From Candidatus Aenigmatarchaeota archaeon (GTDB taxonomy: Archaea; Aenigmatarchaeota; Aenigmatarchaeia; JACPZZ01), in NCBI GenBank assembly GCA_016195275.1, contig JACPZZ010000022.1, positions 1 through 40,413 on the forward strand: 40,413 nucleotides of DNA, read 5' to 3'. The notes below the pieces were generated by a model. The model was not told the DNA's origin, searched no databases, and saw nothing but the letters and a program-made list of their open reading frames with translations. This document shows positions 1-40,413 of this stretch, piece by piece; the first letter of the stretch is position 1, and each line of letters starts with the position of its first letter. The position numbers were made by a program, and so were the translations under genes.

Positions 1-474
1 AACGCAGAACGTAGCGAACCATTTACCTGAAGATTCTTTCTTCAAGGTTAGGGTTTTTACCTTGCCTTCTATCTCACGGTGTTTCTTGATTGAAATTTCC
101 CCGAACGGGGTGACCTTCAGCTTCCTGCCAAGCTTGAATCCTGCTTGCGGGTAATTCAAGCTCTTCATTCTGTCTATGCTCTTGAAGCGTGGATAACCGC
201 ACTCTTTGCCCTGCTTTCTCATTTTGACCATGCGCCAAAGGGCATTTTGCAATCTGTGGGATAATGTTTGCGCTACTTGGGAATACAAACCACAATTCTT
301 TACCATTGTTTGCATCTCGCTTTTTGTGAGGAATTTCTTTGTTTCGTCATATTTTTTCTTGTTAGCTTCAAGGAGCATGTTCCACAGGTTCTTTTCTATC
401 CAGAGATGTTTCTTCATCTGCGTTTCCTGTTTCTTCGACGGGTAGATTCTGAATTTGTAGGTTCTCATCCGCAT
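1..474 (-). CDS. tnpB: IS200/IS605-family TnpB, N-terminal part (cut by window edge)
   Basis: The minus strand is open from an ATG at 474 to the window edge (158 codons), with no stop seen. The product starts MRMRTYKFRIYPSKKQ and continues with an N-terminal helix-turn-helix-like region (KKHLWIEKNLWN, LTKSEMQTMVKNC) and then RKQGKECGYPRFKS around residues 90-105. This is the usual opening of archaeal TnpB proteins, the RNA-guided nucleases carried by IS200/IS605 and IS607 elements. The second ATG at 468 (MRTYKF) is an equally good start. The RuvC-like catalytic core and zinc ribbon would lie beyond position 1, so integrity cannot be judged. No tnpA transposase is visible upstream. The family call is strong; whether the gene is complete is unknown. 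Confidence 0.85.
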   Translation of the reverse strand, partial: MRMRTYKFRIYPSKKQETQMKKHLWIEKNLWNMLLEANKKKYDETKKFLTKSEMQTMVKNCGLYSQVAQTLSHRLQNALWRMVKMRKQGKECGYPRFKSIDRMKSLNYPQAGFKLGRKLKVTPFGEISIKKHREIEGKVKTLTLKKESSGKWFATFCV

Positions 475-540
475 TCCCTTCTGTTGAGTATGACACGCCC
501 TGTATTTATGCGTTTTGTTTGCGGCGTTCCGATACGGTTC

Positions 541-632
541 GCATTCATCCCACGACTAAGGGTGTGGGTTTTCCCGCTCACACGGCTGATAAAAGCCGTT
601 GTTGCCGGCAAATTCCGCGTTCGGCAAGTTTG
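541..632. repeat. Hairpin-rich segment upstream of tnpB, possible IS200/IS605 element end
   Basis: Three inverted repeats lie between the tnpB start and the next gene: CCCAC (549-553) with GTGGG (564-568), extendable through a G-T pair; ACGGCT with AGCCGT around a 6-nt loop (about 572-589); and TTGCCG with CGGCAA (about 602-628). Subterminal imperfect hairpins are what IS200/IS605 transposases recognise at element ends. The exact element boundary cannot be fixed from one copy. Confidence 0.4.
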
Positions 633-650
633 ACAATATGCGCGATAACA

Positions 651-660
651 TTAATATTTA
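651..660 (+). promoter_or_regulatory. TATA box for the first GT4 gene
   Basis: TTAATATTTA is centred about 30 bp before the ATG at 685, which predicts a transcript with a leader of only a few nucleotides. Confidence 0.5.
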
Positions 661-684
661 CGGACCGGGGATGATAAAGATCTT

Positions 685-1806
685 ATGAACCCAAAAACAC
701 TGATAATCAGCCGTGAATTCGAACCACAGATAGCAGGCGTATCCACATACATATCCGAATTGGAAAAACGCCTGAAATGTGAAAAAATAGTAATAGCGCA
801 GCATATGCCGGAGAGGAAAAGAAAAGATATTATAGGCATATCTTATCCGAAATTCCTGTCTTCCCGTTACCTCAAATTCGCATATTTTATAGCCTCGGCA
901 GTCGCAAAATCCGTTTCCATTAAAAGTGACGTGGTCGTTGGCAACGCGCTTGTGGGCAGCACGGTTGCAATAATTGTAAAACTAATAACAAAAAGGCCCG
1001 CAATATCTGTGATTTATGACGTAGACCAGATAAAAGACGATGTAGGCGAACTAAACGCGATAAACAAATCAGCCAGAAAATTCCTGCAGAAGGTAATATT
1101 CGGCCTTTCAGACAGCATAATTGTCGATTCCGAAAAAGTAAAAAAAGACATCACTAATTTGCATAATGTAGATGGTAATAAGATTAATGTTATTAGCGGC
1201 GGCTTCGTTGTTGACAATAAACTAAAGGCAATAAAAAAACCCGCAGGCAGTAAAATAATATTGTTCGTGGGCATAAATATCAGGAAAAAGGGCCTGGAGG
1301 ATCTGGTAAAAGCGTTCGCCCGTGTGAAAAAAACCGTTCCAAACTGCGAACTTTGGATAGTGGGGCCGAACACTGGTTTTTTGCGCCCGTTTCACGGGGA
1401 ATTGCTCGTATTAATACAAAAACTCGGTCTGGAAAAAGATACAAAATTTTTCGGGGAAGTCCCGAGCACATCCCCGTACTACAAAGCGTGCGATGTTTTC
1501 GTGCTTCCAAGCCACCACTCGGAAGGCTTTGGAATACCGTGCATCGAGGCGGGATATTTCGGCAAACCTGTTGTAGCGACGAAAATATTTGAAGAAACCG
1601 GGGTAGTTGTCAGAAATAAGACCGCGCTGGTTGTCGATCCGTATAGACCGTCTGAACTGGCCGACGCGCTTGTTAGGGTGTTAACAAACAAAAAACTTTC
1701 GGCACGCCTGGGTAAAAACGGAAAAAAATACGTCAGAAGGTTCACATGGGAAAGTGCGGCTAAAAAATTCGAAAACGTGGTGCAAAAAGTTTATCGGCAC
1801 AGGTAA
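685..1806 (+). CDS. Family 4 glycosyltransferase
   Basis: The 373-residue protein has the two-domain GT-B layout of GT4 enzymes. The N-terminal half begins with an acceptor-domain strand and a glycine-rich turn (FEPQIAGVSTYISELEKRL). The C-terminal half has the donor-binding region with LFVGINIRKKGLEDLVKAF near residue 190 and the E-x7-E signature in EGFGIPCIEAGYFGKPVVA near residues 277-295. GT4 enzymes transfer sugars from nucleotide donors with retention of configuration, usually at the cytosolic face of the membrane. It is followed by the hexapeptide acetyltransferase on the same strand. Donor and acceptor cannot be read from the sequence. It is the first gene of the glycan island and sits next to a mobile element. 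Confidence 0.88.
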   Translation: MNPKTLIISREFEPQIAGVSTYISELEKRLKCEKIVIAQHMPERKRKDIIGISYPKFLSSRYLKFAYFIASAVAKSVSIKSDVVVGNALVGSTVAIIVKLITKRPAISVIYDVDQIKDDVGELNAINKSARKFLQKVIFGLSDSIIVDSEKVKKDITNLHNVDGNKINVISGGFVVDNKLKAIKKPAGSKIILFVGINIRKKGLEDLVKAFARVKKTVPNCELWIVGPNTGFLRPFHGELLVLIQKLGLEKDTKFFGEVPSTSPYYKACDVFVLPSHHSEGFGIPCIEAGYFGKPVVATKIFEETGVVVRNKTALVVDPYRPSELADALVRVLTNKKLSARLGKNGKKYVRRFTWESAAKKFENVVQKVYRHR

Positions 1807-1816
1807 AGAGTTCTGC

Positions 1817-1825
1817 TATTTATAA
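1817..1825 (+). promoter_or_regulatory. TATA box for the acetyltransferase gene
   Basis: TATTTATAA is centred 26 bp before the ATG at 1847, matching leaderless transcription. The gene may therefore have its own promoter although it lies 40 bp after the GT4 gene. Confidence 0.5.
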
Positions 1826-1846
1826 TGAAATCCACATACCTTACAC

Positions 1847-2467
1847 ATGGACCCTGCAATAGTTTTGGGTGGAAACAAAATAGGAAAAAACACTATTATA
1901 TCGGATTATTGCATCATCGGGCACCCGAATTCCAAAGACATGTCGCAGGGAAAGCAGAAAACCGCGGGAACAACGATAGGCGATAATTGTATCATAAGAT
2001 CCGGAACTGTTATTTATTCCGGATCCAAACTGGGCAACAATGTAACCACGGGTCACAATGCGCTGGTAAGGGAAAACACAACAATAGGAAACGACTGCAT
2101 GATCGGTACGAACACGATCGTCGAGAATGATTGCGTTATCGGAAATGGGACACGCCTGCAAACAGGCGTCTATATTCCAACGAACACAAAAATAGGCAAG
2201 AACGTCTTCATAGGGCCCCACACAGTAATGACGAACGACCCCACGCTCGGACGCGTCAAAAAACTGTGCGGACCCACCATAGAAGACAACGTTTCAATAG
2301 GCGCAAACTGCACAATACTCCCAAAAGTCAGGATAGGTGAAAACGCGATAATAGGCGCCGGGTCGGTGGTAACAAAAGACGTGGAAAAAAACTCGGTCGT
2401 TTTCGGCAACCCGGCGCGCCCCCGCGGAAGCTCCGAAGACAAGATAAAAAAATGGCTGACAGAATAG
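1847..2467 (+). CDS. Left-handed beta-helix N-acetyltransferase, WbpD/WlbB-like
   Basis: The 206-residue protein is almost wholly hexapeptide repeats (NKIGKN, TTIGDN, SKLGNN, TTIGND, CVIGNG, TKIGKN), forming a left-handed beta-helix, and ends with the trimeric-acetyltransferase motif VVFGNPARPRG. A loop with IGPHTVMTNDPTLGR lies near residues 124-138, and GHNALV near 70 supplies a candidate catalytic His. WbpD/WlbB enzymes acetylate the 3-amino group of UDP-GlcNAc3N-uronic acid. Two other steps of the same pathway, the Gfo/Idh dehydrogenase and the 2-epimerase, are encoded just downstream on the other strand, which supports that role. The 3' end abuts the convergent dehydrogenase gene: the two stop codons are back to back at 2465-2470. 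Confidence 0.82.
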   Translation: MDPAIVLGGNKIGKNTIISDYCIIGHPNSKDMSQGKQKTAGTTIGDNCIIRSGTVIYSGSKLGNNVTTGHNALVRENTTIGNDCMIGTNTIVENDCVIGNGTRLQTGVYIPTNTKIGKNVFIGPHTVMTNDPTLGRVKKLCGPTIEDNVSIGANCTILPKVRIGENAIIGAGSVVTKDVEKNSVVFGNPARPRGSSEDKIKKWLTE

Positions 2468-2479
2468 CTAAATAGCTAT
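2464..2479. repeat. Inverted repeat at convergent stop codons
   Basis: ATAGCTA (2464-2470) and TAGCTAT (2473-2479) flank AA. The repeat contains both stop codons of the convergent acetyltransferase and dehydrogenase genes. It may form a weak hairpin at the transcript ends. Confidence 0.35.
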
Positions 2480-3460
2480 CCTTTCCCTCTTCCCTGTGGC
2501 CGTAGATTTTATCGCAGCCTCCGCCGCAGAGACCGCATAAACGCCGTCTTCGCCCGAAACTAAAGGTTTTTCATCGTTATTGACGCATCGAATAAAACTT
2601 TCCAGCTCCAGCTTAAGCGGCTCCTCTTTCTGTATGAACGTACGCACTTCCGTCCCTTTGCCAACCCTCGTAACCAATTCGTCGAAAGTTCCGTAAGATA
2701 ATTTGTCCCCCTCTCCCCTGAAAATGGACAGGTCCTGGTTTATGTAATTTAATCTGGCAATTCCGCCGCGGCCCATTACGGACATCTCGCGGATCTTTAT
2801 GGGAATTACCGTGTTGGATTCAACGGACGCGAGGAAGTTTCCGTAATCGAACACCAATGTAGACAAATCCTCTTGCTCAGAAATTATTTTTTTCTCTTCT
2901 CCAGACACATGTTTCGGCCGCTCGCCGGTTAAGAATGTCAAAACGTCAATGTCGTGGACAGCCAGGTCTAGGATCACGTTATCCAATTTTCTAAATGAGG
3001 GGACCCCAAACCTGTGAGCCGATGCGTATACTATATCCCCCAGGTTTTTCATGTTCACCCTCAGCTTCGAGACCGCCGGATTAAACCTTTCTATGTGACC
3101 CACTTGCAACAGGACATCGTTGGATTGCGCCGCTTTCATTATTTTTTTCGCATCATCCGTATTTGTGGCAAGAGGTTTTTCCACAAGCAGGGGCAGATCC
3201 GCGTCTATGACCTTCAACGACGTGTCCGGATGGTATACGGTAGGCGTCGCAACGACGCATGCGTCGGCGTTGCTGTTTTCCAGCGCATTTTCTATATTAT
3301 CATAAGTTTCAACTTTAGGAAATTTTAATTTTATTCGTGAAAGCGCTTCTCTTGATATGTCCGCCACGTTTACTTTTACACCGTCCATAGCGCCAAACGT
3401 ACGCACATGGTTAGATCCCATTATGCCTGCGCCAATAACAAGTACGTTAAAATTCCCCAT
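2468..3460 (-). CDS. Gfo/Idh/MocA oxidoreductase, probable UDP-GlcNAc 3-dehydrogenase
   Basis: This 330-residue protein has an N-terminal Rossmann fold (NVLVIGAGIMGSNHVRTF), the family EKPLA motif, and the VGHIERFNPAV and DLAVHDIDVL segments typical of WbpB/WlbA and methanogen UDP-GlcNAc 3-dehydrogenases; the His and Asp of the last segment are the usual active-site residues. It oxidises C3 of the sugar nucleotide so that an aminotransferase can act. I chose ATG at 3460, which overlaps the TGA of the upstream 2-epimerase by one base and has GGTGGTG just upstream; GTG at 3463 is the alternative. It is the last gene of a minus-strand run starting at 6995. Substrate assignment rests on motifs and neighbours. 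Confidence 0.85.
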   Translation of the reverse strand: MGNFNVLVIGAGIMGSNHVRTFGAMDGVKVNVADISREALSRIKLKFPKVETYDNIENALENSNADACVVATPTVYHPDTSLKVIDADLPLLVEKPLATNTDDAKKIMKAAQSNDVLLQVGHIERFNPAVSKLRVNMKNLGDIVYASAHRFGVPSFRKLDNVILDLAVHDIDVLTFLTGERPKHVSGEEKKIISEQEDLSTLVFDYGNFLASVESNTVIPIKIREMSVMGRGGIARLNYINQDLSIFRGEGDKLSYGTFDELVTRVGKGTEVRTFIQKEEPLKLELESFIRCVNNDEKPLVSGEDGVYAVSAAEAAIKSTATGKRERIAI

Positions 3461-4551
3461 CACACCACCCCTCTAAAATATTTTTCAATAACATCTACGA
3501 TTTTTTGGCTGGCCCCGGGCTTCCTAACAGATCCTATTTTTTTAATTTCTTCCAGTTTAGACTCGTCGTTCAAAAGCCCCTCCGAAATTTCAATTATTTT
3601 TTTCGGATCGGTCGACGCAAGAATATTCCTGCCGGCCTTCACCAGTTCTATCCACTCAGTTTCGTTCCTCGCTATCACGCACGGAACGTCAACCACGTCC
3701 GCTTCTTCTTGTATGCCGCCCGAATCGGTTATTATGAATTTCGCGTTGCTGATCAGCTTTAAAAATTCCAGATACCCGAGCGGTTCTATCTGCTTTATAG
3801 AGTCGTCTATTTTCGCGGCTTTTCCGAGGATATTTCGCGTCCTCGGGTGCACCGGAAAGACGACCGTGACATATTTTGATAAATGATTGATCGCTTTTAT
3901 GATTCCATTTAACACATCCACATTGTCCGTGTTCTCCGCGCGGTGCAAGGTTAAAACTATGTAATCGCCTGGCTTTATTCCCAAACTGGCCAACACTCTG
4001 GTCTTGCGCGCGAGTTTAATATTTCGGTTAACAGCATCAACGACCGTCGAGCCCACGAGGCGTATATTTTTTTTGTGTATGCCTTCTGAAACCAGATTAT
4101 TTACCGCGGTTTGGTCAGAAGCCAGAAGCAGCTCCGAACAATGGTCTACCAATATCCTGTTTATCTCTTCCGGCATTTTTTTGTTAAATGACCTGCACCC
4201 GGCCTCCATGTGAACTACCGGCATATTCAATTTGGCCGCGGCCAAAGCGCCGGCCAGAGGCGTGTTGGTATCGGCGAACACGTTCACAACGTCCGGTTTG
4301 TAATCCAAAAGTATCTTTTCTACCCCGACCATCATTTTGGCGGTTTGTACGGCATGGCTACCGGACCCTACATTGAGCGAATAATCCGGTTTCCTGAGCT
4401 CCAGTTCGTCAAAAAATATCTTGTCCATTTCATAATCATAATGCTGGCCTGTGTGGATTGTTACATGATCAAACCGTTTATCCATTAGCGGTATCACCGG
4501 GGACAATTTGACTATCTCCGGACGGGTACCGAATATAGTTACGGCTTTCAT
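3460..4551 (-). CDS. UDP-N-acetylglucosamine 2-epimerase (WecB/WbpI type)
   Basis: The 363-residue protein starts MKAVTIFGTRPEIVKLSPVI and carries the hallmark TGQHYDYEM, VHMEAGCRSF, MPEEINRILVDH, HRAENTDN, VHPRTRN and TDSGGIQEEA motifs, covering the whole GT-B-like epimerase fold at normal length. These enzymes invert C2 of UDP-GlcNAc or, for WbpI, of UDP-2,3-diacetamido-glucuronic acid, giving the manno form. The ATG at 4551 matches the usual family N-terminus; an in-frame TTG lies at 4557. The next gene downstream overlaps by one base. With the 3-dehydrogenase, aminotransferase, acetyltransferase and 6-dehydrogenase in the island, a WbpI role is plausible, but plain UDP-ManNAc synthesis cannot be excluded. 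Confidence 0.92.
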   Translation of the reverse strand: MKAVTIFGTRPEIVKLSPVIPLMDKRFDHVTIHTGQHYDYEMDKIFFDELELRKPDYSLNVGSGSHAVQTAKMMVGVEKILLDYKPDVVNVFADTNTPLAGALAAAKLNMPVVHMEAGCRSFNKKMPEEINRILVDHCSELLLASDQTAVNNLVSEGIHKKNIRLVGSTVVDAVNRNIKLARKTRVLASLGIKPGDYIVLTLHRAENTDNVDVLNGIIKAINHLSKYVTVVFPVHPRTRNILGKAAKIDDSIKQIEPLGYLEFLKLISNAKFIITDSGGIQEEADVVDVPCVIARNETEWIELVKAGRNILASTDPKKIIEISEGLLNDESKLEEIKKIGSVRKPGASQKIVDVIEKYFRGVV

Positions 4552-4567
4552 AAACAATTGTTATGAT

Positions 4568-5278
4568 TCAACGGTTAAATTTGCCACTTCCGAAACGCAG
4601 GCGATAAATCATTTTTAAATGCCTAGTAATCTCGCTGCCCACATGTATTTTGGAAATTCGCCCGGCCTTCATCCTGTATCTTACAGGTATCTCGATTATT
4701 TTGTATCCTTTCCGAAATGCGTCAATAGCGGATTCGGAGACCCCCTCAAACCTGTTAAAACTTATCCTAACATCCTTGGCTGTTTTTTTCCTCCATGCGC
4801 GGAATATGCACGTTGGAGTTGAGAAATCGAGCCCGAAAATAAGTTTGTCCAAGTAGTTTGCACCCCGGCTCAAAATCCGTCTTAGGAATGGTATTTCCTC
4901 GTCATAACCTTCCATGAAAGGCGTCCCGATTACCATATCCGCGTTTCTTTCTTTCAACGCATTTATCAGCGCAGGGAAATTTTCGGGCCCGTAAGTAAGG
5001 TCAGAATCTATGGAAATTATTACGTCGCCTTCGCTGTTTTTCAAACCCGTGATCAAAGCTGCCCCGACGCCGAGATTTTTTTGGTGTTTGATCAGGCGTA
5101 TTCTCCGGTTCTTGGCCGCGGCTTTCTTCACAATACCGGCGGTGTTGTCCGAAGATCCGTCGTCTACGACTATTATTTCATAATCCTTTTCGTAGCCGTC
5201 CATAAAATCTGCCAATGTTTTCAGGTTATTAGCTATGCCGTCCTCTTCATTGTACACGGGAACCGTGATAGATATCAT
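4568..5278 (-). CDS. Family 2 glycosyltransferase, dolichol-phosphate-sugar synthase-like
   Basis: The 236-residue GT-A protein begins MISITVPVYNEEDGIANNL, followed by IIVVDDGSSDNTAGIV and the metal-binding DSD in ISIDSDLTYGPENFPALI near residue 90. The C-terminal FEGVSESAIDAFRKGYKIIEIPVRYR resembles dolichol-phosphate mannose/glucose synthases without membrane segments. It would load a sugar onto a polyprenyl phosphate or elongate a lipid-linked glycan. The ATG at 5278 overlaps the upstream stop as ATGA and follows a GGGAGG ribosome binding site at 5285-5291; an in-frame TTG at 5293 is less likely. Confidence 0.87.
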   Translation of the reverse strand: MISITVPVYNEEDGIANNLKTLADFMDGYEKDYEIIVVDDGSSDNTAGIVKKAAAKNRRIRLIKHQKNLGVGAALITGLKNSEGDVIISIDSDLTYGPENFPALINALKERNADMVIGTPFMEGYDEEIPFLRRILSRGANYLDKLIFGLDFSTPTCIFRAWRKKTAKDVRISFNRFEGVSESAIDAFRKGYKIIEIPVRYRMKAGRISKIHVGSEITRHLKMIYRLRFGSGKFNR

Positions 5279-6102
5279 TTTAAATCCTCCCAAATCATTT
5301 CCATACCTTTCTTTAAATCTATCTTGGGATAAAAGCCCAATAATTTCTGCGCTTTGAAATTTGAAAATTGATAACTGCAGTCCGCACCCGCCACACGCTC
5401 CGGCTCCAATAACGTTCCGGATATTTTTTCCGCCATAGCATAAACTTCATTTACACTGTAAGATTTGCCAAAGCACACGTTAAACACGCCCGCGGCGGTT
5501 CTATCCGTACAACCGGCTACAAGCCCGACAACATCCTCGATGTGCACGAAATCCCGACGTTGTTCGCCCCCGACAATCTTCGATCTTCGATTATTTGCCA
5601 AATCATGTAAAAATTTGTACACCACGCTTTTCGTTCCGTTGTTTCCGTAAACATTGGAAAAACGAAAAATCGACACGTCGAAAAATTCGCTGTATGAACG
5701 GCATTTAACCTCGGCCGCCGCTTTGCTCATTTCGTACGGATTGACTGGATTTAGGGGGTGTTCCTCTGTTATAGGAAGCTTAACAGGCTTGCCGTAGACA
5801 AGGCCCGTGGATGCAAAAATGAATTTTTTAATTCCCGCCGTTTTCGCCGCTTCCAGCACATTAACAGTCCCGTCGCAGTTTATCTTCATGAAATCTTCAA
5901 GTTTCGCGCCGGCGTAATTTCCCAGTGCCGCCAGATGAACTACAATATCGACACTCTCAAACAGCTTGTCTATTCCAGGATCTAGTATGCCGTTCGCTCC
6001 GCCTACTTTATTCAGAAGAACCAACTCGTTAGTGCCAAGTTTTTCAGAAAGCGCAGAACCTATGAAACCGGACGCGCCCGTGATCAATATTTTTTTGACC
6101 AT
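5275..6102 (-). CDS. NAD-dependent sugar epimerase/dehydratase (extended SDR)
   Basis: The 275-residue protein begins MVKKILITGASGFIGSAL with the GxxGxxG nucleotide-binding turn. It has FASTGLVYG (active-site Ser/Thr), YEMSKAAAE (catalytic YxxxK) and RDFVHIEDVVG, all standard for GalE-like extended SDRs. The exact reaction (4-epimerisation or 4,6-dehydration) is not readable. The ATG at 6102 has GGAGGAG 8 bases upstream and overlaps the previous gene by 19 bases, so translation is probably coupled. It is the second of five SDR genes in the island if counted from the promoter at 7020. Confidence 0.86.
   Translation of the reverse strand: MVKKILITGASGFIGSALSEKLGTNELVLLNKVGGANGILDPGIDKLFESVDIVVHLAALGNYAGAKLEDFMKINCDGTVNVLEAAKTAGIKKFIFASTGLVYGKPVKLPITEEHPLNPVNPYEMSKAAAEVKCRSYSEFFDVSIFRFSNVYGNNGTKSVVYKFLHDLANNRRSKIVGGEQRRDFVHIEDVVGLVAGCTDRTAAGVFNVCFGKSYSVNEVYAMAEKISGTLLEPERVAGADCSYQFSNFKAQKLLGFYPKIDLKKGMEMIWEDLK
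5285..5291 (-). promoter_or_regulatory. Ribosome binding site deciding the GT2 start at 5278
   Basis: GGGAGGA on the minus strand sits 6 bases before ATG 5278 and within the end of the upstream SDR gene, whose TGA overlaps the start. Confidence 0.65.
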
Positions 6103-6995
6103 TCCAGATACTCCTCCAATCCGTTTGAAAAAGAATAATTCGGCTCGAAACCGAGTTTCCTCGCCTTTGAAATATCCGCGCACAGACGTCTTACATCGCC
6201 CGGCCTGTCATCCGAATAAGTTATTTTCACGTCTGCTTTCATCGAATTTGTTATGATCCTCGCTATCTCGTTTATTGTGATGTCTGCGCCATATCCGATA
6301 TTTACAATATCGCCAGGGCCGGCATTTTCACCGCATGTGACTATCCCGCGCGCAGTGTCCTTGACGTAAGTGTAATCCCTGCTTTGTTCGCCGTCACCGA
6401 AAATCGTGATGGGCTTTCCTTGACTGATGTTTGTGATGAATCTTGTTATGACGCAAGAATACGAGTCTTCTCTGTGGTGAGGTCCGAAAGAATTGAACGG
6501 CCTCACGACTACCACAGGCAAGCCAAATGTACGGTAATAACTTAACGCATAAACTTCTCCGGCAAGCTTGCTTGCCGCGTAAGGCGTCCTAGGCTCTAAT
6601 TGGTGGGTTTCTTTCATCCTTTGCTCCTTCGCATCGCCGTAAACCTCGGAGGACGAAATATAGACAAAGCCCCTGCCGTATTTTCTCGCGGCCTCCAAAA
6701 GGTTGACAGTGCCCGTGGCGTTCACGTCATGCGCTGCAACAGGATTTTTTAGCGATACCGGCAATGCAACAACGGCCAGATGGTATATTTTGTCGCATTT
6801 GGAAACTAATTTATCCGCCAGTTTTTTGTCCATTATGCTGCCTTCCACAAAATCCGCGTTTTTTGGCACATACTCTTTTTTACCCACACTTAGATCGTCC
6901 AGCACAATTACGTCTTTACCGGTTTTAAGGAGCTCCTCGCAAACGAAAGATCCTATGAAGCCCGCTCCGCCGGTCACGAGTATTTTCTCAGGCAT
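6084..6995 (-). CDS. NAD-dependent sugar epimerase, GalE-like (extended SDR)
   Basis: This 303-residue protein starts MPEKILVTGGAGFIGSFVC and has ISSSEVYGD, YAASKLAGE (YxxxK), RPFNSFGPHHREDS and RDYTYVKDTARG, the usual order of UDP-glucose/UDP-GlcNAc 4-epimerase-like SDRs. It probably interconverts nucleotide sugars feeding the glycan. The ATG at 6995 is chosen because the Rossmann motif then starts at residue 4 and a TATA box lies 28 bp upstream; the longer open frame upstream runs into the divergent membrane-protein gene. It is the first gene of the minus-strand run to 2468. Confidence 0.87.
   Translation of the reverse strand: MPEKILVTGGAGFIGSFVCEELLKTGKDVIVLDDLSVGKKEYVPKNADFVEGSIMDKKLADKLVSKCDKIYHLAVVALPVSLKNPVAAHDVNATGTVNLLEAARKYGRGFVYISSSEVYGDAKEQRMKETHQLEPRTPYAASKLAGEVYALSYYRTFGLPVVVVRPFNSFGPHHREDSYSCVITRFITNISQGKPITIFGDGEQSRDYTYVKDTARGIVTCGENAGPGDIVNIGYGADITINEIARIITNSMKADVKITYSDDRPGDVRRLCADISKARKLGFEPNYSFSNGLEEYLEWSKKY
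6111..6117 (-). promoter_or_regulatory. Ribosome binding site deciding the SDR start at 6102
   Basis: GGAGGAG on the minus strand sits 8 bases before ATG 6102, inside the 3' end of the upstream gene. It supports the short start over the longer open frame. Confidence 0.65.
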
Positions 6996-7002
6996 ACATA
7001 TT

Positions 7003-7028
7003 CTTAAAAAGGTCTGATTAATATAAAT
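7003..7028. promoter_or_regulatory. Two interleaved TATA boxes in a 34-bp divergent promoter
   Basis: CTTAAAAAG (7003-7011) is centred 23 bp before the plus-strand ATG 7030. TTAATATAAAT (7018-7028) is centred 28 bp before the minus-strand ATG 6995. The whole space between the two start codons is 34 bp, so each promoter lies next to the other gene's start and both messages are predicted to be leaderless. Confidence 0.55.
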
Positions 7029-7029
7029 C

Positions 7030-8526
7030 ATGAAAGTGGACCGAAACGGCGTTCTTATAGCATCGATAACTTTGATGGTTTTTTTGCTATTCATATCCAA
7101 AAGCGTAAACCTGTACGATTTCTTCGCGTACAAAAATATGATAGAAAATTCCGGTAAATTCGATCTGGCAAACGCAATATCAACAGCCTTTGGCCCGTGG
7201 GGCGGCGGGTCCGGACTTAGCAGGTCAAGCCTTTACGTCTTGGCTACTTACCCAATCTCATATTTCGCTGGGAGGACTTTCGGTAATGTGGATTTAATTC
7301 TTAATACAATTTCCGCCGTTTTCGTATCCATAAGCGTGTATTTTGTGTATCTTACCTCCAAAATCCTGATGAATAAGAAAATCTCGGCGGCATCCGCCAT
7401 TGTTTACGCAATTATGCCGTGGGTGTTTTTCAACGGGATAAACGCATCCATAGCGTCCATGCAGCTGATGTTTTCGTCGATGTGGACGTATTTCATTTCA
7501 TCTTTCTATAAAACCGGGGATGTAAGATCATCGCTTCTGGCCTCAATGGCATTGACTGCAAGTGCATTTGTTTACCTGTCGTCAGTTTTCCTGATACCTG
7601 CGCACTTTTACATATTATACAAAAAACGCGTTAAACTTGCCACTATGATAAAAAACATGTTGCTAATGGTGCCGGCCGCCTTTCTGTTCGTATATTTCTT
7701 TTTATTCAACCCGGCTTATCCTGTTAGCAGAAACGCAACAAGTTTGTTATTTTCAGCCGGATTATTGTCTTGGGAATCTGTCCACGCGCTCTCTATCCCA
7801 ATTCTTCTGCTGCTGTTTATAGGGGTTGTGAAAGCGTCCAAAAAAACCAGCATTTCGTCGCCGGTTTATGAAATATTCATGATATCTTTTATTGCGCTGT
7901 TGCCGAGCCTTCTCATAGTCCACTATGTACCGGTTAGCAATTTCAACGCCCTGTTTGTCATGGTGCCTACACTGGTACTATCCGCCATAAAGAACAACAG
8001 AAGGATTTTTTTAATTTTGTCGGTTGCCTTGGTTTTTGCAGCAGTAAAAACCGTTCCCATGGCCGCAGATTTCCACTCCTTTTCCCATCCGCACATGGAA
8101 TACGCACAATGGGTTTACAAAGAACTGCCGGAAAACTCAACAATATTGGCCGGGCACGAATGCCCTGCGATAAAAATATTCCTGCAGGAAAGAGTGTTAT
8201 GCCGCGGGGAAGAAAACAAAATAAAAACTGACCAGATCTTCTTCACATCCGAGTATGTAACAGATGAAAATGAAATGGAACTGGCTTATGCGAAAGGTAT
8301 GTTGCCTGTGCCAAATGCACGTATGGATTTCGGGTATTCTGATTTTCTGTCCGGCAAAAACTACACTGTCTATAAGTCATTTAACGGTCCGGCCCGCCCG
8401 ATAGAAGATCATTATCAGTGGCTGTATAGTGTATATCCAAACCCAGTTTACAAGCTCGCATTTTACAGCGCATTACCAAGGCCAGGCTACAAACTATATA
8501 AGTTGGAAAGTGGTTATCAGGTTTAG
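7030..8526 (+). CDS. Multi-pass membrane protein, probable GT-C-type glycosyltransferase
   Basis: The 498-residue product has an N-terminal hydrophobic helix, an early acidic loop (VNLYDFFAYKNMIEN), about ten more hydrophobic segments, and a soluble C-terminal part from about residue 350 (EYAQWVYKELPENSTILAG). This topology resembles PMT/GT39-like and related GT-C enzymes that use polyprenyl-phosphate sugars on the outer face of the membrane. I do not recognise a specific family. The aminotransferase gene follows after 13 bases, in one plus-strand run to 11509. It could instead be a polymerase- or ligase-like protein. Confidence 0.7.
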   Translation: MKVDRNGVLIASITLMVFLLFISKSVNLYDFFAYKNMIENSGKFDLANAISTAFGPWGGGSGLSRSSLYVLATYPISYFAGRTFGNVDLILNTISAVFVSISVYFVYLTSKILMNKKISAASAIVYAIMPWVFFNGINASIASMQLMFSSMWTYFISSFYKTGDVRSSLLASMALTASAFVYLSSVFLIPAHFYILYKKRVKLATMIKNMLLMVPAAFLFVYFFLFNPAYPVSRNATSLLFSAGLLSWESVHALSIPILLLLFIGVVKASKKTSISSPVYEIFMISFIALLPSLLIVHYVPVSNFNALFVMVPTLVLSAIKNNRRIFLILSVALVFAAVKTVPMAADFHSFSHPHMEYAQWVYKELPENSTILAGHECPAIKIFLQERVLCRGEENKIKTDQIFFTSEYVTDENEMELAYAKGMLPVPNARMDFGYSDFLSGKNYTVYKSFNGPARPIEDHYQWLYSVYPNPVYKLAFYSALPRPGYKLYKLESGYQV

Positions 8527-8539
8527 AACATGTGATAGC

Positions 8540-9589
8540 ATGATACCAATAGGCAAACCGATTATCGGAAAGGAAGAAATTGATTCTGTAATTTCTGTTC
8601 TCAGTTCAGGAGCGCTTGCGCAGGGAAAGTTTGTGCAAGAATTCGAAAATATTCTAAAAAAATATTGCAGTCGCAGATACGCAATAGCCGTGAACAGCGG
8701 GACAGCCGCTCTTCATCTCAGCGTGCTGGCTCTCGGCATAAAAGGCAAGGCCGCAGTTCCGGATTTCACCTTCGGCGCCACAGCCGCTTCTGTAAAACTG
8801 TCCGGGGGCGAACCGGTTTTCTTGGACGTGGATAAAAAAACGTTTAACATGGATCCTGCGCAACTGGAAAATGTGATAAAAGATGTAGAAATTGCCATGC
8901 CAGTTTCTCTTTTTGGCCAGCCGTATGATGTGGATGAAATAAACAAAATGTGCAGGGAAAATGGTGTGAAGATAATCTCCGACAACGCACAATCAATAGG
9001 TGCGGAATGGAACGGCAAAAGGAACTTTGGCGACGGTATTTCAATTCTGTCTTTTTACCCCACAAAAAACATAACCACAACCGAAGGCGGGGCGGTATTG
9101 ACAGACGATAAAGATATCGCAGAAGCTTGTATGCTGTTAAGAAACCACGGTCAGAAAGAACGTTATTCTTATGAATTTCCAGGATACAATTACAGGATGA
9201 CTGAAGTTGCGGCTGTAATTGGCCTAGAACAACTGAAAAAACTGGACGGTTTTATAAGAGCGCGCACCAAAAACGCAAAAATTTTGTCTGAATTGATCGG
9301 CAAATACGTCGAAATTCCATTCGTCGACAAACATTGTAAGCACGTATTCAACCAGTTCACAATAAAGACCGACAAACGAGAAACCCTAATAAAAAACCTC
9401 AAATCAAACGACATAGGATACGGAATTTATTATCCGTCGCCGCTTCATTCCCAAAAGGCCTTTTTATCAAAATCAAATTGCCCTGTTACTGAAACGTTGT
9501 GCAAGAAAGTTTTATCACTGCCGATACATCCTTCTGTAACGGAAAACGATTTGCACAAGATTGCGGATGTTGTGAAAAAGGTTGTATAA
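8540..9589 (+). CDS. DegT/DnrJ/EryC1-family sugar aminotransferase, WbpE-like
   Basis: The 349-residue PLP enzyme starts MIPIGKPIIGKEEIDSVISVL, has AVNSGTAALHLSVLALG for phosphate binding, DNAQSIGAEWNG, and the PLP lysine in SFYPTKNITTTEGGAV. This family transaminates keto sugars of nucleotide sugars. In this island the likely substrate is the 3-keto sugar made by the dehydrogenase at 2468-3460, although 4-aminotransferases share the fold. The ATG at 8540 is preferred over longer frames because those read through the end of the membrane-protein gene. The next gene starts on the base after the stop. Confidence 0.88.
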   Translation: MIPIGKPIIGKEEIDSVISVLSSGALAQGKFVQEFENILKKYCSRRYAIAVNSGTAALHLSVLALGIKGKAAVPDFTFGATAASVKLSGGEPVFLDVDKKTFNMDPAQLENVIKDVEIAMPVSLFGQPYDVDEINKMCRENGVKIISDNAQSIGAEWNGKRNFGDGISILSFYPTKNITTTEGGAVLTDDKDIAEACMLLRNHGQKERYSYEFPGYNYRMTEVAAVIGLEQLKKLDGFIRARTKNAKILSELIGKYVEIPFVDKHCKHVFNQFTIKTDKRETLIKNLKSNDIGYGIYYPSPLHSQKAFLSKSNCPVTETLCKKVLSLPIHPSVTENDLHKIADVVKKVV

Positions 9590-10684
9590 ATGAAAATCCT
9601 TCACGTCTGCAACCACTTTTATCCGAATGTGGGGGGCATAGAAACCTACATCCGCGAATTGAGCAAAAACCTTATTGATCTGGGCCACCAAAGCGACGTT
9701 CTTTGTTTGGATACTAAATACAACGGTAAAAACCTGCCGCGCGAAGAGATCATCGACGGCATAAAAGTTATGCGCACGGGTTGTATAGACCTCAAGTTAT
9801 ACAAGTTGGCACCGCACGTTTTGAAGTATGTAAAGGGTTACGATATAATCCATGTCCACGCTGTAAGTTTTTTCAGCGACTTCTTTTCCTTGACAAAGCC
9901 GTTACATAAAAAAGCCCTGGTGTTATCGACGCATGGCGGGATATTCCACACGAAAAAGATAATGCCGCTAAAGAACGCATATTTTTTCGGATGGGAAAAA
10001 ACGATACTGAAAAATTTCGACAAGGTGTTGGCCCACAGCATCAACGACAGGGAATTGTTCTCGAAAATCGTGCCCGAAAACAAAATAGATCTGATACCAT
10101 ACTCGCTTTATATAAAGGATTACGATATTAACAGAAAATTCACAAAGAATTCTATGTTATTCGTGGGTCGTTTGGAAAAAAATAAACGGATAGATCGGTT
10201 GATACGTGTGTTGAAAAACGTTTCTGAAACCATTGATGATGCTACTCTTGTTCTGGTCGGTGGATATCTCCAGGACGACAAGGAACTGTTGTCGCTCGCA
10301 CAATATGTGGGTGTGGACAAAAAAATAATTTCACTGGGCCCCAAATACGGGAAGGATTTGATAAACTGTTATGCGTCGTATAACATATTCGTGTCCGCGG
10401 CCGAATACGAAGGCTTTGGTATATCTGTACTGGAGGCGATGGCCGCGGGCTGCCCGGTTGTTGTAAACGACATAAGGGCTTTCCGCAACTTTGTCGAAAA
10501 CGGGAAAACGGGCTATATAACCGACTTTTCCGACGAAAAGAAAACCGCCGATCTTATAATCAAAGTTCTGGCATCAGACCTGTCCTCAGTATCAGAGAAC
10601 GCTAAGAGGTATATCGAAGCGTATGACTGGCCGACGGGCGTTAAACGCGCGTTAAAAGCCTACAACGAAATTCTGGATAAGTAA
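9590..10684 (+). CDS. Family 4 glycosyltransferase
   Basis: The 364-residue GT-B protein starts MKILHVCNHFYPNVGGIETYIRELSK, a typical GT4 N-terminus. It has MLFVGRLEKNKRIDRLIRVL near residue 186 and the E-x7-E pair in AAEYEGFGISVLEAMAAG near residues 267-284. It likely adds one sugar of the lipid-linked glycan in the cytosol. It starts directly after the aminotransferase stop, so the two are translated together. The sugar specificity is unknown. Confidence 0.9.
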   Translation: MKILHVCNHFYPNVGGIETYIRELSKNLIDLGHQSDVLCLDTKYNGKNLPREEIIDGIKVMRTGCIDLKLYKLAPHVLKYVKGYDIIHVHAVSFFSDFFSLTKPLHKKALVLSTHGGIFHTKKIMPLKNAYFFGWEKTILKNFDKVLAHSINDRELFSKIVPENKIDLIPYSLYIKDYDINRKFTKNSMLFVGRLEKNKRIDRLIRVLKNVSETIDDATLVLVGGYLQDDKELLSLAQYVGVDKKIISLGPKYGKDLINCYASYNIFVSAAEYEGFGISVLEAMAAGCPVVVNDIRAFRNFVENGKTGYITDFSDEKKTADLIIKVLASDLSSVSENAKRYIEAYDWPTGVKRALKAYNEILDK

Positions 10685-10711
10685 TTAAATCCAAAGCTGC
10701 GGATAATTGTT

Positions 10712-11509
10712 ATGAAACGCCCTTTCCTTTCGGTTGTCATACCAGCCCATAACGAAGAAAAACACATCGGACTGTGTTTGGCAGCATTACGTCTCAATAA
10801 AGGGAATTTTGAAGTAATCGTTGTCAACGACGGTTCCTCGGATAGAACTCAGGAGATAGCAAAAAAGTCGGGAATTGTAAAAAAACTTGTGAATTTTGGA
10901 CAAGGCCATTCAGCGTCTTTTGCGCGTAACGCAGGTTCCAAAAAAGCCTCAGGTAAGTATCTGGCATTCATCGACGCCGACCAGATTGTGGAAAAAAATT
11001 TCGTGAAAAGGCTGGAGAAACATCTTAAACAAACAAACGCAGACGGTTCGGATTTCCTTGTGTTATCACATGAACCAAAAACCTTCATACAAAAGGCGTG
11101 GAGCGCGTACAGGAAAGCATACCCGACAATGGGATTTGTACATATAGTGCGGGCATCCGCATTCATGAAATTAAAATTTGACGAAAAAATATTCTACCAC
11201 GAGGAGCGCGATTTCAGGAATCGTTTCGACGCAGCGGGATTAAAATATTCCGGCCCTATGAACGCTTTAGTTTACCATATAGACCCGGAAGGTATGGATG
11301 AATTCATCAGGCAAAGAAAATGGCAGGGCCGCGCAGCCGGTATTCCGTATTTCATGCCTTGCATAATTCCGCCACTGATAATCGTCCCGTCCGTTAAAGT
11401 TTTGATAAAGTCCAAGGATACAAAAAATTCCATGAAATGGTTGGTGATGGATATGATAGGCAGGTACATTTCTCTGTACCACAGGCTAACACAGAATAAA
11501 AAACATTAG
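10712..11509 (+). CDS. Family 2 glycosyltransferase
   Basis: This 265-residue GT-A protein begins MKRPFLSVVIPAHNEEKHIG and has VIVVNDGSSDRTQEIAKK, FARNAGSKKASG and the DxD metal site in FIDADQIVEKNFV near residue 90. A hydrophobic stretch near residues 210-230 (IPYFMPCIIPPLIIVPSVKVL) may anchor it to the membrane. It is the last gene of the plus-strand run from 7030. Its final four bases overlap the end of the convergent SDR gene. Confidence 0.87.
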   Translation: MKRPFLSVVIPAHNEEKHIGLCLAALRLNKGNFEVIVVNDGSSDRTQEIAKKSGIVKKLVNFGQGHSASFARNAGSKKASGKYLAFIDADQIVEKNFVKRLEKHLKQTNADGSDFLVLSHEPKTFIQKAWSAYRKAYPTMGFVHIVRASAFMKLKFDEKIFYHEERDFRNRFDAAGLKYSGPMNALVYHIDPEGMDEFIRQRKWQGRAAGIPYFMPCIIPPLIIVPSVKVLIKSKDTKNSMKWLVMDMIGRYISLYHRLTQNKKH

Positions 11510-12459
11510 ATAATTTTTTTATACCAGCCGATAGTCCTCATCAATCCGTCGTCCATGCTGATATCAGGTTCCCATCCTATTTTGCTTTTAATATGCTCTA
11601 TATTCGCCCTCAGCGCGCGCAGGTCCCCAGACCTTCCATTTTTATGGGCAGTCTTTGATTTCGAACCTGTCGCCCTGATTATTTTTTCTGCAAGCTCGTT
11701 TATCGAAGTTTCTTTTCCGGTCCCTATGTTAAACGTTTCGCCTTTCGCGGTCCTCTGGTTCTCGATTATCATTTTATACGCATTCACCGCATCGGCCACG
11801 TACATAAAATCGCGCGTTTGTTTTCCGTCCCCCTCAATTGTAAGCGGCTTGTTTTCCAGCGCATTCTTTATGAAAGCCGGTATGACCGCAGAATAACCCC
11901 ATATGTTTTGGTTCTCGCCGTAAGTGTTGAAGTTCCTTATCGCAGCAACAGGATATTTGTACCACTCCCACATGGACATGCAATGTTTTTCGCAGGCCAG
12001 CTTCGTTACGGCATAGGTGCTTGTCGGGTTCAACGGATGCGATTCGTCCATTGGAACGTATTTCGGGTTTCCGTAAACTTCCGGGGACGACGCATAAACC
12101 AAAAAAGGCTGCGTTTTTGAACTCAATAACGCTTGCGCCAGTTTAAAAGTTCCTAACTCGTTGTTGTTGAAATATTTCCAAGGGTCGTCTATGGATTCCG
12201 GTATCGAAACGGACGCGGCCAGATGCACAACAACGTCCGGTTGAATATTATCTATGGCCTTCCTGTCCAGATTGGCATAATCAATTTTCAGGATCTCGAA
12301 TTTATTTTTGTCCGGGGGTTTAATGAACGGGTCTTTGGAAAGGAAATTCCTTGAAAAATCGTCTACTCCGATAATTTTTTCGGTTGTCTTTGACTTCAAA
12401 AGCGCGTCCACTAAATGGACCCCGTAAAGGCCGGCGGCACCTGTGATTATTACCCTCAT
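11506..12459 (-). CDS. NAD-dependent sugar epimerase/dehydratase (extended SDR)
   Basis: The 317-residue protein starts MRVIITGAAGLYGVHLVDAL (GxxGxxG), with YASSPEVYGN, YAVTKLACE (YxxxK), RNFNTYGENQ and RDFMYVADAVNAYK. It belongs with GalE- and UDP-glucuronate-epimerase-like SDRs; the leucine-tyrosine in the dinucleotide turn (GLYG instead of GFIG) is unusual. The start at 12459 overlaps the stop of the upstream SDR as ATGA, and longer frames only re-read that gene. It is the last of three tandem SDR genes on this strand. Confidence 0.86.
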   Translation of the reverse strand: MRVIITGAAGLYGVHLVDALLKSKTTEKIIGVDDFSRNFLSKDPFIKPPDKNKFEILKIDYANLDRKAIDNIQPDVVVHLAASVSIPESIDDPWKYFNNNELGTFKLAQALLSSKTQPFLVYASSPEVYGNPKYVPMDESHPLNPTSTYAVTKLACEKHCMSMWEWYKYPVAAIRNFNTYGENQNIWGYSAVIPAFIKNALENKPLTIEGDGKQTRDFMYVADAVNAYKMIIENQRTAKGETFNIGTGKETSINELAEKIIRATGSKSKTAHKNGRSGDLRALRANIEHIKSKIGWEPDISMDDGLMRTIGWYKKII

Positions 12460-13484
12460 TTGCTGCTCTCCCACAGTATCTGCCGCCTTATACCCTCGGC
12501 TTTGGAAATTTCTGGCTGCCAACCAAACGTTTTTTTCGCCTTTCCCGTGTCGCTTATGTAAACTTTCTGGTCTGCAAGGCGCCAGTCGGCGAATTCATAC
12601 ACAGGCTTTTTTCCTGTTTCTTTTCCCACGAATTTAATTAACTCGAGCAGTGAAATCGAGTTTTCTTTCCCCCCGCCTATGTTGAACACATGCCCGTTCG
12701 TCGAATTTATTTTATCTGTCGCTTTCATCACGGCTTCCACCACGTCTTTGATGTGCAATATGTCCCTTATTTGCTTCCCGTCCCCAAAAACGGTTATTTT
12801 TTTGCCGCCCAGTATTCTGTTCACAAACCAGCTTACCCAGCCCTGATCCTCCAGCGATTTTTGCATTTCGCCGTACATGCACGAGCAGCGAAAAACAATT
12901 GTTTTGGACCCGTATGTCCTTTGGTAATCAACGAAGTACGCGTCTGCTGCGTATTTTGAACAGCCATAAGGGCTTTCCGGATCGACTGGGAAGTCTTCCG
13001 CTATTCCCTCTTTATATCTGGCGTCGGAAAATTCATACCTGGTTTGTTTCTCGCTGATTGCGACGTTTGGAAGGTTGCCGTAAACTTTGTTCGTTGACGT
13101 GTACAACAGTGTTGCGTTGTCCGCTGCCTGTCGCGCTGCTTCAAGCACGTTGAACGACCCAATAGCGTTCGTCGAAAAATCCTTCGCAGGATTTTTTATT
13201 GATGTGGTGACCGCGGTCTGCGCGGCAAGGTGATAAATGACGTCAGCTCCCTTTATGCTGCTTTTAATGTCGTTAAAATTAGCCACGGATTTTTTTTCAA
13301 ATTCAAACTCCTTGGATTTTACCTTGGAATCGAATTTTTGCCTCAGGTACTCCAGGTTTTCTATTACCTTGCCTCCGGGCCTGCTTAAATCGTCGATAAC
13401 CCGGACACTGTGGCCTTCGGAGAGCAGCCTTTCAGCTAAATTTGATCCGACAAATCCGGCGCCGCCGGTAATTACGTATAACAT
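12456..13484 (-). CDS. Extended SDR resembling CDP-paratose 2-epimerase
   Basis: The 342-residue protein starts MLYVITGGAGFVGSNLAERL. Several stretches are characteristic of CDP-paratose 2-epimerases: IDDLSRPGGKVIENLEYL, TSTNKVYGNLPN, SPYGCSKYAADAY (YxxxK as YGCSK) and FRCSCMYGEMQ followed by EDQGWVSWFVNRI. Those enzymes convert CDP-paratose to CDP-tyvelose, so this suggests a deoxysugar branch or a related nucleotide-sugar epimerisation. No CDP-sugar synthesis gene is obvious in the window, so the true nucleotide substrate is open. The gene ends in an ATGA overlap with the next SDR. Confidence 0.78.
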   Translation of the reverse strand: MLYVITGGAGFVGSNLAERLLSEGHSVRVIDDLSRPGGKVIENLEYLRQKFDSKVKSKEFEFEKKSVANFNDIKSSIKGADVIYHLAAQTAVTTSIKNPAKDFSTNAIGSFNVLEAARQAADNATLLYTSTNKVYGNLPNVAISEKQTRYEFSDARYKEGIAEDFPVDPESPYGCSKYAADAYFVDYQRTYGSKTIVFRCSCMYGEMQKSLEDQGWVSWFVNRILGGKKITVFGDGKQIRDILHIKDVVEAVMKATDKINSTNGHVFNIGGGKENSISLLELIKFVGKETGKKPVYEFADWRLADQKVYISDTGKAKKTFGWQPEISKAEGIRRQILWESSK

Positions 13485-13502
13485 CCAAACGCCCCGATAA
13501 TC

Positions 13503-14537
13503 TTACCCGGTTTCTTTAACCCACTCGATGGTTTTTTTCAGCCCTTCTTCCAAGCCTACTTTTGGTTCCCATCCGAGTATTTTTTTTGCTTTGGTTATGT
13601 CCGGTTTTCTTCTGACCGGATCGTCCGTAATATCGTAAGCCGGCTTGGTATTTATCACTTTCGAAGAAGAATTTGTCAGTCTGATTATGCTTTTTATCAG
13701 GTTGTTAATGCTCACTTCCTCTTCGCTGCCTGTGTTTACAACCTCGCCGTCAAGTCCCGGTGTTAACAAAAGTTTCAGCAAGCCTTCGACCTGGTCGGTT
13801 ATGTAACAGAAACTCCTTGTCTGTTTTCCGTTTCCGTACATGCTTATGGGTTCATTTTTTATGGCCAAGTTGACGAATTTAATCAGCGCCCTCCCGTACC
13901 CTGTCTGGCTTTTTGCATCGAGCCTTGGCCCGTATGTGTTGAATATTCTCGCAATACGAACCGGGGTGTCTTTCTGCTTCCAGTAAGAATAACAGTACGC
14001 TTCGGCGCAGCGCTTGCTTTCGTCGTACATAGAACGGGGCCCGTGGGGATTCACATAACCATAATAAGTTTCCGGCGTCGGCACCATGTTTTCAGGCGGA
14101 TTGCCGTAAATCTCGCTTGTGCTTGTGAACAAAAAACCCTTCACTTTTTGTTTCGCTGCGAGTTCAAGCATTCTTTTCGTTCCTATTACCCCGGAATCAA
14201 GGGTCTCTATCGGAAACTTTTGGTATAACGGCGGCGACGCCATGCTTGCCATGTGAACTATGTAATCGAATTTTTCCTTTGTGCCGAATTTGCAAACATC
14301 CTCGGTGGCAAGCCTGAATTTGCCGCGGTTTTTAAGGTGCGCTATGTTTTTTTCCGATCCGGCCGACATGTTATCAACGCAGACAACAGACCCGCCCGTG
14401 GATATTATAGTGTCGCAAAACCAGCTGCCGATAAACCCGGCCCCCCCGGTCACGAGAAATCTGCTGCCTTTTATGCGGGTCTCGAAACCGTGCAAAGAGT
14501 TTTTTATTCTGCTTAAATCATTTTCCGCTACGCTCAT
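13503..14537 (-). CDS. Extended SDR resembling UDP-glucuronate decarboxylase (UDP-xylose synthase)
   Basis: The 344-residue protein carries FLVTGGAGFIGSWFCDTI at about residue 27, FTSTSEIYGNPPEN, MYDESKRCAEAY (YxxxK), IARIFNTYGPRLDA and, near the C terminus, DDPVRRKPDITKAKKILGWEP. The last three are close to the UXS signature, suggesting decarboxylation of a UDP-uronic acid to UDP-xylose; a 4-epimerase role remains possible. It has a 26-residue extension before the Rossmann fold. It is the first gene of the minus-strand SDR triplet and is divergent from the UDP-sugar 6-dehydrogenase, which would supply a uronic acid. Confidence 0.8.
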   Translation of the reverse strand: MSVAENDLSRIKNSLHGFETRIKGSRFLVTGGAGFIGSWFCDTIISTGGSVVCVDNMSAGSEKNIAHLKNRGKFRLATEDVCKFGTKEKFDYIVHMASMASPPLYQKFPIETLDSGVIGTKRMLELAAKQKVKGFLFTSTSEIYGNPPENMVPTPETYYGYVNPHGPRSMYDESKRCAEAYCYSYWKQKDTPVRIARIFNTYGPRLDAKSQTGYGRALIKFVNLAIKNEPISMYGNGKQTRSFCYITDQVEGLLKLLLTPGLDGEVVNTGSEEEVSINNLIKSIIRLTNSSSKVINTKPAYDITDDPVRRKPDITKAKKILGWEPKVGLEEGLKKTIEWVKETG

Positions 14538-14560
14538 GATTCACCTATATATAAATGACG

Positions 14561-14568
14561 ATTTATAA
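14561..14568. promoter_or_regulatory. Single TATA element midway between divergent starts
   Basis: ATTTATAA is centred 27 bp from the plus-strand ATG 14591 and 27-28 bp from the minus-strand ATG 14537. It is near-symmetric and the only well placed TATA sequence in the 53-bp spacer for both genes. A second AT-rich stretch, about 14546-14555, is too close to 14537 to serve a leaderless start. Confidence 0.5.
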
Positions 14569-14590
14569 CTATTCAGTTCGGTTGGTTGTT

Positions 14591-15958
14591 ATGAATGTGC
14601 TTTCGCTTGAACGAAAAGATGTCCCAAACGCGATAAAAAAAGGCGGAATAACAATCTGTGTGGTGGGTGGCGGTTATGTGGGCCTGCCTTTCGCGGCCCT
14701 GTACGCAGACCTGGGTGCGAAAGTTTTTGTGTGTAACCGCGACCAAAAGAAGGTCGACACTACAAATGCCGGCAAAACCTACATTTATGAGATTGGTCTC
14801 GACGAATTGGTACGCAGCGCTGTTTCCAAGGGCAATCTCACAGCAACAACAGATGTTAAAGACGCCGTTTCAAAAAGCGATATAATTTTCATAACTGTTG
14901 GCACCCCGGTAACGCAGGAGGGTTTTCTCGAAGACTCGCAGATAAAAGATGCCGCAAAAACAATAGGCTCTGCGATGAAAAAAGGCTCGCTTGTAGTTTT
15001 ACGAAGCACCGTCAACCCGGGAACCACGGAAAACATATTGCTGCCTATTCTGGAGAATAATTCGGGCATGAAGCTTGGCGATTTTGGCCTGGCCGACGCC
15101 CCTGAAAGGCTGCAAGAAGGAAAAGCTTTGGAAGGTTTGAAAACCGAAGCTACAGTAATAGGCGGTTACAAATTCCACAGCAAAAGCGCGGAAATAACGG
15201 CCGGCGTCTTCGACATGCTGAATGTTCCTGTGTCCATTGTTTCGTATCCGATAACGTCCGAGTTTTCAAAATTTGTGTGGAATTACCTGCTCGATTCCGC
15301 AATATCGGACGCGCAGATAATAGCGCAGTTATGCGAAAAGCTCGGCGTCGATTTCATGGAAGTCCGTGCAACGGCTAACACAGACCCAAGAATAAGGATG
15401 ATGGTCGCCGGTCCAGGAAGTGGTGGAAGTTGTTTTCCGAAAGATGTGGCCGCCATGCTTGCGCTGGCCAAAAAAGCGGGCATCGAGGGAAATTCACTCA
15501 AGTCTCTCGAGTTGGTTCGTGTTATCAATGGCCCCGTAATGGCGGAACACGTCGTGTCCTTGGTCGAATCCGCACTCAAGGAAAAAAATGTCCGGCTTAA
15601 AGATGCGGAAATAGGCGTGCTCGGCATAGCGTTCAAGGGCGAGACGGACGACACGCGCGAATCGCCTGCTATAAAAGTTATAAACATCCTGAAGGAAAAA
15701 TGCAAGTCCGTAAGCGCTTATGACCCATTTGTGAAAAATGCCGGAGGATTCGCCGTAGAAAGGAGCTGGCCGGACGCCATAAAAAACAAGGATTGTTGTG
15801 TTATATTGACGGACCACAAGGAATTCTTTAAAATATCTCCGGAAGAAATAAAACTAAACCTTAGGACAAACTGCCTTGTTGATTCTCGTCACATAATAAA
15901 TCCGGACGTTGCAAGAAAACTTTTTGTTTATCGTGGTGTGGGTAGGGGAACAAGATGA
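14591..15958 (+). CDS. UDP-N-acetyl-sugar 6-dehydrogenase (WbpA/WecC type)
   Basis: The 455-residue protein has the NAD site ITICVVGGGYVGLPFAALYA, VGTPVTQEGF, VLRSTVNPGTTE, APERLQEGKAL and the catalytic Cys in GPGSGGSCFPKDVAAM, with the C-terminal UDP-binding domain containing GIAFKGETDDTRESPA. It oxidises C6 of a UDP-N-acetylhexosamine to the uronic acid in two NAD steps. The APERLQEGKAL segment is typical of WbpA/WecC rather than UDP-glucose dehydrogenases. ATG 14591 is preferred over 14555 because the TATA box lies 27 bp upstream of it. It overlaps the Alg14-like gene as ATGA and leads the plus-strand run to 17992. Confidence 0.92.
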   Translation: MNVLSLERKDVPNAIKKGGITICVVGGGYVGLPFAALYADLGAKVFVCNRDQKKVDTTNAGKTYIYEIGLDELVRSAVSKGNLTATTDVKDAVSKSDIIFITVGTPVTQEGFLEDSQIKDAAKTIGSAMKKGSLVVLRSTVNPGTTENILLPILENNSGMKLGDFGLADAPERLQEGKALEGLKTEATVIGGYKFHSKSAEITAGVFDMLNVPVSIVSYPITSEFSKFVWNYLLDSAISDAQIIAQLCEKLGVDFMEVRATANTDPRIRMMVAGPGSGGSCFPKDVAAMLALAKKAGIEGNSLKSLELVRVINGPVMAEHVVSLVESALKEKNVRLKDAEIGVLGIAFKGETDDTRESPAIKVINILKEKCKSVSAYDPFVKNAGGFAVERSWPDAIKNKDCCVILTDHKEFFKISPEEIKLNLRTNCLVDSRHIINPDVARKLFVYRGVGRGTR

Positions 15959-16404
15959 AAATCGCTCTACCTTCTTCGGCCGGCGGCCACCTTACAGAAC
16001 TTATGCAAATAAGGGATTCTTTTGGCACCCATGAAATTTTTTTCATAACTGTAAAAAGAAAGGATACAGAAGACCTGTCTGGAAAGGAAAGGGTTTATTT
16101 TGTATCGGACACCGGGCGCAGCCCAATTGGGCTTATAAAAAATATTTTCCAGTCGCTGAAGATAATAATTAGGGAAAGGCCTGGCGTTATAATCACAACG
16201 GGTGCCGGTGCCGCCATACCTTCCAGCATATTCGGTAAACTTTTCGGTGCCAAGCTCGTATACATTGAAAGTTATTGCCGGGCGAACAGCAGGTCGTGGT
16301 CAGGAAACATATTATACCCGTTCGCGGACGTTTTCCTTGTCCAGTGGCCTGATATGGTATCAAAATACGGGAAAAAAACCCAATATTGGGGTGGTGTATT
16401 CTGA
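15955..16404 (+). CDS. Alg14-like glycosyltransferase subunit (EpsF/PssD type)
   Basis: The 149-residue protein starts MKIALPSSAGGHLTELMQI, the usual Alg14/PssD opening, and has VIITTGAGAAIPSSIFGKL, VYIESYCRANSRS and FADVFLVQWPDM. Alg14 is the acceptor-side half of the split GT-B enzyme that, in eukaryotes, adds the second GlcNAc to the dolichol-linked precursor; PssD/PssE pairs act in bacterial polysaccharide synthesis. The catalytic partner follows immediately. I see no N-terminal membrane helix of the eukaryotic kind. The gene overlaps the upstream dehydrogenase by ATGA. Confidence 0.88.
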   Translation: MKIALPSSAGGHLTELMQIRDSFGTHEIFFITVKRKDTEDLSGKERVYFVSDTGRSPIGLIKNIFQSLKIIIRERPGVIITTGAGAAIPSSIFGKLFGAKLVYIESYCRANSRSWSGNILYPFADVFLVQWPDMVSKYGKKTQYWGGVF

Positions 16405-16886
16405 TTTTCGTTACTGTTGGAACCCACAAAGATCCTTTTGACAGGCTGGTTAAGAAAATGGACGAGTTGGTGGAGAATGGTTTGATCAAGGAAAAGGTGG
16501 TAATGCAAATAGGTCACACAGTGTACGAGCCCAAAAATTGTGAGTTTTACCGGTTTGTGGGGTCTGACAAATTCGAGGAACTTTACGGGTCAGCAGACAC
16601 CATAATATGTCACGCGGGGGCCGGAAGTATCATCAATGCCCTGAAAAACAGGAAGCATCTGTTGATAGTCCCGCGTCTTAAAAAATTCGGAGAGCACACA
16701 GACGATCATCAGTTGGATTTGGCAGAGGCGATGGAAAATGAAGGCAAGGCTGTTTGTGTGCGTGATGTTAATGACATACCTGAATTGATAAAGAAGGCTG
16801 CCGCGGCCCTTGTTCCTGGCGCCAGCAAAACATTGGAAAGTAGATTATCGGATTATCTGCAAACCCTGGAAGGTAAAAAAAGATGA
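16401..16886 (+). CDS. Alg13-like glycosyltransferase subunit with apparent CTG start
   Basis: The frame encodes IFVTVGTHKDPFDRLVKKM, the standard Alg13/PssE N-terminus after its initiator, then MQIGHTVYEP, CHAGAGSIINALKNRKHLLIVPR and GEHTDDHQLDLAEAM, the donor-binding half of Alg13. No ATG or GTG lies near the start. The codon in the usual initiator position is CTG (16401-16403), which overlaps the Alg14 stop as CTGA, exactly parallel to the ATGA overlaps of neighbouring genes, with GGGGTGGTG (16388-16396) just upstream as a possible ribosome binding site. An in-frame TTG at 16386 would add five residues. The predicted product from CTG is 161 residues and ends in an ATGA overlap with the GT4 gene. 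Confidence 0.8.
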   Translation: MIFVTVGTHKDPFDRLVKKMDELVENGLIKEKVVMQIGHTVYEPKNCEFYRFVGSDKFEELYGSADTIICHAGAGSIINALKNRKHLLIVPRLKKFGEHTDDHQLDLAEAMENEGKAVCVRDVNDIPELIKKAAAALVPGASKTLESRLSDYLQTLEGKKR

Positions 16887-17992
16887 AAATAGTGCACGTA
16901 ACGAAATATTTTTCCGGCGCCGGCGGCATAGAATCCTACACAAGGTTCGTATCCAAAGCCGCGGTGGCCGAAGGCCATGAGGTTGCGGTGGTCTGCTCGA
17001 CAGGGAATAAAAAATATTCCGAACGTTACGAAGACAAGATAAAAATAGTCGGGCTGCCGGAAAATGCGAGTCTTATGAACGCCCCTATTACGCAGTCCAT
17101 GATAGGCGTACTGAAAAAATTGGGGCCGGATGTAATACACCTTCACATGCCTAACCCGTGGGCGGAGATGAACATATTTCTTTACAAGATGCTTAACCCC
17201 GGAACAAGGCTGGTAGCCACATACCATTCGGATGTTGTATCATACAGCCCGTTGATGAAACTTTTTTCGATAGCAAGATTCGCTTACCTGATACCTTCAA
17301 TGAACGTGCTGTGCGACAAGATTATCGCCACAAGCGAAAATTATGTGCGGGGTTCGTTGCTTCTTACGCTGGCTAGAAGAAAGGTAAAGGTAATTCCGCT
17401 CGGGGTTGACATAAAAAAATTCGCGCCGTCGAATAATAAAAACCGCATTTTTACCTTTTTGTTCGTGGGCCGGCTGATACCGTACAAAGGCCTGGAAAAG
17501 CTTATCAGGGCGTGCAATATACTGAAGCTGAGCGGGAAAAAATTCGTTTTGAAAATAGTCGGGTCTGGAAAACTTTACAGCTCCCTGAGAAAGGAGGTTT
17601 CTTCCCTCGGGCTAAACGCGCACGTAAAATTCTGCACTTCGGTATCGGACAAAGAACTTCCAAAAATGTACAGAGGCTGCGATGTGTTTGTTTTGCCTTC
17701 GGTGTACAAGTCGGAGGCGTTTGGCCTCGCCCAGCTTGAGGCCATGTCGTCAGGCAAGCCCGTGGTCTCCACAAAAATCAGGGGAAGCGGAGTGTCTTTT
17801 GTAAATCGGGACGGGGTTACGGGAATCGTAGTGCGGCCAGGCGACGAAATAGCTCTGGCGAACGCCATGATGAACCTGATGGATAACAATAAGTTGCGCG
17901 CAGACATGGGACTAAACGCGCGAAATCGCGCTGTGAAACTGTTCGACCAGGAAAAAATATCAAGAAGGATAATGGAAATTTACGGCCGCTGA
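16883..17992 (+). CDS. Family 4 glycosyltransferase
   Basis: The 369-residue GT-B protein begins MKIVHVTKYFSGAGGIESYT, contains VIPLGVDIKKFAP, LFVGRLIPYKGLEKLIRA and the E-x7-E region SEAFGLAQLEAMSSGKPVV near residues 277-295. VATYHSDVVSYSPLMK near 112 fits the acceptor side. It probably extends the disaccharide made by the Alg13/14 pair, being coupled to it by an ATGA overlap. Its last 13 bases overlap the convergent membrane-protein gene. Confidence 0.9.
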   Translation: MKIVHVTKYFSGAGGIESYTRFVSKAAVAEGHEVAVVCSTGNKKYSERYEDKIKIVGLPENASLMNAPITQSMIGVLKKLGPDVIHLHMPNPWAEMNIFLYKMLNPGTRLVATYHSDVVSYSPLMKLFSIARFAYLIPSMNVLCDKIIATSENYVRGSLLLTLARRKVKVIPLGVDIKKFAPSNNKNRIFTFLFVGRLIPYKGLEKLIRACNILKLSGKKFVLKIVGSGKLYSSLRKEVSSLGLNAHVKFCTSVSDKELPKMYRGCDVFVLPSVYKSEAFGLAQLEAMSSGKPVVSTKIRGSGVSFVNRDGVTGIVVRPGDEIALANAMMNLMDNNKLRADMGLNARNRAVKLFDQEKISRRIMEIYGR

Positions 17993-18945
17993 TACCTCAA
18001 AAAGCTGCTTGACGTTACCGCCAGCGCGAATATCAGGCTCGAAAACCTGTATATCAATATGCCTGATGTGGCCTCGGCAAGGCTGATCCCGGGCATGGCC
18101 TGTGTCAACAGGATCGCTGATGTAGCTTCAAAAGACCCTATGTTCCCCGGCAGAAAGGTCAGCAGGGATATTATTGTGGACAGGCTGGAAACAGAAAGTA
18201 TCACAAAAAATCCTATATCCCTGCCTATGGAAAGGAAAGAAAGTTTGATCACGGAAAATTCCATGGCCCACGCAACAATTGTCAGTGCGGCTAAATGGGG
18301 CATTTGGTTGCTTTTGGAAGCCAGCTTGAAACCGGCATGAAAATTGCTGGCTATTTTCTCGAACTTCGGCGTCAGCTTCCTTATTTTTGGAAAGAATCTG
18401 AAAATCATGTAGGATATTTTCAGTATATGGTTGAAGAATTTTTTGCTGGACGAAACACCTACGACAACCGTTAATAAAGAAACCATTATCGCAATTCCCG
18501 CCAAAAATAAATGGTTCGGTATACCGGATAAATAATACAGTCCGAAAATACAAAACAAAACCACAGTTGACAAGTCTAGTATTCTCTCTACGACGACTGT
18601 GGGCAGTGTTTTGGATATGTGGTGCCCGAGGCTTTTTTTGAGGTAATAACTCCGTATGGGTTCTCCCACGCGCCCGGGCGTTATGTTGCTCATAAAAAGC
18701 GATGCCATGTAAGGCTGCATTATCTGCTTAAATCCAGTTTTCAGCCCGATAGACAAAAGCAGTATTCTCCATCTTACGATCTTCAAGCCTATGATCAATA
18801 GGGTTACCGATAAACCGATGGCTATGAAAAACGGGTTGGCTTTGGAAAGCGTTTTAACTATGGCAGAAGGGTTGGAATGCATTATCAGTGCGGAAAGAAG
18901 AAGCGCAGCTATGCCGAATAGCAACAAATTGGCCTTGCTCTTCAT
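17980..18945 (-). CDS. Flippase-like-domain membrane protein (YbhN/AglD C-terminal type)
   Basis: The 321-residue protein has about eight hydrophobic segments, with LLIIGLKIVRWRILL near residue 50 and MSNITPGRVGEPIRSYYLKK near 90-110, the signature of the lysylphosphatidylglycerol-synthase transmembrane (UPF0104) family. Archaeal members are common in glycosylation clusters and form the membrane half of AglD; a role in lipid-linked sugar translocation has been suggested but is not proven for the family. FLPGNIGSFEATSAILL near residue 265 is the conserved C-terminal motif. The gene lies 16 bases after the nucleotidyltransferase gene, on the same strand. Confidence 0.8.
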   Translation of the reverse strand: MKSKANLLLFGIAALLLSALIMHSNPSAIVKTLSKANPFFIAIGLSVTLLIIGLKIVRWRILLLSIGLKTGFKQIMQPYMASLFMSNITPGRVGEPIRSYYLKKSLGHHISKTLPTVVVERILDLSTVVLFCIFGLYYLSGIPNHLFLAGIAIMVSLLTVVVGVSSSKKFFNHILKISYMIFRFFPKIRKLTPKFEKIASNFHAGFKLASKSNQMPHLAALTIVAWAMEFSVIKLSFLSIGRDIGFFVILSVSSLSTIISLLTFLPGNIGSFEATSAILLTQAMPGISLAEATSGILIYRFSSLIFALAVTSSSFLRYQRP

Positions 18946-18961
18946 TTTAAAATCTCTTGTA

Positions 18962-19846
18962 TCACGCCTTGGGTTTGCGGTTGGCGTGGTTTTTCACTGT
19001 CTCTTCGAACTTTTTCAGGTTAGGATCATCATTAACCGGTATCCAGTAGTCGTTGGGTATCAAAATTTTGCACATGCTTCCCTTTTCGGCCGCTTTTTTG
19101 AAAACCGTGCTTTCTATCCGTATTTCTTCGTCGCTTCCGAGTTCGCGGACTTCATCAAAAGCCTTTTCGCTCATTCCCCATATGCCGACGCTGGAATCTT
19201 TGGATATGAAAGGCTTTTCCACGAATTCGGTGACCTTGCCGTCAGTGTCTATCACCTCCCCGTAAGGGTAAAGGGTTCCGGGTGTGCACAATATTACAAT
19301 TTCAAATCCCTGGTTTACTGCGGATAAAAAAACGTTTGCGAAATCTGTCGGGAAGTTTTTGTAGTTTACTATCATGTCGTCGGGCTGGTGCCACAGGAAA
19401 TCCCCGTCGATTGTTTTATTTTCCAGCGCGAGCTTTACAGCCCCTCCGGACCCGAGCTTCTTAGGTTCGACGGAATATAAGTTATTGGTGCCGAAATTCG
19501 GCCCGTCGCCGTAATACTCTGATATCGAATTGCCTCTGTGCGTGTTATCTATCAAAAATCGGAATTCCCTGAAGCCAAGGTTTCTCCATGCATCAAACGT
19601 GTATTTGCTTAGCGGCTGCCAGTTTATCGGTATCATATGTTTTGAAAAGCTGTCTCTCGTAACGTGAACCAGCCTGCTTCCGGAGCCGCCCATGGCAAAA
19701 ACCACGGGTAGCCGCGTAGCGCTGGCCCTGTGATCCTGTATCTTCAGCCCCTGGCCCGGTTTTACATATAGGTGTTCCCCAACCTGCGCAAAGTTTTTCT
19801 TCATGCCCTCTTCGTTGGATATCTCCCTGAGCAATTCATGAACCAT
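18962..19846 (-). CDS. Sugar-nucleotide pyrophosphorylase-like nucleotidyltransferase
   Basis: The 294-residue protein contains LPVVFAMGGSGSRLVHVT followed by SFSKHMIPINWQPL, the G-x-G-x-R-L and Lys-containing signature of NTP_transferase enzymes that activate sugar 1-phosphates. DFLWHQPDDMIVNYKNF holds the probable metal-binding acidic residues and VTEFVEKPFI is the usual EKP motif. The signature begins near residue 47 rather than in the first ten residues, so there is a 45-residue N-terminal extension of unknown role. The nucleotide and sugar cannot be read. A CATATAGT box about 23 bp upstream (19866-19873) is a plausible TATA element. Confidence 0.85.
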   Translation of the reverse strand: MVHELLREISNEEGMKKNFAQVGEHLYVKPGQGLKIQDHRASATRLPVVFAMGGSGSRLVHVTRDSFSKHMIPINWQPLSKYTFDAWRNLGFREFRFLIDNTHRGNSISEYYGDGPNFGTNNLYSVEPKKLGSGGAVKLALENKTIDGDFLWHQPDDMIVNYKNFPTDFANVFLSAVNQGFEIVILCTPGTLYPYGEVIDTDGKVTEFVEKPFISKDSSVGIWGMSEKAFDEVRELGSDEEIRIESTVFKKAAEKGSMCKILIPNDYWIPVNDDPNLKKFEETVKNHANRKPKA

Positions 19847-19908
19847 TCAACCAAATCCTGTAAAACTATATGAGATTCGATATTAAAACCTATTCCGCAG
19901 ATGTCTTC

Positions 19909-19919
19909 TTATTAATATT
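19909..19919 (+). promoter_or_regulatory. TATA box for the 829-residue membrane protein
   Basis: TTATTAATATT is centred about 29 bp before ATG 19944, consistent with a leaderless or near-leaderless transcript. Confidence 0.5.
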
Positions 19920-19943
19920 GCATGCGTTATTCGTTTTGGTTGT

Positions 19944-22433
19944 ATGCGCTTCGAAACCGGTACGGTAATCGTTTACGCGCTGGCTGCGCTGGCCTTTGTC
20001 CTGGCGTTCGGCCCGTTTTCTATCGGCCTGGTGTTGGCTGTTCTTCCGGGCATGTTGTTTTCTTTTTTCTTTCTGGATTCTAGAAAAACAGTCCGCGTTC
20101 TTTTGTCGGTCCCGCTTACAATAATCCTGGTTTTGGTGCCCACCTGGATATTGAACATCTTCTCTGTTCCTGTCAATGCCTTTGTTATTGTTTTCCTCGC
20201 AGTCGTTTATTCGGCGCTATTCGCGTTCCTTATGAGAAAATACGGCATAAAAACAAATTTTAGCGCCAAGCCTGATCTTGAAACCGCGCTCATTCTCGCT
20301 CTCGTGTTCTCTTCCGTTCTTATGACATATCCGTTGCACACCGGACTGCTCCCGCGCACCGACGGTTCATCGCATTATTACAAAATGTGGCAGGTCAGGG
20401 AATCTCTCGACAACAGCAACACGATTCCGTTGTGGGACGCCGGCTGGTACGCCGGCTATCCGTTATTCGATTTCTACCCGCCAATGTCCTATTATTTCAC
20501 TGCTGCGTTAAGCTACTTTGTCCCGGTTGACCTTAACTTAATTTTCGACTACATGATAATTCTTTCCTACATATTTCTCGCGGTGGGTGTGTTTGTCTTG
20601 TCCCGCGAACTCGGGTTGAACAAATTTTCCAGTTTTATGGCAGGTCTTATTGTGGTCTTGTCGCCGCGGCTGGCCACAAACACAATGTTCTCCGGCCAGT
20701 TTCCCACCATACTTGCGTTCTCTTTGATACCGGTGTCTGTTTACGTATTCATCCGGGCTTTTTCCGAGAGAAAACCCGGAATGTACACCTTATCCGGCCT
20801 GCTGCTGGGCGCAAATTTCTTGATACACCACCTTACCGGCTACTTCCTCGCTACGCTGCTTGTTCTGGTTTTTGCCGTGTTTTCTCTGCGAAAAAATGCG
20901 GATGTGAAAGGTTTTCTTAAAGCGGTTCTGTTTTCCATGCTTACTGTTGCGTTCTGGATAGTTCCGTTTTTCGCTAATATAGGGTTCAGCGAGTATTCTA
21001 AAAAATCCGTAATCGGTTTTAATCCTGACGTGTTTTTAGTTCTCACTACAAGCCCGTCCAGGGGCTGTGCTGACTTTTACTGCTTCGAGGCCATGGGTGC
21101 GGAATTCACTTTGCTGTCTTTGTTGGGATCGGCAATCTGGCTGGGCGGCGTTTCGCTTGGCCGGGGAAAGGTCTCATTTTCACCAAAGGCGAACCTCGGT
21201 TCAATTATAGCAGTTTCGATGTTTCTGGCTGTCCTGTTATTGGCGTTGGCGCCGTTCATAGGCATAACAAATTACCTTCCGTTCGGCTCTTCTTTCGGCG
21301 CGGAAAGGTTTACGTTCTATCTGATACTGCCGCTCGCAATACTCGGCGGCGCAATACTGGAATCTGTTAACGGCTTGGCCGGAAAAGACTTCCTTGTCGG
21401 CGGCGTGATCCTGTCTGTTTTGTTGGGCGTGTTCCTCTGGAAATATATCGACCTGGTCAGCTTTCGGGCCTCGGACTGGAATACGGAGGCCGCGCCCCTC
21501 TCCAGCAGCGGGTTATCTGAATTGTATGGCGCGCTGCGCTCTATTCCTGAAGGCAGGGTTATGACATACGGAATATTCCAGGGTGCAATAGTTGGCGCGA
21601 TACCTGTGCAGGCCGGCAAGGGCGTAATATCCGGCTGGCAGCCGCAAAGCTCGCCAAATTACAAATATGTTGCCGGAAAACTTGAGGACATAAGCGGGCA
21701 GAGTCTGTTCAACTTCGATGTTTCTAACAAGTTTGTTTACACCATGTTCCAGCAAAGCTGGACCAGATGGGTTGTGATTAACCTCTGCAGCAACGAAGGC
21801 GTGCGTGCGGTTAATTCTACGTTTGCACAGGACGGCCGCTATCTGGTCGCATGGAGAAATGAAAACGGCCAGGGCTGTTTTGTAATCATTGAAGTGCCCG
21901 GCACAGATTTTGCGGAAACTGTGGAGCCTTCCGGGGTTTTTGATGAAGACCAAAAAATCAAAGGGAAAATCTACGACACGGAAAACGGGTACCGGGTTCA
22001 TTTCACGAAAAACTTTGCCGATATAAGCGCGGGCAGGTACAAAATCGTGATTAACAGGGACGTCGTCTGGGACGACGATCTTGCAACTGAGATAGCGAAC
22101 ATAGCAGCATCAGACCCCAAACCGTTGGTCTGGAGTCGCGGCCGCAATGAAATAATTGTGAAAAACACGACAGGCTGGACACTGGTGAAAGAAACTTATT
22201 ATCCGCTCTGGTCAGCTTATAATGGAAATAAAAAGCTGGACATAATTCCCACTGACCTGGGTTTCATGCTGATCAGATCCTCCGGTGATCTCAGATTGAG
22301 ATTGGAAATAAAATGGTACTACATGGCCGCGGCGGTTTTAACCGCTGCGTTCATGCTTTATGTGCTGGCAAAAACTTTATCAGAAAAACCTGCCTCGCAC
22401 AATGCCGACAAAGAACCTAAGCCCGTCCTTTAG
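19944..22433 (+). CDS. Large GT-C-like membrane protein (PTPS-related, PF10131-like)
   Basis: The 829-residue product has roughly a dozen hydrophobic segments up to about residue 510, a soluble domain of about 270 residues, and a last helix near residue 800. The first large loop has RTDGSSHYYKMWQVRESL, WDAGWYAGYPLFDFYPPMSY and FSGQFPTILAF, matching the membrane family named 6-pyruvoyl-tetrahydropterin-synthase-related, which is regarded as GT-C-like. The soluble end carries KETYYPLWSAY, seen in YfhO-like sugar-modifying membrane proteins. An outer-face glycosyltransferase role is inferred. It lacks the WWDYG motif of AglB, so I do not call it the oligosaccharyltransferase. Its last 54 bases overlap the convergent GT2 gene. 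Confidence 0.75.
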   Translation: MRFETGTVIVYALAALAFVLAFGPFSIGLVLAVLPGMLFSFFFLDSRKTVRVLLSVPLTIILVLVPTWILNIFSVPVNAFVIVFLAVVYSALFAFLMRKYGIKTNFSAKPDLETALILALVFSSVLMTYPLHTGLLPRTDGSSHYYKMWQVRESLDNSNTIPLWDAGWYAGYPLFDFYPPMSYYFTAALSYFVPVDLNLIFDYMIILSYIFLAVGVFVLSRELGLNKFSSFMAGLIVVLSPRLATNTMFSGQFPTILAFSLIPVSVYVFIRAFSERKPGMYTLSGLLLGANFLIHHLTGYFLATLLVLVFAVFSLRKNADVKGFLKAVLFSMLTVAFWIVPFFANIGFSEYSKKSVIGFNPDVFLVLTTSPSRGCADFYCFEAMGAEFTLLSLLGSAIWLGGVSLGRGKVSFSPKANLGSIIAVSMFLAVLLLALAPFIGITNYLPFGSSFGAERFTFYLILPLAILGGAILESVNGLAGKDFLVGGVILSVLLGVFLWKYIDLVSFRASDWNTEAAPLSSSGLSELYGALRSIPEGRVMTYGIFQGAIVGAIPVQAGKGVISGWQPQSSPNYKYVAGKLEDISGQSLFNFDVSNKFVYTMFQQSWTRWVVINLCSNEGVRAVNSTFAQDGRYLVAWRNENGQGCFVIIEVPGTDFAETVEPSGVFDEDQKIKGKIYDTENGYRVHFTKNFADISAGRYKIVINRDVVWDDDLATEIANIAASDPKPLVWSRGRNEIIVKNTTGWTLVKETYYPLWSAYNGNKKLDIIPTDLGFMLIRSSGDLRLRLEIKWYYMAAAVLTAAFMLYVLAKTLSEKPASHNADKEPKPVL

Positions 22434-23117
22434 TATTTTTAGTTTCGTCTCTCCCACCCGGGGATAATAGTGTATAGGTATCTCCACCACCCGGTAACCG
22501 CCGCGTATTGATCTTGTTGTCATCTCAACTTCCCAGTCAAGGCCGCGCGATTTTATTTTCACCTTGTCCAGCATGCTTTTTTTAAAAGCCCTGAGGCCTG
22601 TGGAACCGTCGGTTATCACATTGCCTGTCAATAATGTAATCAGCGAAGAGAATACCGCATTACCGTAAAAATTTGTGTGGTCCCCGCTTTTCTTTCCCAA
22701 CGCCGCCAGTAATATTTTTTTTGCAGCCCCGGCCAAAACGTGGGGGCCGCGTCTCCTGTTGTAGAATCTGGACCCCAAAACCATATCCGCCCCCCCGTTT
22801 CTTATCATACCCAGCATTTTAGCCAGCGGTTGGGCCGGGTATGTGCAATCAGCGTCGATGGTCGCAACAATATCGCCCTTTGCCCGGCTGAATCCTGTGT
22901 ATAAGGCCGCAGCTTTTCCCATGTTCTTCCCGTGTTTAAGCGTCCGTATCCCCCTGGTTTTCTTCGCTTCGCCGTATGTCCTGTCCCTGGAACCGTCGTC
23001 AACAACGATTATCTCCGATTTCTCGGGGAACTTGACCTTCTTTACCGTTTCTGTTGTTTTCCTGATGCCGTTTTCTTCGTTGTACGCAGGAATTATTATG
23101 GATATCAAAAACGCCAC
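22380..23117 (-). CDS. Family 2 glycosyltransferase, dolichol-phosphate-sugar synthase-like
   Basis: The protein (245 residues from GTG 23117) begins VAFLISIIIPAYNEENGIR and has IIVVDDGSRDRTYGEAKK, the metal site TIDADCTYPAQPL, and VITDGSTGLRAFKKSML, the last being typical of polyprenyl-phosphate sugar synthases. It would provide the lipid-linked sugar used by the flanking GT-C proteins. The longer frame starting at 23219 would run inside the divergent gene. GTG 23117 is chosen because a TATA-like TTTATTATTC (23141-23150) is centred 29 bp upstream. TTG 23108 gives the more usual MISIIIP start and stays possible. Confidence 0.85.
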   Translation of the reverse strand: MAFLISIIIPAYNEENGIRKTTETVKKVKFPEKSEIIVVDDGSRDRTYGEAKKTRGIRTLKHGKNMGKAAALYTGFSRAKGDIVATIDADCTYPAQPLAKMLGMIRNGGADMVLGSRFYNRRRGPHVLAGAAKKILLAALGKKSGDHTNFYGNAVFSSLITLLTGNVITDGSTGLRAFKKSMLDKVKIKSRGLDWEVEMTTRSIRGGYRVVEIPIHYYPRVGETKLKILKDGLRFFVGIVRGRFF

Positions 23118-23120
23118 CAG

Positions 23121-23150
23121 TTTATATGTTACGGCCTTTTGAATAATAAA
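23121..23150. promoter_or_regulatory. Interleaved divergent TATA boxes in a 34-bp spacer
   Basis: TTTATATGTT (23121-23130) is centred 27 bp before the plus-strand ATG 23152. GAATAATAAA (23141-23150, read on the minus strand) is centred 29 bp before GTG 23117. With these starts the spacer is 34 bp, the same as at 6996-7029. Confidence 0.5.
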
Positions 23151-23151
23151 C

Positions 23152-25002
23152 ATGGTCATAGCTTTCCTGCTGGCCGCTATGAGCGCCTTTCTGCTGTCTT
23201 CCGGCCTGACCGGAAACAAAGTTAACTACGAAAGAATTTTTTATTCTTCCGTGCTGTCCTTTGTGGTGCTTCTCGTTTCCGGTGTATTGCTTAATTTTTT
23301 CGGCCAGATAGGATCTGTTCAGGTGGTTTTGGCAAACGCAGCGTTCCTTGGCCTGGTTGTGCGAAGGTATAAAAAAATCGGAATTGGGAAGCTGGAATTC
23401 GACCTTTATGATGTTGTAGCCGTGTTTGTTTTCTTGACAGCATTTTTCATTCGGGCCGCGCCGGTTTTGGCGGATCCGTCGCCTTTCGGAAGTTACGACG
23501 TCATACAACATTATGCAATGGCTATGGAAACGTACGAGCGTGGTTCTGTTCCAGACGAATTTCCCAAATATCTGAACTGGTACGGAACTTCGCAGGACAA
23601 TGTGAATGGTGTGTGGGTTTACCCGCCGGGCAACGCAATAATGGCCGCGGTAATGAAATCTGTGTTCGGCCTTTCCTGGCCTCAGACCATACACGCGTTT
23701 GCCGCGCTGTTTGATTCGCTTACTGTCCTGATAATTTACATGCTGGCCGCGCGGTTGGTGAAGAGCAAGGCGACGGGACTTCTGGCCGCGATGCTTTTTT
23801 CAGTGTCGGGAAAAAACATATCTTCGCTGTATTTTGGCCAGACCGCGTATGAATTGGGAATAATGCTGTCTTTGTTGGCGCTGTTCGCATACATATCAGA
23901 AACGCATTCCAGAAACCGCAGCCTGGTTTTATCCGGCCTGGCCGCGGGGCTTTCATTCCTGGTTTCTCCGCTGGCGGCTGCCTATTTCATTTTCTCCGCG
24001 TTCGTGATATCATTATCCGAATACGTGAAGTCCAAAAAAAATCACTATGTGAAGGATTTCGCGACTGCTGTTTTCATAGCTGCGATAGTGTCCTTGTTAT
24101 TCCTCCCGAAATTCGCTATGTGGTTCTCGTTTTTCAGCGCAAAGCCGCCCGGAACGCCTGACACGCTCAGCCTTCCAGACCTTGTATGGCCGTTTAAAAT
24201 GATAGCCAGGCAGCCCGGCCTGCCTGGCTGGTACTTTGATCCGAATGTCACAATGGGCGCGCTGTGGCTGATTATGCTCGCTGCTGGCATCGCAATGCTT
24301 CTGTTTTCCAAATTCGAAGGCAGGGGAATTTTGGCCGCATGGTTTTTGGCGGATTACATTCTCACCCACTCCTACATAGTCTGGGGTCCTCTCGGCTTCG
24401 GAATCCTATACGACTATGCGGGCCGCTGGATGGCACAGTCTTCCATAATACTGGCCGTGGTCGCAGGCCTGGCAGGGCTGTATAAAATTTCCAATGCCGG
24501 TGGAAAAATACTGGTCTCGCGCGGCCGCGGCCTTTCTATCGGCCTTGTTTTTTTCGTGCTTATTTTGATTTTGTACGTGCCGGGCAAGCTGGCCGCTGCC
24601 GGGGCGGTATACAGCCAGCCGTATAGGATGTCTGCAGACATGTTTTCGCTGACAGACGAAATACGTGCCGACACAAAAGAAGGTTCTGCCATGCTTGTTT
24701 TCAGCGCAAGCGTGCAGGCCGCAGACGAGCGCCGCGGGTTAATAGAGGCGTTGACAAAAACACGCGTTTACACGCAGCCGAATATAAACGGCGGTGTTTT
24801 GAATCTCACGTTCACTCACAAATATACAGGCGGGACGGTAGACTACCAGACACGCTACATAATGTTCGATTACGGGGGCTTCGCCAGGACGCAGCAGTTT
24901 GCGAATTATGTGGAAAATTATCAAAACTTGGAAAATTCTTTGTTCGGTAATGCGCAGCCGGCGTTCTCGAATAACGAAATCAGAATTTACAGGCTCGGCT
25001 GA
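23152..25002 (+). CDS. Multi-pass membrane protein, probable GT-C-type glycosyltransferase
   Basis: The 616-residue protein has about twelve hydrophobic segments. The large first loop (residues about 105-160) contains SYDVIQHYAMAMETYERGS and VWVYPPGNAIMAAVM, which resembles the acidic loop and P-P-G region of GT-C enzymes, and a short soluble tail of about 120 residues follows. SSLYFGQTAYELGIMLSLL near residue 225 parallels the SGQFPTI region of the 829-residue protein, so the two may be distant relatives. It is divergent from a dolichol-phosphate-sugar synthase-like gene, a natural donor supplier. The specific reaction is unknown. The last 16 bases overlap the reductase gene. Confidence 0.72.
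   Translation: MVIAFLLAAMSAFLLSSGLTGNKVNYERIFYSSVLSFVVLLVSGVLLNFFGQIGSVQVVLANAAFLGLVVRRYKKIGIGKLEFDLYDVVAVFVFLTAFFIRAAPVLADPSPFGSYDVIQHYAMAMETYERGSVPDEFPKYLNWYGTSQDNVNGVWVYPPGNAIMAAVMKSVFGLSWPQTIHAFAALFDSLTVLIIYMLAARLVKSKATGLLAAMLFSVSGKNISSLYFGQTAYELGIMLSLLALFAYISETHSRNRSLVLSGLAAGLSFLVSPLAAAYFIFSAFVISLSEYVKSKKNHYVKDFATAVFIAAIVSLLFLPKFAMWFSFFSAKPPGTPDTLSLPDLVWPFKMIARQPGLPGWYFDPNVTMGALWLIMLAAGIAMLLFSKFEGRGILAAWFLADYILTHSYIVWGPLGFGILYDYAGRWMAQSSIILAVVAGLAGLYKISNAGGKILVSRGRGLSIGLVFFVLILILYVPGKLAAAGAVYSQPYRMSADMFSLTDEIRADTKEGSAMLVFSASVQAADERRGLIEALTKTRVYTQPNINGGVLNLTFTHKYTGGTVDYQTRYIMFDYGGFARTQQFANYVENYQNLENSLFGNAQPAFSNNEIRIYRLG
24204..24229. repeat. Perfect 10-bp inverted repeat inside the GT-C-like gene
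   Basis: AGCCAGGCAG (24204-24213) and CTGCCTGGCT (24220-24229) flank CCCGGC, giving a GC-rich hairpin in the coding region for ARQPGLPGW. Confidence 0.6.
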
Positions 25003-26096
25003 TTTAAAACCGTTGCATGCGGCCTTCTTTCCAGAATAAATTCCATGTCCCCGTGGTTTTCGAATATGTTTTTTGTTACCCTGTTGTTTAACAGGGAGAA
25101 CCATGCGTCGATGCTCCTGTTGGACATCCTGGAATAAATTTTTCTTATTAACAACCCTCTTGCTATGCCTTTGCCTATCGCGCTTCTCCAAAGTTTCTGG
25201 TACTTTGCCATGAATTTTTCATCAAACCTGTTTTTACTTATCGCGTCCGAGAAAACCCGGGCCGCGATTCTGGCGCATATCATGCCGTATATCACGCCGC
25301 CGCCTGTCAATGGTTTAACCTGGGCTGCCGCGTCGCCGACCAACAGAACCCTGTCAGAATAGCTTTTCTGGAAGCCGAACGGTATCACGCCGCTGGACAA
25401 TTCGTATTTTTTAACGTCAAATTTCGCAAGGAAATTATTGAAGTTGTTCACATTCGCCGGTCCTGTTTCGCCGGCGATTCCGTACTCTGTTGTTTTGCCG
25501 CGCGGTATTCTCCATGCGAAAAACCCGGGGTACAGTTTGTTGTCAAAATACAGGTCAACATAATTGGAGTGGCCTTCGTCTTTTGTGATGGCCATTATGC
25601 CATGCAGTCTGTGCGGCGGTTTAAATCCCAGGCTTCTGGCTATGAAAGAATTGGATCCGTCTGCGCCGCAGATAAATTTAGTTGTTAACGTTTTTTTATC
25701 GGTTGTAATCGTCGCGCCGTTCGGATCTGCTGTAAAATCCGAAACTTTGGAATTTGAAATAATATTTACGCCGCATTCCTTCGCGCGTTTACCAAGAAAA
25801 TCGTCTAAAAGCTCGCGGTTAATTACGAAAGCGACTTTTTCCTTGCGCATTAATTCTATAATTTTGCCTGACGGCGGGTGGAATTTGGCACCAAAAACTT
25901 CGTGCTCATAAAAATCTTCTTTGACTTCCATTAGACTGAGAAATCTGGTTGAATAGAGGCCGGAACAATGCCTCGGGAACCCTATTTTGTTATGTTCTTC
26001 TAGTGCAGCAACGCTTAATCCCGCTTTTGCGCAATTTATCGCAGTATTTAACCCCGCCGAACCTGCACCCACAACGATCACATCGTATTCAGGCAT
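24987..26096 (-). CDS. Geranylgeranyl reductase family flavoprotein (archaeal lipid saturation)
   Basis: The 369-residue protein starts MPEYDVIVVGAGSAGLNTAI with the FAD dinucleotide motif. It has EEHNKIGFPRHCSGL (a Cys-containing motif of this family), ICGADGSNSFIAR and LLVGDAAAQVKPLTGGGVIYG (second FAD motif with the GG pair). Members saturate geranylgeranyl chains of archaeal ether lipids or of polyprenols. In a glycan island it could also reduce the dolichol-type carrier. ATG 26096 is used; GTG 26105 in frame is an alternative, and AT-rich sequence at about 26121-26133 is a possible TATA box. It ends with a 16-base convergent overlap. Confidence 0.87.
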   Translation of the reverse strand: MPEYDVIVVGAGSAGLNTAINCAKAGLSVAALEEHNKIGFPRHCSGLYSTRFLSLMEVKEDFYEHEVFGAKFHPPSGKIIELMRKEKVAFVINRELLDDFLGKRAKECGVNIISNSKVSDFTADPNGATITTDKKTLTTKFICGADGSNSFIARSLGFKPPHRLHGIMAITKDEGHSNYVDLYFDNKLYPGFFAWRIPRGKTTEYGIAGETGPANVNNFNNFLAKFDVKKYELSSGVIPFGFQKSYSDRVLLVGDAAAQVKPLTGGGVIYGMICARIAARVFSDAISKNRFDEKFMAKYQKLWRSAIGKGIARGLLIRKIYSRMSNRSIDAWFSLLNNRVTKNIFENHGDMEFILERRPHATVLNQPSL

Positions 26097-26323
26097 ATTT
26101 ATCACTGTGGCATACCAATAACTTATTAACCTGTATTGGCTTCTTGTTTCATATTCTTTGCAGCGTTTATATCCCTATCCATACCGACCTGCACCGCTGG
26201 CAGCTGTGTATTCTGTCCCGCAGTGTTTTTTCTGAATTTCTAAATACTTTGCTGCTATGATGTTCCTATAGAATTTTGTGGGGTTACCGTATGCTTCTTA
26301 TATTTTATGTTGGAAGTTATGGT
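26097..26323. other. Divergent spacer between geranylgeranyl reductase and secF
   Basis: The 227-bp spacer has TATA-like sequences near both ends (about 26121-26133 and 26298-26307). The middle shows no convincing reading frame, tRNA or long hairpin. Confidence 0.4.
26298..26307 (+). promoter_or_regulatory. TATA box supporting the GTG start of secF
   Basis: TTATATTTTA is centred about 22 bp before GTG 26324. It would lie inside the coding region if the ATG at 26291 were used. Confidence 0.45.
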
Positions 26324-27169
26324 GTGTTCGTTAACAAATCAAACTATAAATACGGATTGTTAATTACCCAATTATTACTGCTTGCTTCGATAGTTGTAAT
26401 AGCCCAGAACTGGGCGGCAAACGGGGATTGGATCCGCAAAGCCGTAGATTTGAGCGGCGGAACCCAGATAACATTCAGTTTCGCTGGCAACCTCGACGCC
26501 GCGCTCGAAGAAAAGATTGCTGCGGAATATGGCGCAAGGCCGCGGGTTTTCAGGAATGCCGGATCCAGCACCATTTCCCTGGCCGCGTCGCAAAACCTGG
26601 ACACAGCTTCAATAAAAGAATTTCTCGAGGCCAACGGAATATCGGTCTTGGGCGAACCGTCGGTCCAGACCATAGGGCCTGCGCTAGGCTCCTCTTTCTG
26701 GAGGCAGGCGCAGCTTTCTATAATTTTCGGCCTTGTGCTGATGGGAATAAGCGTGTACACGATATACCGTTCTCCGGTTCCGTCGCTTGCGATAATACTC
26801 AGCGCCGTATCTAACATGCTGGAAACCGTCGCTGTCATGAACATATTCCGTATGGAAATGTCGCTGGGCGGCGTAGCGGCTTTGCTGATGATGATAGGTT
26901 ATTCCGTGGACACGAACGTAGTGTTAACAACGCGCCTGTTGAAAAAAGAATTCGGGTCGGAGGATTTCGACAAGACGCTTAAAAGTTCCGTGATAACCGG
27001 ACTTACAATGACCGCCGCGTCTGTGGCCGCCTTGGCCGCGATAATAATTTTTTCGCCTGCGTCTGTGCTGACACAGATTGCGTCTGTGCTTATCGTGGGC
27101 TTGGTTTTCGACATACCTAACACCTGGCTCCAGAATTCTGCCATATTGAGGTGGCATCTGCGTGCTTAA
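26324..27169 (+). CDS. secF: Protein translocase subunit SecF
   Basis: The 281-residue protein (GTG start) has one N-terminal membrane helix (LLITQLLLLASIVVIAQ), a periplasm-side-equivalent domain with the DLSGGTQITFSF motif at about residues 40-51, and five further helices containing RSPVPSLAIILSAVSNMLE and the intramembrane-Asp segment MMIGYSVDTNVVLTTRLLKKE. SecF works with SecD to pull exported proteins through the Sec channel using ion flow. The GTG at 26324 fits the TATA box; ATG 26291 would add 11 residues. The stop overlaps the secD start by 8 bases, so they form one transcript. Confidence 0.92.
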   Translation: MFVNKSNYKYGLLITQLLLLASIVVIAQNWAANGDWIRKAVDLSGGTQITFSFAGNLDAALEEKIAAEYGARPRVFRNAGSSTISLAASQNLDTASIKEFLEANGISVLGEPSVQTIGPALGSSFWRQAQLSIIFGLVLMGISVYTIYRSPVPSLAIILSAVSNMLETVAVMNIFRMEMSLGGVAALLMMIGYSVDTNVVLTTRLLKKEFGSEDFDKTLKSSVITGLTMTAASVAALAAIIIFSPASVLTQIASVLIVGLVFDIPNTWLQNSAILRWHLRA

Positions 27170-28925
27170 GGCCTACAAAGTTATCATTCTGTTTTTGTAT
27201 GTTGCTGCAGCGCTGGCTTCCATAGGTTATAATCTCGGTGAAGGTGTTACCGTATCCGGCGGCGCCGGTCTATTGAAAAGCGGCGGCCTGATATCTGACG
27301 TTGACGGGAAGCCGATAAAATCCGTGAGCGGCTGGTATGCTGCTGTTTCAACCGGAGAAACGCATTTCGTAACATTCAACGGAAATTCTTACGAATTGCC
27401 GGGGGCTGCGCTGAAAAATATTACCGTGAAAGGTCTGGAAAGAAATAACCTTGACTTGGGCATAGACCTGCAGGGCGGAACTAGGGTGCTTCTTAAGCCT
27501 GTAGAAAAACTCTCGCCGGAGACCGTGAACAACGCTGTTATACCAGTGCTCCAGACCAGGATAAACGCATACGGCTTGCAGGAGATCGTTTTGCGCTCGG
27601 AGTGCGACATAGACAACTGTTTCGTAGTTGTTGAAATCGCCGGCGAAAGCAAGGACACCATGGAGCGCCTGCTGGCTTCGAGAGGCAATTTCGAGGCGAA
27701 AATACCGAGGGAAATAAAATTATTCGGTGGGAAGGGCTCGTTCTCGGTTGGCGCGGGCAACGTGCATACGGTAGAAAAGGCCGGGGATAAAATAAAATTC
27801 GGCCCGGAATCCGCGGATGTTTTGTCGCAGGGCGGTGTAATCAAACTCGACGGCGTTGACCACGAAATCATGAATTACACTGACAGTTCCGTGTTTCTTT
27901 CCGCTACCGTTTTGAAAGGCGATGACATTGAAAACGTTTTCACGGATTCCACGCGTTCGGTTATACAGCGCGTGGGCGGAGGTTACAGGTTTGCTTTTTC
28001 AATTCTGATATCAAAAGACGGCGCTGCGAGGTTTGCACAGGTTACTTCAGAGGTCGGCACAGATCCGTTAAGGCAGGGTTATCTGAAATACCCGATAATT
28101 CTATACCTTGACAACAAGCCCGTAACAGAGTTGAGCATAGCAGCCGACCTGGCCGGCCGCGTTTTAACAGAGATTTCAATAGAAGGCTTCCGGGAGACGA
28201 GGCCGGAGGCGATTTCGGAAAGGTCTGCGTTGCAATCCATTTTGAAGGCCGGCGCTTTGCCTGTCGGCTTGGAAATAACAAACATCGAAAGCGTTTCCCC
28301 CACGCTTGGAATCGGCTTTATCGACTCTGCTGTAAAATCCGCGCTCTTCGCCGTGGCCGGTGTGGCGCTGGTTGTAATGGCAAGGTACAGAAGTTTCAAA
28401 ATTGCGCTGCCCATGGTTCTTACAAGCCTTGGCGAGGTTATTATACTCCTCGGCGTTTCGGCTCGCGGAAACGACGTCCCGTGGATAATCGCGTTATTCG
28501 CAGGCCTGGCTGTGGTTTCAATGGCATACAGGAAAAAAATGCATGTGGATTTCCTTGACTTGTTGGGTGTTTTGCTGATACCTCTTATCGCAGTGTTTTT
28601 CTCGTGGACTATAGATCTTGCTGTCATAGCCGGGATAATCGCGTTTATAGGGACAGGCATAAGCCAGATGATAATAATTTCCGACGAGGTTAACCGTACC
28701 AGATTAATTCCCATTTCGGCTTGGGAAAAAATCAAGAGGGCGTTTTCCATTGTTTTCGCGTCTGCAATAACAGTGGTGTCTGCAATGTTCGCTCTTCTGT
28801 TCATAGGCGTTGGCCTGGTAAAAGGCTTTGCAATAACAACGATTGTTGGTGTGCTGATTGGTGTGCTGATCACAAGGCCGGCGTACAGCCAAATTGTAGA
28901 GATTGTCTTGTCGGGAAAAAAATAA
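27162..28925 (+). CDS. secD: Protein translocase subunit SecD
   Basis: The 587-residue protein starts with GTG (MLKAYKVIILFLYVAAALAS, first membrane helix) and has LGIDLQGGTRVLL (DLQGG) near residue 100. A large exported domain ends in KAGALPVGLEITNIESVSPTLG, and about five helices follow. It pairs with SecF in post-translocational pulling. In helix 4 the sequence is GTGISQMIIISDEVNR (from residue 497), where SecD proteins usually have an Asp (GTGVDxQ in archaea), so the supposed ion-coupling acid is missing here while SecF keeps its own. Everything else is full length. Confidence 0.92.
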   Translation: MLKAYKVIILFLYVAAALASIGYNLGEGVTVSGGAGLLKSGGLISDVDGKPIKSVSGWYAAVSTGETHFVTFNGNSYELPGAALKNITVKGLERNNLDLGIDLQGGTRVLLKPVEKLSPETVNNAVIPVLQTRINAYGLQEIVLRSECDIDNCFVVVEIAGESKDTMERLLASRGNFEAKIPREIKLFGGKGSFSVGAGNVHTVEKAGDKIKFGPESADVLSQGGVIKLDGVDHEIMNYTDSSVFLSATVLKGDDIENVFTDSTRSVIQRVGGGYRFAFSILISKDGAARFAQVTSEVGTDPLRQGYLKYPIILYLDNKPVTELSIAADLAGRVLTEISIEGFRETRPEAISERSALQSILKAGALPVGLEITNIESVSPTLGIGFIDSAVKSALFAVAGVALVVMARYRSFKIALPMVLTSLGEVIILLGVSARGNDVPWIIALFAGLAVVSMAYRKKMHVDFLDLLGVLLIPLIAVFFSWTIDLAVIAGIIAFIGTGISQMIIISDEVNRTRLIPISAWEKIKRAFSIVFASAITVVSAMFALLFIGVGLVKGFAITTIVGVLIGVLITRPAYSQIVEIVLSGKK

Positions 28926-28941
28926 AAATTTATCCGATTTA

Positions 28942-28976
28942 ATTTTTACCGGCGATTTTTAAGACCAGTTTTTTTA
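28942..28976 (+). terminator. T-rich termination region after secD
   Basis: Three oligo-T runs (TTTTT, TTTTT and a run of eight T) follow the secD stop within 50 bases, the usual intrinsic termination signal of archaea. The region partly overlaps the end of a possible small minus-strand ORF. Confidence 0.5.
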
Positions 28977-29114
28977 CTTTTGGCCTTGCGGTACCAACCT
29001 TTCTTTAAGGTCTTTGATAATATTTTCCAATTGGTCAAGGGACATAGCCATGGGTAGATTTTTGTAATCATGTATTATTTCCTCGGCACTAGAATTTTCA
29101 CAATAATACCGCAA
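28974..29114 (-). CDS. Possible small protein downstream of the Lrp-like regulator
   Basis: A 46-codon frame with TTG at 29114 encodes LRYYCENSSAEEIIHDYKNL then MSLDQLENIIKDLKERLV, an amphipathic, helix-rich, charged sequence with protein-like composition. It begins 19 bases after the regulator's stop on the same strand. The spacing of SAEEIIHDY and SLDQLENII vaguely recalls the helices of small antitoxin-like DUF433 proteins, but the match is too weak to name. There is no ATG before 29051 and no clear ribosome binding site, so it may be a decayed remnant. Confidence 0.3.
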   Translation of the reverse strand: MRYYCENSSAEEIIHDYKNLPMAMSLDQLENIIKDLKERLVPQGQK

Positions 29115-29133
29115 TAAATAATCGCTTAATCGT

Positions 29134-29631
29134 TTACTCCGTCATCGCCTGCATGATCGATTGCGTCGAATCTTTTTTGTGTATCGAACCAATCGAGGAA
29201 ATGAACTCTTCGACATAGGCTATTTGTTTCCCGTAACGCTCGCGCAGTTTTCTGGTAAAATCCTGGTACCCGCCAAACGTCTTGTGCAGCGTGATCATTA
29301 CGTACGTCTTTCCCCGCAACCCCTCGCCTCGCGCAAAATAAACAACATCCGGCGCCTTCGAGATATGGTCAACGGCTTCTTCAAGCTGCTGGCGTTCCGA
29401 GTAGTCTCTCCAGTCAAAAAAAGTTATTGCTGCTATGGAAAAGCCGGCAACCTTTTCATCGACCACAGCCCTGTAACCGCGTATCACTTTGTCCCTTTCC
29501 AGCCTCTGCCTTATTCGCGTGACCGTAGGTTGTGTTAATTTCAGTAACTGTGCAATATGCTTGTCCGGCTTCCTGCCGTCCTTCAGCAATTCAAACAAAA
29601 CCTGCTTTTCCTTGTCCCTGAGCTCGGCCAT
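29134..29631 (-). CDS. Lrp/AsnC-family transcriptional regulator
   Basis: The 165-residue protein has an N-terminal winged helix (DKEKQVLFELLKDGRKPDKHIAQLLKLTQPTVTRIRQRLE, described by residues about 6-45) and a C-terminal ligand-binding domain with GLRGKTYVMITLHKTFGGYQ. The QPTVTRIRQRLERDKVIRGY segment is the recognition helix and wing expected for Lrp-like DNA binding. Targets are unknown. A TATA-like TTTTAAATA (about 29663-29672) lies about 36 bp upstream, implying a leader of about ten bases. Confidence 0.85.
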   Translation of the reverse strand: MAELRDKEKQVLFELLKDGRKPDKHIAQLLKLTQPTVTRIRQRLERDKVIRGYRAVVDEKVAGFSIAAITFFDWRDYSERQQLEEAVDHISKAPDVVYFARGEGLRGKTYVMITLHKTFGGYQDFTRKLRERYGKQIAYVEEFISSIGSIHKKDSTQSIMQAMTE

Positions 29632-30018
29632 AGAATACCCATTATAAATTCACACACAACGTATTTAAAATTTGATTTCCCGCCCGGTCGTTTTTAAGTT
29701 ATGCAGTTCGTTCGTGTAAAATCCAGGGAAGCCTTTTATTTCATGCGCTTTAAGTAATCGCGGTTGGGGTATGAAGGCCTTCCGAGTCGATCCTGGTAAG
29801 CATTGCAGCGTATTCCACCGCAGCCATAGTTTGTGGCAAACCAAAGTTTAGTTTGGGATGATTGTTGCGCGAACGGCTCGCCAGCTTGACCGCATGCCGG
29901 GTTGGATGGGTGTGGTGGTTTCCTTTCAGCTAGCCGGCCTAAGATCTGCCACACCCGCTTGTTTTCAAAAATAAACAACCGGTTACAGCAGGACGTTACT
30001 ATACGATGGCGAAATCGG
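29632..30018. other. 387-bp spacer with hairpins, no confident gene
   Basis: The space between the Lrp-like and NAC genes has GC-rich sequence with an 8-bp perfect inverted repeat, GGGTGTGG (29908-29915) and CCACACCC (29949-29956), and a smaller one, CCAAA (29841-29845) with TTTGG (29852-29856). A 99-codon minus-strand frame (29736-30035) is present but runs into the NAC gene and has low-complexity, repeat-like content. I looked for RNase P, SRP RNA and tRNA hallmarks and found none. It could be an uncharacterised RNA or a decayed repeat. Confidence 0.45.
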
Positions 30019-30324
30019 TCATCGCTTTTGTTCAATCTGAATTATGGCTGTTGCAATATCGCCCGCTTCCTTTAACGCCTTCCCAGCCTGTTCACGTGAT
30101 ACCCCAGTTCTTTGTACAATAATATCTATATCAGAATCACTATTTTCCTCGGCAACGTCTCCTGTGACCTGAAACGAAGTTTTGCCCATCATTTCAGATT
30201 TTACAACTTGGGGGTTCTTTATCAGTATTGTTCCGTTCGCAGTCTTTATGGAAACCTCTTCCGCGTCCACCTGCTCCATCTTCATGTTTTTCATCAGCTT
30301 CTCAAGGTCTCTGGGATTGAACAT
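30019..30324 (-). CDS. nac: Nascent polypeptide-associated complex protein
   Basis: The 101-residue protein has the archaeal NAC layout: an N-terminal MFNPRDLEKLMKNMKMEQVDAEEV region, the NAC domain (KTANGTILIKNPQVVKSEMMGKTSFQ, residues about 28-53), and a C-terminal UBA domain (IIVQRTGVSREQAGKALKEAGDIATAI). Archaeal NAC forms a homodimer on the ribosome and binds emerging chains. Length is normal. A GATATTTAT box (30350-30358) is centred 30 bp upstream. Confidence 0.93.
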   Translation of the reverse strand: MFNPRDLEKLMKNMKMEQVDAEEVSIKTANGTILIKNPQVVKSEMMGKTSFQVTGDVAEENSDSDIDIIVQRTGVSREQAGKALKEAGDIATAIIQIEQKR

Positions 30325-30349
30325 ACTTCATTTCACTTGCCCTTCACGA

Positions 30350-30358
30350 AATAAATAT
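30350..30358 (-). promoter_or_regulatory. TATA box for nac
   Basis: Read on the minus strand it is GATATTTAT, about 30 bp before ATG 30324. Confidence 0.5.
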
Positions 30359-30421
30359 CAAATTTTTTGCGTTACCTACATGTTACTCCACGTGAAATCA
30401 CGGAGAGGTTAATCTAAGGTG

Positions 30422-30430
30422 AATTAATAC
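30422..30430 (+). promoter_or_regulatory. TATA box for the LAGLIDADG-like gene
   Basis: AATTAATAC is centred 25 bp before ATG 30451, which predicts leaderless transcription. Confidence 0.5.
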
Positions 30431-30450
30431 CTATCTTCCGATAAGTAAGT

Positions 30451-31140
30451 ATGGAGCAGGGAGCGCTTGGCTACGCTTGCGGGGTGCTGTGCGGCAGGGG
30501 TTTTATCAGGCGCGGTCGAAACAATTGCGTTGGAATACAGACAAGCAGCAGGCGCCTGGCCGAAGAGTTCTCATCCTCGCTGCGCGGTCTTATAGGCTAC
30601 GAGATTTTGCCGAAAGCCAAAACAATCTCCGGTAAAGAATATTTTACAGTAAATGCTTACGGTAAGAACGTTGTTGGAATTTTTGATGCCATAGATTTTA
30701 GGCCGACCAGAAGGGGCTGGTCGCCTCCGCGCCTAACAGAAGAAAACAGGGAATTTAGGCTAGGTTTTCTGGCAGGTTTTTTCGACGCAACTTCGTTTGT
30801 CTACTTTAACCGTGAAAAATTTTACGCATCCGGCGGTGGTTACAGGTATGTTCGCGTTACGTCTGTAAACCCGAATGGGCTGGCCGGCATCAGGAAACTC
30901 CTCGGTATCGAGGGCGTGGAATGTGCGTTCCGCACGCGCAGGGGGCTGGCCTACCTGGTCCTGCGCGGCCGGTGGCGCTTGGACGCTTTTATGGAAAAAG
31001 TCGCGTTGCGTACAGAAAAGAAAATATCTTTAGAACAGGCCGCAGCCGCGTCTGGCAGCCAGCTTGTACGATATAACAAGTCCCAATACGCCGCCCGCAA
31101 CAACATCGGCCGGGTAATGGACTCCCAAGTAAACACGTGA
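30451..31140 (+). CDS. LAGLIDADG-fold protein without catalytic acids
   Basis: The 229-residue protein has two copies of a LAGLIDADG-like helix: GYACGVLCGRGFI (residues 7-19) and RLGFLAGFFDATSFVYF (103-119). Each is followed by beta-rich sequence with a strand ending in a tyrosine- or arginine-rich turn (GIQTSSRRLAEEFSSSLRGL; VRVTSVNPNGLAGIRKLLGI), as in two-repeat homing endonucleases. The acidic residue at motif position 8 is Arg16 in copy 1 and Thr114 in copy 2, so DNA cleavage is unlikely. It is free-standing, with its own promoter, and not in an intron or intein. A domesticated DNA-binding role, as in WhiA, is possible. The last 111 bases are antisense to the PAP2 gene end. Confidence 0.7.
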   Translation: MEQGALGYACGVLCGRGFIRRGRNNCVGIQTSSRRLAEEFSSSLRGLIGYEILPKAKTISGKEYFTVNAYGKNVVGIFDAIDFRPTRRGWSPPRLTEENREFRLGFLAGFFDATSFVYFNREKFYASGGGYRYVRVTSVNPNGLAGIRKLLGIEGVECAFRTRRGLAYLVLRGRWRLDAFMEKVALRTEKKISLEQAAAASGSQLVRYNKSQYAARNNIGRVMDSQVNT

Positions 31141-31506
31141 TACCGCAACCAGCGCGGCAAAAACATAATATAACCCTTTATACCTGCCGTAATTCCTGCC
31201 CATAAAACCGGCCCACGCAAACGAAGAGGTGCTGTGCGTTGACGGAAATGAATACGGGCTTCCTGCATTAATGGCGCCCGGCGGCCGCGGAACCGCAAAA
31301 AATTGCTGCAACACTATGGAAATTGAAACCGCAGCCAGCATCAAGGCCAGATAATCTATTATTCCCTGCCTGCCTTTGCTGGCTATAGGTATGAAGCTCA
31401 GAACAATCAGGACAAAAGCCGCATTGCTTATGAACGCCATCAGGGACGCAACATCGAACGCTCCATAGCTGCTCATTAAGTTAAACAATATTGCATCATA
31501 TGTCAT
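31030..31506 (-). CDS. PAP2-family membrane phosphatase
   Basis: The 158-residue protein has about five hydrophobic segments and the phosphatase motifs VPRPPG (residues 72-77), SFPSTHSTSSFAWAG (86-100, motif 2) and SRVYLGVHYPADVVAG (123-138, motif 3). Family members remove phosphate from polyprenyl diphosphates or other lipids, so it could recycle the glycan carrier lipid. The Lys of motif 1 (K-x6-RP) is replaced by Gln. The start at 31506 follows GAGGA and lies 11 bases after the PolB stop; a longer frame would re-read polB. The 3' part overlaps the LAGLIDADG-like gene. Confidence 0.83.
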   Translation of the reverse strand: MTYDAILFNLMSSYGAFDVASLMAFISNAAFVLIVLSFIPIASKGRQGIIDYLALMLAAVSISIVLQQFFAVPRPPGAINAGSPYSFPSTHSTSSFAWAGFMGRNYGRYKGLYYVFAALVAVSRVYLGVHYPADVVAGGVLGLVISYKLAARRGCGLF

Positions 31507-31517
31507 GTACACGTCCT

Positions 31518-34184
31518 CTAAACGGCCGGCACCGTAATTTTTTCCGTGGCCCCGGAAGGCGTTTTGATCTGTATTTTCCCGCCGCACTGGCACAGCCCGG
31601 TAAGCGGCGCCGAAGAAAATATGTCGCCGCAGGAGGCGCATACAAAACCGTCAAAAACGTTGCTCTGCGCCGGCCTGGCACGCATTAGTTCCATCAGCGA
31701 AGCTTGCCTTCCTTTTCCAAGCAATTCCGATTTTGTAAACCCGAGTGCAATGAAGATACGCTCTATCGGGGGCAGCAACTGGTTTTCCACATAATAAACC
31801 GGGTCTATCTCCAATCTCTTTTCTTTTACATAATCAGGGTCTTCTGTTCTTTTTGACAGCAATTGGTTCCCTTTGATGATCACATATCCCACCCTGTCCC
31901 CCACCCCCGGAGCGTCCTGGGAATTCCTTTTCTGCATTTTTTTAACCAGCTCTATATGCGGCTGTACGCCGGCATAACTCGAAGGGCTTTTTGTTATGCT
32001 CTTGGTTATTACAAGCTTTTCTATCGGGATTTTATTTTCCGTCAGGTCTTTCATCACGCCGTTGAAATAATTCAGGGCTTCCTTCGTGTCGCCCCTTTTT
32101 AAAATTATTTCTATGGTCTTGTTCATGGTCTCGGAAACAAGCTCGCACCAGTCCCTGCGGACGGTTTCTATGCCTTTCATCTCCGTTTTTTCTTTCCACA
32201 AGCCGTTTTCCTTGACAAACTTCCAAGCCGCGTATCTTTTTTTTGTCAGTATTAGGAAGCTCTTAAAAAGTTTTTCGAACTCCATCTGCATCGCCCCCGA
32301 AAGTTCGCTGTTTATTCTGGTCATTATTTCGGTTCCTTTTTCCCAGCCTGCGTCAAGGTCTTTTTCCGGTATTTTTATCATAATCGAGTCTGTGTCGCCA
32401 TAGACCGCCTCGTAGCCGAACCTGTTTTCTACCGTATCTGTGACAGTATGTATCAAATGGCGGCCGCACGCTGTTATTGCGTTTGCTATATCCAGAATGT
32501 AAAGTTTTGCTTTTGTGTATCCTGTGTACCCGTAAAACGAATTGGAAAGCAGTTTAAGTGCAAGCTGCTTGGCGTCAAGAACTTTGCGCAGCTCCTCGTC
32601 CGTCTCGGTTTTCATTGCGCGTTTGGCTTTGGACCTCTCTTCCAAAAGGCCGCCGAGTATGTTAGGCATTATCCCTTCCTGCACGTCTTTCGCTATGAAT
32701 TTGTAACCGGCAGGTGTTTTGATTATTTCCGGGCCTTCTTCCGGCCCGTTTACAATGGTTGTGGGGCAGATGTTATAGCTTCTGAATATTGAAGGGTACA
32801 TGCTTCTGAAGTCGAGCACCACAATCAGCCCGTCGGAATGAAGGCCCACTTTCGGGGTGAGTACAAAACCTCCCTTAAGGCCCTGATCCTCTTTCTCCCG
32901 CTCCTTCTTGCTTATTTCAGAAGAATCCGGCTTGCACGGCATTACATAATCTCTTTTGTTAAATTCCCGCAAAAGCAGGTTCTCCACCCTGGTCGCTTCT
33001 CCGCCGTCCAAGCTGTCCTGTAAAAGCAGACCGCTTAGTTTGGAAAGTTCGATGTACTTGTCAAGCAGTTGTTTTTTAACGACCAGGTCAAGCGCAAGTT
33101 CTGCGTCTTTTCGTGCGTACTCGATCAGCCTCGCGATCTTATCTTTGTCGCCGCTGTTCCAAAGTTTGGATATTTCAGAGTGCGCAACATCAAGCTTTTC
33201 CTGTTTTAGCAGGATTCTTGATACGTCGGTCAGGCCGTATCTTTTGAAGGAGAAATTTTTCTTTACCAGTTGGTAGCTGTCCGCGACCACGCGCCCCGGC
33301 ACAGAAGAGCGCGCCCTGTTCTTGATTATTTCCTTGGTATACGCTTGCTTGTCGCTGCAACGGCCAATTGTTCTGGGAACCTTCAATATCTCAAGCCGCT
33401 TTAAAATAAACGGCATGTCGAAATTGTTTATGTTGAACCCGGTAATTATGTCCGGGTCGTAATCATCGGTTATTGCGTTCATTCTTGTTAACATTTCCGT
33501 TTCATCAAGGCAGCGCACCACGGTATCCGAATTTATTCCCCTGGTGGTTAGCACTATCGACTTTTGGCCGCGGTTTTCCGGGAAAAAAGACAGGCTTATG
33601 ATAATTATTTCGTCTTCCTTTGGGTCTGGCAGCCCGCCGGATTTGGAAAGGGTCTCGATGTCCACGGCCATATATTTCATTTGGGCGTTCGTGGCGGAAT
33701 CCACGGGCGATATTTTTGTAACGTTGACGGCCCTGTCGGCCTTTACCGTGTGCGTGTTGACGTCCGCGCAGTCCATATCAATCCAGCCCATCCCGCTGAT
33801 TTTATAGTCGGCCATAAATCTGTATTTAAAAAGTATATCGGCCTCAAAAACCTCCTGCGCGGCCGGGTGGGTTTTGACCGAATCCCGGAGTTCGGAAACC
33901 CTTTGTGGGTTGCGCAATGTCACCTTTATCATTTCTTTCGGTTCTCTGGAAAAACCTCTGGGATGTCTTTTGAGAACCTTTTCATATTTGATTACGTCCG
34001 GCTTGGACGAAAGAAACCGTTCAATGTCTCCGGCCCTGCCTTCTGCAGGCAAAATATAGAAATACGGCAAATATCCCCTGGCAAAACCGCAGACCGTTTT
34101 ACTATTCTCGTCTTTCCCGAATATCCTGACAACCGGCCTGTCTTCCAGAATGATGTAATCCGTGTCAAGCACTTGAATTTTCAT
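31518..34184 (-). CDS. polB: Family B DNA polymerase
   Basis: The 888-residue replicative-type polymerase has all key motifs: exonuclease I YMAVDIETLS (about 171-180), exonuclease II GFNINNFDMPF (249-259), exonuclease III EYARKDAEL (355-363), polymerase A LDFRSMYPSI (457-466), B KLLSNSFYGYTGY (544-556) and C YGDTDS (595-600). A C-terminal zinc-binding tail with CASCGDIF and CQCGGK follows near residue 850. Proofreading and synthesis should both be active. ATG 34184 is chosen; GTG 34193 is possible. It follows the DP1-like gene by 13 bases in a run that starts upstream with orc1/cdc6. Confidence 0.96.
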   Translation of the reverse strand: MKIQVLDTDYIILEDRPVVRIFGKDENSKTVCGFARGYLPYFYILPAEGRAGDIERFLSSKPDVIKYEKVLKRHPRGFSREPKEMIKVTLRNPQRVSELRDSVKTHPAAQEVFEADILFKYRFMADYKISGMGWIDMDCADVNTHTVKADRAVNVTKISPVDSATNAQMKYMAVDIETLSKSGGLPDPKEDEIIIISLSFFPENRGQKSIVLTTRGINSDTVVRCLDETEMLTRMNAITDDYDPDIITGFNINNFDMPFILKRLEILKVPRTIGRCSDKQAYTKEIIKNRARSSVPGRVVADSYQLVKKNFSFKRYGLTDVSRILLKQEKLDVAHSEISKLWNSGDKDKIARLIEYARKDAELALDLVVKKQLLDKYIELSKLSGLLLQDSLDGGEATRVENLLLREFNKRDYVMPCKPDSSEISKKEREKEDQGLKGGFVLTPKVGLHSDGLIVVLDFRSMYPSIFRSYNICPTTIVNGPEEGPEIIKTPAGYKFIAKDVQEGIMPNILGGLLEERSKAKRAMKTETDEELRKVLDAKQLALKLLSNSFYGYTGYTKAKLYILDIANAITACGRHLIHTVTDTVENRFGYEAVYGDTDSIMIKIPEKDLDAGWEKGTEIMTRINSELSGAMQMEFEKLFKSFLILTKKRYAAWKFVKENGLWKEKTEMKGIETVRRDWCELVSETMNKTIEIILKRGDTKEALNYFNGVMKDLTENKIPIEKLVITKSITKSPSSYAGVQPHIELVKKMQKRNSQDAPGVGDRVGYVIIKGNQLLSKRTEDPDYVKEKRLEIDPVYYVENQLLPPIERIFIALGFTKSELLGKGRQASLMELMRARPAQSNVFDGFVCASCGDIFSSAPLTGLCQCGGKIQIKTPSGATEKITVPAV

Positions 34185-34197
34185 AAAACCCACACTA

Positions 34198-35235
34198 TTA
34201 TCTCGCGGGCTGATTTAAAACCGTTAGGGTCGCTTCTCTTGTATGCAAGTCGATAATTACGGAACCGTCCGTTTCACCAACCGTAACGAACGTGTAGCCT
34301 TTGTAATTTGACGCGCCGGCTTTTTCGGACAGCCCGAGAAATATTATATCCGCATTCTCGTCGATGGCGTTCATGTCTTCGGTGAATACCGGTATCGTAT
34401 TCGGGCCTGACACGTAGCCCTTTTTCGAAAAAATCCTGGCCAGGTTGTCCACAGAATCTTTTATCGGTGTTTGTAAAATTTGTATTTTGTATACCACCCC
34501 GCCGAGCGTAACCGAAACCTTTGACGGTACAGCAGGTACCGCCTTTTCTTCTGCAATACCGTGCCAATAACCCAGTATCTTTATTCCTTTCTTCCCCTCT
34601 GCGGTTTCGCACAGGGAAACCGAAACGAATTCTTCCGTGCCCTGGGGATTTATTTGCCCTTCGTTTACGTGCAGATTAACAAACGCGATCTTTGCTGCCG
34701 AGCTTGTTTTTTTTACATTCTTTTTGACCGGAAGTTCCGGCATCGTAAAACTGTCGGCAAAAATTTTGCCGTTTGAAAAAAAACCGGATACGCCCACGAC
34801 GTCGTTTTCGGCGATGTCATTTGTGTTTTTGACCACGACCTCGCACTTTCCTGTAAAATCCTCCAGGGAAAAACCGCTGTCGGTTATTTCGCGCGCAAGG
34901 CCCAACACCGTGTTTTGTTGTCCTGGCCTGGCCTTGTTTATAGAAACCGGCCCGTTTCCCGTACGTCTCGTTATCGAAGGCCCGAGGGCGTGTATTTTGT
35001 TCTGGTAATAAGCCAGGAAGTCCTTTGCCGACAACTCGCCCTTTTCTTCGTTTTGGTAAACGACGTCGATGTTTCTTTTTGAGCGTATCTGCTGCAGCGC
35101 CTCCTTATTCAAAACACGCGGCTTGTCCTGTTTGGCCATCATTTTCTCGTAATCCTCTGGCGTAATATCGTCCGCAGCCTCCGGAGACACCATTACCCCG
35201 GCTGATAAGAACTTCCTCAGAACGGCCCGGTCCAT
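34198..35235 (-). CDS. Reduced PolD small-subunit (DP1) homologue
   Basis: The 345-residue protein matches PolD small subunits in an N-terminal helical region (MDRAVLRKFLSAGVMVSPEA), in an OB-fold region at about 85-170 that ends in FFSNGKIFADSFTMPELPV, and at the very C terminus (YTFVTVGETDGSVIIDLHTRE). The DP1 phosphoesterase domain between them is shortened and its metal motifs are gone: the place of the usual DIHVGS reads FVNLHVNEG (185-193), and no GNHD or GHxH is seen. Normal DP1 proteins are roughly 450-650 residues. A structural or loading role without exonuclease activity is inferred. It lies between orc1/cdc6 (8-base gap) and polB. Confidence 0.75.
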   Translation of the reverse strand: MDRAVLRKFLSAGVMVSPEAADDITPEDYEKMMAKQDKPRVLNKEALQQIRSKRNIDVVYQNEEKGELSAKDFLAYYQNKIHALGPSITRRTGNGPVSINKARPGQQNTVLGLAREITDSGFSLEDFTGKCEVVVKNTNDIAENDVVGVSGFFSNGKIFADSFTMPELPVKKNVKKTSSAAKIAFVNLHVNEGQINPQGTEEFVSVSLCETAEGKKGIKILGYWHGIAEEKAVPAVPSKVSVTLGGVVYKIQILQTPIKDSVDNLARIFSKKGYVSGPNTIPVFTEDMNAIDENADIIFLGLSEKAGASNYKGYTFVTVGETDGSVIIDLHTREATLTVLNQPAR

Positions 35236-35243
35236 AAAAACCC

Positions 35244-36443
35244 CTACTCAAAATAAAAATCTTTTTTGAGCATCTCTTTTATGCCTTCCTGTGTATGCTT
35301 CGACACCATGAGACTGATCTGTTTCGTTCTTCCGTGCCTTCCCTTAGATGTGGTGCGTACGGAAAGTATTCCGAGCATACCCAGCTCAGACATCAGGTCC
35401 GACGCTCTTCTGGGCCCCAGAGTTTCAAGCCCGCGTTTTTTGCAGACCTCTTTGTAGCGTTCGTACATTTGTCCCGTAGTCGTGGCCGCTTCGTTTGTTA
35501 CCGCAGCCCACAATATGGCCTGTGACTGTCGTGGCTGTGTGCGGACCGTTTCCAATATTCTGTCAACGTTGATTTTTTCCTGCGCTTTGTCAACGTGGCT
35601 TTCGTCAAGGTGTTGCTCTCCGTTGCGTTCCGCGATCTCGCCGGCGACGCGCAACAAATCCAGCGCCCTTCGGGCATCCCCGTGTTCCTGCGCCGCGAGC
35701 GCAGCGCACTTTTGTATAACACCTTCCTTGACAGAACCGGCCACAAACGACATCCTGGCCCGCTCGCTCAGTATGTCTCTGAGTTCAAGGGCGTTGTACG
35801 GTGGAAACATTATCTCCTCTTCATTGAGCGACGATTTGACCCTTGGGTCAAGGTTTTCCGAAAAGGAGAGGTCGTTTGTGACGCCTATCAAAGTTAGTTT
35901 TGCCTGGGCCAGGTCTTGGTTGATCCTTGTCAAATTATAAAGTATATTATCACCACCCTTGGATACCAGTGCGTCTATCTCATCAAGAACCAGGAGCACG
36001 TTCTGTTTCTGCGAATCAAGGCTTTCATAGAAAATTTCATAAAGCCTGTTTGTTGGCAGACCCGTGGCCGGGACGTTGTAACCGAACTCTTTACAAAGCT
36101 GTGCAAGAACCCTGTACTCTGTGTCCGCGATCTTTTTCATTTTACAGTTTATGAAAACGGCCTTGATTTGGACAGAGTTCTCGGCCGCGGTTTTGGCAAG
36201 TTCGCCTACCACATGCCTGACGCACAACGTTTTGCCGGTTCCGGTCTTCCCATAAACAAAAGTGTTGGACGGCTTTTCATTCCTAAGGCAGGGCGCAAGT
36301 ATCGACGCCACCACTTCCATCTGGCTGTCCCGGTGTGTTATGGTAGACGGATCGTAAGATGGTGAAAGCGGGTCTTTTGACAAAAAAAGGTTGCCGTTCT
36401 TTAGGTAGCCGGAAAAGATCTTCTGCAAAGAAGTTTGTGCCAT
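35244..36443 (-). CDS. orc1/cdc6: Orc1/Cdc6 origin-binding AAA+ protein
   Basis: The 399-residue protein has Walker A VYGKTGTGKTLCV (residues 63-75), Walker B NVLLVLDEIDALV (148-160), sensor 1 LIGVTNDLSF, the LDPRVKSSL segment with the initiator-specific Arg, HGDARRALDLLRVAGEIAE (sensor 2) and a C-terminal winged helix. It binds origin recognition boxes and recruits the MCM helicase. ATG 36443 gives the usual compact N-terminus; ATG 36461 would add six residues. A 28-bp palindrome covers the start region, and a strong ORB sequence lies about 60 bp upstream. Confidence 0.95.
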   Translation of the reverse strand: MAQTSLQKIFSGYLKNGNLFLSKDPLSPSYDPSTITHRDSQMEVVASILAPCLRNEKPSNTFVYGKTGTGKTLCVRHVVGELAKTAAENSVQIKAVFINCKMKKIADTEYRVLAQLCKEFGYNVPATGLPTNRLYEIFYESLDSQKQNVLLVLDEIDALVSKGGDNILYNLTRINQDLAQAKLTLIGVTNDLSFSENLDPRVKSSLNEEEIMFPPYNALELRDILSERARMSFVAGSVKEGVIQKCAALAAQEHGDARRALDLLRVAGEIAERNGEQHLDESHVDKAQEKINVDRILETVRTQPRQSQAILWAAVTNEAATTTGQMYERYKEVCKKRGLETLGPRRASDLMSELGMLGILSVRTTSKGRHGRTKQISLMVSKHTQEGIKEMLKKDFYFE

Positions 36444-36447
36444 AAAC

Positions 36448-36475
36448 AACCAACATTTCATTTGAATTGTTGGTT
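36448..36475. promoter_or_regulatory. 28-bp near-perfect palindrome at the orc1/cdc6 start
   Basis: The arms AACCAACA (36448-36455) and TGTTGGTT (36468-36475) enclose TTCA-TT-TGAA, so only one base pair per arm is broken. A TATA-like CTTATTAAC on the minus strand lies just upstream (about 36475-36483). The position, between promoter and start, is that of an operator for a dimeric repressor or for autoregulation. Confidence 0.55.
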
Positions 36476-36492
36476 AATAAGCCGTGTTGGTG

Positions 36493-36927
36493 TCACCCCA
36501 CCCCCTTCTTTCCACTGGAACCGTCCAGGGCCCGCCAGCTACCAAAAAACTCCCTATATTTAGGGTAAGGCCCTGCTTCTGGGTGGAAAAAGGTTTTGCT
36601 TTTCGGCGCTTTTTTGACCGGGAACAAATAAAACCCGGCTGGCTCCCTCCTTTCACCCAAGCACAACAATATTAGAAAATCGTTGCCTTCGGAAAGCTGG
36701 TAAAACGTCTTGTCCTGGCGTCCGCCGGAAGAGAACACATAACCGCCAGACCCCAACACCGAGTACCTTACCTTAAGCCGGATTATGTCCTCTCCACGAA
36801 CAGCTAAAACGTCCGGCCCGCCTTCCACAGAAGCGTCGTACGGCACCCAATCGTTGATCAGAAGCTGCAAACAAACATGGTTTTTGGCTATCAAAAAAAC
36901 CATATTTCTCTGTTTGATGGTGTTCAT
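36493..36927 (-). CDS. PD-(D/E)XK-fold protein, possibly inactive nuclease
   Basis: The 144-residue protein begins MNTIKQRNMVFLIAKNHVCL and has GGPDVLAVRGEDIIRLKVRYS (Asp39 and Lys52), followed by DFLILLCL and GFYLFPVKKAP, an order like the group-I-intron-type PD-(D/E)XK endonuclease family (PF11645). In the E/QxK position the sequence is RLK, so catalysis is doubtful. ATG 36927 is chosen because the longer frame to 36978 reads through a very AT-rich tract. The gene lies between the metallophosphoesterase and orc1/cdc6, and the strong ORB sits within its 3' end. Function unknown. Confidence 0.6.
   Translation of the reverse strand: MNTIKQRNMVFLIAKNHVCLQLLINDWVPYDASVEGGPDVLAVRGEDIIRLKVRYSVLGSGGYVFSSGGRQDKTFYQLSEGNDFLILLCLGERREPAGFYLFPVKKAPKSKTFFHPEAGPYPKYREFFGSWRALDGSSGKKGVG
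36501..36520 (-). promoter_or_regulatory. Origin recognition box (ORB)
   Basis: Read on the minus strand the sequence is TTCCAGTGGAAAGAAGGGGG: the TTCCANTGGAA dyad followed by a short spacer and a G string, as in archaeal ORB elements bound by Orc1/Cdc6. More G residues follow (TGGGG). It lies upstream of orc1/cdc6, the usual place for an archaeal origin, although inside the 3' end of the adjacent small gene. Confidence 0.75.
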
Positions 36928-36986
36928 AAACAAATTTACTATAATTATATTATAATATATAACAACAAAACAAAACAACAGAAAAA
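36928..36986. other. AT-rich tract, candidate duplex unwinding element
   Basis: This 59-bp stretch is nearly all A and T, including TATAATTATATTATAATATA. It lies in the only gene-free gap near orc1/cdc6, between an ORB and an ORB-like sequence of opposite orientation. It also contains the promoter of the small gene at 36927, so its AT content has two possible explanations. Confidence 0.5.
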
Positions 36987-37007
36987 CTGCAGGCGAAACA
37001 GCGGGGT
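36987..37007 (+). promoter_or_regulatory. Weak ORB-like element, opposite orientation
   Basis: CTGCAGGCGAAACAGCGGGG then T matches an ORB such as TTCCAGTGGAAACAAAGGGG at about 14 of 21 positions, including GAAAC and the G string. It points the other way from the strong ORB, on the far side of the AT-rich tract. Confidence 0.3.
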
Positions 37008-37016
37008 CACTGTTTC
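36995..37016 (-). repeat. Inverted repeat at the metallophosphoesterase stop
   Basis: GAAACAG (36995-37001) and CTGTTTC (37010-37016) are perfect complements with an 8-base loop. They span the stop codon of the metallophosphoesterase and overlap the ORB-like element. A transcript-end hairpin or protein site are both possible. Confidence 0.4.
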
Positions 37017-37687
37017 AGGTTTAGTACGCGCGCTTCGGTCTTTTCCCCGACTACCAGAAACCCGGCCCAACCATCGGACACCGGCCCGGGATACAATAGC
37101 TTTGTCGGCCCCAACTCGTCAACGCCCACGGCCTCGTGTATGTGCGCGCTTATGGCGGCGTCCGGTTTCTTTCTTAGTATAAAATCTCTGATGGCCTGGG
37201 AACCCACGTGGGCGCCGGTGCTTATCCGGTCCATTTTTGTGTTTTTGGCTGGGTTGTGCGTTATCATAACCTTGTGTTTTGTGTTCGCAACCTCGTTGAA
37301 AGCCCGCTCAAGGCCCTGTGCCGTCTCGTTTTCTGAAGGCTCAAACGGCGTGGAGAACGGGGTCTTCGCCCCCCCAAAACCAAAAAAACCAACCCCGCCT
37401 ATTTCTCTGCCCTTTCCATGTATGTTGGTTTTGTAGTCGTCAAAAATTTTGTGAATTTCTGGCGGGTCGTGGTTGCCAGGAACTGTAAGAACAGGTTTTC
37501 CTAACGCAAGCAATTCATCCAAGATAATGTGCGTCGTGTCTTCGCGCGAAAACCCGACAAGGGACAAACCTATATCTGTGAAATCCCCGGGGCAAACAAC
37601 CACATCCACGTCAGGCCCCGATTTTTTCAAAACCGTTGAAAGCGATTCAAAATCCCCGTGCACGTCCGCGACTACAAGCACTTTCAT
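37007..37687 (-). CDS. Calcineurin-like metallophosphoesterase
   Basis: The 226-residue protein starts MKVLVVADVHGDFESL and shows the full metal-binding series: DVHG (motif 1), CPGDFTDIG (motif 2), VPGNHDPPE (motif 3), VMITHNPA and SAHIHEAVG (motifs 4-5). It is similar to Icc/YfcE-like archaeal phosphoesterases with broad substrates. ATG 37687 is supported by a TATA box 27 bp upstream, and the longer frame is not. No link to the truncated DP1 is proven, but an intact phosphoesterase two genes away from a DP1 that lost its own domain is notable. Confidence 0.88.
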   Translation of the reverse strand: MKVLVVADVHGDFESLSTVLKKSGPDVDVVVCPGDFTDIGLSLVGFSREDTTHIILDELLALGKPVLTVPGNHDPPEIHKIFDDYKTNIHGKGREIGGVGFFGFGGAKTPFSTPFEPSENETAQGLERAFNEVANTKHKVMITHNPAKNTKMDRISTGAHVGSQAIRDFILRKKPDAAISAHIHEAVGVDELGPTKLLYPGPVSDGWAGFLVVGEKTEARVLNLKQ

Positions 37688-37710
37688 AAACCAGATTCTC
37701 ACCAACAAGC

Positions 37711-37719
37711 TAATAAAAC
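37711..37719. promoter_or_regulatory. Single TATA element midway in a 53-bp divergent spacer
   Basis: TAATAAAAC is centred 26 bp before the plus-strand ATG 37741 and 27-28 bp before the minus-strand ATG 37687. The spacer is 53 bp, the same as at 14538-14590. Confidence 0.5.
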
Positions 37720-37740
37720 CCAATCAAAGATAGTTGTTTT

Positions 37741-38568
37741 ATGGTTTTGGAAAACATTGCCGACTTCGAGCTTATCAAAAAGAACTGGTCGCGTGTTTTC
37801 GTTTTCGGGTTTTTCGTAAACACGGTTTCCACCATCACGGCGAGCATAATATTCGAGCCTGCGGCTGGTTTGGTGGCACTTTTCCTTGTTAGCGCAGCCG
37901 CGTTCCCGTTGATGAACAGGATGTTTGAAGAAGAGGAAGCGATGGACGTTTACGGACAGCCTTCCTTTTTTGCGCGGCACGCAAAGATTCTGAAAATATA
38001 CTCCGGTTTTTTCCTCGGCGTTTTATTGTCTACATCACTCGCATACTTTGCAATGGACGCGGCACACGCAAACAATACATACCGCTTTCAGCTGTCGGCG
38101 CTGCGATCCGCGTCCATCAACGACCGGGCCACAGGAGCCGCACTTGAACCGCAAACCTTTGACAAAATACTGTTGAACAATATGCGGGTGGCGGCCATCT
38201 CGTTTTTGTTGTCCGTTATATTCGGAGCGGCGGCCGTGTTCATAGTTTCATGGAACGCGTCTGTGATAGCCGTTTTCATAGGAATCCTGGCAAAGGCCGC
38301 AGCAGCGCCGTTCGGTTTTGGGGTGTTGTCGGCCCCCGGAGCCTTTTTCTACGGCCTGTTTTCCGCCGCAGGCACGATAGCGCTGCACGGAATACCCGAG
38401 GTTATGAGTTATTTCGTCGCAGGCCTTGCGGGCGGAATAATATCCGTCGGCTTGTCAAAGGAAAAAATAAACACAGACCGTTTCTACAGAGTTGCAAAGG
38501 ACGGCGCGACCCTTTTCTCATTGGCTATATTGCTGATATTCGTGGCCGCGGCTATAGAGGCATATTAA
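37741..38568 (+). CDS. SpoIIM-family (DUF95) membrane protein
   Basis: The 275-residue protein has about six hydrophobic segments. NNMRVAAISFLLSVIFGAAA with IVSWNASVIAVFIG (residues about 140-180) and LHGIPEVMSYFVAGLAGGIISV (near 215-237) are the typical motifs of stage II sporulation protein M homologues, which are widespread in archaea. The archaeal role is unknown; membrane remodelling or transport are guesses. It is divergent from the metallophosphoesterase. Confidence 0.85.
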   Translation: MVLENIADFELIKKNWSRVFVFGFFVNTVSTITASIIFEPAAGLVALFLVSAAAFPLMNRMFEEEEAMDVYGQPSFFARHAKILKIYSGFFLGVLLSTSLAYFAMDAAHANNTYRFQLSALRSASINDRATGAALEPQTFDKILLNNMRVAAISFLLSVIFGAAAVFIVSWNASVIAVFIGILAKAAAAPFGFGVLSAPGAFFYGLFSAAGTIALHGIPEVMSYFVAGLAGGIISVGLSKEKINTDRFYRVAKDGATLFSLAILLIFVAAAIEAY

Positions 38569-38583
38569 ACGGCCCGGGCGCCC

Positions 38584-38607
38584 GCCTGCGAAAATTCTAG
38601 CGCAGGC
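38584..38607. terminator. Hairpin between convergent genes
   Basis: GCCTGCG (38584-38590) and CGCAGGC (38601-38607) form a perfect 7-bp stem with a 10-base loop, 15 bases after the SpoIIM-like stop and before the convergent regulator gene ends. A terminator or mRNA-end structure is likely. Confidence 0.45.
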
Positions 38608-38671
38608 TTCTAAAGATATTCATATCCTGTTAAGCGCGTAATAATGCTGGCCTCGCGGGCTTGTTTTAAAT

Positions 38672-39391
38672 TCACCCAAACTTCTGGTGCAACGCGGCCA
38701 CGACATCCTCGACTTTTGCGAGTTTGGAAACAGCCAGCGGAATGCCTTCAACATCAGCAATACGTTTCGCTATTTCGTCAACCTCGCGCGCGCCGTGCAA
38801 TATTATCAGGGCCGGCCGCAGGTTGGTGACTTTAATCGCAACCATCGGCGAACGCCCCGTGGACGTGTTGGTGAATATGAGCGCGCGTTTTGTGGTTATT
38901 CCGTACAGTTTTACAAGGTCGGAGTAGGAAAATTCAAGTATTGCACGCAGCGAATCCACGATAGTGTAACCGTAAACTTCTTGGTGTGAAGACTCCTTGC
39001 CCGCGACAACGTTGGCAGACATAGCCTCACAAAACTCCTCAATGCCCACACCCTTGTCAAACTCTTTTATGTCGATTATAGCCTTGGTTATGGGTAACTG
39101 GTTCCCATTCTCCGAGAATTGTCGCGTCACCTTTCCGCCTCCAGCTTCATCAATGGAAATCATTGCACCGACCATCTTTTTGACAACCTTTATCCCGGGA
39201 GACTTTCGGCGCCCCGACTCGTAGTCGGAGATGACAGAAGGCGTTATCTTGATATAATTTGCCAGGACGCGTTGCGGTATTTTGAATATGTTTCGCCATT
39301 TCTGGATAGTTTTACCAGCCTCCTCCGAAAGTACTATCTCGCCGGCTATCTTGCGAGCCAAACTTTCCTTGGCCAGCTGCCACTCATCCAT
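38672..39391 (-). CDS. Archaeal HTH regulator (COG1709 type)
   Basis: The 239-residue protein has a Cro/C1-like helix-turn-helix at about residues 30-62 (KWRNIFKIPQRVLANYIKIT, PSVISDYESGRRKSPG), the hallmark of the conserved archaeal COG1709 regulators, then a C-terminal domain with VVDSLRAILEFSYSDLVKLYGITTKRAL and LIILHGAREVDEIAKRIADVE. Targets are unknown. ATG 39391 is chosen; longer frames lack family similarity. The stop lies in a gene-free 103-bp convergent gap that holds a hairpin. Confidence 0.85.
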   Translation of the reverse strand: MDEWQLAKESLARKIAGEIVLSEEAGKTIQKWRNIFKIPQRVLANYIKITPSVISDYESGRRKSPGIKVVKKMVGAMISIDEAGGGKVTRQFSENGNQLPITKAIIDIKEFDKGVGIEEFCEAMSANVVAGKESSHQEVYGYTIVDSLRAILEFSYSDLVKLYGITTKRALIFTNTSTGRSPMVAIKVTNLRPALIILHGAREVDEIAKRIADVEGIPLAVSKLAKVEDVVAALHQKFG

Positions 39392-39457
39392 GAAAATCAA
39401 ATAATGATAGCCGAACCAGACATATAAAAACAACGTAGTTTGAATCGGCATTGAATG

Positions 39458-39841
39458 CTAGGCGAATCTTGACATGAAGTCGTTGAAAGAAAGCGCAGTG
39501 CGTTGCATGCTCGCTTCGTTTAATCCGCGGTTTAGCTGTTCTATGTCAAGCAGCCACCAGCCGCGCCTGGAAATTTTCCACGCCAGGAAACCGCGGCACC
39601 CTGCCCTGGAACACCACTCTTTTAGCGAGTGGAGGTCCTCGTCGCTCAATTTTACATAACCTTTCCTGAACTTGCATTCGAACGCAAAGGTTACACCCTT
39701 CTTCGCAGCCACAATGTCCGGCGAATAATAGCGCGCGCCGGCTTTGAGATTGCCTGAACCAGCGCTCCTCACAGCGGCAAAGCCCCAGCGCCACACCAAT
39801 TCAGCAAATTCCCGCTCCGCAGCAGACCCCTTCGCGTACAT
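39458..39841 (-). CDS. hjc: Holliday junction resolvase Hjc
   Basis: The 127-residue protein begins MYAKGSAAEREFAELVWRWGF (Glu in the first motif), continues with VRSAGSG, PDIVAAKKGVTFAFECKFRKG (the D...ExK core of the PD-(D/E)XK fold) and LAWKISRRGWWLLD. Length and order match archaeal Hjc, which cuts four-way DNA junctions as a dimer. ATG 39841 is used. It lies 66 bases before the HTH-regulator start on the same strand. Confidence 0.93.
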   Translation of the reverse strand: MYAKGSAAEREFAELVWRWGFAAVRSAGSGNLKAGARYYSPDIVAAKKGVTFAFECKFRKGYVKLSDEDLHSLKEWCSRAGCRGFLAWKISRRGWWLLDIEQLNRGLNEASMQRTALSFNDFMSRFA

Positions 39842-39850
39842 CAAACCACG

Positions 39851-39875
39851 CCTATTAATCTATCGGTTTTACAAT
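39851..39875. promoter_or_regulatory. Interleaved divergent TATA boxes for hjc and the CBS gene
   Basis: CCTATTAATC (39851-39860) is centred 28 bp before ATG 39884 on the plus strand. GGTTTTACAAT (39865-39875, read on the minus strand as ATTGTAAAACC) is centred 29 bp before ATG 39841. The spacer is 42 bp. Confidence 0.45.
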
Positions 39876-39883
39876 CTAAAAGT

Positions 39884-40413
39884 ATGATCGAACCCGCAAA
39901 AGTCAAGGACGCGATGACGAGGCGCATAGTCACAGTTGGCGAGTCGGCCAGCGTGCAGGCCGCCGCCGAGCTGATGAAAAAACGGAGGGTCGGCAGCCTC
40001 ATAGTGATGCGCGGGAAAAACCCTGTGGGCATCGTTACAGAATCGGATATGATAAAAAAAGTGGTTAGCCGCGATCTTTCTGCGGCAAACTTGGACGTAA
40101 AGGAAATAATGTCAAAACCTTTGAGATATCTCTCGCCGGAGGACAATCTTAACGAAGCCGCGAGGAAAATGATAGCGAGCAAGGTTAGAAGATTGCCGGT
40201 TGTAAAGAAAGGCGAGTTAATTGGGATATTAACGCACACCGACATAGCAAGAGTAGCCCCTTCCATGGTTGAAATTTTATCGGAACGCGTCGGAATGCGC
40301 GAAGGCCAGCCGCAGGCAGACATAGGAACAAATACCGGCACCTGCGAATCCTGCAGTAATTATTCTGAAAACCTGACAACAATTGACGACGAATGGCTGT
40401 GCGAAGACTGCAG
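39884..40413 (+). CDS. CBS-pair protein with C-terminal zinc ribbon (cut by window end)
   Basis: The frame is open to the window edge (176 codons). It encodes two CBS motifs: MIEPAKVKDAMTRRIVTVGE through GIVTESDMIKKV, and LDVKEIMSKPLRYLSPEDNL through GILTHTDIARV. After these comes CESCSNY with WLCEDC at the edge, the two Cys pairs of a short zinc ribbon. CBS pairs bind adenosine nucleotides or S-adenosylmethionine and regulate partner domains; this arrangement is common in archaea but without a known role. Because it lacks the 3' end, any further domain is not visible. Confidence 0.87.
   Translation, partial: MIEPAKVKDAMTRRIVTVGESASVQAAAELMKKRRVGSLIVMRGKNPVGIVTESDMIKKVVSRDLSAANLDVKEIMSKPLRYLSPEDNLNEAARKMIASKVRRLPVVKKGELIGILTHTDIARVAPSMVEILSERVGMREGQPQADIGTNTGTCESCSNYSENLTTIDDEWLCEDC

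Follow-up and report, generated by a model that had tools for sequence, protein, structure and literature searches.

We report that a gene lying between orc1/cdc6 and polB in a 40,413-nucleotide stretch of Candidatus Aenigmatarchaeota DNA (hereafter the window, meaning the whole stretch analysed) belongs by descent to the family of the PolD small subunit, DP1, with homology over the OB and phosphoesterase regions and a DP1 fold. The protein has lost its active-site motifs, and with a probability of roughly 85% we propose that DP1 has here turned into a non-catalytic accessory, a eukaryote-type B-subunit of the neighbouring PolB, to which we infer that it physically binds. The initial annotation had suggested that it could be a structural factor, in the manner of eukaryotic B-subunits, and might serve PolB or another partner; a structural subunit serving PolB is the best-supported reading because DP2 is missing, the reduction is shared among relatives, the fold is retained without a metal site, and PolB carries a docking finger of the DP2 type. 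The features on which the analysis bears are as follows.

31518..34193, minus strand: polB, a frame of 891 residues with a GTG start and an ATG three codons inside
31536..31652, minus strand: C-terminal zinc finger of PolB (C852, C855, C868, C870), homologous to DP2 zinc finger III
34198..35235, minus strand: dp1, a reduced, motif-less PolD small subunit of 345 residues, B-subunit-like
34210..34698, minus strand: what is left of the phosphoesterase domain in dp1 (residues about 180-342), without the active-site residues
34321..34341, minus strand: motif V relic of dp1, FLGLSEK
34663..34683, minus strand: motif I relic of dp1, FVNLHVN
34738..34926, minus strand: OB-fold part of dp1, residues about 104-166, from model strands (E107-115 to E157-164) and DP1 OB-region alignments
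35244..36461, minus strand: orc1/cdc6, the conserved neighbour upstream of dp1
37007..37723, minus strand: stand-alone calcineurin-like phosphoesterase with all motifs intact, a neighbour of orc1-dp1 in seven families

A reduced DP1 between orc1/cdc6 and polB

The dp1 reading frame is intact and starts with ATG, and the coordinates of the open reading frames agree with its placement between orc1/cdc6 and polB, all on the minus strand. Its proposed identity as a PolD small subunit was borne out by comparison with that family. The NCBIfam model for the PolD small subunit matched residues 23-205, the N-terminal half of the protein (E 5.8e-16), and BLASTP aligned it to an intact DP1 of the same class with 24% identity (E 7e-14), a weak second stretch covering the C terminus; a search of the window DP1 against Pfam gave no significant match. 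A profile built from 24 relatives retrieved the solved DP1 chains (6knb) with an E of 1e-34 over profile positions 54-306, as well as human Pol epsilon subunit 2 (E 5.7e-6). The matches to DP1 obtained with BLASTP, profile and Foldseek rule out an unrelated OB-fold protein.

Alignments and model agree that the N-terminal region, the OB fold and the C-terminal strands are kept within the 345 residues. The metal-binding motifs are gone, as had been noticed from the sequence: the intact DP1s of family f6 (450-512 residues) carry SDLHVGS, AGD, PGNHD, YHG and SGHLH, and the window protein reads FVNLHVN where SDLHVGS is expected and FLGLSEK where HSGHLH is expected, with no GD, GNHD or catalytic histidine. 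Aligned with intact relatives, motifs II to IV have no counterpart. Motifs I and V are separated by 105 residues, against 182 in the intact f6 relatives, and at most one of the eight active-site positions matches, against 8/8 in those relatives. The earlier description of lost phosphoesterase motifs is right, with the refinement that the domain itself is eroded and not gone: residues from about 180 to 340 can still be aligned with it and take the form of a remnant in the model. Judged from its sequence, with five motifs lost and the DP2 partner missing from the genome, the window DP1 is not expected to be a functional proofreading exonuclease subunit.

An AlphaFold2 model of the protein, built from the 24-sequence alignment, reached a pLDDT of 85.7 and a pTM of 0.79. 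The model retains the N-terminal helices, the OB fold, where pLDDT is mostly above 90, and a beta-rich phosphoesterase remnant. Its best Foldseek matches were DP1 of P. abyssi (E 4e-13) together with the B-subunits of Pol delta, epsilon and alpha, with moderate TM-scores of 0.53-0.57 by query length. Modelled alone, DP1 therefore retains the fold common to DP1 and the B-subunits while its sequence is without a metal site, and the predicted structure combines an inactive phosphoesterase with an OB fold, as in eukaryote-type B-subunits.

The neighbouring PolB and a linked phosphoesterase

PolB is represented by a single match in each of the five genomes of the genus. In the window, its exonuclease residues (D178, E180, N254, D259, Y359 and D363) and polymerase residues (D461, D600 and D602) are intact, and these residues, together with the four finger cysteines, are invariant in 27 PolBs. 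Foldseek placed the PolB model (pLDDT 88.7) closest to human and yeast Pol delta, the structural match expected for the Delta-like clade. In an HHalign comparison with f6 DP2, the PolB finger aligned to the C-terminal finger of DP2 (probability 96.9, E 1.5e-10); the DP2 helical bundle beyond this finger is missing from PolB. In P. abyssi PolD, DP2 zinc finger III (Zn-III) docks in the groove between the OB and phosphoesterase domains of DP1 (Raia 2019, PMC6355029).

In P. abyssi PolD, an RR pair in the finger touches DP1; the fingers of the window's genus have other residues at this place (FSSAPL and similar sequences). The orc1, dp1 and polB genes are co-directional and tightly spaced in most families; in f4, f10 and f16, polB lies away from dp1, orc1 and dp1 are still together, and the RR pair is mostly lost. 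These three families group together in the EF-2 tree and, being related, do not count as independent cases. The DP1-PolB interface may accordingly have changed or weakened in the window's genus and in f4, f10 and f16. Loss of the RR pair in both settings, and the persistence of orc1-dp1 where polB has moved off, are what one would expect if the reduced DP1 were a structural factor for something other than PolB (Orc1/Cdc6, for example, or part of a helicase or primase), the operon with polB being only inherited synteny. We consider this unlikely: the four finger cysteines are invariant in 27/27 aligned PolBs, members of f4, f10 and f16 included, and the dp1 and polB genes stay close together in the window's genus and in most families.

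Two further features of PolB were observed. Just before the zinc finger, the segment GRQASLMELM (residues about 829-838, window positions 31680-31710) occupies the position of the archaeal PolB PCNA-binding motif; its Q830 is invariant in 27 PolBs, but the window's genus does not have the aromatic residue normally present there. At five loci (L057, L088, L127, L128 and L129), the PolB frames span 1309-1390 residues instead of about 890, probably owing to inteins in the polymerase domain.

The stand-alone phosphoesterase keeps company with orc1-dp1 rather than with polB. Of the 49 genomes in which it and dp1 are on one contig, 48, from seven families, have the two within 3.4 kb of each other. 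Its position and strand vary between families: in f10 it immediately follows dp1, in the same orientation, and in f4 and f16 it is divergent from orc1-dp1. Close copies, defined as matches with an E below 1e-50, occur in f1, f4, f7, f8, f10, f14, f16, f17 and f19 and in one f13 genome. This linkage and the full set of motifs raise the idea that this neighbouring enzyme now makes up in trans for the nuclease that DP1 has lost, a reading that we regard as improbable. The exonuclease residues are already intact in PolB, f13 has one unlinked copy or only distant ones, and the literature searched yields no nuclease activity for this group of phosphoesterases. Moreover, f3, f11 and f18 have no close copy despite equally eroded DP1s, so the conserved placement could be inherited synteny, the more so as the carrier families may be related. 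That the phosphoesterase acts in trans with a DP1-PolB assembly, which would make a split replicase nuclease of a previously undescribed kind, is quite improbable.

DP2 and the erosion of DP1 across the phylum

The initial annotation had asked for a search for DP2 in the genome. None was found in the window's genome or in the four other genomes of the genus, and the window's genome likewise yielded no second DP1 and no DP1 with an intact phosphoesterase. Across the phylum, DP2 exceeded the cut-off in 10 of 156 genomes, all of family f6, and the f6 DP1s examined are those that keep the full set of nuclease motifs. The remaining matches to the DP2 model fall almost all at DP2 positions about 1010-1060, inside PolB-sized open reading frames next to a short DP1.

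Comparison with related archaea, proposed at the outset, showed that the reduction of DP1 is common to nearly the whole phylum. Active-site positions are lost in a graded manner among relatives, from 8, 7, 6 and 4 down to 0 of 8. The DP1s of G018 and G053 keep 7/8 and lack only the GNHD histidine (the G018 type reads PGNMD), which appears, by sequence comparison, to be the residue changed in the solved exo-deficient variant 6hmf (the H451 variant), whose sequence reads PGNAD where 6knb has PGNHD. Those of G005, G041, G046 and G047 keep 6/8, and the others range from 4 to 0. Because these intermediates lie between the intact f6 DP1s and the window DP1, the erosion is gradual and shared and is not an assembly artefact.

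A DP1 homologue was found in 147 of the 156 genomes, and none of the 39 most complete lacks it. This breadth of open homologues, together with the retained OB fold and C-terminal region and the confident model, makes it very unlikely that dp1 is a decaying gene without function, a reading that draws on how quickly it diverges: its identity is only about 40% among members of the genus, whereas that of PolB is 78-80%. That DP2 is present but was missed, DP1 still working in PolD, is scarcely credible: the window's genome is 83% complete, but DP2 is absent from 5/5 genomes of the genus and from every one of the 146 genomes outside the ten of f6, nearly all of which have a DP1 homologue.

The DP2 of f6 groups with a Pacearchaeota DP2 in our tree (support 100/99), and a single clade of f6 and short DP1s was not rejected (AU p 0.47), which leaves re-acquisition of PolD by f6 unsupported and suggests that PolD was probably retained in this family. 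In the EF-2 tree, which rests on a single gene, f6 stands next to f2, f9 and f12 (support 94/91), and the least eroded DP1s occur among these families; this placement would mean either more than one loss of DP2 or a period in which both polymerases were present.

Several unusual frames came to light in these surveys. The EF-2 gene of the window's own genome (L202, G000:C1:17190-20954) has a frame of 1270 residues, against 730-750 in most relatives, with an insert of about 530 residues after model position about 35, in the P-loop region, that is probably an intein. One f6 genome (L065, G022) has a DP1 frame of more than 740 residues, in which a large insert separates motif I from motif V, and its DP2 is likewise encoded in an enlarged frame; inteins in both PolD subunits are possible. 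A metagenome-assembled genome labelled Odinarchaeota (L124, G171) encodes a PolB 46% identical to that of the window, reflecting misbinning or transfer; no canonical DP1 or DP2 was found in this bin.

A B-subunit-like DP1 and its parallels

We propose that PolB took over the role of DP2 together with its docking finger. PolB would supply both synthesis and proofreading, the latter having shifted to its own exonuclease, and its C-terminal zinc finger, derived from the lost DP2, would dock on the reduced DP1, in the groove between its OB and phosphoesterase domains, much as the CTDs of Pol alpha, delta and epsilon do on the eukaryotic B-subunits. Freed from proofreading, the phosphoesterase domain would have lost its active-site residues and about 75 core residues, and DP1 would stay on as a structural subunit that may, for instance, stabilise PolB or tether it to other fork proteins. 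Binding of RPA was also considered as a reason for the retention of DP1 and was set aside, the solved RPA-PolD contact being on DP2 and not on DP1.

Like DP1 in the Pyrococcus PolD structures (6hms, 6t8h and 8ppt), the window protein has an N-terminal region, an OB fold and C-terminal phosphoesterase strands, and its proposed partner bears a homologous zinc finger. Unlike it, the window DP1 has no active-site motifs and a shorter phosphoesterase core, PolB stands in place of the DP2 catalytic core, and the finger comes without the helical bundle. The eukaryotic B-subunits (Pol delta, 6tny; Pol alpha, 4y97; Pol epsilon, 5vbn) resemble it in joining an OB fold to an inactive phosphoesterase, and their partners, like the one proposed here, are B-family polymerases whose C terminus carries a metal finger. 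By contrast with these subunits, the remnant is much smaller, PolB has a single zinc motif where the eukaryotic polymerases have two metal sites, and the association is one that we infer.

The closest parallel comes from the same phylum. Kazlauskas et al. 2020 (PMC7544198) reported that most Aenigmarchaeota genomes are without DP2, that Aenigmarchaeota have a PolB, group B6-aenigma1, in which one zinc motif resembles that of DP2, and that their DP1 is inactive; the same evolutionary model was drawn there. Compared by that published description, the window shares with B6-aenigma1 the phylum, the loss of DP2, the PolB with a single zinc motif and the inactive DP1; the kind is thus already known since that work, and the window DP1 is a further, strongly reduced case. 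A literature search beyond that paper found nothing on Aenigmatarchaeota PolB or DP1. New here are the census of 156 genomes, the graded series of DP1 erosion, the loss of the RR pair in the genus and the linked stand-alone phosphoesterase; the last three and the reduction in size go beyond the main-text account of B6-aenigma1.

Taken together, the window's genome presents a eukaryote-like polymerase arrangement in an archaeon. Within the phylum, f6 with its PolD represents the starting state, intermediates have nuclease sites that are nearly complete, and the window is among the end states, so that actual genes are at hand for studying the order in which the changes came.
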